NCBI RefSeq assembly: GCF_000196115.1
Contig: NC_005027.1
Coordinates: 6,940,001-7,004,000, forward strand
Source: Rhodopirellula baltica SH 1
GTDB taxonomy: Bacteria > Planctomycetota > Planctomycetia > Pirellulales > Pirellulaceae
Direction of reading: 5' to 3'
Length of the DNA: 64,000 nt
Shown here: positions 1 through 64,000 of the stretch, piece by piece
Layout of the letters: each line of letters begins with the position of its first letter
Numbering within the stretch: the stretch's first letter is position 1
Notes under the pieces: model-generated
The model's input: the letters and a program-made list of their open reading frames with translations, nothing else
Told to the model about the DNA's origin: nothing
The model's database searches: none
Position numbers and translations under genes: made by a program

Positions 1-22
1 CCAGGTGGAACTTGGCCTACGT
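1..22 (+). repeat. Right end of a GTAGGCC-type palindromic element, cut by the window edge
   Basis: The first 22 bases match the right-hand end of the 123-bp elements at 5256-6113: a CCAGGT/ACCTGG-type hairpin (here with AACTTGG) followed by GGCCTAC. The rest of the copy lies outside the window. It sits just downstream of the receiver gene on the opposite strand. Confidence 0.7.
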
Positions 23-36
23 CGGATGAGGAGGCG

Positions 37-450
37 CTAAGCTCCATCGGCGGCGTTCTTTTTGAGGCGTTCCTCGATGATGCTGACCAATTGTTTGGGG
101 CTGAACGGTTTGCTGACCAGCGACACCAAACCGGGGCGGTCAACAATCCGGTCCGGATCGATTTCGAATCCTTTGGCCGTGCACAGCACGATCACCGAGA
201 TCGACGAGGTTTCAACGACGCGACCGATCAAGTCCACGCCGCTGAGTTCCGGCATTTCGTGGTCAGTCACCAAGACATCAAACTTTTCGCCGGACTGAAT
301 CTCATCCCACGCAAGTTGACCGTCTGCGACCGCGGTGACTTCCATTCCAGCCCGGTCCAGGGTGAATTGCAACAAATGACGCAGAACCGGATCGTCTTCA
401 GCAATCAAAACCCGCTTTTTCTCAGGAGCATTCATGTTTTTTGCGATCAT
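37..450 (-). CDS. Stand-alone response regulator receiver protein (CheY-like)
   Basis: A single receiver domain of about 120 residues with no output domain. Acidic residues E18, D19 and D20 form the metal site, D63 in VTDHEMP is the expected phosphoacceptor, T91 the switch residue and K114 (SKPF) the conserved lysine. All functional positions are present, so it should be phosphorylated by a histidine kinase that is not encoded nearby. Such proteins act in the cytoplasm by binding partner proteins. The start could be M1 or M6 (435), and neither has a strong ribosome binding site. It is divergent from the TPR gene and shares a 98-bp intergenic region with it. The cognate kinase and target cannot be read from the sequence. 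Confidence 0.9.
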   Translation of the reverse strand: MIAKNMNAPEKKRVLIAEDDPVLRHLLQFTLDRAGMEVTAVADGQLAWDEIQSGEKFDVLVTDHEMPELSGVDLIGRVVETSSISVIVLCTAKGFEIDPDRIVDRPGLVSLVSKPFSPKQLVSIIEERLKKNAADGA

Positions 451-478
451 TCGTGGGGGCGTTCGGTACTTGCTTGTC

Positions 479-508
479 TTGACGTTAAGTTCCGGCGATT
501 TCTATACT
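479..508 (+). promoter_or_regulatory. Predicted sigma70-type promoter for the TPR-rluA-terC-sprT-PIG-L operon
   Basis: TTGACG (479-484) and TATACT (503-508) are separated by 18 bases, close to the sigma70 consensus. Transcription would begin near 515, giving a leader of about 35 bases before the ATG at 549. No other promoter-like sequence is obvious in the operon behind it. Confidence 0.55.
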
Positions 509-548
509 TCGGGCTCACGGAATCGAATCCCTCCACCCCTGCGAACGT

Positions 549-1553
549 ATGAACAGCGAGCGACGTCACCAGCTGAACGAGAATGAACTTGCCGGAGCCC
601 TCGACAAGTTCAATCACTCGATTGAGCCCTATTCCAAGCCAATCGCCTTGGGTGTCGCAGCGTTCTTCGTTGCCGTGTTGGGATATGGGTTTTATTCCAG
701 CACCAAATCGGACAATCGAAGCGACGCCACGTTGCAATTGATTGACGCGTCCATCACCGGAGACACCGAGAGTCTAGCGACCATTGCCGCGAAGTACCCG
801 AATACCTCCGCTGCAGCTTGGGCACGTCTTTACCAAGGCGGTCAGCAAATGGGAATTGGATTCTCAACGTTGTACACGAGTCGTGACGAAGCCGAAACAT
901 TGCTGGACGATGCAGTGGAGGCTTACAACCAGGCGATGGAGTTGAGCAACGATGCGATGATCCAGTCGCGAGCTCACTACGGTTTGGCGCAGATTGCGGA
1001 AGCCCGCGGCAACGTGGAAGACGCCATCCGCGAATACGAAGAAGCCATGGCGGTCGGCGAATCGGCCGCGATGGTCGACGAAGCCAAAGCTCGAATTGCC
1101 GCGCTGTCTTCGTCTCAAGCCAAGGACTTCTTGGCATGGTTCCAAGAGCAAGACTTCTCGCCCGCCGAGCCAAGCTTGCCACCATCGCTGCCCGGTGCTG
1201 GCGACTTGCCTGACCTGCCAGACTTGGATCTGCCACCATTGGATTTGCCAATGGATGATCTGACCGAAGAAGACGCAACGGATGCCGAGACGAACGATGC
1301 CGCTGAATCGGGTGAAGGCGAAGCTGAAGAACCAGCGATGACCGAAGAGCCCGCCAAGACGGAGGCTCCTGAAGAGCCAGCCACAGAAGAAGCCGCAGCC
1401 GAAGAGACCACCGAAGAAAAAGCCGCCGAGCCAGCCGAAGAAATGAAAGAAGAGGCTCCGGCTGAGGAAGCAGTCAAGGAAGCCGCTGCTGAGAAAGCTC
1501 CCGAAGTGGAAGAAACACCCGCAACCGATGAACCTGCCGCATCCGACGAGTGA
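549..1553 (+). CDS. Membrane-anchored tetratricopeptide-repeat protein with acidic C-terminal tail
   Basis: A 334-residue protein with one membrane segment at about residues 32-50, followed by helical TPR-like repeats at about 75-200. The layout (short cytoplasmic N-terminus, one helix, exported TPR domain) resembles YfgM/TPR_21 proteins that work with secretion or periplasmic folding machinery. The last 130 residues are low complexity, first proline/leucine/aspartate rich and then a long Glu/Ala/Pro tail. Its TGA overlaps the ATG of the next gene by one base (TGATG), so translation is probably coupled. No Shine-Dalgarno sequence is evident before the ATG. Its exact role is unknown. Confidence 0.8.
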   Translation: MNSERRHQLNENELAGALDKFNHSIEPYSKPIALGVAAFFVAVLGYGFYSSTKSDNRSDATLQLIDASITGDTESLATIAAKYPNTSAAAWARLYQGGQQMGIGFSTLYTSRDEAETLLDDAVEAYNQAMELSNDAMIQSRAHYGLAQIAEARGNVEDAIREYEEAMAVGESAAMVDEAKARIAALSSSQAKDFLAWFQEQDFSPAEPSLPPSLPGAGDLPDLPDLDLPPLDLPMDDLTEEDATDAETNDAAESGEGEAEEPAMTEEPAKTEAPEEPATEEAAAEETTEEKAAEPAEEMKEEAPAEEAVKEAAAEKAPEVEETPATDEPAASDE

Positions 1554-2554
1554 TGCGCGAATTCGTCGTTCCTGAATCCGCCAATGGGTTTCGAATCGAT
1601 TTGTTCCTGACCCAGTCCTGCGATGGTTACAGCCGATCGCAAATTCGGGACGCGGTTCAGAACGATGGTGCGGAAGTCGATGGGCGGATCATCCGTCCGA
1701 GCTACAAGGTGAAAGCTGGGCAAAAGGTTCGGTTTCGTGTTCCGCCTCCTGCCTCGGACGACACGGTTCCCGAGAACATCCCGCTGGATATTCTTTACGA
1801 AGACGACGGGTTGGTCGTTATCAACAAGCCCGCGGGAATGGTCGTGCACCCCGCGCGTGGCAATTGGACGGGCACACTGACCAGTGCGTTGGCGTTTCGC
1901 TTTCAGTCGTTGTCGGATGTCGGTGGTCCAACCCGTCCCGGTATCGTGCATCGTCTCGATCGAGACACCAGCGGTGTCATCGTTGTCGCGAAAAACAATG
2001 CGGTGCATTTGAATCTCGCGGCTCAGTGGCACGACCGCTTGGTGCAAAAGGAATACACGGCGATCACCTTTGGTCGACTCGATCGAGATCGCGACTGGAT
2101 TCACGCGTCGATCGGACGTCATCCGTACCAGCGCGACAAACAAGCGATTCGCGAAGGGCATGCCACCAGCAAAACGGCGTCGACGTTTTACGAAGTCGTT
2201 GAACGGCACGGTCGAGTGACGCGTGTTGACGTACGGCCAAAAACGGGACGGACTCACCAAATTCGCGTGCACTTGGCACACATTGGATGCCCGATTTTGT
2301 GTGACCGATTGTACGGCGGTCATTCCGAACTTTCGCGTTCTCAAATCAGGCGGTTGGCTGGCACGGAAGTCGCAACACCCGGAGTGAAACCGACTCCTGA
2401 AGGGGAAGAGATTTTGCTTTCTCGCCAAGCGTTGCACGCCAAGGCGTTGACGTTTACCAACCCGCAAACCGGGAAGGAAATGACGCTCACAGCGCCCCTT
2501 CCGCCTGATTTGCAAGCCGTTCTTGATCTATTGTCATCCGACTCTTCTCTCTGA
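1553..2554 (+). CDS. RluA/RluD-family 23S rRNA pseudouridine synthase
   Basis: This enzyme isomerises specific uridines in structured RNA, usually 23S rRNA, to pseudouridine. Counting from a GTG one codon upstream, an S4 RNA-binding domain covers about residues 10-65. The catalytic motif HRLDRDTSG lies at about 134-142, with D137 as the expected nucleophile. NKPAGMVVHPA and the later RTHQIRVHLAHIG segment are typical of the RluA group. The length (about 333 residues) fits RluD-like enzymes. ATG at 1553 overlaps the upstream TGA; a GTG at 1550 is an alternative start. Specificity (RluA, RluC or RluD) cannot be decided, so no symbol is given. It is the second gene of the operon. Confidence 0.93.
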   Translation: MREFVVPESANGFRIDLFLTQSCDGYSRSQIRDAVQNDGAEVDGRIIRPSYKVKAGQKVRFRVPPPASDDTVPENIPLDILYEDDGLVVINKPAGMVVHPARGNWTGTLTSALAFRFQSLSDVGGPTRPGIVHRLDRDTSGVIVVAKNNAVHLNLAAQWHDRLVQKEYTAITFGRLDRDRDWIHASIGRHPYQRDKQAIREGHATSKTASTFYEVVERHGRVTRVDVRPKTGRTHQIRVHLAHIGCPILCDRLYGGHSELSRSQIRRLAGTEVATPGVKPTPEGEEILLSRQALHAKALTFTNPQTGKEMTLTAPLPPDLQAVLDLLSSDSSL

Positions 2555-2576
2555 AATCTCGTGGAAACCCGTCGCT

Positions 2577-3383
2577 ATGGCTGAGCTCTTTTCTATCTCC
2601 GGTCTGTTTACACTCGGTATGCTCGTGCTGCTTCAAGCGGTGTTGGGCTTCGACAACTTGCTTTACATCTCAATCGAAAGCAAACGCGTCGCGGAGGATC
2701 AGCAGTCAAAAGTTCGGAAGCTCGGCATCGGGTTGGCTGTTGTATTGCGAATCGTGCTTCTGTTCGTGGTCGTGAGATTGATCGCGTTGTTGGAAGAGCC
2801 TTTCGTTGAATTTCACAATGGTTACATCGACGCCGCGATCTCAGGCCACAGCTTGATCGTTTTGTTTGGTGGTGCGTTCATCCTCTGGACCGCACTGAAG
2901 GAGATCTATCATTTGCTCGCGGAACCCGAACTGGGGCATTCCGAAGAGACGGCCACGGCCAGTGTTGGCAAAACGATTGGCTTGATCGTGATGATGAACT
3001 TGGTGTTCTCGTTCGATTCCATCCTCAGTGCGATGGCTCTCACCAAAAGCTTCGCGATCATGGCGACAGCGATCGTTATCAGCGGTGCCATGATGATCTT
3101 CTTGGCCGACCGGGTCGCGGACTTCTTGAAGAAGAACCGAATGTATGAAGTCCTGGGGCTGTTTGTGTTGTTCATCGTTGGGGTGATGTTGGTCAGCGAA
3201 GGTGGCCACCTGGCCCATGTCGCGTTGTTTAGCCACGAGGTTCATCCGATGGCGAAGAGCACGTTTTACTTTGTGCTGGCGATTTTGATTGTGGTCGATA
3301 TTGTTCAGGCTAAATATCAAAAGACGTTGCTGGCACGTCAGGACGCTGCCAAGGCCCACCTGCCAAAGAAAGTCGAAGCCTAG
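2577..3383 (+). CDS. TerC-family integral membrane protein
   Basis: About 268 residues with roughly seven hydrophobic helices. The N-terminal helix carries the family motif GFDNLLYIS and the later helix repeats it as FSFDSILSAMAL; these acidic and asparagine residues are the conserved membrane positions of TerC/Alx proteins. Members are linked to tellurite resistance, manganese export at alkaline pH and metalation of exported proteins. The substrate here is inferred only at family level. ATG at 2577 was chosen because translation from the upstream TTG at 2523 would overlap rluA and add an atypical N-terminus. The gene lies 22 bp after the pseudouridine synthase and 10 bp before the SprT-like gene. 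Confidence 0.88.
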   Translation: MAELFSISGLFTLGMLVLLQAVLGFDNLLYISIESKRVAEDQQSKVRKLGIGLAVVLRIVLLFVVVRLIALLEEPFVEFHNGYIDAAISGHSLIVLFGGAFILWTALKEIYHLLAEPELGHSEETATASVGKTIGLIVMMNLVFSFDSILSAMALTKSFAIMATAIVISGAMMIFLADRVADFLKKNRMYEVLGLFVLFIVGVMLVSEGGHLAHVALFSHEVHPMAKSTFYFVLAILIVVDIVQAKYQKTLLARQDAAKAHLPKKVEA

Positions 3384-3393
3384 AGAGGTTCGC

Positions 3394-4401
3394 ATGTCCG
3401 CTACTCCGCACCGGCGACCGGCGCCCGAGCGACGTCCTGTCACGGACTTGGAACCCGGTCGAGTGCCGCCGCCGAAGGCTCCCAAGATGGCCGCGAGTCG
3501 TGCCAAGTCGACTGTTGCTGGCAAGGTGGCTTCCGGTGCCGGTCCGCCCTCCGGTTCCAGCCCGCCTGCGGAGAAGTCTGCCAAGCGTCCGTCGACTCCA
3601 CCGGGTGTTGTGCCGCCGCGCGATCGAGACACTTTGTTTGCGTTGGCAGAATTTTTGCAAACGCGACGGCCTGACCCCAAGCGGATTCCGGTGGTGCAGC
3701 GTGAGATTCACGCTGAGGTATTGGGACTCAGTCGAACGATCGACCGGCCGAACTTCAAGCGAGTCGGGCGAGATGACTTGGTCCGTTTGATTCATCTGCT
3801 TGATGAATCTCTGTTCGAGGGACGCGTCTTGCCAGTTGCAAAGGCGGAGGGATTGGAGTTTTCGTTCTCTTCGCGAATGACCAGTGCCGCCGGGAAGCTC
3901 GTCACGCACTATCCAAACGGAAAACGCAACGGGCCGCGTCGGTTCGAAATGATCTTGTCGTCTACGCTGTTGTTTCAAACTTTCGAAGACGTTGATCGGC
4001 CCGTCACGGTAACTGGTCGTCAGTGCAAAGACCGTTTGGAAGCGATGCAACGGGTCGCCGAGCATGAGATGACTCACTTGATCGAGATGTTGATTTGGAA
4101 CGCGGGTAACTGCAATCAAAAACGGTTTCAGTCGATCGCTCGCAGTTTTTTTGGTCACACCGACTATCAGCATGACTTGATCACGCAACGGGAACGGGCC
4201 GCGACGAAGTTCAATATCCGTGTTGGTGATCAAGTTGCCTTTCGGGATGGAACGCGGCGAGTGGTTGGTCGAGTCAATCGCATCACGCGGCGTGCGACCG
4301 TGCTGGTCAATGATCCCAAAGGCGAGTTGTTCAGCAACGGCGAACGTTACGTCCGGTATTATGTCCCTCTGGAAAAACTGAGTCTCGTTTCATCGAAGTA
4401 G
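3394..4401 (+). CDS. SprT-like zinc metallopeptidase with disordered N-terminal tail
   Basis: The C-terminal two thirds match the SprT-like fold. The zinc-binding helix reads EHEMTHLIEML, giving an HExxH motif, and it is preceded by an SAAGKLVTHYP segment like the family beta-strands. SprT/Spartan proteins are DNA-associated proteases or structural relatives; the substrate here is unknown. The first 80 residues are rich in Pro, Ala, Ser, Lys and Arg and probably disordered. A basic region near the C-terminus (VGRVNRITRRATVLV) resembles a small beta-barrel binding module. ATG at 3394 follows GAGAGG at good spacing. Longer reading overlaps terC and is unlikely. It is the fourth gene of the operon. 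Confidence 0.82.
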   Translation: MSATPHRRPAPERRPVTDLEPGRVPPPKAPKMAASRAKSTVAGKVASGAGPPSGSSPPAEKSAKRPSTPPGVVPPRDRDTLFALAEFLQTRRPDPKRIPVVQREIHAEVLGLSRTIDRPNFKRVGRDDLVRLIHLLDESLFEGRVLPVAKAEGLEFSFSSRMTSAAGKLVTHYPNGKRNGPRRFEMILSSTLLFQTFEDVDRPVTVTGRQCKDRLEAMQRVAEHEMTHLIEMLIWNAGNCNQKRFQSIARSFFGHTDYQHDLITQRERAATKFNIRVGDQVAFRDGTRRVVGRVNRITRRATVLVNDPKGELFSNGERYVRYYVPLEKLSLVSSK

Positions 4402-4410
4402 AGGTCCCTG

Positions 4411-5187
4411 ATGCCGTCCGTTCTCGCTGTTGCCGCGCACCCTGATGACATTGAGTTTCTATTCGCGGGGACGATGTTGTTGCTTGGCCAACGAGGTTGG
4501 GACTTGCATTACATGAACGTGGCCGATGGTTCTCGTGGAAGCACGACGATGGGCCCGCAAGAGTGCGCGGCGACTCGTTTGGAAGAGGCCAAGCAAGCGG
4601 CAAAGGTTCTCGATGCGACGTTCTACCCACCGATTTGTGCGGACATGGAAGTTGCATACACGACTGAGAATGTCCAAAAGGTCGCCGCAGTTGTGCGTCA
4701 GTCCAGAGCTTCGATCGTGCTAACGCATTCGCCCATCGACTACATGGAAGATCACGAGAACGCGTGTCGGTTGGCAGTCAGTGCCGCGTTTGCGCATGGG
4801 ATGCCGAACCTTGAGAGCATTCCTCCGGCACCCGTCTACATGGATCCGGTGACGGTTTACCACGCTCAGCCCGTAGGTTGTCGTCAACCAACCGGTGAGC
4901 TTGTGACGCCGCATTTCTATGTGGATACCGGAGCGGTCATTGAGCAGAAAGCGGAATCGCTTGCATGTCATGCCAGCCAAAAACAATGGCTAGACGAAAG
5001 CCAGGGAATGGACAGCTACATCGAATCGATGCGGGATCTGTCCCGGATGGTTGGTCAAATGAGCGGCCGGTATGAACACGCCGAAGGTTGGCGTCGGCGA
5101 GAACACTGGGGATTTTGTGGGCCAGACGATGATCCGTTGCGTGTCGCGCTGGCTGACCGGATCGCAGAAGGAACCAGAAACCTGTAG
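4411..5187 (+). CDS. PIG-L/LmbE-family zinc-dependent deacetylase
   Basis: PIG-L enzymes remove N-acetyl groups from GlcNAc-type conjugates such as GlcNAc-malate or glycans. The zinc motif AHPDD appears at residues 9-13 (ligands H10 and D13), and the third ligand is probably H115 in MEDHENACR. At 258 residues it is slightly longer than BshB1 or MshB cores. No bacillithiol or mycothiol partner gene is nearby, so the substrate is open. GAGG seven bases before the ATG supports the start. It ends the operon and is followed at once by a GC-rich hairpin. Confidence 0.88.
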   Translation: MPSVLAVAAHPDDIEFLFAGTMLLLGQRGWDLHYMNVADGSRGSTTMGPQECAATRLEEAKQAAKVLDATFYPPICADMEVAYTTENVQKVAAVVRQSRASIVLTHSPIDYMEDHENACRLAVSAAFAHGMPNLESIPPAPVYMDPVTVYHAQPVGCRQPTGELVTPHFYVDTGAVIEQKAESLACHASQKQWLDESQGMDSYIESMRDLSRMVGQMSGRYEHAEGWRRREHWGFCGPDDDPLRVALADRIAEGTRNL

Positions 5188-5207
5188 CTCGGTGGTCCCC
5201 CACCGAG
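5188..5207 (+). terminator. GC-rich hairpin after the PIG-L gene
   Basis: CTCGGTGG and CCACCGAG form an 8-bp stem with a TCCC loop, starting at the base after the stop codon. There is no U-tract, so it may be a palindromic repeat acting as a transcript end rather than a classic terminator. A related TGTAGCT-plus-hairpin element occurs at 15546. Confidence 0.5.
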
Positions 5208-5255
5208 TCACGTGAGGTTGTTACCAAGTGTGAATCGCAAATTTGCAACTTCCCT

Positions 5256-6113
5256 GTAGGCCATGTTGTACATGGCGTTCACGCCGATGCTTTGGAACAA
5301 AGCGAGGCGTGATTTCTATGTCATCGCAAGAGCATCTCTCACCGGCATGCAACCATTGCCAGGTGGAACCTGGCCTACGTGCACAGGTTCATCAATCAGC
5401 AATTGTCGATTTGCAATGTCGATTTTGCAATTTGCAATTTCCCTTGTATGCCATGTTGTACATGGCGATCGTGCCGATGCTTTGGAAGAAAGCGAGACGT
5501 GATTTGTATGTCATCGCAAGAGCATCTCTCACCGGCATGCAACCATCGCCAGGTGGAACCTGGCCTACGTGCACAGGTACATCGATCAGCAATTGTCAAT
5601 TTTCAATGTCGATTTTGCAATCTCTCCTGTAGGCCATGTTGTACATGGCGTTCATGCCGATGCTTTGGAAGAAAGCGAGGCGTGTTGTATGCCATCGCAA
5701 GGGCTTCGCTGACCGGCATGCAACCATTGCCAGGTGGAATTTGGCCTACGTGCTAAGGTTCATTGATCAGCAATTGCCAATTTGCAATGTCGATTTTGCA
5801 ATCTCTTGCAGGCCATGTTGTACATGGCGTTCTTGCCGATGCTTTGGTACAAAGCGAGGCGTGATTTGTGTGCCATCGCAAGAGGGTCGCTCACCGGCAT
5901 GCAACCATTGCCAGGTGGAACCTGGCCTACGTGCACAGGTTCGACGATCGGCAATTGCCAAATTGCAATGTCGATTTTGCAATCCCTCCTGTAGGCCATG
6001 TTGTACATGGCGATTGTGCCGATGCTTTGGAAGAAAGCGAGGCGTAATTGATATGCCATCGCAAGAGCATCGCTCAACGGCGTGTAACCATTGCTAGGTG
6101 GAACCTGGCCTAC
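5256..6113 (+). repeat. Five tandem 123-bp palindrome-ended elements with AT-rich spacers
   Basis: Copies lie at 5256-5378, 5446-5568, 5629-5749, 5808-5930 and 5991-6113. Each opens with GTAGGCC (or a one-base variant) and an inverted repeat GCCATGT-TGT-ACATGGC. Each closes with CCAGGT-GGA-ACCTGG (or a near match) and GGCCTAC, so the whole unit has inverted ends GTAGGCC/GGCCTAC. The interior, with CCGATGCTTTGG and GGCATGCAACCAT, is conserved. Spacers of about 60-67 bp contain TTGCAATGTCGATTTTGCAA. Open frames through the array are repeat translations, not genes. The array ends 3 bp before the stop codon of the convergent isomerase gene. Confidence 0.95.
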
Positions 6114-6116
6114 GTG

Positions 6117-7028
6117 CTACGCGTTGACTCCCAGGCGTTTTTGAAGCGTCTTCAGGTCGGTTGTCATGGCCTCGAGGTGCTGAGGCACGAGCGCTGGATC
6201 GCGATGGTCGAGGTATTCTTCGTGCAATGAGATCGGGCAGTTCAGGTCGCTGGCCTTCACCGCGTCGAAGAACTTCTGGCTGACCAGCCCGTCACCCAGT
6301 GGTACGTTTGTCACTCGGCCATCGACCCATTGGAAATCTTTGACGTACAGCATGCGAACGCGGGGCTGGATCATTCGCCAAGTCACCGGCCAACTCATGC
6401 CGCCTTCGACTTGTGCGTGCCGGATGTCGTAGACGACGCCCATGTGATCCGGCGAGATGTCAGAAAGAACTCGATCGAGGTCCCAAAGCGACGCACCCAG
6501 GTAATTTTCTCCCGCGTGGTTTTGATAGAGCGCCTGCACGCCGATTTTCCCGCAGTAATCTGCGAGCTCGCCAAATTGTTGCTTCCAGTGATCAAGTTGG
6601 TGTTTGATTGGCTGCTTGCGGTTGTACTTGCCGTACCGCATGCGGAATCGCGAGATGCCCAAGTCGGCGGCGGTTTCAAGAACGGTGGCTCGATGGGGAT
6701 CGCCCATCTCACCGATGTCAGTTGTGATGAGCGTGATCTCGAGGCCATGTTTTTGCATCGATCGTTGCATTTCAGGCAGCTTCTCGGCCGCATCGGCGGG
6801 CTCCACGTTGCCACCTCTTCGGACGGTGGCTTCGACTCCGTCAAAGCCCGCTTTTGCAAGTGCCGCGGCCATCTCATCAAACGACATCGAGTTGAGTGGT
6901 TTGGTGAAAACGCAGATTGGCCAACGGCTCTCGGTTTTAGTTTCAGCCGCGAAAAGACTGCGAGTCGACAGCGAAGCAAGTGATGCGGCGGCGAGAGAGC
7001 CCGCAAGAAAATCGCGGCGGTGGGGCAT
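6117..7028 (-). CDS. Tat-exported sugar phosphate isomerase/epimerase-like TIM-barrel protein
   Basis: The N-terminus MPHRRDFLAGSLAAASL contains a twin arginine followed by a hydrophobic stretch ending near AAE, a typical Tat signal. The mature part fits the xylose isomerase-like TIM barrel (AP endonuclease 2 superfamily), with segments such as GFDGVEATVRRGG, YQNHAGEN and MGVVYDIRHA. Planctomycetes carry many such exported paralogues, probably for carbohydrate or polyol turnover. The substrate is not predictable. At 303 residues the barrel looks complete. It appears monocistronic and runs convergently into the 123-bp repeat array. Confidence 0.85.
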   Translation of the reverse strand: MPHRRDFLAGSLAAASLASLSTRSLFAAETKTESRWPICVFTKPLNSMSFDEMAAALAKAGFDGVEATVRRGGNVEPADAAEKLPEMQRSMQKHGLEITLITTDIGEMGDPHRATVLETAADLGISRFRMRYGKYNRKQPIKHQLDHWKQQFGELADYCGKIGVQALYQNHAGENYLGASLWDLDRVLSDISPDHMGVVYDIRHAQVEGGMSWPVTWRMIQPRVRMLYVKDFQWVDGRVTNVPLGDGLVSQKFFDAVKASDLNCPISLHEEYLDHRDPALVPQHLEAMTTDLKTLQKRLGVNA

Positions 7029-7211
7029 GATGGGTTCCGTGAGAACGGTGAGATGTGGGGTGGGATGCGAGAGCCGGGAAAGCCTGGCGGCAATCGATGG
7101 CTGAACCCAGTTTAACCGAACCGTTCACAACCGTTTTTGATGCGAATGGCTGGGCACAGTTCGTCAGCGGAGATTTGGTCGCAACTTGGCGGCTGAACAG
7201 GTCGCCGCTGG

Positions 7212-8129
7212 CTAGCTGACGAAAGCGGATTCGAGTCCGCGAGTTTGTGAGAGAAACTCTTTGATCGACGACAAACGGTCGTCCACGTTGGGCTCGATCA
7301 TTCGCATGATCACGCGAGCCACCTTGGGGTGGATGTCATCGCGGCGTTCGAGGATTGGCGTCGCGGTTTCGGTATCGTGTTGCAGTGCGGCACGACCGCT
7401 GACAATTTCGCCTTGCCATGGGTGTTGGAATGTCAGCAGGCAGTAAAACGTCACGCCGAGCGAGAACACATCGACGCGTTTGTCGGTCGCTCGGCGGCGC
7501 ACGATTTCGGGGCACATGTAGAGCGGTGTCCCGGTGCGGTTTCCCGGAGCCATGAACGGCGGTGTCGCCGGCACGGTCAAGCCAAAGTCGATCAGTCGCA
7601 CGCCGGAGACGGTTTCTTCGCCGTCTTTGGGGGGAGTGCAAATGAAGTTGCGAGGGCAGACGTCGCGGTGGATGAAGCCCTGCTCGTGAACGTACGCGAG
7701 TGACTCGGCCATCTCTCGCATCAGCAGCATTTCTTTGCCGTCGATGACTTCGCGTTTCTTTCGGACAATGACGTCTTGGATGCCGACGCCGGCGATGTAT
7801 TCCATCACCAAGATACGTTGGTTCTTTGCGGTGATTCCATGTTCGAATGTTTTGACGATCAGCGGATGCTTCATCTGCATCGCGATTTCGCCTTCGGAAG
7901 GTTTGTTCAAACCTTTGAAGCGGCTTTCGAACAGTTCGTACTTTTCAGGGTCGAGGATTTTGACCCCGACGTTCTCTTTGCGTTCCAGGTCGTAAGCAAC
8001 GAAGAAGTTGCTCATCGTTCCCGTCGCCGCAGTGCGTGAACGCTCGAATCGTTTTTCAACGTCAATTCTCTTCAGCGAACCACCGCCGCCTTTTGAGAAC
8101 GCGCCTTTGATCGAATCAAGCAGCCCCAT
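7212..8129 (-). CDS. Serine/threonine protein kinase with HRDxC catalytic loop
   Basis: A compact Hanks-type kinase of 305 residues with no membrane segment or sensor domain. Seen in order: glycine loop region about 35-45, ATP-binding K57 in VGVK, HRD at 154-156, N161, DFG at 181-183 and a CPE variant of the APE motif near 206-208. The catalytic-loop lysine expected two residues after HRD is replaced by C158 (HRDVCPRN). Aspartate, asparagine and DFG are kept, so activity may be altered but not clearly lost. It starts 3 bp after accD, making it the third gene of the ilvB-accD-kinase operon. Its substrate is unknown. Confidence 0.87.
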   Translation of the reverse strand: MGLLDSIKGAFSKGGGGSLKRIDVEKRFERSRTAATGTMSNFFVAYDLERKENVGVKILDPEKYELFESRFKGLNKPSEGEIAMQMKHPLIVKTFEHGITAKNQRILVMEYIAGVGIQDVIVRKKREVIDGKEMLLMREMAESLAYVHEQGFIHRDVCPRNFICTPPKDGEETVSGVRLIDFGLTVPATPPFMAPGNRTGTPLYMCPEIVRRRATDKRVDVFSLGVTFYCLLTFQHPWQGEIVSGRAALQHDTETATPILERRDDIHPKVARVIMRMIEPNVDDRLSSIKEFLSQTRGLESAFVS

Positions 8130-8132
8130 CGG

Positions 8133-9065
8133 TTACTTCCCGCAATAGTCGATGGCGGTCGCGATTTCCGTCTTCAACGATTTTCGATGGACAATGCGAT
8201 CGATGTAGCCATGTTCCAGCAAAAATTCGCTGGTTTGGAATCCTTCGGGGAGTTCAATTCCGATGGTCGCTTTGATCGTTCGCGGTCCGGCGAACCCGAT
8301 CAACGCTTTGGGTTCAGCGAAGACCAAGTCACCGAGGGAAGCGAAGCTGGCAGCGACGCCGCCCATGGTTGGGTTGGTTAGCACGCTGATGAACAAACCG
8401 CCCGCGGCGTGGTATCTCGAAAGGGCGGCTGAGACCTTGGCCATTTGCATCAACGACAGGATGCCTTCGTGCATGCGTGCTCCACCACCGGAGGCGCTGA
8501 TGATGATCAGTGCCAGGTTTTGTTCGGTGGCACGTTCAATCAATCGCGTCAGGCGTTCGCCGACGACCGATCCCATGCTGCCCATGATGAACGCACTGTC
8601 GGTCACTGCGAAAGCAACTCGCCGAGCGCGGATCATGCCGGTGCCGGTCAGGACCGCGTCGGTCAGTCCGGTGCGTTTTTGCTCGCCAACCAGACGTTCG
8701 GCATAGGAACGACGATCACGAAATTCCAACGGGTCGGTCGGCCGAAGGTGTTCGTTCATCGGTTCGAATGTGCCATCATCGAGCACTTGCGCGACGCGTT
8801 CCCACGCGCTCACATAAAAGTGATGATCGCACTGTGGGCAAACGTTCAGACGCTGCTGAACTTCTTTGTAGAACAGCGAGGCGCCGCACGAGTCGCACTT
8901 CCGCCACACGCCCTCGGGCACACCTCGTTTCCGATTCCCGGCCGTGTTTGGCGCGGGGCGGTTGGGTGCGTTGGGGGTTGGTGCTGCGTCGGTTGCGGTC
9001 GACGTCGATGATGGGGTCGGTTGCCCGTTTTTTTCCACTGCGGGGTTTTCCACTGCGGTATCCAT
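8133..9065 (-). CDS. accD: Acetyl-CoA carboxylase carboxyltransferase subunit beta
   Basis: Transfers the carboxyl group from biotin to acetyl-CoA, giving malonyl-CoA for fatty acid synthesis, together with AccA. A four-cysteine zinc finger is present (C57, C60, C76, C79: CDSC and CPQC), followed by the crotonase-like carboxyltransferase core with [24 protein letters not shown] and GFAGPRTI. The first 50 residues are a Thr/Ala/Pro/Asn-rich extension before the zinc finger. The ATG at 9065 was chosen because the longer reading to 9245 would overlap ilvB and encode an arginine-rich, non-homologous tail. The gene lies 14 bp after ilvB. Confidence 0.96.
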
Positions 9066-9079
9066 TTCCACTTTCAGGA

Positions 9080-10873
9080 TCAGTCCAAGAGCATGTCGTC
9101 CACGGTCATTCCACCGGGGATCATTGGCAGCACGTGTTCTTGGTAGGGCACTTCGACGTCCAGCAAGAAGGGGCCTTTGTGATCGATCATTTCTTGCAAG
9201 GCACCTTCGAGGTCCGCTTTCTTTTTGACCGTGGCGGCACCGCATCCGTAGCCCTTGGCGATTTGCACAAAGTTCGGGTAACGGTCGCTGGCGTATTCGA
9301 AGCGATCCGCGGTGCTCTTGCCCTTGGCTTCATCGTGATCGATGGGGCCGAGGTAAGTGTGAGCGCGGTTGCGATCCATGAATCGGTCTTCCCACTGAAC
9401 CACCATTCCCAGGTGTTGATTGTTCAGCAACAAGACTTTCACGGGGAGCTTTTCGCAGAAGCACGTTGCGAGTTCTTGGATGTTCATTTGGAAGCTGCCG
9501 TCGCCATCGATGTCGATGACCAGAGCATCCGGGTGAGCTGCTTGCACGCCCATGGCGGCTGGCAATCCGAATCCCATCGTGCCCAGTCCGGAGCTGCTCA
9601 TCCAAGTCCGAGGGTTGCGGAACTTGAAGAACTGTGCGGCCCACATTTGGTGTTGGCCCACACCGACGCTGACGTAGGTCTCACGATCGGCGGTGATTTT
9701 GCTGAGCGTCGCGATCGCGTGCTGTTGCAAAATGCCGTCGAACGAGTTGTCGTACTTCAGCGGGTATTTGGCTTTCAGGTCGGTGCAGGTTTTCTGCCAA
9801 GCTTCGATTTCGGGAGGCTGAACGATTTTGTTCAGCTGGACGAGCACATCCTTCACGTCGCCGCGAACTGGGATGTGGGCTTGTTTGTTCTTGTTCAGTT
9901 CTGACGAATCGATGTCGACGTGGATGATTTTCGCATCTTTCGCGAACGCTTCCACTTTGCCGGTCACTCGGTCGTCAAAACGCACGCCCAGTGCAATCAA
10001 TAAATCGCAATCGCGAACGGCGTAGTTGGCGTAGGCGGCTCCGTGCATGCCCAGCCAATCGAGCGAACGAGGGTCATCGGGCGAAACCGCGCCCAGTCCC
10101 ATGATGGTCGTGACCGTTGGGATACCCGTTTTCTTGATCAGCTCGCGAAGTTCTTCGCTGGCTTCACCAGAAATGATCCCGCCACCGGCGTAGATGACAG
10201 GTCGACGGGCCAGTTTGATGGCCGCTGCCATCTGCTTGATCGTTTCGCCAGCGACTTTAGGAGCCTCGGGGCTGTATCCCGGCAGATCCATCTCTGGATC
10301 CATGTCGATTGGGAAATTGCCCAGCTGCACGTCTTTGGGCATATCGACCAAAACGGGGCCGGGGCGACCGCTGGTGGCGATGTGGAAGGCTTCCTTCATG
10401 ACGCGGGGCAAGTCAGCCAAATCCGTCACGAGGTAGTGGTGTTTGGTGATTCCGCGGCAGATTTCGACCATCGGAGTTTCTTGGAACGCGTCGGTTCCGA
10501 TCGCTCCGGTGGGAACTTGGCCGGTGATGCACAGCATCGGGATGCTGTCCAGTTTCGCGTCCGCGATGGCGGTGACCAAGTTGGTGGCACCGGGGCCGCT
10601 GGTCGCCATCACCACGCCAATTTTGCCGGTGCTGCGCGAGTAGCCTTGTGCGGCGAAGGCACCGCCTTGCTCGTGCCGTGGCAGAATCGTGCGGATCGAG
10701 TCCCCGTACCGGGTCAGAGCCTGGTGCATGGGCATGCTGCATCCGCCGGGGTAGGCGAACAAGACTTCGACGCCGTGATCGACCAACGATTTGACGAGAA
10801 CATCGGCTCCATTCATCGGTTGCTGATCGCCTTTCGCGGCGTTGGCGCTGGAAGAGCTCGAAGCGGTACTCAT
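9080..10873 (-). CDS. ilvB: Acetolactate synthase large subunit
   Basis: Thiamine-diphosphate enzyme that condenses two pyruvates to acetolactate (or pyruvate with 2-oxobutyrate), the first common step of branched-chain amino acid synthesis. Visible signatures: [17 protein letters not shown] with the catalytic glutamate region [25 protein letters not shown], and the TPP-Mg motif [14 protein letters not shown] followed by [15 protein letters not shown]. Length is about 597 residues from MSTASSSS (ATG at 10873). A start at 10942 is possible but adds a Ser/Pro-rich leader. First gene of the ilvB-accD-kinase operon. The regulatory subunit ilvH is not in this window. Confidence 0.95.
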
Positions 10874-11020
10874 CGGTGGTGGTCTACTGGGGACAGAGTG
10901 GGATTCGAAAAGAGTCGAAATGGACCTTGCTCCGATCATCAAAAACTTCCGAAGCTAGGACCCTCCAACGTAAATTCCTCAGCCCTGACTGGCAATGGTG
11001 AAAACGCGGAACTGTCCTCA

Positions 11021-11461
11021 ATGACCTTTGTTTCAGACCTGTTCGCGATCGCCCTAGGCGGCTCCATTGGGGCTGTTCTACGCTACTTGATCACGTTGAC
11101 GGTGGTTTCTGCCCCGCTAAGTGGTTGGTTGACGCTTCATGGCAGTGTCGGCACGACGCTTGCGAACTTGCTCGGGTGCTGCGCCCTGGGGGGGCTATTC
11201 CAGTTCTCTCAAGCTCTGGTGGCGTCCGATTGGGTCGCAACGGGCTGGGCCGCCTCTTTGGCACACCCCCGCACACTGTTGGCGGTGCGGATCGGTGTTT
11301 TGGGCAGTTTGACGACATTCAGCACCCTGATCGGCGAAACCGCCGTGTTCGCCTCGCAAGGCCGCATTTTGGCCAGTTCGATGCTGCTGGGAATCAATGT
11401 CATCGCTGGTTGGTGCCTCTTTTGGGCCGCTGCGGCGGTCGTTCGGAATTGGACCTCATGA
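11021..11461 (+). CDS. crcB: CrcB/Fluc fluoride channel
   Basis: A small four-helix membrane protein (146 residues) of the Fluc family, which forms dual-topology dimers that export fluoride. Family motifs are visible: GGSIGAVLRY near residue 13, GTTLANLLGC near 50 and GVLGSLTTFSTL near 95, the last with the fluoride-path phenylalanine and threonines. ATG at 11021 gives a standard N-terminus; a longer frame reading from 10043 is antisense to ilvB. Its TGA overlaps the next ATG (ATGA), so the BNR protein is co-translated. It is divergent from ilvB across about 147 bp. No convincing fluoride riboswitch was found. Confidence 0.92.
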   Translation: MTFVSDLFAIALGGSIGAVLRYLITLTVVSAPLSGWLTLHGSVGTTLANLLGCCALGGLFQFSQALVASDWVATGWAASLAHPRTLLAVRIGVLGSLTTFSTLIGETAVFASQGRILASSMLLGINVIAGWCLFWAAAAVVRNWTS

Positions 11462-14388
11462 TCGCTTCTGTCGTTTCGCTTCCCATTCAAAATTGGGGCG
11501 TTCGGTTGCTGCCGCTGCTGGCCGCCCTGCTGGCCGGATGGATCGCCACTCCTGCCGCCGGCCAAACCATGCCCGGTTTTTATCGAGCGTTTGGCAACAC
11601 GGGCACGACCCGCAGTCGTCATGTGGCCGCCGCCCCGGAAAGTTTCGATTTGCCGGCCACCTATGTATCCGCCTCGCAATTCGCCGATGACGCCTCGTTG
11701 CACGCGGTTTCGGTCTCGCCAGATGGCAAGGTCCTGGTCGCGGTGGGTGATTGGGGCGTGATCGTCCGCAGCGAAGACGCTGGGCTGACATGGCGAAACT
11801 TCACTTCGGGAGTCGACGTCGCGTTGTGGGATGTTCGTTTTTTGACCGAAACCCGTGTGGTTGCGGTCGGTGGTGGCTATGAACCGGTCACCGGGCTGAG
11901 TCGTGGCGTGGCATTGGCCAGCGACGATGCGGGCCGAAGTTGGCATCGCGTGGATTCGTCCGGAGCGACCAAGCTGTACCGCATGGCAATTCGAAACAGT
12001 TTTGATGCCGAACCGCTCCCTGCGGGATCGATCGAAGCCATTGGCGATGATTCCGAGGCAACCACCGCGAACCGATTTCACTCGTTCGACGGCGGGCTGA
12101 CTTGGTTGGAAGACACTGCGCAATCGGCCGAATCCAAAAACAAGTTGCGAGATTGGTTGCGTCAGGATGTTCTGGTCCAGGCTGGTCAATCGGCTCGGCA
12201 AACCAAAGGCGAAGGTTGGCGAGTCCGCGTCGGCACGCATGGTTCGATTGAACGATCCACCGACGACGGCAAAACGTGGCAACCGGTCCGCGGTGCCGAT
12301 CGAGGTGCCGCGGTGATGTTCGTGGCGGCGTCGGAACACTCGGTGCCATGGGCGCTGATCGGACGTGAAGCCTTGGAAATGAATCGGCGTGTTGTCGTCG
12401 TGATGGATTCCGCCAAACCAGCAAGTTCAAATGCCGTTCGCATGCTTGGTCGACTTCGACATGCCGCGATGCGACTGGGAGTCGGTCGCGCCGATTGGTG
12501 CAGCACCGCAACATCGGAACAGAATCCATCCGCGGGTTTGTTGCGTGAGCATCAACCAGCGGTGGTGGTGTTGGATGCCGCATTGCCAGCGTCGACGCGT
12601 GATGCGTGGGTCAGCGCAACGCTTGACGATTCCAACTTTCCTCTGACCGCGTCATTGATACGCAAACAGACGCGACGCGTTTACACCAGCGAGTTGCAAT
12701 TCGATTCCGCCGGCGGTTCCTCTCGCGCCTTGGCGCTTCGCAGTGATGCGTTGTTATCGGGACGAGCTGTTTTGGCTGGCGACTTGGCGTCGGATGCGAT
12801 GATGGTGGTAGCTCCTGGAATGGTGGTGCCGGACAGCGTCGTCGTGTCACCGGTGCCGGGAACCTCCACCGAACTTCGGCGAGATTTATCGTTGACCGGT
12901 GGACTGGTTTTGGCCCCTGGCCAGGAATCGAGTTCTGGGTCGACGGACCAAGCTTCACGAAGACGACTGCAAATCGCAACTGCGAGAATGAGCCAGCTGA
13001 CACGGCTGAAAGACCTGCTCTTTGATCCAGGGCTTCGGCCAAAAGAGCTCACCGACACGTTGGACGTCTTGTTGCCGCGGACCGCGTCGGAAGATCGGAC
13101 TCGGTTGCTTTGGTGGTTATGGACGCAAACTCGCGCCGCCGCCCAACATGCAAGTGTCGCAAAGAATGTGATGCATGCCGAGGCATTGGTCGCCTGCGAA
13201 AACATCATGCTTCGAACGATCGTTGACGCCGCACCGGTGGATTCGGTGCGTCGTTGGGCCGATTGTATGTTGCAAGCTCGTTCAGAAAGCTTTGAACGAT
13301 CCTTGGTTGCAATGTCCCAGACCCAATCCGGTTGGATCGCATCCAGTCCCAACGGTGCCCAGTCGCGATGGAGTGGAGGCGGAACATCGAGTCGCGAAGG
13401 AGTCAGCAATGCGGGTGGTGGCTCTGATTTGGCCGAGCAGCAAAACGCGGTGCAGCCTGGAACGCATTGGCAAGCACAATCGCTGTCGCCATTTGCGGTC
13501 AAGCCAGTGACGTACGAATCGACGACCAAAACAAAGGCACCGTTCGCTCAGGTCGGCGGAATGTCAGCATCCGGCGCATCGGCACGGTTGGCTTCCGCTT
13601 CGTTGGCTTCGGGGGCACTTGATGGTTCCCTGCCGACGTTGCCACCGATGAGTCAACGCAGTAATTGGGAGTACCACCCGGTCGTGATGGCCGCACGCCG
13701 CATTTCGGGCGTGGGTGCTGGTTCATTGGGTGATGAGGAAAACAGTGGCATGCCATCGGTGACGAGAAAGCAGATCGCGATGCCGCATGTTGAGTCTCGA
13801 CCCAGATTGGATTGCGAGCTCGATGACGCTTGTTGGAGCGACCTGCGATGGCAACGCACCGATGATTTGATGTTTGCCTGCGTGAGCGACAAAGAATACT
13901 TGTACGTTGCAATTGTTGATGCCGGCGTTTCCGAGGGAACGCGACCGGAGGGCACTCGGCCGACTGCGTTGGAATTGTGGGTCGATGGCGACGGAGACCT
14001 GATGTCGTCGTTTTGTTTTTGGTGTGACTCACGAGGCAACCGAGAATCGACGGTGGACGGAACCGTTCGCTGGCAACCCAACTGGTACGCCGCTCTGAGC
14101 GGATGGGGCCAATCCGAAGCAGACGCCGAGGCATCAACGCATCTTGGCCCTCGTGTGCTCGCTGAAATCGCGATTCCCATCACCGAGATTCTGCCTCGCC
14201 CCGAGTCTTGGTCGCGGATTTCAGATCAATTTGCCATCCGCGTGCGTTCGTCGAAGAATTTGGCACCGGGTTCCAATGATTTGCACGATGACAAAAGCAC
14301 GGTTGGAGCCGAAGGAAGGCTGGCCTCTGATTTTCAAGCGTTGCCCGATCCGCAACACTGGCGTTTCTACCCCACGCCCAGCGAGTGA
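11458..14388 (+). CDS. Large secreted BNR/Asp-box beta-propeller protein with CBM9-like C-terminal domain
   Basis: About 976 residues with a signal peptide ending near residue 37 (PAAGQ). Asp-box repeats of the S-x-D-x-G-x-T-W type appear at SEDAGLTW, SDDAGRSW, SFDGGLTW and STDDGKTW, typical of sortilin/YCF48/sialidase-like propellers. The middle is rich in Ser, Arg and Ala and not recognisable. The last 200 residues begin with LDCELDDACWSDL and end with FAIRVRSS, resembling the beta-sandwich of family 9 carbohydrate-binding modules. No sialidase catalytic residues are evident, so a binding or adhesion role at the cell surface is the safest inference. It overlaps crcB by 4 bp and is followed directly by a membrane protein gene. 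Confidence 0.75.
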   Translation: MIASVVSLPIQNWGVRLLPLLAALLAGWIATPAAGQTMPGFYRAFGNTGTTRSRHVAAAPESFDLPATYVSASQFADDASLHAVSVSPDGKVLVAVGDWGVIVRSEDAGLTWRNFTSGVDVALWDVRFLTETRVVAVGGGYEPVTGLSRGVALASDDAGRSWHRVDSSGATKLYRMAIRNSFDAEPLPAGSIEAIGDDSEATTANRFHSFDGGLTWLEDTAQSAESKNKLRDWLRQDVLVQAGQSARQTKGEGWRVRVGTHGSIERSTDDGKTWQPVRGADRGAAVMFVAASEHSVPWALIGREALEMNRRVVVVMDSAKPASSNAVRMLGRLRHAAMRLGVGRADWCSTATSEQNPSAGLLREHQPAVVVLDAALPASTRDAWVSATLDDSNFPLTASLIRKQTRRVYTSELQFDSAGGSSRALALRSDALLSGRAVLAGDLASDAMMVVAPGMVVPDSVVVSPVPGTSTELRRDLSLTGGLVLAPGQESSSGSTDQASRRRLQIATARMSQLTRLKDLLFDPGLRPKELTDTLDVLLPRTASEDRTRLLWWLWTQTRAAAQHASVAKNVMHAEALVACENIMLRTIVDAAPVDSVRRWADCMLQARSESFERSLVAMSQTQSGWIASSPNGAQSRWSGGGTSSREGVSNAGGGSDLAEQQNAVQPGTHWQAQSLSPFAVKPVTYESTTKTKAPFAQVGGMSASGASARLASASLASGALDGSLPTLPPMSQRSNWEYHPVVMAARRISGVGAGSLGDEENSGMPSVTRKQIAMPHVESRPRLDCELDDACWSDLRWQRTDDLMFACVSDKEYLYVAIVDAGVSEGTRPEGTRPTALELWVDGDGDLMSSFCFWCDSRGNRESTVDGTVRWQPNWYAALSGWGQSEADAEASTHLGPRVLAEIAIPITEILPRPESWSRISDQFAIRVRSSKNLAPGSNDLHDDKSTVGAEGRLASDFQALPDPQHWRFYPTPSE

Positions 14389-15507
14389 TTGTTTTCGCGG
14401 GTCGTGGCACGCGAAAGCCCCGGTCCTTCGAGTTCGGTTTTGTCTGACACTGCTCCAGATCCTGATCCCTCCACCGATCCCGTTCAGTCGTATGCTCGCC
14501 CGCCCGAGCAACCATTGTTCGCTCGAGTCCGAACGTGGACTGATGTCATGCCATGGCTGCGGTTGGTCAACGTGGCGAGATTGGCCGGTGCGCCGGTTTG
14601 GTTGCTGCTGGTTGCGGTCGTGGATGTGGTGTGGCGGTTTGGGCTGTCTCGGATAGCCATGCATCATCACGCACTGTTGGAAGCGACTGAAGGTTGGCGA
14701 ACGACCGCGTCTTTGGGCGATTTGGTTTCCGTGGGACCGTGGAGTCTGCTCGATCCACTTCGTGCACCGGATGGTTCGTTCCTACGGCAACCGTTTTGGG
14801 AAGCGACGCTTTGGACGATTGTTGTGTGGACTCCCGTCGCGATGGTTCTTTTGCGTTTGGGGGTCTTGCTCACCGCAGGTCGTGATTTGCCCGGGTTTGT
14901 CGAAACATGGAAGATCATTGGCAAGCGATTGAAGTCAGCGGTCGTCATCAGTGTTTTGCCCGCCGTCTGTGCATTGCCCCTGCTGCTTTTCTTGTGGTTC
15001 GCAGATGGAATCGCAACCGCCGAGCGTGCCTTCAGTGAGTGGTCGTATGTTTTCGCTCCGCTGGCCATCGCGGCTGGATTGGTGGTCGGGTTGTTGTTGG
15101 CAGGGGCAAAGGCCGCGATTCCGTTTGGATTGGCGGCGTTGGTCAGCCAAGAAAAAGTGGACGCGATGGATTGCTTGAGCCGCGGTTACGAGGTCACGTT
15201 CCGGCGATTGCCGCAACTGGTTTTGTTGGCGGTTCCAGCGTTGGTCCTGCTCGCGATTGTCGTTGGGGCTTGGCACTTAGTCGGTTTGACGGCGGCATCC
15301 ACGATGCGAAATCCAGTCTGGACCGAGTTTGTTTTTCGATTCCCAACGATTGTCGGAATGACTGTTGGCTGGGCGCTGGTTGGTGGTGTGTACTTGTTGC
15401 TCCGCCAATCCGCAGGTGGTCAAGAGGTGGAGGATGTTTGGGATGGGCCGAAGGCGAAATCATTGAAGATCCCATCGGTCAAACGCGAAGCAAATGCAAA
15501 CCCGTAG
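14389..15507 (+). CDS. Polytopic membrane protein of unknown function
   Basis: About 372 residues if translation begins at the TTG just after the upstream stop; a GTG a few codons later is also possible. A polar N-terminal region of about 60 residues is followed by roughly six hydrophobic helices (around 65-85, 130-152, 185-208, 222-245, 275-300 and 318-340), and a charged tail. A large soluble loop lies between the first two helices. I do not recognise the family. It is contiguous with the crcB and BNR genes, so it may anchor or transport for that operon. Confidence 0.65.
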   Translation: MFSRVVARESPGPSSSVLSDTAPDPDPSTDPVQSYARPPEQPLFARVRTWTDVMPWLRLVNVARLAGAPVWLLLVAVVDVVWRFGLSRIAMHHHALLEATEGWRTTASLGDLVSVGPWSLLDPLRAPDGSFLRQPFWEATLWTIVVWTPVAMVLLRLGVLLTAGRDLPGFVETWKIIGKRLKSAVVISVLPAVCALPLLLFLWFADGIATAERAFSEWSYVFAPLAIAAGLVVGLLLAGAKAAIPFGLAALVSQEKVDAMDCLSRGYEVTFRRLPQLVLLAVPALVLLAIVVGAWHLVGLTAASTMRNPVWTEFVFRFPTIVGMTVGWALVGGVYLLLRQSAGGQEVEDVWDGPKAKSLKIPSVKREANANP

Positions 15508-15545
15508 CTCGCTACGGTCTCATCGAACCGAGCCCGCAATCTGTA

Positions 15546-15568
15546 GCTTGCTGGGGCCCCCAGCAAGC
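15546..15568 (+). terminator. Strong perfect hairpin downstream of the membrane protein gene
   Basis: GCTTGCTGGGG and CCCCAGCAAGC form an 11-bp perfect stem around a single C. No U-tract follows. It lies between convergent genes (plus gene ending 15507, minus gene ending 15674) and could end transcription from either side. The TGTAGCTTG context is shared with the hairpin at 5188, suggesting a repeat family. Confidence 0.5.
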
Positions 15569-15673
15569 CGAGCATGAACCTCGAGCACGAACCTGTCATG
15601 CAGGGGACGATTGCTTTGCCGAGCTGGGACTCACGGTGGGGACCACCGCGCGACAGGTTTTTGGCGTGGTAGT

Positions 15674-17020
15674 TTAGAACATTCCGCCGGTTTGCTGCGG
15701 CGTGTTGGGTGCTGAGTTGTTGGGAGCATTCTGGCTGGAGCTGCTTGAGTTTCCTTGACTCGTCAAAGCCGGGTCGCTTCCCGGGAAGTAGTATCCGTGC
15801 GGGTGAAAACTGCCCGAAGACATTGGGTCTTGAAACGGCTCCGACTTGGTCGGCACATCCTCGCCGACCGTTCCGGCTCGAAGTGCATCGAACAGCGTTT
15901 CGGTTTTCAAGTGAGTTGCGAACGTAGTGGATATCAAGATGCCGGGCCGATTGGATCCGCCGGTTGGCAAGGGGGCCATGGTTCCCATGCCGCCGAGCAC
16001 TTCCCAGCTCTCTGGATCAACGGAGGTTTGAACCAATTGCATGGCTTCGCCAATGGATTGGGTCAGCCCAGTCGCCTCCAGGTAGTAGATTCGATTCAGA
16101 GGGCGGTCCTCGGCAGCGGTGACCGTCGTCACGACCCAAACGTCGTCTTCGAATGAGAAGGTCAAGTTCTGATCGCGAAGCATTCGATTCATGACCGAAC
16201 GGAAGCTCGTCTCCTTGGCATGAATGCTCACAGGGACGTCGGCTGACAGTCCTTCGCCTTCCATCGAAAAAACGTCAAGCACGATACGCTGATGAAGGTG
16301 TTCTTGCAGCAAGGCGACCGCCTCGCTCAGAGGCATGTTGTCGGTCTCAATCGAGACCGTTTGGTTCAGGTCGGATTCCATTTTCTCAACAGTCTCGGCA
16401 GAAATCCCCGCCCAACGATCCGTGGCGATGCCGGCCCGAGCGAGCTCCGTGAAATCGGCGGTGACTACCAAACCGTCCTCAGTCAGCTTGGCGGCAAGGT
16501 TCAGTGGAGTGAGGGCTCGTTTCAAAGCAACGCGTAGCGGAAGTTCTCTCGCTTGTAGTTCGACCACCGCGGCGGCTGGGGTGACACCAGCGATTCGCAT
16601 GGCGGCTTGGTCGAGGGTACAGGGAAGGTTGACTTCCTCTTGGATTAGACGAGGCAGGTCGCTGAGTTTGCATTCGGCGTCCAGTTCCACTCGCTGATGA
16701 AGTTGATGCTGCAGAAACATGGCCCATTCCAGGGCTTGTTCGTCATGTGGTGAGCGAGTTCGTGGTGGGATGGGGCCGCGTCCGTAGCCGCCACCGGGCC
16801 CGGTGGCTGAAGAGTGCGGTGGGTAGCCGTTTTGATAGGGGTTGGGGGTGTTATGTGCCGAGGACGGAGCGGCTTGGGGAGAAGGGTTGTTGGGACGTCG
16901 AGGACCTTCGAATCGGGGTCCCTGAAATTCCGGCGATTGAGCGTTTGAGACACCAAAACTGCAGGTCGCAACGACAACCACGATGGTGCACGCAATCTTC
17001 ATCTTGTTCCTCTGGCTCAT
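15674..17020 (-). CDS. Secreted protein with STN/secretin-like repeated domains
   Basis: About 448 residues with a signal peptide (MKIACTIVVVVATCSFGVSNAQ). A Pro/Asn/Gly-rich linker follows, then alpha/beta units that resemble secretin and TonB short N-terminal (STN) domains: around LPCTLDQAAMRIAG-LPLRVALKRAL, and again MPLSEAVALLQEHL-TSFRSVMNRMLRDQ. Each has the pattern of a short strand, LREAL-type helix and a strand ending in VVT. No secretin pore domain is present. The C-terminus is Ser/Asn-rich. GGAG five to six bases before the ATG at 17020 supports that start; a second ATG at 17005 is also preceded by AGGA. Divergent from tkt. Role unknown. Confidence 0.65.
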   Translation of the reverse strand: MSQRNKMKIACTIVVVVATCSFGVSNAQSPEFQGPRFEGPRRPNNPSPQAAPSSAHNTPNPYQNGYPPHSSATGPGGGYGRGPIPPRTRSPHDEQALEWAMFLQHQLHQRVELDAECKLSDLPRLIQEEVNLPCTLDQAAMRIAGVTPAAAVVELQARELPLRVALKRALTPLNLAAKLTEDGLVVTADFTELARAGIATDRWAGISAETVEKMESDLNQTVSIETDNMPLSEAVALLQEHLHQRIVLDVFSMEGEGLSADVPVSIHAKETSFRSVMNRMLRDQNLTFSFEDDVWVVTTVTAAEDRPLNRIYYLEATGLTQSIGEAMQLVQTSVDPESWEVLGGMGTMAPLPTGGSNRPGILISTTFATHLKTETLFDALRAGTVGEDVPTKSEPFQDPMSSGSFHPHGYYFPGSDPALTSQGNSSSSSQNAPNNSAPNTPQQTGGMF

Positions 17021-17201
17021 CTTCTCCGCCTGAAAAAGTGGGGTTCTGGAATGTGGCTCAATCGCCAGTATACAGCGGGGATGTCCGGCGGTTCCCCTCG
17101 TTTTGGTGGGCGGTTTCGCCTCAGGGCTTTCGTGTTTGGAGCCTCGCCGGTACGCTTTCCGGGTCTGAAATTCCGCTCCTCCAACCTTCTCGCGCGTGCC
17201 G

Positions 17202-19247
17202 ATGACTGCCACCACCACTGACAATCAAACCCTCGCCATCGACACCATCCGCTGCCTCAGCATGGATGCCGTTCAAACCGCCAACAGTGGTCACCCCGGC
17301 ACGCCGATGGCGTTGGCCCCCATCGCGTATCAATTGTTCCAAAACACAATGAATTACGACCCTGCCAAGCCGCATTGGCCGGGCCGGGATCGATTTGTGT
17401 TGTCATGCGGTCACGCCAGCATGCTGCTCTACAGCACGCTGCACTTGATCGGCGTCCAAGCGACGGACCGTTACGGCAAACCGACCGGCGGAGAATCGAT
17501 CTCGCTGGAAGACATCAAGAATTTCCGCCAAATCGGCAGCGTTTGTGCCGGGCACCCCGAATTCGCCGAAGCCGCCGGGATCGAAACCACGACCGGACCT
17601 CTCGGTGCCGGCGTCAGCAACAGCGTCGGAATGGCGATGGCCGAAAAATGGTTGGCCGCCAACTACAACACCGACGATCTGACGCTCTTCAACTACAACA
17701 CCTACGCCATCTGCAGCGACGGCGACTTGATGGAAGGCATCGCGACCGAAGCTGCCTCCGTCGCCGGTCACTTGAAACTCGACAACCTCTGCTGGTTGTA
17801 CGACGACAACAACATCACCATCGAAGGCGACACCGAACTGGCCTTCAGCGAAGACATGGGCAAGAAGTTCGAAGGGCTCGGATGGAACGTCCTTCACGTG
17901 GACGATGCCAACGACGTCGAAGCGCTCGGCAAAGCGATCGCGAAATTCCAAGCCTGCGGCGACAAACCCACTTTGATCGTGGTCAAGTCGATCATCGGCT
18001 ACGGTGCGCCCAACAAGCAAAACACACACGGAGCCCACGGGGCACCTCTGGGTTGGGACGAAGTTGCTCTGGCCAAGAAGTCTTACGGTTTGCCGGAAGA
18101 CGAAAAGTTCTATGTCCCCGAAGGTGTTCGGAAGCACTTCGCCGAAGGCGTTGGCAAACGCGGCGCGACTGCATCGAGCCAATGGGAAGACGTTTGGACC
18201 AAGTACCAAGCTGCCGAGCCAGCCAAGGCTGCTGAATTGAAAGCCATGTTCGCTGGCGAATTGCCTGAAGGTTGGGACAAAGACATCCCTGTCTTCGAAG
18301 CCGATGCCAAGGGCGACGCAACTCGCAACAGCAGCGGCAAAGTCCTCAACGCGATCGCCAAGAACGTTCCCTTCATGATCGGCGGAAGTGCTGACTTGGC
18401 ACCGTCGAACAAGTCGGACTTGAAGTTCGAAGGTGCCGGCGAATTCCTGCCTCGCCAGTACAAAGGCCGCAACTTGCACTTCGGAATTCGCGAGCACGCG
18501 ATGTCCGGAATCGCCAACGGTTTGTGCTTGTCCGGTTTGCGTGGTTACGCCGCGACGTTCTTTGTCTTCACTGATTACATGCGTGGCGGAATGCGGTTGT
18601 CCAGCATCATGCATCAACCAACCATGTACATCCTGACGCACGATTCGATCGGCGTCGGCGAAGACGGACCGACTCACCAACCGGTCGAACACCTGACCGC
18701 TTGCCGTGCGATCCCAGGTTTGAACGTTTTCCGCCCTGGTGATTCCAACGAAGTCGCTGAGTGCTATCGCACCGCGATGGGGATCAACGATCACCCCAGT
18801 GCATTCGTCTTGTCACGTCAAAACATGCCCACCCTGGACCGCAGCAAGTACGCCGCGGCCTCGGGATGTGCTCGCGGTGGTTACATCCTCAGCGACTGCG
18901 AAGGCACGCCCGACGTGATCCTGATGGGCAGCGGCAGCGAACTGTACATGGCCGTTGATGCGGGCGAACAACTGACCGCCCAAGGCAAAAAGGTTCGCGT
19001 CGTTAGCATGCCTTGCATGGACATCTTTGCTCAGCAAGACGCCTCATACATCAACGAAGTCTTGCCACCCGAAGTTACCAACCGCGTTGCCATCGAAGCC
19101 GGTATCCAAATGTGCTGGGATCGCTGGATTGGTTCGCAAGGCAAATTCATCGGCATGCACTCGTTTGGTGCCAGTGGCCCATTTGATGCTGTTTATGAGC
19201 ACTTCGGTATCAACGCCGACGCGGTTGTTAAAGCAGCTCTGTCCTGA
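17202..19247 (+). CDS. tkt: Transketolase
   Basis: Thiamine-diphosphate enzyme moving two-carbon ketol units between sugar phosphates in the non-oxidative pentose phosphate pathway. The 681-residue length matches bacterial transketolases. Signatures: ANSGHPGTPMALAPIAYQLF near the N-terminus, LSCGHASMLLYSTLHL, the TPP motif CSDGDLMEGIATEAASVAG, and in the second half GGSADLAPSN, FGIREHAMSGIANG, and DSIGVGEDGPTHQPVEHL. The ATG at 17202 is preferred over a GTG two codons upstream. It is followed by two hairpins and then purA. Codon use looks like that of the housekeeping genes around it. Confidence 0.97.
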   Translation: MTATTTDNQTLAIDTIRCLSMDAVQTANSGHPGTPMALAPIAYQLFQNTMNYDPAKPHWPGRDRFVLSCGHASMLLYSTLHLIGVQATDRYGKPTGGESISLEDIKNFRQIGSVCAGHPEFAEAAGIETTTGPLGAGVSNSVGMAMAEKWLAANYNTDDLTLFNYNTYAICSDGDLMEGIATEAASVAGHLKLDNLCWLYDDNNITIEGDTELAFSEDMGKKFEGLGWNVLHVDDANDVEALGKAIAKFQACGDKPTLIVVKSIIGYGAPNKQNTHGAHGAPLGWDEVALAKKSYGLPEDEKFYVPEGVRKHFAEGVGKRGATASSQWEDVWTKYQAAEPAKAAELKAMFAGELPEGWDKDIPVFEADAKGDATRNSSGKVLNAIAKNVPFMIGGSADLAPSNKSDLKFEGAGEFLPRQYKGRNLHFGIREHAMSGIANGLCLSGLRGYAATFFVFTDYMRGGMRLSSIMHQPTMYILTHDSIGVGEDGPTHQPVEHLTACRAIPGLNVFRPGDSNEVAECYRTAMGINDHPSAFVLSRQNMPTLDRSKYAAASGCARGGYILSDCEGTPDVILMGSGSELYMAVDAGEQLTAQGKKVRVVSMPCMDIFAQQDASYINEVLPPEVTNRVAIEAGIQMCWDRWIGSQGKFIGMHSFGASGPFDAVYEHFGINADAVVKAALS

Positions 19248-19269
19248 GTCTCAACGTGTTTGCTGGTCG

Positions 19270-19342
19270 CTGATTCGCTCCCGTGCGAATCAGTTGACCA
19301 TGGCGAAATGCGAGACTGATCTTGTGTCAGCCTTCGGCTGAC
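19270..19342 (+). terminator. Two hairpins between tkt and purA
   Basis: First hairpin: CTGATTCGC/GCGAATCAG (19270-19293, loop TCCCGT). Second: GTCAGC/GCTGAC closed by a C-TTCG-G tetraloop (19326-19342) and followed by TTCTTCC. The second looks more like a transcription end for tkt, though its U-run is interrupted. Confidence 0.5.
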
Positions 19343-19447
19343 TTCTTCCAACTTTGATCGAGAACGGAAGGCCATTTTTTCGCGGGTGGATCGCTCGTCG
19401 AATAGCCTTTTCGTGTCAACGACCCTTCATCACTGAAAGAAAATCCC

Positions 19448-20761
19448 TTGTCCGGAACTTGTGTCATTGGTCTGCAGTGGGGCGACGAAGCCAAAGGCAA
19501 ACTCGTCGACTTGCTGGCACCACGTTTTGATTGGGTCGTTCGCTATCAAGGCGGAGCCAACGCAGGGCACACCGTTGTCGCTGGTGATGAAACCTACAAG
19601 CTGCATCACATCCCTTCCGGGATTCTGCACAGCGATGTCCAAAACGTCATCACGCCCGGAGTGGTGATCAACCCGACCACGATGCTGCAAGAAATCGATG
19701 GCTTGCAAGCTCGTGGGATCGATGTCTTCGAGAACCTGAAGGTCAGTGAACGGGCTCACTTGGTGATGCCTTGGCACATGATCGAAGACGCGACGATCAA
19801 CGCGACCGCCGTGCGTGGTGAGTCGATCGGCACCACCAACCGTGGTATCGGACCCTGTTACCGAGACAAAGTCGGACGCACCCACGCGATCCGAATGATC
19901 GACTTGATCGAAGGATCACGCGATGAACGCATCGCCACGGTCGCCGGACAAAAGCAAGTTTTGCTGAAGAACTTGGGTGCTTCCGAGGAAGAGCTGGATT
20001 CGATCGCACCTGAGAAAATGGTCGCTCTGGCGGCTTCCTGGGCGGAACGTTTGGCTCCCATGATCGCGGACACGACCGACATGGTTTTGGATGCCGCGGA
20101 AGCCAACCAAAAGATGTTGTTCGAAGGTGCCCAAGGCGCTTTGCTGGACATCGACCACGGAACCTACCCATTCGTCACCAGCAGCAACTCGTCAGGCGTG
20201 GGCGTGTGTGCCGGTGCCGGTGTGCCACCGAAGTGGATCAATCAAGTGCTCGGCGTCTGCAAGGCGTACAGCACTCGTGTTGGCGGCGGTCCCTTCCCGA
20301 GCGAACTGGAAGACGAGACAGGCGAGAAGATCCGCAAGCTCGGAAACGAGTTTGGAACAACCACCGGACGCCCGCGTCGTTGTGGTTGGTTCGACGCGGT
20401 TGCCGTTCGCTACACCGCTCGCTTGTCGGGCGTGACCCGACTGGCATTGATGATGATGGACGTGCTCGCTCACTTCGATGAGCTCAAAGTCTGCGTCGCC
20501 TACGAACTGGATGGCAAAGAAATCCATCGCGTTCCAGCTCATGCGGAACAGCTTCGCCGTTGCAAACCGATCTACGAAACGATCCAAGGTTGGAACACGC
20601 CGGTCGACGATGCTCGTTCGGTCGATGACTTCCCACCGCTCGCGATGGCTTACGTCAAACGCATTGAAGAGTTGGTTGGCATTCCAGTCGGCGTGTTGTC
20701 GGTTGGTCCAGATCGCGCCCAAACGATCTTCACCGAAGAATCCAAGGTCATGGGTTTGTAG
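19448..20761 (+). CDS. purA: Adenylosuccinate synthetase
   Basis: GTP-dependent ligation of IMP and aspartate to adenylosuccinate, the first committed step to AMP. The N-terminal signature is [19 protein letters not shown], with the catalytic Asp in WGDE (the usual GDEGKGK has Ala for one Gly here). [10 protein letters not shown] carries the catalytic histidine. [32 protein letters not shown] and [16 protein letters not shown] are all typical. The length of 437 residues is normal. Translation must begin at TTG (19448), since the family N-terminus starts exactly there and no in-frame ATG fits. It is flanked by hairpins on both sides. Confidence 0.96.
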
Positions 20762-20789
20762 GCTCGGTGTGGGTGTGGGAAAGGATTCC

Positions 20790-20818
20790 AGCCTGTCGTT
20801 ACGCTGAATTGACAGGCT
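20790..20818 (+). terminator. Hairpin downstream of purA
   Basis: AGCCTGTC and GACAGGCT form an 8-bp stem with a 13-base loop. A T5 run (20826-20830) lies a few bases further on, so it may act as a loose intrinsic terminator. It directly abuts the inverted-repeat element that follows. Confidence 0.45.
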
Positions 20819-20822
20819 AGAA

Positions 20823-21020
20823 GCCTTTTTATACCCCACATCTCGAAACACCAAAGATTAGTGTCCGATCAGAGTGGATTAGTGTTCCGCCAGAGCGGCC
20901 AAGGGAACACTAATCTCCGCTGATCGAACACTAATGGTTTTTGGACAAAGGATGTTTGGCTTCAATACGCCTGTATTCCCAACGCAAGCGGCTCGCAAAA
21001 GATGTGGGGTACAAAAAGGC
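20823..21020. repeat. 198-bp nested inverted-repeat element
   Basis: Outer arms of 21 bp at 20823-20843 and 21000-21020 (GCCTTTTTATACCCCACATCT against its complement, one mismatch). A second pair lies at about 20857-20872 and 20920-20935 (ATTAGTGTCCGATCAG/CTGATCGAACACTAAT), and an inner 12-bp perfect pair at 20877-20888 and 20904-20915 (GGATTAGTGTTC type) around a GC-rich 15-base loop. The ATTAGTGT motif is also directly repeated. No coding capacity. It resembles a non-autonomous mobile element or a structured RNA and sits between convergent genes. Confidence 0.85.
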
Positions 21021-21041
21021 TAGAAGCCTATCCCATTTGCC

Positions 21042-21452
21042 TTACGAAGCTTCCGCCACGTCCGATGCCGGGACAACCTCAAAGGTTTTCTCGGCGATGA
21101 TGTTGCCGTCGATCTCCAACCACATCTGCCATGGCCCGAGTTTGTCATCGATCGGGTCCCAGATCGTGTCACCCACGTAGAAGTTCCAATCGTTGGTTTT
21201 GACGTACACGGAACCATCAAAAGGCTGCCGAGTTTTACCCTCGTCATCCTTGATGCCAGGATGATCGATGCAAAAGAACAGCTCTTGGTTCTTCGCACCC
21301 TTGATGTTGACGATGAATCCAAACTCAACGTCGACGCGGGCTGGGATGATCGTGGTGCTGCGAATGAATCGGGGAAGTTGCTTGGATTCCCCATCCCATT
21401 TGGAATGAATTCCGAACGTTCGCATTCGCGTTTCGATTTTCTTCTTCGCCAA
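21042..21452 (-). CDS. DUF3859-family protein
   Basis: A protein of about 136 residues with a single compact domain. Segments such as MRTFGIHSKWDGESK, VDVEFGFIVNIKG, CIDHPGIKDDEGKTR, TNDWNFYVGDTIWDP and GPWQMWLEIDGN match the beta-rich DUF3859 family as I remember it. Function is unknown. Start choice is uncertain: TTG at 21452 gives the usual short basic leader LAKKKIETRMR, ATG at 21425 starts directly at MRTFGI, and the longest reading begins at 21533. No signal peptide, so it should be cytoplasmic. Convergent with purA across the inverted-repeat element. Confidence 0.7.
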   Translation of the reverse strand: MAKKKIETRMRTFGIHSKWDGESKQLPRFIRSTTIIPARVDVEFGFIVNIKGAKNQELFFCIDHPGIKDDEGKTRQPFDGSVYVKTNDWNFYVGDTIWDPIDDKLGPWQMWLEIDGNIIAEKTFEVVPASDVAEAS

Positions 21453-21668
21453 CGATGGTTCTCGATTCGAGGGGCGTTTCAGTTCAGGCGACAAGCGTGC
21501 GCATGTCCGCGTCGCCGCTTGCCACCATGCCATAAATCAGTGACGAAGAAAATCCCGTGCCGTTGTTGAGCAAACATTGTGTTCGTCAACCCGAATAGAA
21601 TGTTTCGTTTGGCATCGATTTTTGATTTCGGTGCTCACAAGTTTTTCGGCAACTGCGAAGGCGAGATC

Positions 21669-22850
21669 ATGCGTTGGATTTTGGGTGCATTGGTGATGAG
21701 TTTGTTAGCCGGAAATATGGCGGTCGATCAAGCTCAAGCAGACGATCTCGAAATCCCGGCGATCACGCAGTCAATGCAACAGTTCGTGGCGGACAAAGAA
21801 ATCGCGGGAGCGGTCACGTTGGTGGTCGGCCCGGAATCGGTGAAGCATGTCAGCGTGGTTGGGACGGCCGACGTCGCCGAGGCAACTCCGTTGAAACGAG
21901 ACACTCTGTTTTGGATCGCTTCGATGACCAAGCCCATCACCGGGGCTTGCGTGTTGATGCTGCAAGATGAAGGCAAACTGTCGGTCGATGATCCGATCTC
22001 CAAGCATCTGCCGATGATGAAACATCTGAAGTTGGCCGATGGCACGCCCGCGAATATCACGATTCGACATCTGATGACGCACACTTCCGGGATGAGCGAA
22101 TTGCCGCGTGAGAGTGCTTACACGGATCCCACGCTGGAGGCCGTTGCGAAACGTTACGCGGAACTGCCAGTGTTGTTCGAACCAGGCAGCGAATGGCGAT
22201 ACAGCCAAACCGGCATCAACACCGCGGCGCGAATTGTCGAAGTGGTCTCGGGAATGACCTTTGATCGCTTCGTGGAGGAGCGTGTTTGTCAGCCGCTCGG
22301 GATGAAGGACACGGCGTTTTATCTGACCCCGGAACAGCACGAGCGATTGACGAAAACCTACCGCGTTGTTGAAGGAGATGGTGAGAAGCCAAAGCGTTTG
22401 GAAGAAGCCACGATCAGTGTTCTATCCGGTGGCACCGCGATGAATCGCAATCGATTCCCCGCAGCGAACGGTGGGCTGTTTTCGACGGCGGATGACTACG
22501 CCAAGTTCTGCCAGATGTTGTTGCGAGACGGCCGGGTGGACGACGAGCAACTGTTGTCCAAGGCCGCTGTGCAGCAGATGCGAACGATCTGCACCGGTGA
22601 TTTGAAAACCGGTTTCACTCCTGGCAACGGATGGGCAATCGGTTGCTGCGTGATTCGCGAACCGCAGGGTGTGACCAAGGCTCTGACGCCGGGAACGTTT
22701 GGACACGGAGGTGCCCATGGGACGTAGGTTTGGATCGATCCCGACAAGGGCGTGGCGATGATCCTGATGGTCCAACGAGCCAATTTTCCGAATGCGGACG
22801 CCTCCCAGGTCCGGCAAGCCTTCGGTGAAGCGTTGATGCAAGCTTTGTAG
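21669..22850 (+). pseudogene. Exported serine hydrolase (beta-lactamase/class C-like) with in-frame TAG
   Basis: The reading starts at ATG 21669 behind AAGGCGAG and encodes a signal peptide (to about residue 24) and a serine beta-lactamase-like domain. It has SMTK (S85, K88), YSQ (Y178) and the HGG box in GTFGHGGAHGT. Codon 353 is TAG (22725-22727), directly after GHGGAHGT. The same frame then continues without interruption through VWIDPDKGVAMILMVQRAN to a natural TAG at 22848-22850, completing the expected fold. In relatives this position is usually Gln (GTQxWIDP), so a CAG to TAG change explains it. Members are esterases or DD-peptidase-like enzymes. Either a recent pseudogene, a truncated but folded product, or a sequencing error. 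Confidence 0.85.
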
Positions 22851-22870
22851 GAAGCGATTTGCAATCACTC

Positions 22871-22982
22871 GTAGGCCATGTCTCACATGGCTGCCACGCC
22901 GATGCTTTGGACTAAAGCGAATCGAGCTTTCGCGAGAGCAGGATCGATCGGCGGAGGGCGATCGCCAGGCGAGGTCTGCCTG
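22871..22982 (+). repeat. Degenerate single copy of the GTAGGCC/123-bp element
   Basis: Begins GTAGGCCATGT-CTC-ACATGGC and continues with GCCACGCCGATGCTTTGG, as in the array at 5256-6113. It then diverges and ends with a weak match (CCAGGCGAGGTCTGCCTGC) to the right end. It lies just after the serine hydrolase gene. Confidence 0.7.
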
Positions 22983-22984
22983 CT

Positions 22985-23106
22985 TGGTGGGATGGATTGC
23001 AAAGTGCAAATTGTTCAATGCAAATTGCAAAGTGTTTTTGGTCCGACATGATTGCAACGATCGGCAATTGCAAATTTGCAATGTTCATTTTGCAATTTGC
23101 AATCAA
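22985..23106 (+). repeat. AT-rich TTGCAA-repeat stretch
   Basis: Many TTGCAAT/ATTGCAA words in both orientations, including CAATTGCAAATTTGCAATGTTCA and TTTTGCAATTTGCAATC blocks. The same words fill the spacers of the 5256-6113 array and recur at 47637-47675. No gene is supported here. Confidence 0.7.
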
Positions 23107-23116
23107 CGAGTCGGAT

Positions 23117-23152
23117 CCAGAGTAGAACAATTGTCCCCAATTGTTCCGTCCT
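23117..23152. repeat. Copy of the CCAGAGTAGAAC palindromic repeat
   Basis: GAACAATTG-TCCC-CAATTGTTC (23125-23146) is a perfect 9-bp inverted repeat preceded by CCAGAGTA and followed by CGTC. Related copies occur at 39960, 49091 and 49376. The following 110 bp are rich in CATCCA/CCCACG words and hold no gene. Confidence 0.7.
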
Positions 23153-23267
23153 CACACGTTCCGTCGCCAAGCCATTTGCCGATCCTCGCATCCATTGCAC
23201 CCAATACCCAAGCACCCCACGCATCCAAGCGTCCCGATGCATCCAAGCAGCCCTCTTACAACTGGCA

Positions 23268-24029
23268 TCAACCCGTCGGCAGAACACCTTGGAACAATCG
23301 CGTGCCGATGCGGACCAGCGTGGCACCTTCTGCGATCGCGGCGGGATAGTCGCCACTCATTCCCATTGACAATTCGGGAAGCGAAATTCCTGTGGACGAT
23401 TCCATTTGGTCGCGAAGCTCTCGCAGTTTGGCGAACTGCCGAGCCGCGGCGGTCTCATCGGTGCCCCAGCCCGCCATCGCCATCAAACCGTTGATGTTCA
23501 GGCCCGCGTTGGAGGAACCTGCGAGTTCACGCCAGTGAACCAAGAGTGGTTCCAACTGATCGATTGGCAATCCGGTCTTGGCTTCTTCTTCACTGACATT
23601 AATTTCGATCAATCCATCGATGGATCGTGACTGAAGCAAGCACTCGTTGTGCAACGCATCGAGCAGCCGTTCGCTTGCAATCGCATGGACGAGAGGTTCA
23701 GCGGGCAGTAGACGCCGGACTTTGTTGCGTTGCAAGTTTCCGATTTGGTGCCAGCGAATGTTGGAATCATCGAGCGTTTGGAATTTGCTCTCCAACAGTT
23801 GAGGCCGGTTCTCGCCCAGATCGTGACATCCCGCTTCGACCAACCAACTGGTGATTTCCGCGTCAACGTACTTGGTGACACCGACCACGCGAACGCTGTC
23901 GGGCGAACGACCACATCGCTGCGCAGTTTCGGAAACGGAACTGTTGACGGAGTTCCAATTGTCCACGATCAGCGACTTGGCGGTCGCTTCGTCGCACTTC
24001 ATTTGTTGTTTCGAGATTGGTTCAGCCAT
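23268..24029 (-). CDS. YggS/PROSC-family PLP-binding protein
   Basis: A single-domain type III PLP protein involved in pyridoxal phosphate homeostasis; it has no confirmed enzymatic reaction. The PLP-lysine is K53 in VVGVTKYVD. Other family segments are LGENRPQLLESKF, WHQIGNLQRNKVRRLLP, GLMAMAGWG, and the phosphate-binding MGMSGDYPAAIAEGAT followed by VRIGTRLFQG. At 253 residues it is slightly longer than typical (about 230), with the extra length at the N-terminus. It appears to be monocistronic and sits 100 bp from the VWA gene on the same strand. Confidence 0.93.
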   Translation of the reverse strand: MAEPISKQQMKCDEATAKSLIVDNWNSVNSSVSETAQRCGRSPDSVRVVGVTKYVDAEITSWLVEAGCHDLGENRPQLLESKFQTLDDSNIRWHQIGNLQRNKVRRLLPAEPLVHAIASERLLDALHNECLLQSRSIDGLIEINVSEEEAKTGLPIDQLEPLLVHWRELAGSSNAGLNINGLMAMAGWGTDETAAARQFAKLRELRDQMESSTGISLPELSMGMSGDYPAAIAEGATLVRIGTRLFQGVLPTG

Positions 24030-24129
24030 GCAGGCGTTTTAGCACAACACCAACCAAAGTGGCATAGGCTTCCAACTTGTGGTCGCGCGGATGTCGGTTC
24101 GAATCACAGGCTGTGAGCCTCTGCCACTT

Positions 24130-25872
24130 TTAAGCGATGATGCTACGTCGATTCTTGACGTAGTCCCACAGCACAAATCGATCGAGGTTCTTGCCGCTGG
24201 TGAAGAACACCCGCCCGCGGGTCGATTGAGCCATCCGGTAGGCGAACCGGATGTCCTCTTTGCTTTGCGACCAACTGGGGATCAAAAAGATGTTGATCGT
24301 GATCCCCTCCTTCGCGCAAAGCTGAGCCTCACGCATCGTGGCGGCTTCGGTTTGTGGATCGGGCGGATACAACATGTACAACCACTCGCCTTCGAAGTGT
24401 GCCGTTGGCAGCCCATCCGTGATCAACACAATTTGCCGGTTGGGCGTGTCGCAGGTGGCCAGGTTTTGCCTCGCCATTTGCAACGCGTGCTGGATGTTCG
24501 TGAAGTGCGGGTGGATCTCGTGTTCGCTGATGTCCGGGTTGCTCATGTCACACTTCAGGCGAACCCAAGGGTCATGAATCGTGACCTGCTTGGGCATGCA
24601 CTCGATGATTTCGCCTGGTGTTCGAAGTTTGGCGAACGTGTACATCTCGATGAACTTCAAGAGGTCACCGGGGTACTCGCTGTTGATCAATCCCTGCAGT
24701 GCCAACGCCATGCGTTTGACGTTGATGTATTGGCCCTCGTACCGCATCGACCCGCTCATGTCCATGATCACCGCCGTGGCGGCTTTCGGGTGATTGCGAG
24801 TTTTGTGGACCACGATGTCATCGCTGTGCAATCGCAGCGGACGTTCGTCCTTTTGCCGAAGCAACGCGTTGATGATTGTCTGCGGCAAATCCAAGTTGGC
24901 GACACTGTCGCCGAACTCATACGGTTTGGTCTGCTGCAACTCCACGGCACCTTCGCCGACCACGTCCCCTTCGTGGCGTCCGGTGCGTGACGGATCAAGT
25001 TCACTGAAGATCTGCTCAAGCAATCGACCTTGAAACATTTTGTAAGCCTGCGGCGTCAAGCGAAATCCAGAGCCATCCTTGTTGCGTTCGAGGCCCTGGC
25101 GTTCGGCTTGTTCACGCATGAGGTTTTCCACCTGGCGGCGCATGTCCTCGAGCTGTTCCATGTCGCCCGGTTGAGCGAATTCGCTGAGCATCTCCATGTC
25201 AATCAAGCCGATCTGCGCAGACTTCTCGGCCTCTTCCAATTGCTGCAGCAGTTCGTCGATCTTTTCAAGTTCCTCCTTGATCTCCAGTGCCTTGGGGATC
25301 GACATCGATTCATTGCCGATGAAGTCATACTTCGTGGCAAGTTCTTCGAGGTTGTGCTTGTCTTCCATTGCCGAACCGGTCGCAAGCAAGTTGCGGGCGA
25401 GGTCGCCGTTGTCGTCACCCGCTTGGTACCACAACCGTTCAATCATGAAGGGTTGTTCTTGATTGATCGCCATTTGGAAGAGCTTTTCCATTTTGGCGGG
25501 CGGTTTCACTCGTTTGGCCGCTTGGTGGAACGCCTTGCGAGCTTTCTTCTGAACCGTCCGAGCTTCGTAGGTTTCCAAAATCTTGCGTTTGCGGTCCTCC
25601 AGCAACGCTTTCAGGAAATCGATGCTCGGTCCCAAGCCAGCGATTTGGCTCGGATCGAGCTTCACGGCGTTCGCCAAGTCTTCTTCGGACAGTTCGTGGA
25701 AATTGCCGTACATCAACGCTTGTTCAAACGCAGGCGAAACCAGGTCCGGCGGCGGTTGGCTCGGTGGCGGGAAAGCGACAGGGTCGTACTTTTGATAGGC
25801 ATGGATCACCCCACCCACGGGATCGCGTCGGTCGCGAGACGGCGAATCAGAATTGGGTTTGGAAGTGTCCAT
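24130..25872 (-). CDS. Von Willebrand factor A domain protein with coiled-coil middle
   Basis: About 580 residues, no signal peptide or membrane helix. The N-terminal 190 residues are helical and charged, followed by a strongly predicted coiled coil (about 192-262). The C-terminal VWA domain (about 365-560) carries an intact MIDAS metal site, DMSGSM at 371-376, with a later threonine/aspartate segment (VLITDGLPT). It resembles the CoxE/VWA group that often works with MoxR-type AAA ATPases, but the MoxR gene here is 36 kb away. A cytoplasmic metal-dependent scaffold role is inferred. It is transcribed alone, upstream of the IS3 insertion. Confidence 0.8.
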   Translation of the reverse strand: MDTSKPNSDSPSRDRRDPVGGVIHAYQKYDPVAFPPPSQPPPDLVSPAFEQALMYGNFHELSEEDLANAVKLDPSQIAGLGPSIDFLKALLEDRKRKILETYEARTVQKKARKAFHQAAKRVKPPAKMEKLFQMAINQEQPFMIERLWYQAGDDNGDLARNLLATGSAMEDKHNLEELATKYDFIGNESMSIPKALEIKEELEKIDELLQQLEEAEKSAQIGLIDMEMLSEFAQPGDMEQLEDMRRQVENLMREQAERQGLERNKDGSGFRLTPQAYKMFQGRLLEQIFSELDPSRTGRHEGDVVGEGAVELQQTKPYEFGDSVANLDLPQTIINALLRQKDERPLRLHSDDIVVHKTRNHPKAATAVIMDMSGSMRYEGQYINVKRMALALQGLINSEYPGDLLKFIEMYTFAKLRTPGEIIECMPKQVTIHDPWVRLKCDMSNPDISEHEIHPHFTNIQHALQMARQNLATCDTPNRQIVLITDGLPTAHFEGEWLYMLYPPDPQTEAATMREAQLCAKEGITINIFLIPSWSQSKEDIRFAYRMAQSTRGRVFFTSGKNLDRFVLWDYVKNRRSIIA

Positions 25873-26043
25873 GAATCGTTTCGTTGAGAGTTCAAGCGAT
25901 GGGGCGGTGCCCGGAGGATGACCGGAACGTCATTTTACGGGCCTGCAAAGCGACGCGTTCAAAGAAAACTGGCAAGTGCTTCGTTGGATGAGCCCAATCG
26001 CTGCGGGCGACGGGCTAACGAACCAGTCGAAGTTGTGCGACGG
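25873..26043. other. Intergenic stretch before the palindromic repeats, no gene seen
   Basis: About 170 bp between the start of the VWA gene and the repeat block. No open frame, RNA or clear promoter is recognisable. It should contain the promoter of the VWA gene on the minus strand. Confidence 0.4.
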
Positions 26044-26176
26044 GGGTGAATTCGACGGTCTTGGAAGACCATCGTACGAGGTGTTTGGCGAGGTTGGTGC
26101 CGTAGGCTGGGCTTCCAAGCCCGGCCTGAATCCTGGTCTTGCACATCAAGGTTGAATTCGACGGTCTTGGAAGACC
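26044..26176. repeat. Paired GGTCTTGGAAGACC palindromes and a GTAGGC-type hairpin
   Basis: The perfect palindrome GGTCTT-GG-AAGACC occurs at 26057-26070 and 26163-26176, each preceded by GAATTCGAC. Between them, near 26098-26126, lies a hairpin made of AGGCTGGGCTT and AAGCCCGGCCT that starts with GTAGGC. The second palindrome is interrupted at its right edge by the IS3 element. Confidence 0.8.
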
Positions 26177-26245
26177 TGGAATTGCCCACGAAAAGTTGAC
26201 AGTGGGCCGGCGCACGTCAGACTTCTCTGACAGGAGAACCGATCC

Positions 26246-26536
26246 ATGGACAAACGTCGAACATTTAGCCGCGAATACAAGCTGGCCGCAGTCAAGAAAG
26301 TCATCGAACAAGGCTTGTCGTACACCGCTGTCGCTAAAGACTTGGGGATCGGGGACAGCTTGATTCGCAAGTGGAAGAAGTCTTTTGACGAAGACGGAAC
26401 ATTCCAGGCCGAAGTAGTTGGTAGCCAATCCATTGAAGCCGAGCTGAGACGACTTCGCGAAGAGAATCGTCAACTCAAGATGGAACGCGACATTTTAAAA
26501 AAAGCGACGGCATTCTTCGCCAAAGAAAGTCACTGA
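26246..26536 (+). CDS. IS3 transposase OrfA (helix-turn-helix subunit)
   Basis: A 96-residue protein with an HTH_Tnp_1 type helix-turn-helix (residues about 5-50, FSREYKLAAVKKVIEQG and the recognition region VAKDLGIGDSLIRKWKK) and a leucine-zipper-like helix (LRRLREENRQLKMERDILKKA) for multimerisation. It binds the IS ends and is also the N-terminal part of the OrfAB fusion transposase made by frameshifting. GGAG lies about 10 bases before the ATG. Confidence 0.95.
   Translation: MDKRRTFSREYKLAAVKKVIEQGLSYTAVAKDLGIGDSLIRKWKKSFDEDGTFQAEVVGSQSIEAELRRLREENRQLKMERDILKKATAFFAKESH
26497..26503 (+). other. Programmed -1 frameshift site of the IS3 element
   Basis: A run of seven A residues in the OrfA frame (TTA AAA AAA GCG). 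Slipping back one base continues into an open frame (K S D G I L R Q R K S) that runs without a stop into OrfB, which lies in the -1 frame relative to OrfA. This is the usual IS3 way to make the OrfAB transposase. Confidence 0.8.
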
Positions 26537-26538
26537 GG

Positions 26539-27417
26539 TTGAAGTTCATTGGAGAGTGCCGCGATCGCTGGCCGATCGCAGTGCTCTGCCGAACCCTCGA
26601 AGTCACTCGCGCCGCTTATTACCGATTCGCCGGTCGCGGTCCCACAGCCACCGAGATCAAGCAAACCCAAATCATTCAAGCCGTCAAGGAAATCCGACTG
26701 GAAAAACATCACGATGCGTATGGAAGCCCGCGAATGCAACGAGCAATAGTCAAACGCGGTGTGGTGTGCTGCCGAAATACCGTCGCCAAATGCATGCGTC
26801 ATGCGGGAATACAAGCCAATCGCCGCACCAAATTCAGAATATCGACCACTGACTCCAATCATGATCAGCCCATCGCCTCAAATTTGCTTGGCCAAAACTT
26901 CACGACCGAGGCAATCAATCGCGTCTGGCTAACGGACATCACCTACATCCCAACCCAAGAAGGCTCCACTTACCTCTGTGCATTCGTTGACCTGCATTCC
27001 CGCAAGATTGTCAGCTGGAAAACGAGCCGGAACATGGATTCGGAATTGGTGGTCGGGGCATTCGATCAAGCACTTACTTTTCGCAAGCCAAACGCGGGCC
27101 TGATCGTTCACAGCGATCGTGGCTCCCAATTCGCGAGCGATCATTTCCGCAGACGCCTGGCAGCCAGTGGGCTAGTTCAAAGCATGAGCCGTCGCGGGAA
27201 CTGCTACGACAACGCACCGATGGAATCGTTCTTCAAGAGTTACAAAACCGAGGAAGCACAGCAGATTTACGACACGCACGAACACGCCACACGCGGCGTA
27301 TCTGACTACATCGAACGATTTTACAACCCTCATCGCTTGCACTCGTCGCTGGGCTACCTCAGTCCAATCGATTTCGAGCAAGCGATCAAAGAACCGTCAC
27401 TCGTAAGTGAGTCCTGA
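26539..27417 (+). CDS. IS3 transposase OrfB (DDE catalytic domain)
   Basis: Catalytic part of the transposase, 292 residues from the TTG but naturally expressed mainly as the OrfAB fusion. An HTH_21 region (ECRDRWPIAVLCRTLEVTRAAYYR) precedes the integrase core with the DDE triad: D in VWLTDITYIP, D in VHSDRGSQF and E in NAPMESFFKS. All three are present, with conserved spacing and the YNPHRLHSSLGYLSP tail. Intact reading frame and matching inverted repeats suggest a functional element. Confidence 0.95.
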   Translation: MKFIGECRDRWPIAVLCRTLEVTRAAYYRFAGRGPTATEIKQTQIIQAVKEIRLEKHHDAYGSPRMQRAIVKRGVVCCRNTVAKCMRHAGIQANRRTKFRISTTDSNHDQPIASNLLGQNFTTEAINRVWLTDITYIPTQEGSTYLCAFVDLHSRKIVSWKTSRNMDSELVVGAFDQALTFRKPNAGLIVHSDRGSQFASDHFRRRLAASGLVQSMSRRGNCYDNAPMESFFKSYKTEEAQQIYDTHEHATRGVSDYIERFYNPHRLHSSLGYLSPIDFEQAIKEPSLVSES

Positions 27418-27506
27418 CTCACAGGACTCACCGTTTACCTTTCCCTTAAGACCGGTCCACTGTCAACTTTTCGTGGGCAATTCCAACCATCGTACGGGGC
27501 GGTGAA

Positions 27507-28985
27507 TCAGGATGGGTTGTGCTCTGACAGTGCCAGACAGAGGACTGTTTGGTCGCCGCGGATGAGCATGCGATCACCCACCACAACGGGAGCGGACCAG
27601 CAGGGGAATTGGAGGGCTGGTCGATTCGGAGTGTTTTCATCCAGATTCCAGACCGCCAACTCGTCAAACCGATCTGGCGTCGCGCGGACGATGTGAAGTG
27701 AGCCGGTTTCTTTTAACACCAGCAAGACGTCGCCCAATCGGGTTGCGGTGCTGCGCCGCCGATCCAGGGCGGTCCAATTCACCTCCCCGGCGGCGAAATC
27801 AATGCATCGAAAATCGCTGTCCGGTGCATTGCGTCCGCTGCATGCGTAGAGGTAGCCATCGTGAAGAATCGGCGTCGACATATGCGAACGCAAAGATTGT
27901 GATCGCCGTCGACCCACGGGATCTTTCCAAACGGTTGCGAACGTCGCTTGGTTGTCGTTCACGCTGATGTCATAAACAGCTGAACCTGCGTCGTAGCAAT
28001 CGCTGATCAAGACACGATTGCCATCAACGATCGGAACCATCGCGTTGACGCTCTCCAGGATGTCTGCTCGATGATAGACCTTCCCGAGCGATTTTCCGTC
28101 GGTCGGATCCAACACCCACAAATGATCGCGAGCGAACATAAGCAAGTATTCTTTGCCCCCGATCTGGATTGATCGCGGGCTGCTGTAACTAGCCAAGTCA
28201 TCGCCGCCGGTCCAAATGATTTCGCCGGTAGATCGATCCAGCGACACCATGAGTGTGCCTTCGGGAACAACTCGATCGAGTCGTCCGGGAGCGAGCGATT
28301 GTTGCTCGTGAGGACTGCCACCAACCATCACGATGACTTGGTCGTCAATGATCAACGGTGCGGACCCGACGCCGAAGAAGTTCTGAACGACGTCGAACTT
28401 CTTGTTCAATGAAGCCGTCCAAAGTTGATCGCCTGAGTCGCAACTCCATGCGGTCAATTGACCGGCAACGCCGTAGGTAAAAATTTGGGCGTCCCCGGAA
28501 TCATCATTCAATTCGGCGATGGTCGGACTGCATCGTGGCCCGGTTTCGTACCCGTACATGTCTCGGTAGTCGAGCGGATACGAACGAGTCCATTTGACCG
28601 CTCCAGTGATCAGGTCGATCTTGCGAAGTCGTTCGGAATCGTTGGTTGCGTCGAAGTGAAAATAGCTTTCGCCGCGAACCACACCGATGCCGTAGCCGTC
28701 TCCCACATCCAGAGCCCAATGGAATTTGGGTTCGCTCTTCCAATCCAACGATGCGATGGAGTCGGGAGCCGATTTTGCCAACTTCGCACTGCCGCTGAAA
28801 TCGTCGTTCAGAAAACGTGGCCAGTCGGGTTGAGTCAGCGGCGACTGGGCTCGTCCGGTCGAGACCACGACGAATGACAAGACGATTGCACCGACGAGAC
28901 AGAACCACGTCGTTTGCGATCGATCACAGTTCGGCAAAAACGGAATCGCGATGGAGCTGATTTGATGTGGGTGTCGCGGCATCAT
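27507..28985 (-). CDS. Exported PQQ-like beta-propeller protein
   Basis: About 492 residues with a long basic N-region and a hydrophobic segment (FCLVGAIVLSFVVVSTGRAQ), acting as signal peptide or anchor. The rest consists of repeated four-stranded blades of the quinoprotein/PQQ-like type: GAVKWTRSYP, GDQLWTASLN, GEIIWTGGDD, GEVNWTALD. No PQQ-binding cysteine pair or dehydrogenase active site is evident, so it is more like BamB or planctomycete propeller scaffolds than an enzyme. ATGs at 28985 and 29009 are both possible starts. The IS3 insertion ends 21 bp beyond its stop codon and leaves it intact. Confidence 0.75.
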   Translation of the reverse strand: MMPRHPHQISSIAIPFLPNCDRSQTTWFCLVGAIVLSFVVVSTGRAQSPLTQPDWPRFLNDDFSGSAKLAKSAPDSIASLDWKSEPKFHWALDVGDGYGIGVVRGESYFHFDATNDSERLRKIDLITGAVKWTRSYPLDYRDMYGYETGPRCSPTIAELNDDSGDAQIFTYGVAGQLTAWSCDSGDQLWTASLNKKFDVVQNFFGVGSAPLIIDDQVIVMVGGSPHEQQSLAPGRLDRVVPEGTLMVSLDRSTGEIIWTGGDDLASYSSPRSIQIGGKEYLLMFARDHLWVLDPTDGKSLGKVYHRADILESVNAMVPIVDGNRVLISDCYDAGSAVYDISVNDNQATFATVWKDPVGRRRSQSLRSHMSTPILHDGYLYACSGRNAPDSDFRCIDFAAGEVNWTALDRRRSTATRLGDVLLVLKETGSLHIVRATPDRFDELAVWNLDENTPNRPALQFPCWSAPVVVGDRMLIRGDQTVLCLALSEHNPS

Positions 28986-29131
28986 GCAGCGGGCTCTTGG
29001 AGCGGTCATCGACGGTGGTGGGTTGGAAGCGGTGATTGGATGAGAAATCGAAAATCGAAATCGGATGATCCGGTGGGAGCGGAGCCGCCAATGGTGGCTA
29101 CCGCTGAGAATGCATTGTAGAACCTGAGGCT

Positions 29132-29560
29132 ATGGCTGATTTACCAGTAACAAGTCGTTTTGTCATTTCAGAAGCGGACCTCAATTGGTCGGCGTCGCGA
29201 AGTGGCGGTCCGGGCGGACAAAACGTCAACAAAGTCAATTCCAAGGTGACATTGCGCTGGAAGCCGCAGCCGCAGACCGGGTTTGACGAATTTTGGTGCA
29301 AACGTTTCGTCACCCAATTCGGAACTCGCATCAACAAAGAAGGCGAAATGGTCCTGCATAGCGAGGCGACTCGGGACCAATCTCGAAATCTTGCCGACGC
29401 TCGCGAACGGTTGGTCTCGATGTTGCTGGGATGTCGTTTGCCCCCCAAAAAGCGAAATGCGACACGGCCGACGCTGGGCAGTAAGCGGCGACGGTTGGAA
29501 GGAAAGCGACAGCAATCTGAGAAGAAACGGCTGCGTGGAAAACCTCGTGTCGACGATTGA
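29132..29560 (+). CDS. ArfB/ICT1-type peptidyl-tRNA hydrolase (stalled-ribosome rescue)
   Basis: Release-factor-like protein of 142 residues. The GGQ catalytic motif is at 28-30 in SRSGGPGGQNVNKV, followed by the class I release factor core without codon-recognition domains. The C-terminal 35 residues are very basic (KRRRLEGKRQQSEKKRLRGK), like the ArfB tail that enters the empty mRNA channel. It hydrolyses peptidyl-tRNA on ribosomes that lack a stop codon. The length and tail support ArfB rather than a truncated prfB. Divergent from the PQQ-like gene. Confidence 0.92.
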   Translation: MADLPVTSRFVISEADLNWSASRSGGPGGQNVNKVNSKVTLRWKPQPQTGFDEFWCKRFVTQFGTRINKEGEMVLHSEATRDQSRNLADARERLVSMLLGCRLPPKKRNATRPTLGSKRRRLEGKRQQSEKKRLRGKPRVDD

Positions 29561-29582
29561 AGGTTCTCGTTTGGCGGGCCCT

Positions 29583-29591
29583 TGTTATACT
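29583..29591 (+). promoter_or_regulatory. Candidate extended -10 promoter for the UVR-motif gene
   Basis: TG-T-TATACT (29583-29591) matches the extended -10 form. The nearest -35-like TTGAAG (29557) is too far, which an extended -10 can tolerate. It would start transcription about 70 bp before the gene. A GCCC/GGGC pair surrounds it and could be an operator. Confidence 0.35.
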
Positions 29592-29667
29592 GACAGGGCG
29601 CGAATCGGATGAAATGATTTTCGCCAACAATCTCCTCCACTTCGAATCTTTTTAGCGTCCCTGCTCA

Positions 29668-30402
29668 ATGAAGCGTGCTCGGCATCTTGACGATCTTCTT
29701 CGCAATTGGGAATTCGACCCCAGTTCGCTCAACGTCCGCCTAATCAAAGGCAAAGATGATCGAGACGTCATCCAGATGCGAGTCGACATGGGCGTTCTCC
29801 AGTTGGAGACGACCGGTCGCCCCGATGGCGAATTGATCGAAGCCAGCGAAACGTATTTGCAGCACTTGCAAATGACTCGGTTGGAAAACGCGGATGCGGA
29901 ATTGACCGAAAAAGACTGCAACGAAATCGACCGCGAATTCATGCAGTTTTACCACCGCCGGATTTGCTGGTTGCGTCTGCAGTTCTATCACCGTGCGGTG
30001 ATGGACGCCGATCACACGCTGCGTTTGATGGATTTGTGCGAGGAAATGTCGGACGATCCCGAATGGATCTCGTCGCACGAACAGTATCGACCCTTTGTGC
30101 TGTTTCATCGAACGCAAGCGGAAGCTCTCGGAGAGCTGGAAGAAAACACTCCTGAGGAAGCCATCCAGGCGATCAACCGCGGTCTGGATACGCTGCGAGA
30201 GTTCTTCGTCAAACACGAAGCGGAAGAGCACTTCGATGAAGACGAATTGATCGTGCGATTGGTTGATCTTCGCGAGTCGCTTCGGAACGAATATTCCGTC
30301 GGCCAAACGTTGCGAGAACGCTTGGACGCCGCTGTGCAAGAAGAGCAGTACGAGTTGGCAGCCAGGCTGCGTGATGAGCTGACTCGCCGCGAAACCCACT
30401 GA
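29668..30402 (+). CDS. UVR (UvrB/UvrC-interaction) motif protein
   Basis: A 244-residue cytoplasmic protein that ends with a UVR helix pair (LRERLDAAVQEEQYELAARLRDEL). Such motifs mediate contact between UvrB and UvrC and also occur in McsA-like adaptor proteins. Here no zinc fingers of McsA are seen. The N-terminal part starts KRARHLDDLLRNWEFDP and contains a helical TPR-like region (about 60-190). The function is unknown; a role as an adaptor or scaffold is inferred. The histidine kinase gene starts 15 bp later, so the two are likely co-transcribed. Confidence 0.75.
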   Translation: MKRARHLDDLLRNWEFDPSSLNVRLIKGKDDRDVIQMRVDMGVLQLETTGRPDGELIEASETYLQHLQMTRLENADAELTEKDCNEIDREFMQFYHRRICWLRLQFYHRAVMDADHTLRLMDLCEEMSDDPEWISSHEQYRPFVLFHRTQAEALGELEENTPEEAIQAINRGLDTLREFFVKHEAEEHFDEDELIVRLVDLRESLRNEYSVGQTLRERLDAAVQEEQYELAARLRDELTRRETH

Positions 30403-30417
30403 TCGGGTGAATTTGCC

Positions 30418-31830
30418 ATGCCGCTGATTGCACCGGCACCTCTGGGGTCGTCCACGTGGTTGTTGCAATTACGTACTTTCGCGATCGTCGGCCAGCTCAT
30501 CACGATTCTGTTCGCTCGATTGCTCACGCCCACGTCGTTGCCGATTGGCGCGTTGTTGGTGTTGGTGATTTTCACCGCGATCACCAATGGTGCCTACGGT
30601 TGGTGGCTGTCTCGAGCCGAACGCAACCGCGAGGAATCAAACGGTGAATCCACGATGGATCCCGCCACTGGGCTCAGTTCCGCAATGACGTCGCCGATCG
30701 CGGATTCGCAGGCCAGTTTGTTGAGCGAATTCAAATCAGAGACGCCGTTGCGATTGGCGTTTGTGTTGATGGCGATGGATCTGATCACGCTCACCGCGAT
30801 GTTGTATTTGACAGGCGGAGCCGACAATCCGTTCAGCCTGTTTTACTTTGTCAACATTGCGATTGGTGGAGTTATCCTGACCGCGCCGTTGACTTGGACG
30901 CTGACCGCGCTGGCGATGCTGGGGTATGTCGCGTTGCTGATTGATTCGCGACCCGTTGCGGGGCTGACGATCCAGCCCGCTGAGACGCCTGATTGGTTGA
31001 TCGCGACGTTGGATTTGCGAGATTGCGGATTGTTGTTTGCGTTTGTGACCTGCGCGACGGTGCTGGCGTATTTTGTGACTCGCATTTCACGCCAGTTGCG
31101 TTTGCGAGAACAAGACTTACGTCGCAGCCAATCCGAACGAGCCGACGCGATGCGATTGGAAGGACTGACGACTTTGGCGGCGGGAGCGGCTCACGAATTG
31201 GCGTCGCCATTGTCCGCGATCGATGTGGCCTGCCGCGAATTGACGCGGCACTTGGAAGACATACCGAAACCAAAATCGGTTGACGAAGACCTGTCGTTGA
31301 TCGATGGGCAATTGTTGATGTGCCGGCAAATTCTTTCGCGAATGCGAGCCGCGTCGGGTGATACCGCGGCACAGCGATGGAACCGGACCACGCTGGGCGA
31401 TTTGATTGACACGGCATTGGAAGGCATCCGCGATCCACACCGAGTCGAAATCATCGAGTCAGATGATGATGCCTCATGGGAAGACCAACCGATGTGGTTG
31501 CCCGAGGAAGCCGTCGCTCAGGCGATCCGCAATCTGATCCACAATGGATTGGATGCCAGCGAATCGTCCGAATCCGTTGCGGTTGAGCTGCTCGTCGATG
31601 GTGACGAGGCTCGGCTGCAGGTGCGTGACCAGGGGCAGGGCATGTCGGATGAGGTGCTCGATCGAGCGGGTGACCCGTTTTTCACCACCAAAGAACCCGG
31701 CCGTGGGATCGGGCTGGGATTGTTTCTGACTCGAAACGTGATCACACGTTTGGGCGGCACATTGAAATTCGATAGCACACCAGGAATGGGAACCGTTGCG
31801 ACGGTTCGCTTACCGCTTCCGAAGGAATGA
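30418..31830 (+). CDS. regB: RegB/PrrB-type redox-sensing histidine kinase
   Basis: Membrane sensor kinase of 470 residues with about six hydrophobic helices. Family hallmarks are present. GGADNPF (133-139) corresponds to the quinone-binding GGxxNPF heptapeptide of RegB. The phosphoacceptor is H259 in AAHELASPLSAI, and C302 in MCRQIL aligns with the redox-active cysteine of the RegB dimerisation helix. The catalytic domain has the N box (N376) and glycine-rich boxes (DQGQGM, GRGIGLGLFLT). In proteobacteria RegB controls energy and carbon metabolism according to the quinone pool. A polar insertion at 70-105 is unusual. The partner regulator lies 171 bp downstream. Confidence 0.87.
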   Translation: MPLIAPAPLGSSTWLLQLRTFAIVGQLITILFARLLTPTSLPIGALLVLVIFTAITNGAYGWWLSRAERNREESNGESTMDPATGLSSAMTSPIADSQASLLSEFKSETPLRLAFVLMAMDLITLTAMLYLTGGADNPFSLFYFVNIAIGGVILTAPLTWTLTALAMLGYVALLIDSRPVAGLTIQPAETPDWLIATLDLRDCGLLFAFVTCATVLAYFVTRISRQLRLREQDLRRSQSERADAMRLEGLTTLAAGAAHELASPLSAIDVACRELTRHLEDIPKPKSVDEDLSLIDGQLLMCRQILSRMRAASGDTAAQRWNRTTLGDLIDTALEGIRDPHRVEIIESDDDASWEDQPMWLPEEAVAQAIRNLIHNGLDASESSESVAVELLVDGDEARLQVRDQGQGMSDEVLDRAGDPFFTTKEPGRGIGLGLFLTRNVITRLGGTLKFDSTPGMGTVATVRLPLPKE

Positions 31831-31951
31831 CCTCCCTCCGCTCGGGTTGGCCTCATGCTGACTGTGGCGTGATGGTCGTTACAGACGGTTGTTGAGGTGT
31901 GGCGACTTGCCGCATTCACACCGGCCGTGGGGCTGAATCGTTGCTTTCGAC

Positions 31952-31960
31952 TGCTATACT
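31952..31960 (+). promoter_or_regulatory. Candidate extended -10 promoter for the RegA-type gene
   Basis: TG-C-TATACT (31952-31960) is an extended -10 element about 40 bp before the regulator ATG. No good -35 is seen. This suggests the regulator can be expressed separately from the kinase. Confidence 0.4.
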
Positions 31961-32001
31961 GGAACGCCCGTACCCCCACCGACTGATGCAATGGTGCAAC
32001 G

Positions 32002-32667
32002 ATGAGTTTCTCCGATTCCAACAGCGGCAACGACGGTGTGCTGCCTTATCCCAGTCCATCGGACGTCTGCACGTCCGAAACCGTGGGTGCAGAAAGCATT
32101 CTGCTGGTCGATGACACGGTTGTGCTGCGAGAGCGGATGGCGGTGGCGATGCAGAGCCGCGGTTTTCGCGTTTTGACCGCTGGCAACTACGACGAAGCCG
32201 TGGCGGTTTTCAGTCAGTCACCGACGGATTTAGCGGTCTTGGACTTGAGAATGCCAGGCCGCAGCGGGTTGGATCTGCTGCGTCGGTTGCTGGAAATCAA
32301 ACCGGATTGCCGAGTGCTGATGTTGTCCGGATTTGGAAGCATCCCCGCATCAATTGACGCGGTGCGTGCTGGTGCGGTCAACTTCCTCAGCAAACCCGCC
32401 GACACCGACGACATCCTGTCCTCGTTCATTCGTGGCGAAGGTCAGAACGTACCCGAGGGCGGCTTGGCCTTTCCCGCACCGTCGCTGGCTCGCAACGAGT
32501 GGGAACACATTCACCGCGTGCTTTCGGATTGTGGCAACAACATCTCCGAAGCCGCCCGCCGACTGGGCATTCACCGACGATCGCTGCAACGCAAACTTCG
32601 CAAGCGTGCTCCCGAGGATCCAAAGACACCCGCCGCGGACGAAGTCTTCGAGGACGATGAGGTCTGA
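32002..32667 (+). CDS. regA: RegA/PrrA/ActR-type response regulator
   Basis: 221 residues: receiver domain (about 32-145) with phosphoacceptor D81 in VLDLRMPG, S109 and K131. The segment AGAVNFLSKPADTDDI is typical of the RegA group. The output domain (about 165-202) is a Fis-type helix-turn-helix with the family sequence NNISEAARRLGIHRRSLQRKL. An extra N-terminal extension of 30 residues and an acidic C-terminal tail (EVFEDDEV) are unlike the short proteobacterial RegA. It should act as a DNA-binding regulator phosphorylated by the neighbouring kinase. It is followed by repeats, a palindrome and a strong terminator. Confidence 0.88.
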   Translation: MSFSDSNSGNDGVLPYPSPSDVCTSETVGAESILLVDDTVVLRERMAVAMQSRGFRVLTAGNYDEAVAVFSQSPTDLAVLDLRMPGRSGLDLLRRLLEIKPDCRVLMLSGFGSIPASIDAVRAGAVNFLSKPADTDDILSSFIRGEGQNVPEGGLAFPAPSLARNEWEHIHRVLSDCGNNISEAARRLGIHRRSLQRKLRKRAPEDPKTPAADEVFEDDEV

Positions 32668-32687
32668 TTCTTGTGGAACGCTGAAGA

Positions 32688-32735
32688 TGTATAAGGTTGG
32701 CTGTGTATAAGGTTGGCTGTGTATAAGGTTGGCTG
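32688..32735 (+). repeat. Three tandem copies of a 16-bp repeat
   Basis: TGTATAAGGTTGGCTG is repeated at 32688, 32704 and 32720 in exact tandem. It lies just after the regA stop codon. No function is evident; it could be a binding-site array or slippage product. Confidence 0.9.
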
Positions 32736-32740
32736 TGTAG

Positions 32741-32762
32741 AACGCTGAGGCCCCTCAGCGTT
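32741..32762 (+). terminator. Perfect palindrome after the 16-bp repeats
   Basis: AACGCTGAGG-CC-CCTCAGCGTT, a 10-bp stem with a 2-base centre. A partial copy of its arm (GAACGCTGA) stands before the 16-bp repeats. It may contribute to transcript ending or serve as a protein site. Confidence 0.45.
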
Positions 32763-32802
32763 CCGCGACAAAACCTTCTCAGCTTTCCACCACAACCAAA
32801 AC

Positions 32803-32837
32803 AAAACCCCGCATGTGAGAACACATGCGGGGTTTTT
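32803..32837. terminator. Bidirectional intrinsic terminator
   Basis: AAAACCCCGCATGTG-AGAA-CACATGCGGGGTTTTT: an 11-bp GC-rich stem flanked by A and T runs. It lies between the convergent regA and Cys-rich genes and would terminate both. Confidence 0.92.
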
Positions 32838-32881
32838 GATTTTCACTTCGATGGATTGAGTCGAAACTCAATCAGCACAGA

Positions 32882-33598
32882 CTAGATGTCGGTGTTGGCA
32901 TCGGGTTGTGGTACTGGAGGAGCAGCTTCTTCCACTTGGTCGCTGCTGCTTTTAACTTCTTCTGCTGCAGGTGCGGCAGGAGCAGCTTCTTCGGCTGCGG
33001 GAGCTTCTGCAGCAGGAGCTTCGTCAGCAACTGGAGCTGGAGGAGCAGCTTCGTCGGTGGTTTCAGCGTCTGCGGCAGCATCAGCAACAGGAGCGGCTGG
33101 AGCAGCTTCTTCCGTTGCAGCAGCAGCTTCGCCGGTGACGACGCTACCAGGAACCAAAGCTTCGCCTGGAGCCAGGTCGAAACCTTCGCTGCTTTGCATG
33201 ACGGAACCTTCCATCACAGGAGCAACTTCGCCACCGCAGCAAGGAGCTGCTTCGACGACAGGAGCTGGAGCAGGTGCGCCACAGCAAGGTGCTGGAGCAG
33301 GTGCAGCTTCGCAGCAAGGAGCGGGAGCTGGTTCGCAGCAAGGTGCTGGGGCTGGCTCACAGCAAGGTGCGGGAGCAGGCTCGCAGCAAGGCTCAGGAGC
33401 ACAGCAGTCTTTGGCTTTCAGTTTGGCCAGCAATCCGCCGCCGCACTTGTGAGCCTTCAAACCGCTGAACAAGCCGCCTGAGTTGCAGCATTTGTTCGAG
33501 TGCAAGAATTTGAATGCACTTGCACTGCTGCTGAAAGCCAACGAAGCACCCAACATCAGTGCAACGACGGCGGTACCCTTCACCAAATTCCGATTCAT
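32882..33598 (-). CDS. Secreted Cys-rich protein with CCEPAPAP repeats and Ala/Glu/Pro tail
   Basis: About 238 residues. The ATG at 33598 follows GGAG at ideal spacing; a signal peptide ends near SASA-F (about residue 28). The mature protein has a KCC/KCGGG segment, then tandem CCEPAPAP units (three near-identical, followed by CCEAAPAPAPCCG and CCGG), giving at least seven CC pairs. The C-terminal 110 residues are Ala/Glu/Pro-rich and low complexity. Such paired cysteines suggest cross-linking in the cell wall, or metal binding. Planctomycete walls are known to contain Cys-rich proteins, so a structural role is plausible but inferred. No catalytic domain is visible. Confidence 0.8.
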   Translation of the reverse strand: MNRNLVKGTAVVALMLGASLAFSSSASAFKFLHSNKCCNSGGLFSGLKAHKCGGGLLAKLKAKDCCAPEPCCEPAPAPCCEPAPAPCCEPAPAPCCEAAPAPAPCCGAPAPAPVVEAAPCCGGEVAPVMEGSVMQSSEGFDLAPGEALVPGSVVTGEAAAATEEAAPAAPVADAAADAETTDEAAPPAPVADEAPAAEAPAAEEAAPAAPAAEEVKSSSDQVEEAAPPVPQPDANTDI

Positions 33599-34273
33599 GT
33601 GTTTCTCCAGAGTAAGTTCGGAGGTTTCGGTGCGATCCGAGTTCGCACGCTTGAATTGAGGTGGCATCCGGTCACCCTGATCGATTGCGTTACACTCCGG
33701 CCGTCATCCGCTCACAAGAGGGGGTTCTGGGGAGATGCGGTGACATTACCGCTTGCAGTGACTTTGCGTTACGGTAGCTCGCTAGCAAATGTTGTCAATT
33801 GCCCAGGTCGCCCAAACTCCTGTTCAGGCGATACTTTGGGAAAACAGCTCGTTGCCCAATCCACGCGGTGACCAGCCGATTTCAAACCAGGCTTTGGATG
33901 CGATCGTGAAAAGCCAACGTGCAAACGAGCGTTTTCATGCAAAATCGCAAGTGAGCCAGAGCGACTCGCATCGTAGGAGCCAATTCCGAAAGGCAACGCC
34001 GGAAACCGAGAAGGGCGTCGATGGTTCCGTTGTGCTCAGTTTGTGGAGGATGATTGGCCTTCGTTGCTAGTCTACGAAAAACGCCTCGCATGACACCCGG
34101 GATCATTTTCTCGGGAGAGCGAGGCGTCTTGGTCAAGCAGAGTCGAATGATAAAAAGGTTTCGACTGATCGGAATCGGTTTGCCGCCATCTAGGTACCGA
34201 AGCAATTTGGCGGCTTATTTTGAGGCGATCAGGACTTGGGTCCCATGGGGAATTCGGGTCCGATCCGGGCCAA
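33599..34273. other. 675-bp intergenic region with one long hairpin
   Basis: No reading frame here has recognisable protein features. ACGCCTCGC (34081-34089) and GCGAGGCGT (34119-34127) form a 9-bp stem enclosing a secondary CCCGGGA/TCTCGGG pair; this could be a terminator or structured RNA. The rest should contain the promoter of the Cys-rich gene near 33600-33800. I see nothing else supportable. Confidence 0.45.
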
Positions 34274-34906
34274 TTATCGCTGAATCGAATCGGTCGCTGT
34301 TGCGGCTGGATTCGCAGCCGTTTGCGTTTGATCCTGGGCATTGAGAATGCGAGCCATCTCGTCGCCGTTCTCGAAGTCCAAGATCAACTCAGGCTCGCCG
34401 GTTGCGATACCCAAAACCATGCCAGAGATTCGCCATCCTTCGCTTTGTTGAACGACGGGCAGGACAATTTGGAATTCCTGTTTGGTTCCGTCTGCCGCGG
34501 ATGGTTCGCTCCAAACGCAGTGAACCAAGCGTGTCGGGAACTTTTGGCCTTCTGGCAGATGCTCCATTCCCACTTCTTCACTGCGGGTGATGGTGACTTC
34601 CGCGTCTGGCGAACCGATCGGTTGAACGGTGTGCCCGATCCGAGCCAATTCCGACTGAGCGCGTTCGGTCAGCAGCGTCATGGCGGTGTTTTCTGCACCA
34701 CCACGGCGGATGCGGTCGAGGAACTGACCAACGACGGATTCGGCTTCTTCTGCAGACGCGGCGCTGTTTTGCGGCGAGGAAGCGGTTGATTTGGATGCGA
34801 CCGCTTCAGGGGTGGACGAGCCACAACCGGTCATCGAGATCGTCGCGACGGCGACAGAGAAACCAAGAGCAAAACGACCAACGATCCGCATGACTGAAAC
34901 GGACAT
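34274..34906 (-). CDS. Predicted lipoprotein of unknown function
   Basis: The N-terminus has an n-region MSVSVMRIVGR, a hydrophobic stretch and the lipobox SMTGC, so it is probably lipid-modified at that cysteine. A Ser/Ala-rich linker (about 25-50) precedes a compact alpha/beta domain with ESVVGQFLDRIRRGGAENTAMTLLT, similar in layout to NTF2-like or DUF4878-type lipoproteins. The C-terminus is Gln/Ala/Thr-rich. ATG at 34906 is preferred because GGATGG lies at a reasonable distance; 34915 and 34891 are alternatives. The gene appears to be monocistronic, flanked by 675 and 214 bp of non-coding DNA. Its function is not predictable. Confidence 0.7.
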   Translation of the reverse strand: MSVSVMRIVGRFALGFSVAVATISMTGCGSSTPEAVASKSTASSPQNSAASAEEAESVVGQFLDRIRRGGAENTAMTLLTERAQSELARIGHTVQPIGSPDAEVTITRSEEVGMEHLPEGQKFPTRLVHCVWSEPSAADGTKQEFQIVLPVVQQSEGWRISGMVLGIATGEPELILDFENGDEMARILNAQDQTQTAANPAATATDSIQR

Positions 34907-35120
34907 ATTTTCCATCCCTGGAATTGAATGACTGACACACAAACAGCGATGCGTTCATCGCCAAGGTGGTGAAATAGTCAATTCAGACCCCGGGGGTCAA
35001 CACGTTTGCGGGAATTCGCCAAGGAGCAATGCATCACTCCATCAATTCCGCCAACACGTCATGACAGGCAAATTCTGCGACACCGCGAATCAATGACCGC
35101 GTTGTTCTCGTGCAATATGC

Positions 35121-36218
35121 CTACTTCGTCGCTTTCACCTCGCCGCGATTGCGACGCAGTTGGCCGCAGGCGGCGTTGATTTCGTCGCCTTTGCGCTGGC
35201 GGAAATTGACGTTCACCCCGGCCGATTCCAAAATCGCTCGGAAACGTGCGATCGCCGCACCACTGGGTGTCCGGTAAGGCAAACCCGCGACTGGATTGTA
35301 TGGAATCACGTTCATCATCACGCTGCGACCACGAAGAATCTGGCTCAGCTGCCTCGCGTGTTCGTCGCCATCATTGATACCGCCCAGCAACACGTACTCG
35401 AACGTCAGTCGACGACCCGATGCATGGAAGTAGCGATCCGCGGCTTGCAGCACCGGTTCGATGCCAATTTTCCGGTTGACCGGGACCAGCTCGCTTCGCA
35501 GTTCATCATTCGGCGCGTGCAATGACACGGCCAAGTTGTAAGGGATTCCGGCCGCAGCCAATTTGTCGATCGCCGGCGGCAGGCCAACGGTGCTGATCGT
35601 GATCCGTCGCGGACTGATCCCCAAACCGTCTTCGCTGCGAGCGACATCGAGTGCCGACAAAACTCCAGGTAAGTTTGCCAGCGGTTCGCCCATGCCCATC
35701 ATCACAATGTGACTGAGTCGTTCGTCGGCGGGCAATCGTTGCTGCAGACGCAGCATTTGTTCCAAGATCTCGCCACCGGTCAAATTGCGATCAACACCAT
35801 CCAATCCACTGGCACAGAACACACATCCCATCGCGCATCCGACTTGGCTGCTGACGCAAATGCTGCGTCGCGGACCGTCTCGCAAGAGCACGCATTCGAC
35901 TTCGCCACCGTCCGCCAACCGGACCAGAATTTTCTCGGTGCCATCTTTGGACTTTGACACGACGGCTTCGGTCGCGTTGAAGATCGCAAAATGCTCTTCC
36001 AGTTGAGCCCGAAGCTTGGCGGGCAAGTCCGTCATTTCCTCGAACGAGGTGGCTCGTCCAGAAAACAGCCAACGTCGAATTTGCTTGGCCCGAAAAGGCT
36101 TTTGTCCCTGCTCCTGAAGCCAATCTTTGAGCTGGTCGAGCGACCAATTCAGCAAGTGGTTTTTGCGGGGGCCGGTGGACTCCGAATCGGTGGTCGTGAC
36201 GAGAGGCAGTGAGACCAT
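35121..36218 (-). CDS. rlmN: Dual-specificity 23S rRNA/tRNA adenine-C2 methyltransferase (radical SAM)
   Basis: RlmN methylates C2 of A2503 in 23S rRNA and A37 in some tRNAs using a [4Fe-4S] cluster and two SAM molecules. The cluster motif CAMGCVFC (CxxxCxxC) is present, as are FRAKQIRRWLF near the N-terminus, VVMMGMGEP-type SAM segment (IVMMGMGEPLANL), STVGLPPAI and NVIPYNPVAGLPYRTPS. The conserved catalytic cysteine near the C-terminus is probably that in INAACGQLR. Length is about 365 residues from ATG 36218; TTG at 36236 is an alternative. No strong ribosome binding site. Transcribed alone. Confidence 0.95.
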   Translation of the reverse strand: MVSLPLVTTTDSESTGPRKNHLLNWSLDQLKDWLQEQGQKPFRAKQIRRWLFSGRATSFEEMTDLPAKLRAQLEEHFAIFNATEAVVSKSKDGTEKILVRLADGGEVECVLLRDGPRRSICVSSQVGCAMGCVFCASGLDGVDRNLTGGEILEQMLRLQQRLPADERLSHIVMMGMGEPLANLPGVLSALDVARSEDGLGISPRRITISTVGLPPAIDKLAAAGIPYNLAVSLHAPNDELRSELVPVNRKIGIEPVLQAADRYFHASGRRLTFEYVLLGGINDGDEHARQLSQILRGRSVMMNVIPYNPVAGLPYRTPSGAAIARFRAILESAGVNVNFRQRKGDEINAACGQLRRNRGEVKATK

Positions 36219-36375
36219 CGGAGTCAAGCAAATCAAAAGGAGGAAAGCGGCGGTGTGAGGTGGATCCGTCGTGGCTTTCCCATCAGACGCTTCGCTGGCC
36301 GGGAACGCAAATGGAATTCACCGCCAACTCAATTGTGGCTGGTGAAAAACATTGCCAGCGAACTGAACCGGTGCG

Positions 36376-37047
36376 TCAGGGTTGGACGCTCAGACGGTTG
36401 ACGACTCGAGAAACGCCCGGTTCCAAACGCATCAGCAATTCGGTCATCCGACGATCGGATTCGTTGCGGACCGTACCGCTCAGTGTTGCTGTGCGATCTT
36501 GGACCTGAACATTCACTCCATCATACCGATTGGATTGAGAATTCATACGGCCGGGCAAGTTGCCATTGATCGTGGTGAGATTCGATGTGCCTTGCAAACG
36601 CGAGGACGCATACTGCTGCACGCGACCCGACTCGAGCGGTGCAACTTCAACGGCACTGCGAAGTCGAGTTCGAATCGGTGGAGTCGATGTGTTGCCACGA
36701 GCCGCGTTGCCGCCGCCGAACAAGTTGCCAAACGCGGCACCCAGTCCGCCGCCACCAAATCCGCCAAGGCCGCCCCCGCCACCAAATGCTCCCCCGCCGC
36801 CACCACCACCGGCCTGAGACACCGCGGATGCACCGACAGGAGTGGACGTATTGGCACCGACGGCTCCGGTTCGCTGGACGCCTTGACTGAACACCGCGTC
36901 AGGATCCAAACCTTGGGTGATGGTTCCTTCCGCCTGACCGTTCGCACCGCCGCCGCTATCGTCCGGCTGTGCCATAGCAGTCGAGCCCAGAGCGATCCAT
37001 AGAGTGGAAGCGGCCAGGCACGCTACAATTTGAGACGTTCGTTTCAT
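36376..37047 (-). CDS. Secreted Gly-rich protein with C-terminal BON domain
   Basis: 223 residues with a signal peptide cleaved near AMA-Q (residue 26). The central part has polyglycine stretches (residues about 80-115) mixed with Phe and Ala. The C-terminal 45 residues form a BON-like domain (VNVQVQDRTATLSGTV, then ELLMRLEPGVSRVVNRLSV), a fold that binds membranes or peptidoglycan-associated proteins and is found in OsmY. A role at the cell envelope is inferred. It diverges from the large secreted protein at 37141 with a 93-bp shared upstream region. Confidence 0.8.
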   Translation of the reverse strand: MKRTSQIVACLAASTLWIALGSTAMAQPDDSGGGANGQAEGTITQGLDPDAVFSQGVQRTGAVGANTSTPVGASAVSQAGGGGGGGAFGGGGGLGGFGGGGLGAAFGNLFGGGNAARGNTSTPPIRTRLRSAVEVAPLESGRVQQYASSRLQGTSNLTTINGNLPGRMNSQSNRYDGVNVQVQDRTATLSGTVRNESDRRMTELLMRLEPGVSRVVNRLSVQP

Positions 37048-37140
37048 GCGACTATCGCTCGGTGGACGTTGGGTTTCGGATACGATTGGGGTGTGACCCT
37101 TCTCCTCTGATTGTAGCTAGACCCCAAGAGCTCGTCCAAA

Positions 37141-39138
37141 ATGAATCCCCTTCGATCCCCGCGTTTCGGCCGCTCATTTGCACCGAAGTTTCCAGTTGTA
37201 ACGTTGATGATGCCCCTCGCGTGCCTTTTGGTTGCAACCGCGTGGCTGTCATCGCCATCGGTTGCCTTCGCTCAAAGCTCAGCGACGGATAACGAAAGCC
37301 GGACCACCGTGCCTGCGCCGCGGCTATTGCCGTCGGGCACCCTGGCCTACTTGCGAATCGATGACGTCAACGACATTCGCGAAGATTGGGGCGAATCCTC
37401 GCTGGGGAAAATGCTGAACGATCCCAAGATGCGTCCCTTCGTTTCGGACATCTATCAAATCCTCACTGATCTGTTTGAAAAGCCCGGCAAAGAAATGGGG
37501 CTGACGCTCGACGAGCTCCGATCGCTTCCGCAAGGTCAGGTCGCGATCGCTCTTCTCGAGGGGCCACCGCCGGAGGAAAAGACCGACGAGGAGAAAGCGG
37601 ATGAGGAAGAAGACGATGATGCCATTGCACGTCGCTTGCGAAACAAACGACGTCAGCAGAACTCTTTCGCTTTGGCGATCATGATCGATGCTGGTCCAAA
37701 CAACAAAGAAATGGAAACCCTGGTTGAACGCCTGATGGGCCTGGCGGAGAAGAATCGCATGATCATCCAGAACGAACAAATTGGTTCGATCGAGCTGACG
37801 CGATTGGTCCGCCAACGTGGTGATGGCGATGTCATCGAATGGTTTGAACAAGATGGCTTTTACGTCATTGGATTGGGACGAACGATCGCTCAATCGATTG
37901 CGAAAAAAATGAATGATGAGCAGCGTGATACCAGCCAGTCATCCGGGCGTTCACGACGCACCGTGAAAACGACTTCTGCTGATTCGGAGACGCTCGCACA
38001 AAACGCGGACTTCATTGCCGTGATGAGCCGATCGATTGGCGCCGAAGCCGAGATCCCGCAGATCACATTCTTCGTCAATCCTTATGGCATCGCGAAACGA
38101 ATCATCGCGAGAAGTGGATCGGCGTTCTTTATCGCGCCGATTGTCCAAGACCTAGGCATCGAAAAGATTCGTGGGATCGGTGGCAGCCTTTTCCGCGGCG
38201 GTGAGATCGTTGAGTCGATTGGTCACATGCACGTGTTGATTGATCCACCACGAGATGGTTTCTTTGGCGTGCTGCGTCCGGAAGACATCGAAGTCTCACC
38301 ACCGGTTTGGGTTCCGGCCGACGCGGCCAGTTTCACTTGCGTGGGTTGGGATATCGAAACCGCGTTTGAAAACGTTGGGAAAATCGTCAACCGTTTCGCC
38401 GGCGAGGGCAGTTTCGAGAAAAACACCGAGAAGCCAGCGAAGGAGCGTTTCGATTTGTCGCTCAAAGAAGAGGTGCTCCCTTTGATGACCGGTCGCGTTG
38501 TCACGATCCAACGCTATCAGTTGCCCGCCAACTGGAATTCGATGGCACGGGCAATCGCGATCGAAGTCAAAGACGCCAAGGAAGCGGACAAGTTGCTCGA
38601 CCGAGTCAAAGCCAAAGTACCACCGCAACGAATGAAACCCGAGGTTCTTCGCGGCAAAACGGCTTACTTCTCTGAACAACGTCAATTTGATCAACCTGGC
38701 ATCCGGGTGCCTGAAAACAGCGTGATGTTGCTCGGCAATTGGTTGCTGTTCTGCGACAGTCGCGAAGTGTTGCAGCAAGTGCTGCGTGCTGAGGCCGGTG
38801 AAATTGATCGCTTGGCAGACGACGAAGACTACGTGCTGCTGACGAGTGAACTTGGGGCCAAGTTGGAAGGCGAAACGCCGTTCCTTTTTCAGTTCAATCG
38901 CGATGCCGAGACGTATCGGATCCTGTACGAAATGGCTAACTCGGATGAAACCGCACAGTCGGTCGAGAATCGAGGCGGCGACAATCCCATGGCACGTCGC
39001 GTTGCCGAACTGATGCGGCGAGATGATTGGCCGAAGTGGGAGGAATTGGAAAAGTATTTCAGCGTCAGCGGCATCTTCGGCTATGACGAACCAGGCAGCA
39101 TCCACATCGGTTCCATGAATCTTCGCCCGATCGAGTGA
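37141..39138 (+). CDS. Large secreted protein, DUF3352-like
   Basis: 665 residues with a long signal peptide (hydrophobic 22-40, ending near FAQ). The mature start, LLPSGTLAYLRIDDVNDIREDWGESSLGKML, resembles the beginning of DUF3352-type proteins, in which a substrate-like fold starts with an allusion to LPADTLAYV. An acidic and basic low-complexity stretch lies at about 145-175. The rest shows alternating strands and helices without catalytic motifs. Localisation outside the cytoplasm is well supported; function is unknown. No good ribosome binding site is present. Confidence 0.7.
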   Translation: MNPLRSPRFGRSFAPKFPVVTLMMPLACLLVATAWLSSPSVAFAQSSATDNESRTTVPAPRLLPSGTLAYLRIDDVNDIREDWGESSLGKMLNDPKMRPFVSDIYQILTDLFEKPGKEMGLTLDELRSLPQGQVAIALLEGPPPEEKTDEEKADEEEDDDAIARRLRNKRRQQNSFALAIMIDAGPNNKEMETLVERLMGLAEKNRMIIQNEQIGSIELTRLVRQRGDGDVIEWFEQDGFYVIGLGRTIAQSIAKKMNDEQRDTSQSSGRSRRTVKTTSADSETLAQNADFIAVMSRSIGAEAEIPQITFFVNPYGIAKRIIARSGSAFFIAPIVQDLGIEKIRGIGGSLFRGGEIVESIGHMHVLIDPPRDGFFGVLRPEDIEVSPPVWVPADAASFTCVGWDIETAFENVGKIVNRFAGEGSFEKNTEKPAKERFDLSLKEEVLPLMTGRVVTIQRYQLPANWNSMARAIAIEVKDAKEADKLLDRVKAKVPPQRMKPEVLRGKTAYFSEQRQFDQPGIRVPENSVMLLGNWLLFCDSREVLQQVLRAEAGEIDRLADDEDYVLLTSELGAKLEGETPFLFQFNRDAETYRILYEMANSDETAQSVENRGGDNPMARRVAELMRRDDWPKWEELEKYFSVSGIFGYDEPGSIHIGSMNLRPIE

Positions 39139-39204
39139 GTCGCCCCGCCGAGCATTCAAGTTCGTCCCGGAGGCCATCGATTCAACGAGCGATTGCTTCC
39201 TGAA

Positions 39205-39887
39205 GTAGGCCGGATCAATCCGCTTCGGCGCCGCTCCGGCAGATGAGCAGTTCTCGCCAGTTCAGTCGCTGCCGGATGTGCGTTGCAAAGCCTCCTTCAT
39301 CCGGCCTACATTGCTTCGCCCGATGGAGTGAATCGCCTTGCCGTGCGTGCAAGTTCGTCCCAGAGAACTTCGATTCAACGAGCGATCGCCTCCTAAAGTA
39401 GGCCGGATCAAGCCGCTTCGGCGCCGCTCCGGCAGGTGAGCTGTTTTCGCCAGTTCAGTCATTGCCGGATGTGCGTCGCAAAGCCTCCTTCGTCCGGCCT
39501 ACGTTGCTTCGTCCGATTGAGTGAATCGCTTTGCCGCGTGTGCAAGTTATTCCGGAGGATATCGATTCAACGAGCGATTGCTTCCTGAAGTAGGCCGGAT
39601 CAAGCCGCTTCGTCGCCGCTCCGGCAGACGAGCTGTTTTCGCTAGTTCAGTCACTGCCGGATGTGCGTCGCAAAGCCTCCTTCGTCCGGCCTACATTGCT
39701 TCGTCCGATTGAGTGAATCGCCTTGCCATGCATGCAATTTTGTCCCAGAGAACCTCGATACGACGAGCGATTGCTTCCTGAAGTAGGCCGGATCAAGCCG
39801 CTTCGGCGCCGCTCCGGCAGACGAGCTGTTCTCGCCAGTTCAGTCACTGCCGGATGTGCGTCGCAAAGCCTCCTTCATCCGGCCTAC
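39205..39887 (+). repeat. Four tandem 105-bp elements with GTAGGCCGGAT inverted ends
   Basis: Copies at 39205-39309, 39398-39502, 39590-39694 and 39783-39887, each exactly 105 bp. Each starts GTAGGCCGGAT and ends with its complement, AT/GTCCGGCCTAC. Interiors (CCGCTTCGGCGCCGCTCCGGCAG and TGCCGGATGTGCG) are nearly identical. Spacers of 87-88 bp are also conserved and include ATTCAACGAGCGATTGC. Ends resemble the 123-bp element family at 5256-6113. Open frames through it are artefacts of the repeat. Confidence 0.95.
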
Positions 39888-39959
39888 ATCGGTTAAGAGG
39901 GGCAGCACAAGGTGTATCCACGCTCAGCCCCACCTTCGCGTACGCCAAATGAAAGTGAG

Positions 39960-40050
39960 CACCAGAGTAGAACCGTTGTCCTCCACTGTTCCGTCGGGCA
40001 ATCTTCAACCGCCAAACCGCATCGCAACCAAGTCCACTTGCGAACACTCG
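39960..40050 (+). repeat. Copy of the CACCAGAGTAGAAC palindromic repeat
   Basis: CACCAGAGTAGAACCGTTG-TCCT-CCACTGTTCCGTCGGGCAA and the following CCGCCAAACCGC...CAAGTCCACTTGCGAAC match the copies at 49091 and 49376. The palindrome is imperfect here. It lies just downstream of the minus-strand operon. Confidence 0.75.
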
Positions 40051-40056
40051 CACGAA

Positions 40057-40695
40057 TCAAAGATCCAACTCGTCCAGTTCATCCACCAATGCGTCCAAGT
40101 CAGTGGATTGGTTCTTGGTCAATGGCGGCGTGGCGGAAGCCAACGGCGAAGCCTCTGACGCGGGTGGCTTGGCCAAAGACGGCGTCACGTTTTGGATGGG
40201 GGCGGCGTTGGGCTGGGCTTTGGACGCCGACGTTGCCTTCGTCTGTTTAGGTGACGTTGAACCAGCCATCCCGATCTGAAACATCGGAGTCTGTCGAGTC
40301 GCCAGCAACGCTTGCAAGTCCGCCAAGATTGTCTGCGATGCACCTTCGCGACGCATGTCAAAGTGATACAGCTTCGCGATCGGTTCATCGCCTTGAACCG
40401 GGGCGGCATCCACGTCTCGTCGGTGCGGCACACGAGCGACCCGTTTGCCCAACAACCCAAGCGGTTCGGAAACCTTTTCGGCTTCCGTCCAACCAACGCA
40501 AGCGACATCGCCCGCGATTGATTCCACTGCCAATCGTTCCGTGCCGGACTCGTCCGGTCCAGGGATGCGATCGAGCAATACAAGATCGAGTCCTGGCCGA
40601 CCGAGCAACTGCCCCACGGCATCGTCACATGCAGGATCAAAATGGCGATGTTCGCCGGTGGGACGAAGCACGATCACGTTCAAACGTACAGCCAT
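40057..40695 (-). CDS. Uncharacterised protein ending the ferredoxin-cytochrome operon
   Basis: About 212 residues from ATG at 40695, 11 bp after the ATPase gene. The N-terminal 135 residues form an alpha/beta domain starting AVRLNVIVLRPTGEHRHFD and containing GLDLVLLDRIPG and VGWTEAEKV; I do not recognise the fold. The C-terminal 75 residues are Pro/Ala/Ser/Thr-rich and end in an acidic LDALVDELDELDL stretch that could dock a partner. No signal peptide or membrane helix is visible. Its position suggests it works with the ATPase as an assembly or regulatory factor. That is an inference from context only. Confidence 0.6.
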   Translation of the reverse strand: MAVRLNVIVLRPTGEHRHFDPACDDAVGQLLGRPGLDLVLLDRIPGPDESGTERLAVESIAGDVACVGWTEAEKVSEPLGLLGKRVARVPHRRDVDAAPVQGDEPIAKLYHFDMRREGASQTILADLQALLATRQTPMFQIGMAGSTSPKQTKATSASKAQPNAAPIQNVTPSLAKPPASEASPLASATPPLTKNQSTDLDALVDELDELDL

Positions 40696-40706
40696 GGATG
40701 ATCCAC

Positions 40707-41471
40707 TCAGAGGTCGGGGCAATTTTGGGGGTGGGCGTCAGGCCGGAGATCGATGCGGTTGTCGGACGTTCCTGGCTCAGGCATCTCCGATGATGGCGTT
40801 TCCGAAGACAGCCCCACGACATCATAGAGTTGAGACCATAATTCGCGAACGTCGGTGACATCGGCGAAAGACGGCATTGATTCCGCCTTCCCGACCTTCG
40901 CCAGCTTTTCTCGGGCGTTCGGATGGTCTCCCAGCAATTCTGCCAGCAAGTCCTCAATCAGCTTGGCGGTCACCTTCGTTCGGTGCAACACGTGAAAACC
41001 GCGAAGATCCCGATGTGCCGTCGCCAAACAAAAATGGCCCGCTTGTTGAGCTCGTCGACGAATTCGAAAGCGTCCCCACGGAGACAATTGTTCCGCCCCG
41101 TCGATAACCAACACTCCACCAGGCGAAACCGTTGCCTGTGTCTCAATCGCGGCTCGGTCGTTCTGCAGCATGCTGGAGACGACAGCGATCGGCGAGCGGT
41201 TGGGATCGGCGGTCAGTTGAATCCATTTCCCGCCGGGGAACTTCTCCTGCAACGCGTGGGCCATGTTGTGCAACAGCGTCGACTTGCCAGTCCCATGATT
41301 TCCAACGATCAAACCGAGTCGATGTTGCCGCAAGTCTGCCAGGATTCTCGCGATGTGCCCTGCCCGATCGCTTCCGTTCAGGTCAAAGCGAAACGGAATC
41401 GCACCCGGCCGCGTGTGACGACTGGAAAATGGATTCGTCGGTTGAGACGGCTGTCGGAGTTCATGGGACAT
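40707..41471 (-). CDS. AAA-type ATPase resembling ExeA/MSHA-type secretion ATPases
   Basis: Cytoplasmic ATPase of about 254 residues. Walker A is GNHGTGKST at 57-65 and Walker B VLVIDGAE at about 120-127. The order of a short N-terminal region, P-loop, and a helical lid without extra domains resembles the ExeA/TniB-like AAA group. The C-terminal 60 residues are Pro/Ser/Asp-rich. ATG at 41471 (or 41480) overlaps the end of the cytochrome c gene by 11 or 20 bp, so translation is coupled. An assembly or maturation role for the redox complex is inferred from the position. Confidence 0.7.
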   Translation of the reverse strand: MSHELRQPSQPTNPFSSRHTRPGAIPFRFDLNGSDRAGHIARILADLRQHRLGLIVGNHGTGKSTLLHNMAHALQEKFPGGKWIQLTADPNRSPIAVVSSMLQNDRAAIETQATVSPGGVLVIDGAEQLSPWGRFRIRRRAQQAGHFCLATAHRDLRGFHVLHRTKVTAKLIEDLLAELLGDHPNAREKLAKVGKAESMPSFADVTDVRELWSQLYDVVGLSSETPSSEMPEPGTSDNRIDLRPDAHPQNCPDL

Positions 41472-43809
41472 CGTGCACATGATAGCGATGGCATCGTGTG
41501 CAGTGATCCCCCGCCGCCGACTTGGTGTGGCAACTGGAACAGCTCGCCTTCGTCATCGGCAAAAATTCAGGCGACGCATCGACCGGCGACTCACCAACCA
41601 TGTGCACCGCATTGGCCGGATTGGTCGTTCCAAGTTGGTGGCAGTGTTTGCAATCTTGCAATCCCTGCACGTTCAAGTGAGGTGTGTGTGAGAAATGAGT
41701 GAGCCGATCGCCGTTTTCTTTGCCGCGGAACGCTTGCCAACGCATCGAAGCGAGCGACGCATTGGCCAACGAATCTGTTTGCACCTGGTGACACCCCACG
41801 CAGGCTTGAACTGCTGGCTGAGCCAACATGGATTGTTTGAGCGGGTCGTCGGGAGGCAACCGCTGAATGATCTCGATCATCGATCGCAACACCGCGTCGG
41901 AGTGACCTTTGCCTCGGTAGCGAACCGACAAAGTCACATCGTCTCGATACCAGCCACCAAACGATTGTGTTTTGGCCGCGTCGTAGCGAGCCGCCAACTC
42001 GGCCGCCCAGTCAGCTTTTTCCGGCGTGGGCGTTTCTTCCTCGGTGGTGGACCAAGAGGTCAATGGATCGTCGGCCAGCAACGGGTCATCGGCAAGCAAC
42101 GGATCAGCCCCGCCGAACCCGCCGCCAAAGTCGTTGTCGAATTCGCTTTCGACGTCATCGTCCAGCAATCCGCTGAACGCACCAGCCTGCATCGATGAAT
42201 CGACCTTGGTTTCGGCGGCGGTGTCAGCTTCACCAAACCAAACCCGCAGCGCGTCACGAACCAATTGAGGCGGAAACGATTCGACGAGCGGCAGAGCGGT
42301 TTGCTCATCGATCCTAGCTTCTCGCAGTCTTTGCATGAGTGCATCTTGACCGGTCGTCGCCAACTCTTGTGAGAGCTTGGTGATCGCCCTGCCCAGCGAT
42401 ACCGCTTCGACTTGGACAATTGGCGAATCCCAGTTCGCCGAATCGACACGCCGGAAACGATTCAGAGCCGACTCGCTGATCTGCTCTCGCAACATCAACG
42501 CCATCCAGCCATCCACCGTGCCATCGGCAAAACCCGTCGCCAGAGTCGGCCAATCTTCGACTTGCAGTGCGATGTCGTCCGGCAAGACCGGCAATTGCAA
42601 AAACGCGGGACCTTCGGCAACTTGAACTCGCAACGCTTCATCATGGCACTGCGCACATGCAATCTCGTACGGCAACGTTGTCATCACCGGATCGGTCGAG
42701 TCCAAATCAAAACTCGAGAAACTCGGTCCAATGTGACATGTCTTGCAATCAAACGTCGCAAAGGAGTTGGAGCTTGATGAATCTCCACCGTTTCGTTTCT
42801 CAGCTTCACTGGGAAAATGAATCTTCGCGTGCCTTCCATGATCAAAGTTGATGTTGGACGCGTGCGCGTACGGCCACTGGCCAAACTCGGGATGCGAATC
42901 AGCAAAGGAACCAAATTGATTGACGTGACAGGTTTGGCAACGCGAATCGGTGATGGCGGCGAGGTTCGCATCCGCTCCATGGTGTTCTTGGTGGCAAACG
43001 CTGCAGGCCAAGTTGTTTTGCAGCGATGACTTCCGGCTGACCGTTTGAACGGTGGGAACCGTTGAGGAAGCTTCGGAAATCTTCGCAATCGCAACCAGAT
43101 CACTGGACTGACCATCGGTGGGCTGGCTGCTTGCGAATTTATCATCAGCGAGCCTACTATCACGGGGCCCGTCATTACGGAGCCTGCCATCGCGTTTCTC
43201 GATCGCGGCCAAAGTCAGTTCGTCGCGGACTTCCTGCGACAAATTGTGTGCCCATCGAGCCGACTCGCGAGGCATTTGTTGCTCGTGGCAGTTCAGACAC
43301 AAGTCGGTCATGGCCACAGTCGGCATGTCGGCGTGTTTCGTATCATCGCCACCGATCCAGCTTGCCAAACTGAACAGGCCTTTGTCTTCGTTCTGCTTGC
43401 TCGATGTTGGATCGCTGGAGGATGTCAGCCAGCGGTTGCTGGTCGCATTTTGGTGACACGCCGCACATCGGTCTTGAGCCAATTCGCCCGACAGGATTTG
43501 CGCGTGAGCGGTTGTCAGGTTGCCCGGCTGAATGACTTTGGGTGTCGCTCGAGTCGCGAAGAGAACGACCATCGCGGCGGCCAAAATCGCCAGCATTGCG
43601 GCTGTGAATTGACGTCGACGTCCCGCCCAAGTTCGTCGTGGAGAACAAGCCTCATTCTCAGAATCATCGCTGTCGGCAAAGGGGCACGCACCGGTGCGGC
43701 TCGGTCCATGCAGACACGGATCGCATCCCGGTGAACGCCCGCATGCGTACGGGTGCCCGGGGCGTTCGATCCTCGGTGGTATCGGCAGTTGAAAGTCGTC
43801 GCGTCTCAT
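41461..43809 (-). CDS. Membrane-anchored decaheme c-type cytochrome
   Basis: About 782 residues. A cytoplasmic Cys-containing segment (C23, C29, C32, C42, C55) is followed by one membrane helix near 68-86 and a long exported part. Ten CxxCH heme sites are visible: CAACH, CLNCH, CSVCH, CQTCH, CKTCH, CAQCH, CVGCH, CKHCH, CSSCH and CTRCH. Six lie in the first half and four near the C-terminus, separated by about 300 heme-free residues that contain a DPLLAD direct repeat. ATG at 43809 overlaps the TGA of the cytochrome b gene (ATGA). It is likely the periplasmic electron carrier of the complex. The N-terminal cysteine cluster is unusual and could bind metal. Confidence 0.85.
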   Translation of the reverse strand: MRRDDFQLPIPPRIERPGHPYACGRSPGCDPCLHGPSRTGACPFADSDDSENEACSPRRTWAGRRRQFTAAMLAILAAAMVVLFATRATPKVIQPGNLTTAHAQILSGELAQDRCAACHQNATSNRWLTSSSDPTSSKQNEDKGLFSLASWIGGDDTKHADMPTVAMTDLCLNCHEQQMPRESARWAHNLSQEVRDELTLAAIEKRDGRLRNDGPRDSRLADDKFASSQPTDGQSSDLVAIAKISEASSTVPTVQTVSRKSSLQNNLACSVCHQEHHGADANLAAITDSRCQTCHVNQFGSFADSHPEFGQWPYAHASNINFDHGRHAKIHFPSEAEKRNGGDSSSSNSFATFDCKTCHIGPSFSSFDLDSTDPVMTTLPYEIACAQCHDEALRVQVAEGPAFLQLPVLPDDIALQVEDWPTLATGFADGTVDGWMALMLREQISESALNRFRRVDSANWDSPIVQVEAVSLGRAITKLSQELATTGQDALMQRLREARIDEQTALPLVESFPPQLVRDALRVWFGEADTAAETKVDSSMQAGAFSGLLDDDVESEFDNDFGGGFGGADPLLADDPLLADDPLTSWSTTEEETPTPEKADWAAELAARYDAAKTQSFGGWYRDDVTLSVRYRGKGHSDAVLRSMIEIIQRLPPDDPLKQSMLAQPAVQACVGCHQVQTDSLANASLASMRWQAFRGKENGDRLTHFSHTPHLNVQGLQDCKHCHQLGTTNPANAVHMVGESPVDASPEFLPMTKASCSSCHTKSAAGDHCTRCHRYHVHDVP

Positions 43810-44744
43810 GATTCCACAAACTGCAATGCATGAATGGTGTGCATGATGGCGAGCGCCACCAATCCCAACGACATCACGGCGTGAACCGCCACCCAAGCCC
43901 GCAGTCGCCACTGAAGAGCGTGCTGTGTATCCAGTTCATCGCGGCGACGAACCAAACCGGCAAGTTCATCGGCAACTTCTTTGCCGTCATCTTCCAAGTA
44001 CCGATGCAGCTCATTCAAACCGATCACCAAACGGCGACGTCGAAACGAATGAGCGAACAAGCGGTGTGACCACGAAAGCGGCGACTCGAGATACCGACGA
44101 AGGTATTGATCGTCAAACTCGCCCAAGACGCGTTGGGAGTCGACGCTGGTCAAACTGTCCAGACGCTGCGTCGCGCGTGCCGCCAATTGTTCTCGGTGCC
44201 AATCGATTTGATCGTACCGAGGCTGGCTGCCCATTGCGGTCAAACGAGCCGGCAATCGACGACTCGCCAGGATCCCATAGAATCCCGAGAGGCTGACGCC
44301 GATGAACAACACGCTCAGCGTTCCTTCCAGCCAACCATCGGCGATCAATCGTCCCGTCGCGATCGCGGGCACGTGCATCACAAACACGCCACACGCAAAT
44401 AGACCGGTGAAAATGTGAACCTGAGTCCAGGTGCTCATCGTGCCCAGTGGCAAGATCGGAATCCGACGACGAATGCCGATCGCAAACAAAATCAAGATCG
44501 AACTCAGCAGCGTCCAGCCGGTCATCACGCTGCTTCGATAGAGCGCCGCATGCAGCGTTTGCGATATCCAGGCGGTCAACACAATCGCAATCGCGACAAC
44601 GATCAAACTCGCGATTCGTCGACGACGAAACGACCATGCTCGACCGGTGCCAAACACTCGGCGACGGAATTTGGACAGGGCATCGGTGCGGAATTGTTGC
44701 CAACGTCGCGACGACGCAGAACGGCGGCGTTCAGCCACACTCAT
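43806..44744 (-). CDS. Membrane diheme cytochrome b-like subunit
   Basis: 312 residues with about five hydrophobic helices. Two helices each carry two histidines fourteen positions apart (H110/H124 and H288/H302), the H-x13-H spacing that holds two stacked b hemes in bc-type cytochromes. The long soluble loop between helices 4 and 5 (about 160-280) is charged and faces one side. It would pass electrons between the ferredoxin-like subunit or quinone and the decaheme cytochrome. Start and stop overlap both neighbours by 4 bp (ATGA). It is not a recognisable member of a named family such as NrfD or NapH. Heme binding is inferred. Confidence 0.75.
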   Translation of the reverse strand: MSVAERRRSASSRRWQQFRTDALSKFRRRVFGTGRAWSFRRRRIASLIVVAIAIVLTAWISQTLHAALYRSSVMTGWTLLSSILILFAIGIRRRIPILPLGTMSTWTQVHIFTGLFACGVFVMHVPAIATGRLIADGWLEGTLSVLFIGVSLSGFYGILASRRLPARLTAMGSQPRYDQIDWHREQLAARATQRLDSLTSVDSQRVLGEFDDQYLRRYLESPLSWSHRLFAHSFRRRRLVIGLNELHRYLEDDGKEVADELAGLVRRRDELDTQHALQWRLRAWVAVHAVMSLGLVALAIMHTIHALQFVES

Positions 44745-46603
44745 GTTCGTCTCCTCAACCAGTCTTCCAGCGGCGGCGATTCGCTCAAGTCAATTCGAAC
44801 GATCGCATCATGTGGGCACGCCGCGGCGCATGCCGGCCCGCTGGGCAGTCCACTGCACATGTCGCACTTGGTCGCTTTGGTGATTGGCCGGTTGCTCGCT
44901 TCGTCGGTGTAGGGACGTCCCTTAGGATCGTTCACCGCCGCCATTTCGATGTTGCCGTACGGGCACCCTTTGGCGCACGTGCCGCAACCAATGCAAATGG
45001 ATTCCGAAACACGAACGTGGCCGGTCGATTCCTCGCGGTGCAATGCTCCCGTCGGACAACCGATCATGCAAACCGGATCGGTGCAGTGCATGCAAGCCTG
45101 AACGAATTGCAGTCGATCGTGGTTGACGCCAACGCGAGCAAACTTGGGATTTCCGTCATGCACGCTCGCGCAGGCTTTGACGCAATCATCGCAACGGGTG
45201 CAACGATGCAAATCAATGATCATCGCTTCGCGACCGTTGTTGAAACGATTCTGAACGATGAACTCGAGCAATCCGGTGGGCTCAAAGGATGTCCCGGTTG
45301 GACTCGGCAAATCCTGCCATGTTTCTTCGCTGGTGTGATTCATCGCGGTCGAAACGATCGGCAAATCCACCTTCGGTCGCTTTTCGCTGCGTCGTTCACG
45401 AGCCTCCTCGGGCGCCGGCATTCGCAACAACGCTTTCGCGGCCGAAGCTGGCAATTCGCTGCGGCGAACGTGTGGCAAAATGTCGGTTGCAAAGCATTCG
45501 ACCGGGATGTGCAACGTGTCTAGGAACCCGACCGCACGAAGCGAATGCTGCAGCGGCAAATTGATCGGTCCGTCTTCATTGGTGACACCCAACGCGATCT
45601 CTTCCAGACCGAATAGGTGGCCCTTGCCGAGGTACGCGGTCGTTCGTTGAGCCACACCGTAGCTTTGACAAACCCGCCCAAAACCGCTGCGAACGATGAT
45701 CAGATCCGTGACCTGATGACCCTCGGTGGCCACCACCGGTTCGCTTTCAATTTGCTCGGCGGGAGAAAGCTTGCGAGTCTTTTTGTAGTCCGCATTCCAT
45801 TCCAATCGACCGAATGAACGTTGGACCGTCGCCGCAACCACTCGCTGCAAATTCTGCTCGGGAAGAAATCGCAACAACGGGATCTCACGCAAATGCAGCG
45901 GCAGCCAGTTTTCTCGGTAGTGATCGTCCATCCGCTGCGAAAACGCGGGATCGCGACGCAGCATCTTCAGACCCTGCAGTCGGATCTCCAGCAACGTGCT
46001 ATCACCCTGCGAAACAACTGTGGCCGATCGCGGCGACCGATACATCGCCGCAACTTCACCGAACAATTCACCCGGACTCAATCGTATACTTTGGCCGGCT
46101 CGCACCAGCCCATCGAAGTCCTGCAACTGTAAAACCGGAGGACGATCGTCCGCATGATGGGTGGAGGCATGCAAGTCGACATTCGGGACGACTTCCTCGG
46201 GACGCCGAGCTTCGCGAACGCCGGAAGGTCGGAGCAATTGCCAAACCGCTTTGGGCCACGATACTTTTTCGGTTTCACGACGACCGAGCAATTCCGGTGG
46301 CAATTCGCGAGTCAACAGTTCAGCGTGTCCATCAACCAATAGGAACGCACTGTTTGCGTAATCACCCTCGCGAGCGATCACTTCGCCGTGAGCAAAACGA
46401 TGCAATCGGCAATCGTTCCGAAGGATGCCATCGAGCGGAATCGATTTGGGAAACGCGGCCGGATCCAGGTTCGAAAAGGGGGACTGTTCGCGCAACCATC
46501 CCACGTCCGCATCGGTCATGTGCGGGTCCATCGGTTCGTCCCATCGTCGAGGACGACGCACAGCAATGGATTCATCGGTCATCATGTCTCGGTCGATAGC
46601 CAT
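44741..46603 (-). CDS. Tandem cyclic-nucleotide-binding domains fused to a four-cluster ferredoxin
   Basis: 620 residues. N-terminal CNB domain (about 58-215) with an apparently complete phosphate-binding cassette, GELFGEVAAMY followed by SPRSATV. It is interrupted by a 70-residue insertion. A second CNB-like domain (about 240-385) keeps the FGLEEIALG segment but lacks the arginine. After a linker, residues 458-605 form a DmsB/HybA-type ferredoxin with four [4Fe-4S] sites: C468/471/474/478, C504/507/512/516, C537/540/543/547 and C580/583/592/596. No membrane segment. It is the first gene of the operon and overlaps cytochrome b by 4 bp. It probably acts as the cytoplasmic electron-input subunit, gated by a cyclic nucleotide or similar ligand (inference). 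Confidence 0.87.
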   Translation of the reverse strand: MAIDRDMMTDESIAVRRPRRWDEPMDPHMTDADVGWLREQSPFSNLDPAAFPKSIPLDGILRNDCRLHRFAHGEVIAREGDYANSAFLLVDGHAELLTRELPPELLGRRETEKVSWPKAVWQLLRPSGVREARRPEEVVPNVDLHASTHHADDRPPVLQLQDFDGLVRAGQSIRLSPGELFGEVAAMYRSPRSATVVSQGDSTLLEIRLQGLKMLRRDPAFSQRMDDHYRENWLPLHLREIPLLRFLPEQNLQRVVAATVQRSFGRLEWNADYKKTRKLSPAEQIESEPVVATEGHQVTDLIIVRSGFGRVCQSYGVAQRTTAYLGKGHLFGLEEIALGVTNEDGPINLPLQHSLRAVGFLDTLHIPVECFATDILPHVRRSELPASAAKALLRMPAPEEARERRSEKRPKVDLPIVSTAMNHTSEETWQDLPSPTGTSFEPTGLLEFIVQNRFNNGREAMIIDLHRCTRCDDCVKACASVHDGNPKFARVGVNHDRLQFVQACMHCTDPVCMIGCPTGALHREESTGHVRVSESICIGCGTCAKGCPYGNIEMAAVNDPKGRPYTDEASNRPITKATKCDMCSGLPSGPACAAACPHDAIVRIDLSESPPLEDWLRRRT

Positions 46604-46737
46604 CGCCGTGGCTCAAAGTCAAGACACAACCCACCGAAGACAAGTTTCACGCCATAGTCGTGCGCCCGATCGTGGCGTTGCGATCGCCAGCCACATCCAC
46701 GCTGAGAACCGATTTGGCGTCGATGCGTTCGTCCTTT

Positions 46738-47100
46738 CTAGGAAGACTTACGCCGTTTTTGACGCAGGTGATCCAGTCGATGGCGAACGTGCCGCATCGT
46801 TCGCAGAGCATCCAGTCCGGCCAGCATCAGAATGGTCATCAGCGACAACATCACCGAAATCCAACAGCAAAGCCATATGGCATGGTTTCTGGGAGTGGCC
46901 AAGGTCGCGACCAAAACCAAGATGCCACAAACCAAGAACAAGAAGTTCACCCGTTTTCGAGAGCGACGTCGGCGTTGCATGTAGGACTGATCGATTTCTT
47001 CGTCGAATCTTTCATGCGACCAGCCGACCTGTTCGGAACGCTGCAACCAAACAGCGAAAAAGATCAGTGTGCTGGCGAGGACCAAACCACCGGCGAACAT
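46738..47100 (-). CDS. Small membrane protein of unknown function
   Basis: About 120 residues with three hydrophobic helices (MFAGGLVLASTLIFFAVWLQ, FLFLVCGILVLVATLAT and a segment within IWLCCWISVMLSLMTILML). Between the first two is a charged basic loop (QRRRRSRKRVN). ATG at 47100 is preferred; a longer reading to 47157 adds unconvincing residues. It lies 134 bp upstream of the ferredoxin gene on the same strand and could share its promoter region. I do not recognise the family. Confidence 0.6.
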   Translation of the reverse strand: MFAGGLVLASTLIFFAVWLQRSEQVGWSHERFDEEIDQSYMQRRRRSRKRVNFLFLVCGILVLVATLATPRNHAIWLCCWISVMLSLMTILMLAGLDALRTMRHVRHRLDHLRQKRRKSS

Positions 47101-47180
47101 GAGGGAACCTTTGAAAGAGAAGCAAACCAACCGGTGAGTCCCACCCGTCGGATCCAATCATCGTAGCACGTTGGTTGAGA

Positions 47181-47432
<252 letters not shown>

Positions 47433-47454
47433 TATCCCACTCCGCTCTTCTATT

Positions 47455-47510
47455 TCACCCTCCCTCCGGGAGGGTCGAGCGAAGCGAGGGGAGGGCCGAG
47501 CACTGAAAAC
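47455..47510 (+). repeat. GGGAGGGTCGAGCGAAGCGAGG repeat fragment
   Basis: The CCCTCCGGGAGGGTCGAGCG and AAGCGAGGGGAGGG words, followed by CCGAGCACTGA, match the core of the 231-bp duplicated unit at 61350-61810 (GGGAGGGTCGAGCGAAGCGAGG... CAGCACTGAG). It is a single, short copy of that dispersed family. Confidence 0.7.
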
Positions 47511-47636
47511 GCAACCATTTCAAAGTGTCAATTTCACTTTTTCAATGGAATCCAAAGCGAGTTGCCCTGCACAGTCGCACCTCCCAAACAAACCACAACC
47601 GTCATCGCTCACACGCTGCATCTAACTCCAACTCCA

Positions 47637-47675
47637 ATTCCAAATTTGCAATGTCCACTTTGCAATTTGCAATCC
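47637..47675 (+). repeat. TTGCAA-rich repeat fragment
   Basis: CAAATTTGCAATGTCCACTT and TGCAATTTGCAAT match the spacer sequences of the 5256-6113 array and the stretch at 22985-23106. Confidence 0.65.
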
Positions 47676-47707
47676 ATCCCCTTTGGACCTAAGCCCCTTT
47701 CCCAACT

Positions 47708-48877
47708 CTATCCCCCACGCTGTTCCAGCATCCATTCATGCACGACCCAGATCACCGCAGCGATGCTTTCACCGCTGCAGTTTTCCGGAATGTCTTGCGT
47801 CGTGTGCCAATACTGCGGCGCCCTGAATCCCGGTCGCGGGTAATCGAAATCGATCAAGTCCGTGGTGGGGATTTTTGCGATCTGGTTCAGAGGAAGATGA
47901 TCATCCCGGATCGCTTGGCTGCGAGCCCGTGGCACAAACGCATTGACACCCAAGCGTTTGGCGGTCGCCCAAATGGATCGGGTCACGTCGCGGGCGTATC
48001 GCAAACTGTTTCGTTCATACAGCAACTGCAATTCGCGATCCGCGATCATGTCCAGCAACACGCCGCTTTGATATGGAACCGTGGGTGGCTCGAGCAAGTA
48101 TTGCTGGGCAAACAGTGTTGACCCAAGAAAGTATTCGCCGCTCTGTTCCCCAAAAACAAACTCCTCCGCATCAAACAACACCACATCCACCCCGATATCT
48201 GATGGCAACGTTGGGAATTGGTGGCTCAGTTCCATCAGGGCTGCAGCACCGCTGGCCCCATCATTGGCGCCCACAAAGACTCCTTTGGGATCGCGACGAT
48301 CTCGATCGGGATAGGGCCGAGTGTCATAGTGGGCACACAAAAGAAACCGAGTTGGGGCGTCAGGATTCCAAGCGGCGATCAAGTTCGCGATCGGAACGTT
48401 CTCGCCCGTCTGCGGGTGCCTGATTTCGCCGCGTTGCAAACGGACCGTTCCGCCGTTTGCTTCGAAGACTTCCGTCAGCATTTTTTGCTGCTGCAACATC
48501 GCCGGGCTTCCGGACGGCCGCGGCCCCAGGTCACAGATGTCGACCAAGAAACCAAAGGCGCGGTCCGCGTCGTAGCGTTCTGGGACGGGGCCGAGAGCGG
48601 CGGGAGCGACCGCCGTTGAGTCCGGAGTGCGGACCATTTGCCAAACCGCCACCCCGACGTATGCGAAGACGGCGACGACCGCGAGCGTCAACAATCGCCG
48701 CGGCCAATTCCCACCGCGGGAGTTCGTTGCGAAGTCCATTTCTGTTCTCGACGGGGAGGGATTCTCGGGCACGGATCGCGCGTGGCGATGGGAAGAATCC
48801 GTTGTTTTTGTTGCCGCCTGCCTAGCCAGATCCATCGCCAAATCTTCCTGCGGAAGCCGCTCAAAAGGGGAGTTCAT
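47708..48877 (-). CDS. Membrane-anchored M28-family zinc peptidase/glutaminyl cyclase-like protein
   Basis: 389 residues: a charged cytoplasmic N-terminus of about 60 residues, one membrane helix (LLTLAVVAVFAYVGVAVW), then an exported M28 domain. Metal ligands are visible in order: H in LLCAHYDTRP, D in GANDGASG, EE in LFDAEEFVFG, D in LLDMIADRE and H in YWHTTQD. The order and spacing match aminopeptidases and bacterial glutaminyl cyclases of the M28 group. Which of the two is not clear. The downstream side carries the microsatellite. Upstream, tRNA-Pro is divergent. A later ATG (residue 15 or 47) could also be the start. Confidence 0.88.
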   Translation of the reverse strand: MNSPFERLPQEDLAMDLARQAATKTTDSSHRHARSVPENPSPSRTEMDFATNSRGGNWPRRLLTLAVVAVFAYVGVAVWQMVRTPDSTAVAPAALGPVPERYDADRAFGFLVDICDLGPRPSGSPAMLQQQKMLTEVFEANGGTVRLQRGEIRHPQTGENVPIANLIAAWNPDAPTRFLLCAHYDTRPYPDRDRRDPKGVFVGANDGASGAAALMELSHQFPTLPSDIGVDVVLFDAEEFVFGEQSGEYFLGSTLFAQQYLLEPPTVPYQSGVLLDMIADRELQLLYERNSLRYARDVTRSIWATAKRLGVNAFVPRARSQAIRDDHLPLNQIAKIPTTDLIDFDYPRPGFRAPQYWHTTQDIPENCSGESIAAVIWVVHEWMLEQRGG

Positions 48878-48935
48878 GAAAGTGGCTGTTCACCCTAGCG
48901 AACTCGAGCCAACTTCGGTAGAGTTTTGGCCTTCA

Positions 48936-49010
48936 CGGGATGTGGCTCAGCCTGGTTAGAGCGCTGCACTGGGGGTGCAGAGGTCGCAAGTTCGAATCTT
49001 GTCATCCCGA
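48936..49010 (+). tRNA. tRNA-Pro (anticodon GGG)
   Basis: Full cloverleaf: acceptor CGGGATG/CATCCCG, D stem GCTC/GAGC, anticodon stem CTGCA/TGCAG with loop CTGGGGG (anticodon GGG at positions 34-36), variable AGGTC, T arm GCAAG-TTCGAAT-CTTGT, and discriminator A. The C1-G72 pair and A73 are as expected for proline tRNAs. No CCA is encoded. Confidence 0.97.
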
Positions 49011-49090
49011 CTTTCTTTCGCGGTGTCGCACACCGCCCCCTGCCGAGGCGGCCCTGCCACCGGCTCCGATTGGAGCCCGGCAATCTCTGG

Positions 49091-49492
49091 CACCAGAGTA
49101 GAACAGTTGTCCCCAACTGTTCCGTCGGGCAATTCTCAGCCGCCAAGCCCCGTCGCCTCGCCAAGTCCACTGCGAACCGTCCGCGTCACGCTGTTCCATG
49201 GCTCTACCCTGGCACGCAAACATTTGGGGACAAATGTTCGACTCTGCCCGAACTTCGCTCGTGGGCTATAGGGCGTCAGCGAACAACTTCGATTTTTGAA
49301 CCACACAAGCACGGACGGGTGTTGTCGTCGCGGTTTAGGCCGGATCCTGAGAGCCGCCGGTCCGGCAATCTACGGCACCAGAGTAGAACAGTTGTCCCCA
49401 ACTGTTCCGTCGGACAGTTCCCAGTCGCCTAGCCCGTCGCTTCACCAAGTCCACTGCGAACCGTCCGCGTCACACTGTTCGATGGCTCCACA
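49091..49492 (+). repeat. Two direct copies of the CACCAGAGTAGAAC palindromic repeat
   Basis: Copies start at 49091 and 49376 and are alike for about 115 bp. Each contains the perfect palindrome GAACAGTTG-TCCC-CAACTGTTC (49101-49122 and 49386-49407), then CGTCGG and AAGTCCACTGCGAACCGTCC. Between them at 49205-49275 is another motif (GGGGACAAATGTTCGACTCT) that reappears at about 56310. The stretch between tRNA-Pro and 49626 carries no supported gene besides these. Confidence 0.85.
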
Positions 49493-49625
49493 TCACCGAG
49501 GAATCCTCCGCCGTGGAGGAGTGATGGGAATGGACTTGGCATCCACAGGGACCTGTCAGTCGGATGCGTCGTCGCGATTACTAAAGATGCAAGATTCCGA
49601 CAAGCGAATTAAACGGTCTGCGATG

Positions 49626-49862
49626 ATGTTGAATCCCTATCAACCACCGGAAGCAGAACCACGAGCGTCCAAAGAGTTTCCCAGGGCGAAGCGAACTTAC
49701 ACGCTGCGAATCATCACTGGGCATGTGGTACGGATTTTGGCTGCAATGTCATTCGTCATGCTGCTTGGCTCGATGGTGATCGATGAGATTGGCGGTGTTG
49801 CGCTCTTTGGCTGCTTGACTGGATTTTTCGTCGTGTTGTCTGCGGCGACGGTCAGCCGGTGA
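49626..49862 (+). CDS. Small membrane protein beginning MLNPYQPP
   Basis: 78 residues. The N-terminus NPYQPPEAEP is a recurring start of small planctomycete membrane proteins (remembered from Rhodopirellula genomes). Two hydrophobic helices follow (IITGHVVRILAAMSFVMLLG and GGVALFGCLTGFFVVLSAAT). The start was taken at ATG 49626; one ATG codon earlier is also in frame. The longer frame upstream is repeat-derived. Function unknown. Confidence 0.65.
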   Translation: MLNPYQPPEAEPRASKEFPRAKRTYTLRIITGHVVRILAAMSFVMLLGSMVIDEIGGVALFGCLTGFFVVLSAATVSR

Positions 49863-49993
49863 AACGACGGTTTGGGGGAAGGAGCACGATTTCTGCCCCC
49901 CGGATGCGGATCGTGACGTAGCTTCCAATTCAGACTTCGACTTTGCGATTCTGCGCTGCGCAATTCATCCACTGAGACGAAAAGACTTGCTCC

Positions 49994-51808
49994 ATGCAGT
50001 GTCGACACTGGATTCTATCGGTAGCAGTCGCTTTCGGCTGTCAGGCAATGCCGACGACCGCCGCCTCAAAGGAAAACGGCGACTCTCATGTTGCTCAGCA
50101 GACCGGTCGAAAACCAATCGTCGACGAGTCCATCACCGACCGCGGCGAAAGCGACCCCAGTCAGACTCCTTCATTCGATCAAACGCCTTCGATGCCTAAA
50201 AATGTGCCTCAGCAGGGCAAAACGGCATGGAGTTCTTTGATCCTCGGTCGCTTGCGAGAAATCGACAAGACGCCCTTCCGGGATGAGCTGGAAGCAGGCC
50301 AGATTCAGAAGTACGCAGACCTTGGGCATGCACATGCACAATTTGTGCTTGGTTGCATGCACGCGGAGGGGCTTGGCGTTCCGCAGAATGACGTTGAAGC
50401 GGTTCGCTGGTTCCAGCGTGCTGCCGAGCAAGATTTCGCGGTCGCACAAAATTGGCTCGGTTCCATGCACCAGCAGGGCCGTGGAATCCGCCAGGATGAT
50501 GTTCAAGCATTTCGTTGGTTTCATCGAGCTGCTCAACAGGGTTTGTCAGATGCCCAGTTCAACCTTGCACTTTGCTACCGCCGTGGAACAGGCACGCCTC
50601 AAGATGATTTTGGGGCGGTTCACTTTCTTAAGCTGGCGGCAGAGCAGGATCATAGATGGGCACAATTCGATCTTGGGTGGATGTGCTACGAACGGAGAGG
50701 TGGTGCAGGAAACGATGTGGACTCCGTTAACTGGTACCGTCGTGCCGCAGTCGCGGGTTTGGACTCGGCGCAATACAACCTTGGCTACATGTACGACGTC
50801 GGACTGGGAGTGGAACAAGATTTCGTCGAGGCCTCTTCGTGGTATCAGAAAGCTGCCGATCAGAACCATGTCATGGCCCAGCGAGCGATTGGAATGATGT
50901 ACCGCGACGGCGACGGGGTGACACAAGATCACTCATTGGATGTGGAATGGTTTCGCAAGTCTGCAGCGCAAGGGTATGCGCTCGCGCAAGAATCGCTGGC
51001 GAGCATGTACTTCCATGGTCGCGGTGTGCCGCATGACTACCACGAGGCACAGGAGTGGTACCACGCTGCTGCGACGCAGGGAGAGCGGTGGTCGCAGCAG
51101 AAGCTTGCCTGGATGCACATGGTTGGACGTGGTGTTTCCACAGATGAAGCACTTGCTTTCTATTGGGTGCAGAAAGCCGCCATGCAAGATCTCTCATGGT
51201 CTCAAGCCGAGCTTGGTAGGCTGTACTATCCGGGCCAGGGTGTGTCGCTAGACGACGCCGACGCGCTCAGATGGTTTCGAATGGCCGCAGAACAAGATAG
51301 CCCCGCGGCGCAGTACATGATCGGGCTGATGTATAGCGAAGGGCGAGGAGTCGAGGCGGACGAAACAAAGGCAATCCAGTGGTATCGAAAAGCCGCCAAG
51401 CAACACTACGCCCTCGCACAAAACAACCTGGGCAGAGCTCACCAGAAGGGACTGGGCGTCGCTCAGGATGATTTGATCGCGGTGCATTGGTATCGCAAAG
51501 CCGCAGAACAACAGCTTCCCGTCGGCCAATCCAATCTCGGATTCATGTACTTGCATGGCAAGGGCGTCGAGGCAGACGAAGAATTGGCTGTTGAGCTTTT
51601 TAGAGAAGCTGCTGAGGCCGGTGACGCGGAAGCCATCACGGTACTCGCTCAGCGCGATGAATTTCATCGATCCCGGCGGCTGAAGCGTATTGCTTCAATG
51701 GTTTCTACCATCGGAGCATCACTGGCATTGGTTCTCGTCATGGCGAGAATCTTGAGACGTCCAAAGATGAAAACGTTGCCGACCGGGTTGAGTGGAATGG
51801 GTGGATAG
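49994..51808 (+). CDS. Exported Sel1-repeat protein with C-terminal membrane anchor
   Basis: 604 residues. A signal peptide (MQCRHWILSVAVAFGCQAMP) leads to a polar linker, then twelve Sel1-like repeats of 36 residues (about 105-545) with the consensus A-Q-x-x-L-G-x-M-Y-x-x-G-x-G-V and A-x-x-W-Y-R-K-A-A. One repeat (RWAQFDLGWMCYERRGGAGN) is irregular. A predicted helix near 560-585 (SMVSTIGASLALVLVMARI) would anchor it. Sel1 solenoids bind partner proteins, for example in signalling or ER-type quality control. The partner is unknown. It is in the accessory region after tRNA-Pro. Confidence 0.85.
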   Translation: MQCRHWILSVAVAFGCQAMPTTAASKENGDSHVAQQTGRKPIVDESITDRGESDPSQTPSFDQTPSMPKNVPQQGKTAWSSLILGRLREIDKTPFRDELEAGQIQKYADLGHAHAQFVLGCMHAEGLGVPQNDVEAVRWFQRAAEQDFAVAQNWLGSMHQQGRGIRQDDVQAFRWFHRAAQQGLSDAQFNLALCYRRGTGTPQDDFGAVHFLKLAAEQDHRWAQFDLGWMCYERRGGAGNDVDSVNWYRRAAVAGLDSAQYNLGYMYDVGLGVEQDFVEASSWYQKAADQNHVMAQRAIGMMYRDGDGVTQDHSLDVEWFRKSAAQGYALAQESLASMYFHGRGVPHDYHEAQEWYHAAATQGERWSQQKLAWMHMVGRGVSTDEALAFYWVQKAAMQDLSWSQAELGRLYYPGQGVSLDDADALRWFRMAAEQDSPAAQYMIGLMYSEGRGVEADETKAIQWYRKAAKQHYALAQNNLGRAHQKGLGVAQDDLIAVHWYRKAAEQQLPVGQSNLGFMYLHGKGVEADEELAVELFREAAEAGDAEAITVLAQRDEFHRSRRLKRIASMVSTIGASLALVLVMARILRRPKMKTLPTGLSGMGG

Positions 51809-52009
51809 TAGCTTGCTCGCATGATGTGGCACGCCGAAGCACGAGATCGAGCAGTGTGAAAATCGTGGTTGCGGAATCGGGCTCGTATGTTTCGTTTGTA
51901 CGTCGGTAGAAGGCCAACGGCCGCACGAAGAAGACGCGATTTTCGTATCATAGCTCGTCGGTAGCCGCCGCCTTGTGATCCGTCTGTTGCCCCGCTGAAC
52001 GAGCCCTTT
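51809..52009. other. Intergenic region, nothing recognised
   Basis: 200 bp between the Sel1 gene and the next open frame. Apart from a GGCCAACGGCC near-palindrome no repeat, RNA or promoter is distinguishable. Confidence 0.3.
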
Positions 52010-52489
52010 GTGATCGCTGAACTCATTGCTGCGAACAACCCAACCGCACGACCGGGGAGTGTGGATGAATCAGCCGTTTGTTTCCTTTCCGGAAGCGGCG
52101 TTCCGGAGTGGATGGTCCGTTCTCTCACCGCGACTGCGTATGACGAGTGGATGCCGCTGCAGAATCATTTCATCGCTCCCGTGAATCAACTCCGCGAGCT
52201 CAATAACAAAGATCTGTATCGTCCTTGGTTTCAACGGCGATACCTCACCATCGGCGGTGGCTTGAATGGCGATCCCATCACGATCGACCTGAACACCCTG
52301 CTGATGTGCTTCCTCTTCCACGATCAAATGTACCTCCGGGAAAATGACCTTCCCGACGACTTTGTATTGCACACCCCACTCACCTACACTGACTTTTGGA
52401 CCGGAGTTGCCAGCGATCCTTCCTTCCCGGTCGACGCTTACGACGCTGAAGCACGCTGGGGACGATTCCCGCGGAATTGTGCAGGATGA
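52010..52489 (+). CDS. Hypothetical 159-residue protein
   Basis: Begins at GTG (52010) and has no signal peptide or membrane helix. It is rich in aromatic and acidic residues and contains ATAYDEWMPLQNHFIAPVNQ and DPITIDLNTLLMCFLFHDQM. This layout is distantly like SMI1/KNR4 or immunity-type proteins, but I cannot assign it to a family. It stands between secreted proteins in an accessory region. Coding potential is supported by continuous frame and normal amino acid composition only. Confidence 0.5.
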   Translation: MIAELIAANNPTARPGSVDESAVCFLSGSGVPEWMVRSLTATAYDEWMPLQNHFIAPVNQLRELNNKDLYRPWFQRRYLTIGGGLNGDPITIDLNTLLMCFLFHDQMYLRENDLPDDFVLHTPLTYTDFWTGVASDPSFPVDAYDAEARWGRFPRNCAG

Positions 52490-52624
52490 TCATCATGGAT
52501 GTTGACCCATGGTCACCAAATGCGAACTGGACTGGAGCGTGTTTCGGCTGACCAGACCAACAACCCATTCAACGGCGACACACTTCGCTTCAAATTGCCT
52601 CGCACAGCCGGACTTGTTGACAAC

Positions 52625-53194
52625 ATGTGGACTTGCCCGCATTGCAATGGAAAGACCGACGATGAATTCCAGATCTGTTGGACTTGCCGAATTCCGCGTG
52701 GGGGTTCTGCTGCTGATCACGAACTGAAACAGTCTGCTCCTGTTCGTAGGGGCTCGCTGCCCGTCTCGCCGGAAGGCTCTGGTACCAATGTGGGAATCAA
52801 GTGCGATGCCGCGCTTGTTCAGACGCGAGTCATCTGCATGCTCCAGGGCTTCACGGCGGTAGCGATGTCGGCTGCATCGGTCTGGTTCTTCACCAGTTCG
52901 CAGGTGCAGCTGAAAGCATTTACGACCTTTTTTAGCCCTGCGTCGTTGGGATGGAACCAGTTCGCGACCTTCGTTTGGTGGTCGATGTTTTCGCTCGTGA
53001 GTCTCTCGCTTTTGTCCCTGGGGGCAGCCGTTTGCATGTACCATCAACGAGGTTGCTGGTTTTGCATTTTGGTTTTCGCAATGCAGTCCTTGCTGTGGCC
53101 AATCGGTACCTTTCTCGCCCTTGTCTCCTTTGCCGTTGCATTGCAACCAGGTGTGATTGATTCATTCTGGCGAGCTGGTGGGGAACGAATGTGA
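52625..53194 (+). CDS. Membrane protein with N-terminal zinc ribbon
   Basis: 189 residues from ATG 52625. The first 20 residues form a CxxC...CxxC zinc ribbon (WTCPHCNGKTDDEFQICWTC), followed by a polar linker and three hydrophobic helices (around 78-98, 115-140 and 145-175). Zinc-ribbon/multi-helix proteins like this are frequent in planctomycetes; the function is unknown. Translation further upstream adds unrelated residues, so the internal ATG was chosen. Confidence 0.6.
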   Translation: MWTCPHCNGKTDDEFQICWTCRIPRGGSAADHELKQSAPVRRGSLPVSPEGSGTNVGIKCDAALVQTRVICMLQGFTAVAMSAASVWFFTSSQVQLKAFTTFFSPASLGWNQFATFVWWSMFSLVSLSLLSLGAAVCMYHQRGCWFCILVFAMQSLLWPIGTFLALVSFAVALQPGVIDSFWRAGGERM

Positions 53195-53312
53195 TATCAC
53201 GAATGGCAATTGCACGCGTCAGGAGGATTGATGACACCCACCATCGCGTTCCAGTCACCCTGGTTTTTCATTGATCAATCATGCCGAACGTCTCCCGGAT
53301 GGAGTGGATCCT

Positions 53313-54083
53313 ATGAAGAGCATCGCCAGTCTCGTTGTCGCAGCAATGTTTGTGATTTCATTGCCCGGAATGTCCGACGAGCCACCCGATCCGTTTTCGG
53401 ACAATGAGATCACACCGCGAGAGGGCGCCCCCAAGTACGACCCCACAAAGCCGTGGAGCGAAGAAAACCGATTGCGACTGACTTTGTCTGTTATCAAGCA
53501 TCCGACGGATCGATTCGATTCCGCAGTCGTTTCGTTGACGGCAAAGAACATCAGCGATCAACCGCTTCAGCTCGATTCTGAACTGATCATTGGTTTCAAT
53601 GTTCATTTTCGTACTGACCTTGAACCGACTGACGATCAGATTCGAGTGTTGCCAGATCCACGCTGCGTCGACTACAGGAATGAACAGGATCGAGCGAAGC
53701 CGACAAAGGCCGAAGCCGCTTCTCGGTTCACTATCCTCAAGCCGGGGGAGGCGATCAATCGTCGAATCGATCTTGGTGAACCGTTGCTTGGCGGAGGCGC
53801 AGGCCGAGCGTACATGATGACAGAATCGGGTGAAATGTTTGACATTGAAACCTTCGGCGAAGGTTCATCCGATCTTGTCTTTCCAGCGGAGGCGAGCGAG
53901 CTGACTTTGCGTGTGTACTATGAACGTGGCGTTGGATGGACTCCAGATAGCTTGCTCGAGGAGTATTTCGGTCTACCTGTTGAGCAACTGAAGGTGCCTT
54001 GGAATGGACGAGCGATCTCTGCGTCACTGGTCCTGAAGCTGGAAAGAAATCAAGCGGCGAACGATGGTGCTGTATCAGAGTGA
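53313..54083 (+). CDS. Secreted protein of unknown function
   Basis: About 256 residues. GGAG eight bases before ATG 53313 and a short signal peptide (MKSIASLVVAAMFVISLPGMS) support the start. The mature part is rich in beta strands, with LTLSVIKHPTDRFDSAVVSLTAKNIS in an Ig-like arrangement and later SELTLRVYYERG. No catalytic or binding motif is recognised. Upstream context (GGAGTGGATCCT) is similar to that of the secreted gene at 54558. Confidence 0.6.
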   Translation: MKSIASLVVAAMFVISLPGMSDEPPDPFSDNEITPREGAPKYDPTKPWSEENRLRLTLSVIKHPTDRFDSAVVSLTAKNISDQPLQLDSELIIGFNVHFRTDLEPTDDQIRVLPDPRCVDYRNEQDRAKPTKAEAASRFTILKPGEAINRRIDLGEPLLGGGAGRAYMMTESGEMFDIETFGEGSSDLVFPAEASELTLRVYYERGVGWTPDSLLEEYFGLPVEQLKVPWNGRAISASLVLKLERNQAANDGAVSE

Positions 54084-54213
54084 CTCAGCTTCGTTGATCA
54101 CAGTCGCTACCGGGCGGGGAATTCCCACCGGCTGTTCATGCGGCTGGAGTCAGGTTCTGGTGGGTGATTTGGGCTTTCATCTTTTGTACTGATATCAGCG
54201 ATCTTATTTTTCT

Positions 54214-54342
54214 GTGGGACGACGGAATCGCCCTGTGCGAAATGCCTTGTTCGCCTTTTTGACGCTAGGAATCTTCTTGAGCTCACTGGCTGTTGACGCT
54301 CTGCACATCTTTGTCTTTCAGCACAACTGGCAACCCGCCTGA
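54214..54342 (+). CDS. Possible 42-residue membrane peptide
   Basis: GTG-initiated frame that encodes a basic start (GRRNRPVRN) followed by one hydrophobic helix (ALFAFLTLGIFLSSLAVDAL) and a short polar tail. There is no clear ribosome binding site. It is the only candidate in the 470-bp gap between two secreted-protein genes and could be chance. Confidence 0.25.
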   Translation: MGRRNRPVRNALFAFLTLGIFLSSLAVDALHIFVFQHNWQPA

Positions 54343-54557
54343 CCGCTCGTGTCTAACCGGGCGAATCGCAAAGCGATGAACCCAAGATGCGAAGCCGGGC
54401 GGTTGCGAATGGTAAGAGGAGTTCCCGCGAGGCAGTTTTTATGGACGTCAAATTGACTGACACGCTGTTGGTTTTGCGTGGTTTGATGTCGCTTTGTTGG
54501 CTCGCTAGCTGGTAGAGTCCGTTCAAACTGGTCCATGATCTCGATTTGGAGATCCTG

Positions 54558-54938
54558 ATGAAAAACGTCAGCAAAATGATGGCTCCTGTGGCGATCCTTG
54601 TCACTGTGTTGCTCGCGGGGACATTCGCATCAGATGCGTTCGGCGAACGAGGCTCGCAAAAGCTGACATTGCCCGACTTCACCGAGGTAGACGATTTGAG
54701 AGCATTCCTGTTCGAGAACGGTCACGATTCGCTTGCTCTGTCTCGATTGGAAGTTGAATCTTCGCTTCCCTGCGGCAAAGAATTGGGGACAATTCAAATC
54801 GTCGGCGATTCCAGGTACAAGCGAGTTGTCTATCTTCTTCCATTGGGTGGAAACGAAGAGAGGCTGGTGCTTTCATTCGCAACACCAAAAGGCGCAAATG
54901 CGGAGAAACTGTGTGGCTTCTGGATTGAAACGATTTAG
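54558..54938 (+). CDS. Small secreted protein of unknown function
   Basis: 126 residues with a signal peptide (KNVSKMMAPVAILVTVLLAG, cleavage near DAFG). The mature domain of about 95 residues has beta-strand patterns (KRVVYLLPLGG, ERLVLSFATPKG) and two cysteines (CGKELG and KLCGFW), which may form a disulfide. GGAG before the ATG at 54558 supports the start. Family not recognised. It belongs to the run of secreted proteins after tRNA-Pro. Confidence 0.55.
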   Translation: MKNVSKMMAPVAILVTVLLAGTFASDAFGERGSQKLTLPDFTEVDDLRAFLFENGHDSLALSRLEVESSLPCGKELGTIQIVGDSRYKRVVYLLPLGGNEERLVLSFATPKGANAEKLCGFWIETI

Positions 54939-55064
54939 CGAGGGCAAATTGCATTCACATGGAACAGTGGCACATTCTCTCTCGTTTTATGCGCATCGAT
55001 CACCACCACGTGATCATGTTGCTCGGCATCCGAGCTGACCCATGAAGATGAATGGCAAGTATCA

Positions 55065-55838
55065 ATGGCTGATGAATCCGTTAGGCGTGAACCACATCGT
55101 CGACGGCGATTGCCTCGGGTGAGTCTTCGACTGCTTCTGGTTGCGGTAACGCTTTGTTCCATCTGGTTTGCCAGGGTTGCTTCCACTACCAAGCGACAGA
55201 AGGACGCGGTTGCTGCAATCTCTCAACACGGTGGTAATGTCATTTATTCGATCGAGGTGGACTCGTTCAACACGGTGTCCAGCATTCGTTCACGATTGCT
55301 TATGGCGGCCATCGAGTACGTTGATCTTGATTTGATTCTCCCGGTGACCGAGGTGCGTTCGCGATATCTGGAAGCTCCGAGTCTTCAGCGAGGCGAAAAG
55401 TATGCGCCGAGCAGCATCGTCGATGCCCTGCCCGACTTGCCATCGATTCAAACTTTGTACTTAACGCACACAGAAATCCAAAACGCCGCCTTGGCGTCCC
55501 TGTCACATCTAGGCGATCTACGCAGGCTCGACTTGTCGATGACGCGTCTTCACGAAGGGGATCTGTCTTCGATCGAGTCGCTAGATCTCGTTCACTTAAA
55601 TTTATCCCGCACGCGGGTGAATGACGAAGGGCTGAAGTCTCTTACCAAGATGACCAATCTAGAAACCCTCAACCTGACTCGAACGAAAGTGACCGGTCAC
55701 GGGCTTCGCTACATCCAATCGTTGCCCCGTCTGAAGACACTGCGGATAGAACGCTCATTGGTTTCGAGTGACGACTGCGAACGATTCAAGCAGCTTCGAC
55801 CGGACGTCAACGTCAAATGGTCGGCGTTATCGCTTTGA
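55065..55838 (+). CDS. Leucine-rich-repeat protein with N-terminal membrane anchor
   Basis: 257 residues. A basic N-terminus (RREPHRRRRLPR) is followed by one helix, VSLRLLLVAVTLCSIWFA, of the type common in planctomycete surface proteins. The C-terminal half holds about four leucine-rich repeats (IQTLYLTHTEIQNAAL, LRRLDLSMTRLHEGDL, LVHLNLSRTRVNDEGL and LETLNLTRTKVTGHGL), of the short GALA-like kind. The LRR solenoid is likely a protein-interaction surface outside the cytoplasm. Partner unknown. Confidence 0.75.
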   Translation: MADESVRREPHRRRRLPRVSLRLLLVAVTLCSIWFARVASTTKRQKDAVAAISQHGGNVIYSIEVDSFNTVSSIRSRLLMAAIEYVDLDLILPVTEVRSRYLEAPSLQRGEKYAPSSIVDALPDLPSIQTLYLTHTEIQNAALASLSHLGDLRRLDLSMTRLHEGDLSSIESLDLVHLNLSRTRVNDEGLKSLTKMTNLETLNLTRTKVTGHGLRYIQSLPRLKTLRIERSLVSSDDCERFKQLRPDVNVKWSALSL

Positions 55839-55859
55839 ACCACATTCTCCGACCGACTC

Positions 55860-56282
55860 ATGAATAATTTGGAGTCGCCAATCGCGGTTGATCTGTGGGC
55901 CGCGCGGATACCGGGGTTCGCGTGTATTGCCGAGCACCACTGGTTCATCGTTGCTCGACCAGGAACTGCGAGCCGCTGGGAGGTTTGGCAGACTCCCTGC
56001 CAGTCCGAGGTTTCTTGGGGTCATTTGCACTGTGATTTGCTTGGTCTGACATCCGGCGTTGGCAACGGCCCTGGTCGTATGCTTCGGCGGTGGAGTGGTG
56101 CTGATGCTTGTGAGTTGGCTCAACACATCGAAAATGCACCGTCGAACTATCCGTGGATTGATACGTACCGCGTTTTTCCTGGCCCCAATAGCAACACATT
56201 CGTACAATGGGTGCTCGCTGGTATCCATGAACTCGGCTGGCGTGGAATCGGGAGGGCCTATGCACGCCAAGCGTTCTCTTAA
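55860..56282 (+). CDS. DUF3750-family protein
   Basis: 140 residues. Characteristic segments are HHWFIVARPGTASRWEVWQT, HLHCDLLG, and especially WIDTYRVFPGPNSNTFVQWVL, which I associate with the DUF3750 family. The function of this family is not known. No signal peptide is visible, although family members are often called periplasmic. It follows the LRR gene by 21 bp on the same strand. Confidence 0.7.
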   Translation: MNNLESPIAVDLWAARIPGFACIAEHHWFIVARPGTASRWEVWQTPCQSEVSWGHLHCDLLGLTSGVGNGPGRMLRRWSGADACELAQHIENAPSNYPWIDTYRVFPGPNSNTFVQWVLAGIHELGWRGIGRAYARQAFS

Positions 56283-56304
56283 CACTGTTCAACAGCTCCA
56301 CCTC

Positions 56305-56385
56305 AGTACGCAAACTTTGTAGGGCAACTGTTCCATTCTGTCCGAGCTTTGCTCTTTGGTCGGGTGTGTCTCGGAGTCAGCTTGA
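56305..56385 (+). repeat. Dispersed repeat related to 49205-49275
   Basis: GCAAACTTTGTAGGGCAACTGTTCC followed by TCTGTCCGAGCTTTGCTCTTTGG matches, with changes, the stretch CGCAAACATTTGGGGACAAATG-TTC...TCTGCCCGAACTTCGCTCGTGGG at 49205. It closes the accessory region and lies before the convergent monooxygenase gene. Confidence 0.55.
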
Positions 56386-56437
56386 CGATGAGTTGTGATG
56401 ACGATTATTGACGCTTCGCTGACCACGGACTGGGGTT

Positions 56438-57589
56438 TCAGAACCATCCGTTTTGTAGGCCGCTCAGGGTTTTCAGCATGCGGCGGCGAACCCAGGGCAC
56501 TCTGGGAAACCAAGGGAGGCCAATGTTACGGCACGTGGCAGACAGCGGCACATTGGATTGAAAGAACGGTGTCAGCAATCGGGTCAGCGATTGGTAGTAG
56601 CGGACCTTTCGTTGCCGAAGTGTCTGATAGCGGACAGCTGCTTGTTGGAAGGTTCCCGTGTCAGCGATTGCATCCGCAAAACAGGCTGCGTCTTCCAAGG
56701 CCAAGTTGACGCCCTGGCCTAAATGGGGACTCGACGGGTGAGCCGCATCGCCGAGGAAGACGATCTTGTCTGTGTGCCATTGTCGCATGCTGACGTGTCG
56801 GTAGCCGGCGAACGTCATCTCTGTGAATTCGTTGATGGAATCGAGGAGTTCCGTGGCGGGTTCGCACATGGTAACGACCTCCTGTTTCCAGGCCGGCAAT
56901 CCTCGTTGGACTAGTCCTTCGTAGTGATCGGTGCGCAGTCCCCAGAAGAAGCTGCATTGTCCATTGCCAATCGGTAGCAATCCGACCAACCGGTTGGTGC
57001 CGTCAATGACTTGATGCAACCGATTGTGAACCTGTGAGCAAGGGCCCGTCGCCCATATGGCAGCGTAGTCTTAGTTGATGGTTCGTGAACCGAGTTTCGC
57101 CGCGGTTCTCAATCGAGATCGAGATCCGTCTGCAGCGACGAGGAAATCAAAGGGGCCGTGTTGGGTGCCATGTTGGTCGATCACATAGACGTCGTTTCCA
57201 TCATTGCGAAAGTCGCAAATTTGGGTCGATGTATGCAGACGGACGTCGGACTGATTGCATAGATTCATCAATTGCTGAAAGAGCAACCCGCGATGGACGC
57301 CGTAGGCAAAGTGGTTGTCGCCGAGGTGGCCGTAGTTCAATTCAATCAGTGGTCGGCCGGAGAGTAGGAACGCCTCGATGCCTTCCAGTTTGGCCGCCTG
57401 ACGAGCAATCGTGTCAAGGATTCCCAAACGATCCAACACGACTTGCCCACTGGGTTGGAGCATGATGCCCGCACCAATCGCTTGGCACTGGGCCGCTTGT
57501 TCAAAGATCGTGACTTGATGGCCCGCTGATGCGAGCAGATGACTGACCGCGGTACCGGCGATGCCACATCCCGAGACCGCAATGTTCAT
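56438..57589 (-). pseudogene. FAD-dependent monooxygenase gene interrupted by TAA
   Basis: From ATG 57589 the frame encodes the FAD/NAD-binding start (NIAVSGCGIAGTAVSHLLAS with GxGxxG, then FEQ), LVAADGSRSRLR, and stops at TAA (57071-57073, codon 173). The same frame then continues through DYAAIWATG, and holds the second FAD motif (FLGDAAHPSSPHLGQGVNLALEDA) to a proper end at 56438, giving a 383-codon gene of normal family length. A single TAT/TAC or CAA to TAA change would explain it. The protein would belong to the PHBH/UbiH-like hydroxylases acting on aromatic or tetracycline-like substrates. Probably a recent pseudogene, unless the base is wrong. Confidence 0.85.
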
Positions 57590-57759
57590 CTCGGTTTGCT
57601 TTCGATTGAGTGACTGTGGTTGTAGGTCGAGGGTGATGCATGATAGCCGACGACTGGCGACCACTCCTCGGAACCGTAGGGTCGATCGAAGGCGACTCTG
57701 GGCATCGACGGTGGCGCATCCGTGATTGCTCTATCTTTTCAGGGCGTCTTTCAAACGGA

Positions 57760-58164
57760 CTACGGTGTGGGATCGAGTTCCACTCGAATGGAGTCCGTGC
57801 GGTCGGTTTGGTTGGAATATCGCAAGTCGCTGGTGTAATAATCAGCGTAGCGTCGAGGGACCGTTTGGCCATGATCGTGATCGGCTGCGGCAACGTCTTC
57901 CGTCATCACAATTTGTACGACGACCATTTCATATTCGCCCGGTGGAAGGGATTCATTCCCGTCTTGATCGCGCAACGCGAACGTTCCATCGCTCGCAATT
58001 CGTCCGGCATACCGAGCACCCGTCTCAAGCGAGCGGAATTCGATGCTGCCGGACTGAACCGGATCACCGTCGGTGTACTCGACGATTCCCGTAGCGGGTT
58101 GTTGGCTCGAGCACCCTGTTAGCGTCACCACCAACAACAGCATCGCAAATCGAAAATCGATCAT
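57760..58164 (-). CDS. Small lipoprotein, carboxypeptidase-regulatory-like fold
   Basis: 134 residues; n-region MIDFRF, hydrophobic segment and lipobox TLTGC support lipidation. The mature part begins GIVEYTDGDPVQSGSIEFRS and contains GTFALRDQDGNESLPPGEYEMVVVQ, as in the beta-sandwich domains that accompany DUF1559 genes in planctomycetes. Function unknown; cell-surface location likely. The ATG overlaps the upstream gene's TGA (ATGA), so it is co-translated with the DUF1559 protein. Confidence 0.75.
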   Translation of the reverse strand: MIDFRFAMLLLVVTLTGCSSQQPATGIVEYTDGDPVQSGSIEFRSLETGARYAGRIASDGTFALRDQDGNESLPPGEYEMVVVQIVMTEDVAAADHDHGQTVPRRYADYYTSDLRYSNQTDRTDSIRVELDPTP

Positions 58165-59186
58165 TGTTCCAATTCCACCACCCGAGCGTCACGGCGGTTG
58201 GCAAGTGAGCCCAGTACTTTTGTGTCCGTGAAGGGGGTGAACATTCTCACGCTGCCATCGACCAAGGCAAAATGGACTCCGGCGGGATGCCAGCTTCCAA
58301 ACGAGAACATGTCAGCCAGGACATCACTGGGGCCGTTGGCCAACCGCAGTCCGGGACCCGCCAGTCGACTGGATGCCGGAAGGTGATCGCCATCGTAGGC
58401 GGGTGAGTCCTCGGGGAATTGAGCAAGGCGATCAAGCGGGATATATTTCTCACCGAACAAAAACGTGCTCGACGTTCCATCCGTGACAGAAGCCATGCGA
58501 ATGCGATCGGACGGTGCGATGGCCTTGCCCGCTCTGCAGTCCGGTCGCACGCTGATGATCACGCCGGTTCCATTTTCGCCGAAGTAAAAGTCAGTGGGGG
58601 CTCCGGTCGCACCGGGCGTTAAGTCACCATGATTGCCGGCATAGTCACAGAGAGCTCCTTCGACACTCAACGATACATCAGTGGGACGTGGTGGAAGAGG
58701 GCAACCGCACGGGAGTCGGCCACCACCGCCGGATTCTGCTGAGCGGAGTTCTCGAGTGCCGGTCGGTTGTGTTCCTGAGCGTCGCGAGGGACAGAGGAAG
58801 ATTTCGGGAACAACCGTCCGGACATTTTCGGGATGTTGATGCCAGGGTTTGGAAAAATCCCATTGGCTACCCAGCGAGGCTTGCTCAATATACGGCATCA
58901 CCCGAGCCAGCCACGTCGGTGTTTCCAAACCGCATTGGTCGGCGGGATCCGCGTCCGGACGCGATTCATATCTTGCCGGCGGGAAGTAGCCGAGCACGTC
59001 ATGGTGCATATGCGTGGCCAGTGCCAATTGCCGAATGCGGTTTTTGCAATCGGTGCTGCGAGCGGCTTCGCGTGCCGATTGAACGGCAGGCAGCAACATC
59101 GCCACCAGAACGCCAATGATCGAGATGACCACCAGCAATTCGACCAGCGTGAAGGCACGGGGTTTGATTTTTTTGACTACCAACAT
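58161..59186 (-). CDS. DUF1559 protein with type IV pilin-like N-terminus
   Basis: 341 residues. The N-terminus is a prepilin-type methylation signal, RAFTLVELLVVISIIGVLVA, followed by LLPAVQSAREAAR, the hallmark of the greatly expanded planctomycete DUF1559 family. Typical C-terminal features are present: VTDGTSSTFLFGEKY and WHPAGVHFALVDGSVRMF. Internal cysteines (CGLE, CPSRR, PCGCP) suggest a disulfide-bonded head. Probably a pseudopilin or surface protein processed by a prepilin peptidase. It lies 79 bp after the permease gene and overlaps the lipoprotein gene by 4 bp. Confidence 0.9.
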   Translation of the reverse strand: MLVVKKIKPRAFTLVELLVVISIIGVLVAMLLPAVQSAREAARSTDCKNRIRQLALATHMHHDVLGYFPPARYESRPDADPADQCGLETPTWLARVMPYIEQASLGSQWDFSKPWHQHPENVRTVVPEIFLCPSRRSGTQPTGTRELRSAESGGGGRLPCGCPLPPRPTDVSLSVEGALCDYAGNHGDLTPGATGAPTDFYFGENGTGVIISVRPDCRAGKAIAPSDRIRMASVTDGTSSTFLFGEKYIPLDRLAQFPEDSPAYDGDHLPASSRLAGPGLRLANGPSDVLADMFSFGSWHPAGVHFALVDGSVRMFTPFTDTKVLGSLANRRDARVVELEQ

Positions 59187-59265
59187 GAAACGGATCTTCC
59201 GCAGAAAGAGGGCGCGTCAGTCCGGTCCGACCGCTTGCGATTGTAGTCTCGCTGAATGGCGATTG

Positions 59266-60897
59266 TCACGGATCGGGCCGAAATGACCGCACCCAGCGGG
59301 AGTTCGTAGCCAGAATATTCCTCACGACCTGTTGTGTTTCGTCCAGTTCAAACGGATCGTGTTCCAATTCATGCTCAAGCAATTCGAGTTTTTTGCGGAT
59401 CAAGTAACCCTGCATCCGCTGGTAGGGCCGGATCTGCCCCGTGCGGATGAAGGTGCCGACTTCCATTCGGCGGCTCCAGTCCTCCCAGACGGGCAACCAG
59501 TACAGCGCATGCTCGGCTTGGCCGCTATTGGCGGCTGCGAGACATTCGGCCCGGGCCATGCTGATTTCATCCAGGCATTCTTCGGCCGATGGGTAGTAGG
59601 CGAAGCAGGCTACGACGCTCATCGCGACCAACCCTGCCAACATGGTCGCTCCGATGACGCCCGGCGGGACAACGATGTCGAGTCCCTTGCGAGCTTGTGT
59701 GTCTTGCGAGGAAAGAGAGGAGGCAAACGAGTCGGCTTTGGCGGTGCTCACCAACCAAGCCTCATCGATTTTCATCAAACGCAATCCGATACCAATCAGA
59801 CTGAGAACACCCAGCACGGAGAGGGCGGCGATGACGCTGAAGTCGAGTCCCTTCACCACCAAATCATACAAAGCGTTTGCATTGAGGCTGTGGTGAATCG
59901 ACATCGGATTGGCGTAGACGTCAAACGCATGCGTGTGACCGGCAGGTTCGACTCCCGGTGGAACGAGTGGCCGGTTGATCGCGTACGAAATGCCCAACAC
60001 AATCACCAGCAGCGAAGCGGTCCAGCATGCGGTGGCTTTGAATCCGTAGTTCTTTCCGAACCAAAACGGTGTTGCCAAGTTCATGCCGGTGCCCAAGATC
60101 AACAGCGTGAACGCGGCACCGGGCGAATTGGCATGTTGGAACATCATGCCGAGTTGGCTCATGGCCAACATCGGTGTCGCATAAACCGGAATCGCGACCC
60201 CGAGCATTGTGAGAGGGGCGAACCAATCATCGCGTTCAACCGAATGCTGCATCGCTCCGAAAGGCAGGGCCGCTGCCAGGATCGCGAGTCCAGACAACGC
60301 CAACATGGTCAGCCCGAGATTGACGCCCGTCAGCTCTCGGGAGAAGTGAACGAACGTCGCCGCGAGTCGTCGCAAGCCGATCAGGCGATCTTTGGGTTCG
60401 TCATTTGTGCTGTTTGTTTGCGAATCATGCTGGCTGGTAGGATCACCTTCTGTCGCTTTGCGTTTGGACCATTTTTCGATTGAGTCCCAGAACAACCCCA
60501 ATGCAGTGACGATGATCAGCGAGCCAAATGCAAACAGCAGGATCACCATCGGACGGCTGAGCGTGAGCCCATAGAGCAGCGAGAGAGGATTGAACAACGG
60601 TGCGGATAACGCGAATGCTGACATGGCTCCAGGCTTCACACCCGCCCGACGCATCTCACGCAAAATCGGCAGCACGCCAATCGAACAAACTGGCAACAGC
60701 ATCCCGACCAACCACGATTGCGGCAGCGATCGCAGGGTGTCGCCTCCGAACAGTCTGCGTGTGCCTTTTTCGCCCAGGTAGTACCGAATGATCGAGGCAA
60801 TCAGCATGCCCACCAGGAAAGTTGGCGCCGCAGCGGCAAAGCCTCGAAGGACGCGAACGAGTCCGCCCATCAACATGATCGAAATGGGTTGGCTCAT
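59266..60897 (-). CDS. ArsP/DUF318-type permease
   Basis: 543 residues with roughly nine to ten hydrophobic helices in two halves. The signature LLPVCSIGVLPILREMRRAG matches the PVCSxGxxP motif of ArsP/YraQ permeases. SAPLFNPLSLLYGL and the second-half copy, IPVYATPMLAMSQLG, are also typical. The family includes organoarsenical exporters, but the substrate cannot be inferred. A soluble part between helices contains HTHAFDVYANPMSIHH, a possible metal-binding stretch. The C-terminal 100 residues form a charged extension not found in short homologues. ATG at 60897 overlaps the lipoprotein gene by 4 bp. Confidence 0.85.
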   Translation of the reverse strand: MSQPISIMLMGGLVRVLRGFAAAAPTFLVGMLIASIIRYYLGEKGTRRLFGGDTLRSLPQSWLVGMLLPVCSIGVLPILREMRRAGVKPGAMSAFALSAPLFNPLSLLYGLTLSRPMVILLFAFGSLIIVTALGLFWDSIEKWSKRKATEGDPTSQHDSQTNSTNDEPKDRLIGLRRLAATFVHFSRELTGVNLGLTMLALSGLAILAAALPFGAMQHSVERDDWFAPLTMLGVAIPVYATPMLAMSQLGMMFQHANSPGAAFTLLILGTGMNLATPFWFGKNYGFKATACWTASLLVIVLGISYAINRPLVPPGVEPAGHTHAFDVYANPMSIHHSLNANALYDLVVKGLDFSVIAALSVLGVLSLIGIGLRLMKIDEAWLVSTAKADSFASSLSSQDTQARKGLDIVVPPGVIGATMLAGLVAMSVVACFAYYPSAEECLDEISMARAECLAAANSGQAEHALYWLPVWEDWSRRMEVGTFIRTGQIRPYQRMQGYLIRKKLELLEHELEHDPFELDETQQVVRNILATNSRWVRSFRPDP

Positions 60898-61340
60898 GAT
60901 CCGGTTGCCTTCAAACTGGCGAGTTGGTCAGGGATTTTTGAGATCGATTCGTCGATCAGTTGGCAAAGCGATTCGATTTGTTGCAGGTCATCGTTGGAGA
61001 ACGGTTCGTTCGTTGCCTTCAAGTTTGCCGAGACCGCTTGGCTGCTCTCGTGCAACGGAATCCAATCGGCTTCTGAGAGGTTTGTGTCGGCGGCAACTTC
61101 ACCGACCCATTCGACGAGGTCTTCGATTTCATGACGCAATTGTTCGTCGGAGAAATCGTTGTTCGCGGAGATGCGGCTGCGCAGTTTGCTCGACAAGTCA
61201 GCAAGGTCTTCGGGCCAGTGCGATGACACGACGTGATCGTGTTCAAAGTTGGATGTTTTGGGAGCATCGTCCGTGCTGCAGCCGGCCAGCAAGAGAAGCA
61301 GTGAAAGGGTGAGTGCGGAGGCGATGCTCGGTCTTCCCAA
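60894..61340 (-). CDS. Lipoprotein upstream of the permease
   Basis: About 148 residues if it begins at the TTG at 61340 (GRPSIASALTLSLLLLLAGC). The lipobox LLAGC is clear. The mature region is acidic and helical (SHWPEDLADLSSKLRSRI, DEQLRHEIEDLVEWVGEVA) and may form a helical bundle; no family recognised. Longer translation runs into the 231-bp repeat and is not credible, so the promoter and true start must lie within or just downstream of that repeat. The stop overlaps the permease ATG, so a shared role is likely. Confidence 0.65.
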   Translation of the reverse strand: MGRPSIASALTLSLLLLLAGCSTDDAPKTSNFEHDHVVSSHWPEDLADLSSKLRSRISANNDFSDEQLRHEIEDLVEWVGEVAADTNLSEADWIPLHESSQAVSANLKATNEPFSNDDLQQIESLCQLIDESISKIPDQLASLKATGS

Positions 61341-61349
61341 AGGGAGATT

Positions 61350-61810
61350 GAAGCTGGAAAGAACTTGGGTCTGTAGGGCGAGAAAGCGGTGCAACCAAGC
61401 GAGAGGTTGGGGCGCAGTTCTGCCACCACCCTCCCCCTGGGAGGGTCGATCGAAGCGAGGGGAGGGTTCAGCACTGAGTCCAGCGCGTAACCCTCCCCGG
61501 CCCGAAGCGGGCCGACCCTCCCAAGGGGAGGGTGAAGTGGAACCGCCCGGCTTTTGGGAGGGTTGAGCGAAGCGAGGGGAGAAGCTGGGAAGCACTTTGG
61601 TTTGTAGGGTGAGAAAGTGGTGCAACCAAGCGAGGGGTTGGATCGCAGTTCTGCCATCACCCTCCCCCTGGGAGGGTCGAGCGAAGCGAGGGGAGGGTTC
61701 AGCACTGAGTCCAGCGCGTAACCCTCCCCGGCCCGAAGCGGGCCGACCCTCCCAAGGGGAGGGTGAAGTGGAACCGCACGACTTTTGGGAGGGTGAAGTG
61801 GAGCCGCAGG
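61350..61810. repeat. Two tandem copies of a 231-bp unit
   Basis: Units start at 61350 and 61581 (GAAGCTGG...TGTAGGG) and are more than 85 percent alike by eye. Each contains CCCTCCCCCTGGGAGGGTCG, GAAGCGAGGGGAGGGTTCAG and a CCGGCCCGAAGCGGGCCG hairpin followed by ACCCTCCCAAGGGGAGGGT. As 231 is divisible by 3, minus-strand frames remain open through both copies. No gene is supported in 61341-61855. A single fragment is found at 47455. Confidence 0.9.
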
Positions 61811-61855
61811 AATTCTGGGGGGGGCGAGGTTGCAGTGGCTTGGGCTTTTGAGTCA

Positions 61856-62803
61856 TCACTTGTACTCCGGCGCGGGAACTTGGGTCATGATTCGATCGAT
61901 CACCGAATCGGAGTCGTCCGCCATGGTTAGCAATCGCACCGACAATACCGGGCGAGCGACTTTGGCAACGTCACTGGGTGTCACGAAGTCGCGTCCTTGG
62001 AGCACCGCCCAGGCTTGGGCAATTCGTTGCCACAGCAGCATGCCTCGCGGGCTCACTCCCAGCTGGATGGCTGGGTCGTTGCGAGTCGCCTCGACCAAGT
62101 CGACCAAGTATCCCTGGACCTTCGGATGAACCGATGTCGTTTGCACTTGCTGTTGAATCTGCATCAGTTCCGTCAACGACAACGTGTTGCATGCTCGCTC
62201 GTTGACGCTGTCGGCTCGTGCTGCGTTTTCAAGAATTCCAAGTTGAGCTTCGCGGTCGGGGTATCCGATCTGAAGTTTGATGGTGAAGCGATCCAGTTGA
62301 GCTTCGGGCAGCGGATAAGCACCGTGTGAGTCAATCGGGTTTTGCGTCGCGATGACGAGAAAGGTCTCGGACAACGAATGCGGTACCGAATCAATCGTGA
62401 CCTGCCGTTCCGCCATCGCCTCCAGCAACGCGCTTTGAGTCCGAGGCGTGGTGCGATTCAGTTCGTCCGCCAACAGCACATCAGCGAAGACCGGTCCGGG
62501 ATGGAACTCGAACTCGCGGGTCTTTTGATTGAACAAGTTGAATCCCGTCACGTCGGTTGGCAATAAATCCGGCGTGCACTGGATTCGGGCCAATCGTCCA
62601 CCGAGGCAATCGGCGAGCGCTTTTGCCAGCGTTGTCTTGCCCGTGCCCGGCAAATCATCCAGCAGCAGGTGGCCTTGTGCGAGCAAGCAGGCGATGACCA
62701 TTTCGATCTGCTCAGATTTGCCCAGCAGGACGCTTCCCAATTGGTCGCGTATTGCTTGCAACGCCGTTTGTGTTCGATCTTCTTGTTGGGTTGCCACACT
62801 CAT
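61856..62803 (-). CDS. MoxR-family AAA ATPase
   Basis: 315 residues. Walker A is DLPGTGKT (50-57) and Walker B VLLADELNR (109-117), followed by sensor-1 NPIDSHG and the TTPRTQSALLEAM helix typical of MoxR proteins. The C-terminal lid has PRGMLLWQRIAQAWA and DVAKVARPVLSVRL. MoxR ATPases act as chaperones, often with VWA-domain and transglutaminase-like proteins encoded nearby. Here a transglutaminase-like gene directly precedes it and overlaps it by 4 bp (ATGA). The VWA protein at 24130 is too distant to be in the same operon. Confidence 0.93.
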   Translation of the reverse strand: MSVATQQEDRTQTALQAIRDQLGSVLLGKSEQIEMVIACLLAQGHLLLDDLPGTGKTTLAKALADCLGGRLARIQCTPDLLPTDVTGFNLFNQKTREFEFHPGPVFADVLLADELNRTTPRTQSALLEAMAERQVTIDSVPHSLSETFLVIATQNPIDSHGAYPLPEAQLDRFTIKLQIGYPDREAQLGILENAARADSVNERACNTLSLTELMQIQQQVQTTSVHPKVQGYLVDLVEATRNDPAIQLGVSPRGMLLWQRIAQAWAVLQGRDFVTPSDVAKVARPVLSVRLLTMADDSDSVIDRIMTQVPAPEYK

Positions 62804-63999
62804 GCCATTGTCTCGTTTGTCATCGATTTCAGTTGTTTTGTATTCAAGGCACGGACCAGCGAATTGAGTCGGCGACGATCGATCGGTGCGGGGTTTCCAA
62901 AGATGGCTTGGTCGGCGACGTCACAGAATTGTTGGACGTGATCACGCATTTGCAGATCGCGAACGACGAGAGCTTCCAGCCAATCGCGTTGTGGTTTCCC
63001 GGTCGGGCGAGCCTTGCCGATCAAGCTCGCACGGGTTTCCACAATTCGCATCGCGATTCCGAGCTGTTTTCGAGAAGGCAGCAGCAGCGAAAGTGACCAG
63101 ACTGCCGTCAGTAGCCAATCGATCCAGATCAGTCGTGTGAGGAATGTCACCACGCCCAGTGCAACCATCAGCAGACCGTGCATCCAATGAGCCGCGGCAA
63201 AGCGTTTGGTGCTCAGCCACAACGAGGGTGTGTAAACGGGTTGCTGGTATCCGGGCGTCGGTTCCAATTCAAACCACCGTCCATCATCGAGCTTGATTTC
63301 GACCCAGAAGTGGATGTCTTCGGGAGTGATGTTTGCATGCCCCGCCGAGATGTCGTAGGCGTCTGGCGGAACATAGAACCCCGTCACCAATCGAGATTGC
63401 AGTCCGATCTCACGTGCCTTCAAGGCCGCGACGGTTGCGAACAGATGATCGCTACCGCGACGTGTTTGCAAAAATTCCTCGACGGGATTGTCGGTTTGGG
63501 TTGGTGTGTTGCGATCGAAAGTGAACTCGGTTCGCAATTGAGCGACGATGTCCTGTAGTTGTTGGTAAGGGTGTTGGGTGGAATCGGATGTTGGCTGTTC
63601 GCTTGCATCCAATTTGGTTTGACAATCGGGAAGCCGATCCCACAGTTCGTCTTCCATCACTTGGATCGAAGCCAAGTTCACCACCGTCAACGGCGGGATC
63701 TTGTCTCGTTCGGGCATGAATAAAGAACCATCGTGTTCGATCCCGAAGAAGTCTTGACGGTTCACGTCCTTGATATGGAGTCCCGCCGTCATCATCGGCG
63801 CGGGGAACCGTGTCGAATCCAGACGCAGGACTTTCAACAAGTTGACCGTCACCAGATCGCTGTCGCTCAGTGCTCTGGATTCCAACTTGGGATCGAAGAA
63901 CCAAACGTTTTGGTCGATCTCTCGCTGGCTCAGTTTGTCGTTGGAGCGATCGACGGAATTGGTCCAGTCGACGCCATCGAAGGTGTCAAAACGTTGCAT
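62800..63999 (-). CDS. Transglutaminase-like membrane protein, partial at window edge, catalytic Cys replaced
   Basis: At least 399 residues; the 5-prime part lies outside the window, and M1 at the edge is probably internal. A beta-rich region is followed by a transglutaminase-like domain (about 145-250). Where active members have Cys (G-x-C-x-x-F-A), this protein reads RRGSDHLFA with D184. The histidine is kept (H230 in IHFWVEIKL), and the aspartate is replaced by E245 (ELEPTPG). Two membrane helices follow (about 270-310), with a charged tail. The loss of the nucleophile suggests a non-catalytic scaffold. It overlaps moxR by 4 bp, as is common in this type of operon. Confidence 0.8.
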   Translation of the reverse strand: MQRFDTFDGVDWTNSVDRSNDKLSQREIDQNVWFFDPKLESRALSDSDLVTVNLLKVLRLDSTRFPAPMMTAGLHIKDVNRQDFFGIEHDGSLFMPERDKIPPLTVVNLASIQVMEDELWDRLPDCQTKLDASEQPTSDSTQHPYQQLQDIVAQLRTEFTFDRNTPTQTDNPVEEFLQTRRGSDHLFATVAALKAREIGLQSRLVTGFYVPPDAYDISAGHANITPEDIHFWVEIKLDDGRWFELEPTPGYQQPVYTPSLWLSTKRFAAAHWMHGLLMVALGVVTFLTRLIWIDWLLTAVWSLSLLLPSRKQLGIAMRIVETRASLIGKARPTGKPQRDWLEALVVRDLQMRDHVQQFCDVADQAIFGNPAPIDRRRLNSLVRALNTKQLKSMTNETMA

Positions 64000-64000
64000 T

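Follow-up and report, generated by a model that had tools for sequence, protein, structure and literature searches.

Genes A, B and C of the operon described here correspond, by the features given in the paper that proposed it (He, Barco, Emerson and Roden, 2017; PMC5566968), to the Fe–S, inner-membrane and 10-heme components of a putative porin–cytochrome complex, PCC4 subgroup II. We consider it probable (roughly 0.6) that their products form the inner-membrane half of a PCC4-type porin–cytochrome conduit, the genes of which are dispersed in Rhodopirellula baltica, and that a cyclic nucleotide sets electron entry into it. An earlier note on this DNA knew of no named respiratory complex that the gene set matches; there is one, PCC4, itself only predicted.

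Layout of the operon

All five genes lie on the minus strand of the window, that is, the whole 64,000-nucleotide stretch of R. baltica SH 1 DNA that was analysed.

44741..46603, minus strand: gene A, 620 aa; tandem cyclic-nucleotide-binding (CNB) domains and a ferredoxin with four predicted [4Fe–4S] clusters; cytoplasmic Fe–S subunit
45959..46426, minus strand: CNB1 region of A, residues about 60–215, with the phosphate-binding-cassette-like motif GELFGEVAAMYRSPRSATV; conserved E183 and R192
44780..45271, minus strand: ferredoxin part of A, residues about 445–608; 16 Cys in four groups
43806..44744, minus strand: gene B, 312 aa; five-helix di-heme cytochrome b with two W-x3-H-x13-H helices and S-G-x-x-G
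41461..43809, minus strand: gene C, 782 aa; decaheme cytochrome c; signal anchor at the N-terminus; likely start ATG 43809
43636..43764, minus strand: Cys4 unit of C, preceding the membrane anchor; predicted cytoplasmic side
41488..43467, minus strand: ten CxxCH heme sites of C
40707..41480, minus strand: gene D, 257 aa; P-loop ATPase-like; judged a neighbour, not a part
40057..40695, minus strand: gene E, about 212 aa from ATG; product without family match; judged a neighbour, not a part

The earlier description of overlapping genes for a ferredoxin, a cytochrome b and a decaheme cytochrome c was borne out: A and B, and likewise B and C, overlap by 4 nt, and the cofactor residues of the three proteins are invariant or 98–100% conserved. 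The likely start of C is ATG 43809, which overlaps the stop of B (ATGA), rather than GTG 43911; for E, ATG 40695 is more likely than TTG 40722. A promoter and terminator search gave two promoter-like sites against 2.5 expected and 10 terminator-like sites against 8.5 expected, and a Pfam scan of the five genes revealed no catalytic or NrfD subunit.

D and E had been taken as two further coupled genes. The coupling holds in that D overlaps C by 20 nt, but the two do not look like parts of the complex. D is close to A in only 11 of the 80 named loci, all within the first 26 rows of the list of loci and sometimes in the opposite orientation, and E occurs in eight of those 11. We therefore rejected both as conduit parts; they are lineage-specific neighbours. 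The best Pfam model for D, AAA_16, scored 31.9 bits, just under its cut-off of 32.6, and a Pfam scan gave no match for E.

Subunit A and predicted cyclic-nucleotide control

The ligand-binding domain previously proposed within the ferredoxin protein is recognizable as PF00027 (cNMP_binding; 65.2 bits, cut-off 27.5). The consensus of the CNB ligand cassette is FGE...RxA(T/S); CNB1 of A conforms to it, and the second domain, CNB2, which is without the cassette Arg, does not. Among 32 aligned A proteins, E183 is found in all 32 and R192 in 29, the cassette Arg being absent from the other three. In 20 of the 80 named loci and in 8 of 61 others, a class III cyclase is also encoded at the A locus, by the other strand, and PF00211 was above cut-off in five locus-encoded cyclase proteins, all those scanned. 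Because the CNB1 cassette is intact and a cyclase gene stands in the locus of 20 of these 80 relatives, we predict that A binds a cyclic nucleotide, which would then control the conduit. R. baltica SH 1 itself encodes three class III cyclases, with no such gene close to A.

The 16 cysteines of the ferredoxin part, in four groups, are invariant across the 32 A proteins. PF13247 reached 36.8 bits (cut-off 26.2), other Fer4 models were also above cut-off, and a PDB search gave sequence matches to HycB3/HycB4-type subunits. An assignment of A as the Fe–S subunit of DsrMKJOP, Qrc, Nrf, DMSO reductase or formate dehydrogenase was rejected, since the NCBIfam scores listed fell far under cut-offs (the best being HydN, 64.8 bits against 260; DsrO had 54.4 against 200).

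Subunits B and C

All 41 B proteins in the alignment keep the four heme-ligand histidines, which form the pairs H110-x13-H124 and H288-x13-H302 in B of the window; a crude hydropathy count gives this B five hydrophobic segments. The motifs of B are W106-H110-H124, W284-H288-H302 and S153-G154-F-Y-G157. No Pfam model reached cut-off with B, and a PDB profile search returned no credible solved structure, only 15 weak hits with E ≥ 0.059 that were mostly coiled coils. PF01794 (Ferric_reduct) did not match B of the window or of locus L034, and gave 15 bits against a cut-off of 28 with the distant B of L055.

In 41 aligned C proteins the columns of the ten CxxCH sites are 98–100% conserved. C of the window scores 51.6 bits with PF22113, for which the cut-off is 30, and 45.5 bits with PF14522, for which it is 24.8. 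The Cys4 core motif is found in 35 of the 41, with two copies in 17. A PDB search with a two-copy profile and a Pfam scan of the region in three C proteins gave no match; the Cys4 unit is apparently an undescribed cytoplasmic domain. A bolder version of our proposal, in which the conduit is switched post-translationally by cAMP or cGMP that comes from the often-adjacent cyclase and binds A, the Cys4 domain serves as a second metal site, and the whole is encoded, in Rhodopirellula, at four chromosomal sites, is one that we put forward tentatively and rather doubt.

Conservation of A-B-C in relatives

Conservation of the A-B-C operon extends over Planctomycetes, Verrucomicrobia and two further MAGs. 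Gene order was counted in the 66 of 80 named loci that extend at least 3 kb after A: a same-strand B follows A in 65 (L161 is the exception), and B followed by an ORF with at least six hemes is found in 61 (the heme ORF exceptions are L145, L147, L150 and L152). Free variation of the neighbours, which the earlier note had said would refute its reading, is thus not seen. The count was repeated on 61 loci, a broader set that includes distant A relatives and comprises the window and 40 + 20 stretches hand-chosen from two hit lists, with L072–L100 left out; here B and the heme ORF both occur in 46 of the 57 with room for them.

Many relatives' clusters also include genes for a 4-heme and a 5-heme cytochrome, for a porin-like protein and for an NAD(P)H/FAD/2Fe–2S reductase. 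The contiguous order is 5-heme, porin, reductase, 4-heme, A, B, C (e.g. L034, L040, L042, L044 and L066), and the cluster is almost whole in L204, an alphaproteobacterial MAG.

Scattered partner genes in R. baltica

A homologue of each of these components is present in the R. baltica genome. With profiles built from relatives' genes, adjacent 5-heme and porin genes were found at 3.86 Mb (E 1.5e-195 and 2.6e-84 respectively) and a 4-heme gene at 1.455 Mb (E 8.2e-118); the coordinates of these partner genes are L126:7738–8880 (4-heme), L124:8315–10393 (5-heme) and L124:10390–12096 (porin-like). A reductase gene at 1.176 Mb encodes FAD, NAD and 2Fe–2S domains and a hydrophobic N-terminus. A second reductase match, at 6.60 Mb, was rejected as the PCC4 reductase: it stops before the 2Fe–2S part, and its start looks flavohaemoglobin-like by eye. 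A-B-C is separated from the other parts by 3.1, 1.6 and 1.3 Mb, giving four chromosomal sites in total. Where the earlier note saw a full electron path, the operon supplies the inner-membrane half; the genes for the two small cytochromes (4-heme and 5-heme), the porin and the flavin reductase are at the three other sites.

A search of the R. baltica genome with one relative's single porin sequence found nothing; the porin profile did find the gene. The C-terminal Phe of the porin is invariant (14/14), and alternating windows are in excess, at 25 where shuffled sequences give 16.7 ± 3.0 (25 was attained in 3 of 500 shuffles), with no excess in three other alignments. As searches of Pfam, NCBIfam and PDB gave no match for the porin, its barrel and pore are putative.

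The cytochrome c554 family (PF13435) is matched by the 4-heme and the 5-heme protein alike, and the best NCBIfam model for the 4-heme protein is NF043010 (Cyt554_Nsmonas), albeit at 38.8 bits, far below the cut-off of 400. These matches would fit a system in which A-B-C is a stand-alone inner-membrane oxidoreductase that feeds soluble periplasmic c554-like 4- and 5-heme catalysts, for nitrogen compound reduction or NO detoxification, with the porin a mere channel. We regard this as improbable: the 5-heme and porin genes adjoin in R. baltica and in two other genomes examined, and co-inheritance with A is of about equal strength for the porin and for the cytochromes (below).

Co-inheritance across the family

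A search of 241 family genomes covered five genes: A and the 5-heme, porin, 4-heme and reductase genes. A was present (E ≤ 1e-50) in 123. Among these, the 5-heme gene was found in 105, the porin in 108, the 4-heme gene in 112 and the reductase in 72; the 118 genomes without A gave 6, 7, 4 and 3 respectively. When only the 159 higher-quality genomes were counted, the corresponding figures were 74, 78, 75 and 46 for the 83 with A, and one each for the 76 without. Within six genera, the association gave CMH P-values of 5e-14 (5-heme), 2e-14 (porin), 1e-15 (4-heme) and 9e-8 (reductase), for strata that assume that consecutive genome handles share a genus, and with statistics that use neither a species tree nor a control gene.

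The tables had been inspected before the E cut-offs and the criterion for long matches were set. At E ≤ 1e-25, A is found in 146 genomes, and the 23 with E above 1e-50 were scored as being without it. Similarly, 19 short or fragmentary matches among the 130 genomes with a 5-heme match, and 24 weaker or partial ones among the 139 with a porin match, were scored as absent, while for the 4-heme gene (116 genomes) and the reductase (75 genomes) every match was scored as present, partial ones included.

The association has exceptions. Among the 123 A-bearing genomes, the 5-heme gene went undetected in 18, the porin in 15 and the 4-heme gene in 11. Five of the 83 high-quality A-bearing genomes (G437, G439, G464, G467 and G473) are without all four partners, and at the G439 locus neither B nor C is next to A. 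The reductase was absent or under its E 1e-80 cut in 51 of the 123, and three of the 75 counted reductase matches (G400, G401 and G491) stop before the 2Fe–2S part; we therefore treat it as optional.

In the genus of the window, 11 of 13 genomes have A together with the 5-heme, porin and 4-heme genes, eight of these 11 also having the reductase, and the other two have none of these at the cut-offs used. That a cluster compact in many relatives is spread over four sites here might suggest a dispersed, decaying and functionless remnant in Rhodopirellula. This seems to us highly improbable, given such co-retention in 11 genomes of the genus and the intact heme, Fe–S and cytochrome b ligands of A-B-C.

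Proposed mechanism and comparison with known systems

As we picture the conduit, NAD(P)H electrons would pass through the membrane-anchored FAD/2Fe–2S reductase encoded elsewhere, or electrons from another cytoplasmic donor would pass directly, to the four clusters of A, with a cyclic nucleotide on the first CNB domain deciding their entry. They would then cross the membrane by the two b hemes of B, reach the ten periplasmic hemes of C, and be carried by a 4-heme c554-type shuttle to the 5-heme cytochrome, placed within or beside the porin of the outer membrane, and so to the cell exterior, where Fe(III), Mn(IV) or a humic-type compound may be the acceptor. The proteins would assemble physically, and flow is probably outward, from cytoplasm to cell surface. 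We thus agree with the earlier note on the path from ferredoxin through cytochrome b to decaheme protein, and with its guess of extracellular transfer, as a predicted function. Against this reading, R. baltica is an aerobic heterotroph and is not known for extracellular electron transfer.

The authors of PMC5566968 propose PCC4 from gene clusters of iron oxidisers and some other bacteria, name Planctomycetes among its bearers, and describe subgroup II as comprising a porin, 4-, 5- and 10-heme cytochromes, a five-helix protein of the inner membrane that carries SGXXG and two WX3HX13H motifs, and a pfam13247 Fe–S gene upstream of the gene for that protein. B has this helix count and these motifs, A with its PF13247 domain lies directly upstream of B, C is the 10-heme cytochrome, and 4-heme, 5-heme and porin-like genes are in the R. 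baltica genome. They are dispersed over four sites rather than gathered in one cluster, as they can be in relatives, and we therefore class the R. baltica set as a dispersed PCC4 variant. The words 'cyclic nucleotide', 'Rhodopirellula' and 'FAD' do not occur in the main text of that paper.

Because PCC4 was found in iron oxidisers, the authors of PMC5566968 draw its flow as inward and quinone-linked, and compare the inner-membrane protein with quinone-active cytochromes b. On that model the conduit would run in reverse, from outside Fe(II) or Mn(II) through C and B to quinone, and the failure to detect the reductase in many A-bearing genomes speaks for it, as do its iron-oxidiser bearers. Quinone reduction would, however, need neither a four-cluster ferredoxin in the cytoplasm nor an NAD(P)H/FAD/2Fe–2S reductase, and the pairing of a two-helix Hx13H core with a flavin reductase is like that in ferric reductases and in NADPH oxidases, which send electrons outward; the likeness in Hx13H is also remarked in PMC5566968. 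On balance, we think inward flow unlikely, and favour the outward conduit.

The comparison with ferric reductases (FRD) and NADPH oxidases extends to two H-x13-H helices and a FAD–NAD reductase partner. Here, by contrast, the parts are separate polypeptides with a ferredoxin between them, and the B proteins scanned fall under the Ferric_reduct cut-off. MtrCAB, MtoAB and PioAB combine an inner-membrane module, a periplasmic multiheme cytochrome and an outer-membrane porin, and the proposed conduit has the same three-level layout. The Mtr-type inner-membrane entry is a CymA/NapC-type quinol oxidase; here the entry would be a ferredoxin and a cytochrome b, the decaheme C is anchored in the inner membrane, and the porin profile has no PDB match.

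A porin–multiheme cluster with 8-heme periplasmic cytochromes has been predicted in Opitutus and related Verrucomicrobia (He et al., 2017; PMC5615132), in which A-B-C also occurs; the main text of that paper does not contain the words ferredoxin or cyclic nucleotide. Our literature searches found no experimental characterization of an A-B-C complex, little follow-up on PCC4 beyond PMC5566968 and one paper that cites it, and nothing for R. baltica with a decaheme cytochrome or for cyclic-nucleotide-binding, multiheme cytochrome and ferredoxin together in planctomycetes. The cNMP term was absent among the literature matches listed for a cNMP-binding domain with 4Fe–4S, multiheme and cytochrome b, and no match for Rhodopirellula with extracellular electron transfer carried the genus name in its title or the start of its abstract.

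Implications

Marine and freshwater planctomycetes of this family are better known as aerobic sugar degraders, and R. baltica is a culturable model organism. If our reading is true, surveys of gene clusters would miss the conduit in R. baltica because its parts are unlinked, and the species would offer a testable example, in a culturable organism, of an electron wire under cyclic-nucleotide control. If the 123 of 241 family genomes with A usually keep the unlinked outer parts, extracellular electron transfer may be common throughout this large group of planctomycetes.

Organization and distribution of the A-B-C genes

The R. baltica genome is a single contig of 7,145,576 bases, and the operon lies on its minus strand:

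46603-44741, minus strand: A, two cyclic-nucleotide-binding (CNB) domains and a ferredoxin
44744-43806, minus strand: B, two W-x3-H-x13-H helices and S-G-x-x-G
43809-41461, minus strand: C, ten CxxCH motifs

Overlaps are 4 nt (A/B), 4 nt (B/C) and 20 nt (between C and the neighbouring gene D); the gap from the end of D to the start of gene E is 11 nt, given the ATG at 40695 as the E start. The ferredoxin of A, whose 16 cysteines fall into four groups, belongs to the HydN/HycB/DmsB type, and the four histidines of B are invariant in all 41 aligned proteins. In C, a single hydrophobic segment is preceded by Arg-rich sequence and followed by the ten CxxCH motifs. Because the Arg-rich stretch lies ahead of the segment, the N-terminus should be cytoplasmic and the hemes periplasmic.

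D and E (40057-41480) recur around A: D, which is ATPase-like, is near A in close relatives, with E alongside in 8 of 11 named loci (from the best 80 of at least 537). In Rhodopirellula they are found downstream; Stieleria and others have them upstream, in divergent orientation. A tandem array of four 193-bp units (39121-39889) stands just beyond the operon end, and another holds 4.8 copies of a 181-bp unit (5242-6117). Upstream of the operon (47180-47429) are 7-base repeats, AGCTTCT eight times and then GCTTCGT 29 times. One tRNA gene (48936-49010, plus strand) is the sole Rfam match in the window at gathering scores.

A was found in 44 of 294 genomes sampled phylum-wide (E ≤ 1e-30); within the family Pirellulaceae, 146 of 241 genomes have it (E ≤ 1e-25), and the R. 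europaea 6C copy is 99% identical. In named genomes, at least 537 stretches encode a relative of A. The best 80 loci, which were retained, are for the most part planctomycete, with eight labelled Verrucomicrobia or Opitutae/Opitutaceae-type genera, one MAG labelled Nitrospinota and one alphaproteobacterial MAG. Of these best 80, 66 extend 3 kb or more beyond A; in 65 of the 66 a B gene comes next in the same orientation, and in 61 there is also an ORF with at least six hemes after A. A wider set of 61 loci, which takes in distant A relatives, has both after A in 46 of the 57 with such room; in some exceptions (L054, L061 and L062) a B and a multiheme gene are present at another place in the locus.

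Relation to a predicted porin–cytochrome complex

In many relatives the cluster extends upstream, in the order 5-heme, porin-like, reductase and 4-heme genes, then A, B and C. The 5-heme cytochrome has about 650 aa; the porin-like protein (about 460-615 aa) looks like an outer-membrane barrel and has no Pfam match; the FAD-NAD-2Fe-2S reductase has a hydrophobic N-terminus; and the 4-heme cytochrome, directly before A, is c554-type. The 5-heme and porin genes are both at the A locus in 11 of the best 80 named loci (of at least 537) and in 12 of 60 other loci with A, some loci being cut by contig ends or stretch limits.

For PCC4, He et al. (2017; PMC5566968) describe a porin, 4-, 5- and 10-heme cytochromes and a WX3HX13H inner-membrane protein, with a pfam13247 Fe-S gene upstream in addition in subgroup II, and name as bearers Zeta-, Gamma- and Alphaproteobacteria and Planctomycetes. 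Each component named there for subgroup II has a homologue here, and we therefore file A-B-C as the putative inner-membrane part of a PCC4. Planctomycete MAGs with porin–cytochrome genes are reported by Suarez et al. (2023; PMC10732223) and by a 2026 cave study (PMC13264449), the latter citing PCC4 and describing decaheme–porin pairs with ferredoxin-NADP+ reductase genes nearby; the phrase 'cyclic nucleotide' is absent from the main texts of both.

Dispersal and co-inheritance of the partner genes

In R. baltica the partner genes are scattered:

L124:8315-10393 (3.86 Mb): 5-heme gene, adjoining the porin gene
L124:10390-12096 (3.86 Mb): porin gene, adjoining the 5-heme gene
L126:7738-8880 (1.455 Mb): 4-heme gene, standing alone
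L219:8011-9327 (1.176 Mb): matching reductase gene

The porin gene was detected by a porin profile, unlike with one relative's porin as the query, which found nothing in this genome. A and the 5-heme gene are 335-3952 kb apart in all 12 genomes measured (R. baltica and eleven others, two with rounded lengths). One genome (G406) still has the reductase and 4-heme genes adjoining A, and in another (G299) these two are paired apart from A, which suggests that the cluster broke up stepwise.

Genes of one system, though scattered, are expected to be gained and lost jointly. A was present at E ≤ 1e-50 in 123 of 241 family genomes, and its partners were concentrated there, with co-occurrence cut-offs that were fixed after the tables were seen. 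The higher-quality subset comprised 159 genomes (≥90% complete, ≤5% contaminated, from rounded quality tables); its 83 A genomes and 14 weak-A genomes, counted by hand, make 97, in agreement with the search tally. The sign was the same with six genera taken apart, which removes shared descent only in part.

Partner genes in genomes with versus without A: whole family; higher-quality subset; CMH p over six genera
5-heme: 105/123 versus 6/118; 74/83 versus 1/76; 5e-14
Porin: 108/123 versus 7/118; 78/83 versus 1/76; 2e-14
4-heme: 112/123 versus 4/118; 75/83 versus 1/76; 1e-15
Reductase: 72/123 versus 3/118; 46/83 versus 1/76; 9e-8

The 5-heme, porin and 4-heme genes were all present in 99 of the 123 A-bearing genomes, at least one being missing from 24; all four partners were missing from 5 of the 83 higher-quality ones (G437, G439, G464, G467 and G473).

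Two A-less genomes carry a related six-heme cytochrome and porin-like gene pair, alone (L217:9120-12853 and L218:6777-10423), and weaker matches of both types come up again in other A-less family genomes. This pair is possibly a second porin–cytochrome system with a different inner-membrane partner.

A four-cysteine domain in C

The part of C ahead of the membrane anchor contains, once or twice, the unit CG..(G).C..GP...G.C....C.P, whose core motif occurs in 35 of 41 aligned C proteins, with two copies in 17 and none in six; since these six homologues lack it, the unit cannot be essential to the predicted electron path. A two-copy profile matched 21 places in 19 of the 294 phylum genomes (E ≤ 1e-5), all 19 belonging to the 44 with A, and 20 of the 21 places are on contigs listed for A. 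The remaining place (L240, on contig G071:C37) lies at the N-terminus of another multiheme protein, which has seven or more hemes and which that genome carries besides its A-B-C locus. The profile had no match in the PDB and did not pick up the single-copy R. baltica form, and the N-terminus of three scanned C proteins had no Pfam match. This appears to be a new domain, and it may be a zinc or iron–sulfur cluster site next to A.

Proposed control by cyclic nucleotide

The first CNB domain of A contains GELFGEVAAMYRSPRSATV, which we take to be the phosphate-binding cassette of cAMP/cGMP domains; across 32 aligned proteins the cassette Glu is present in all and the Arg in 29. The second domain is without the cassette Arg. 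Some CNB-fold proteins have other ligands. A class III cyclase gene lies at the A locus, on the opposite strand, in 20 of the best 80 named loci (of at least 537) and 8 of 61 other loci, and all five cyclase proteins scanned (from L045, L119, L036, L114 and L161) passed the PF00211 cut-off. The three class III cyclase genes of R. baltica all lie away from A. The intact cassette and the cyclase genes in A loci together support the proposal that the system may be under cyclic nucleotide control.

Direction of electron flow

The main rival to an outward conduit has the identical components passing electrons inward to quinone, as proposed for iron oxidation by He et al. (PMC5566968). The reductase was undetected in 51 of the 123 A-bearing genomes, which counts against outward flow and is in keeping with the inward direction. 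We nevertheless prefer the outward direction because of the cytoplasmic ferredoxin, the reductase and the resemblance of B to the ferric reductase core. Our best reading is therefore that the system is an outward electron conduit, in which NAD(P)H, or some other donor in the cytoplasm, would reduce A through the flavin reductase, electrons would cross the membrane from A through B to C, and the 4-heme shuttle would carry them from C to the 5-heme protein in the porin and so to an acceptor outside the cell.
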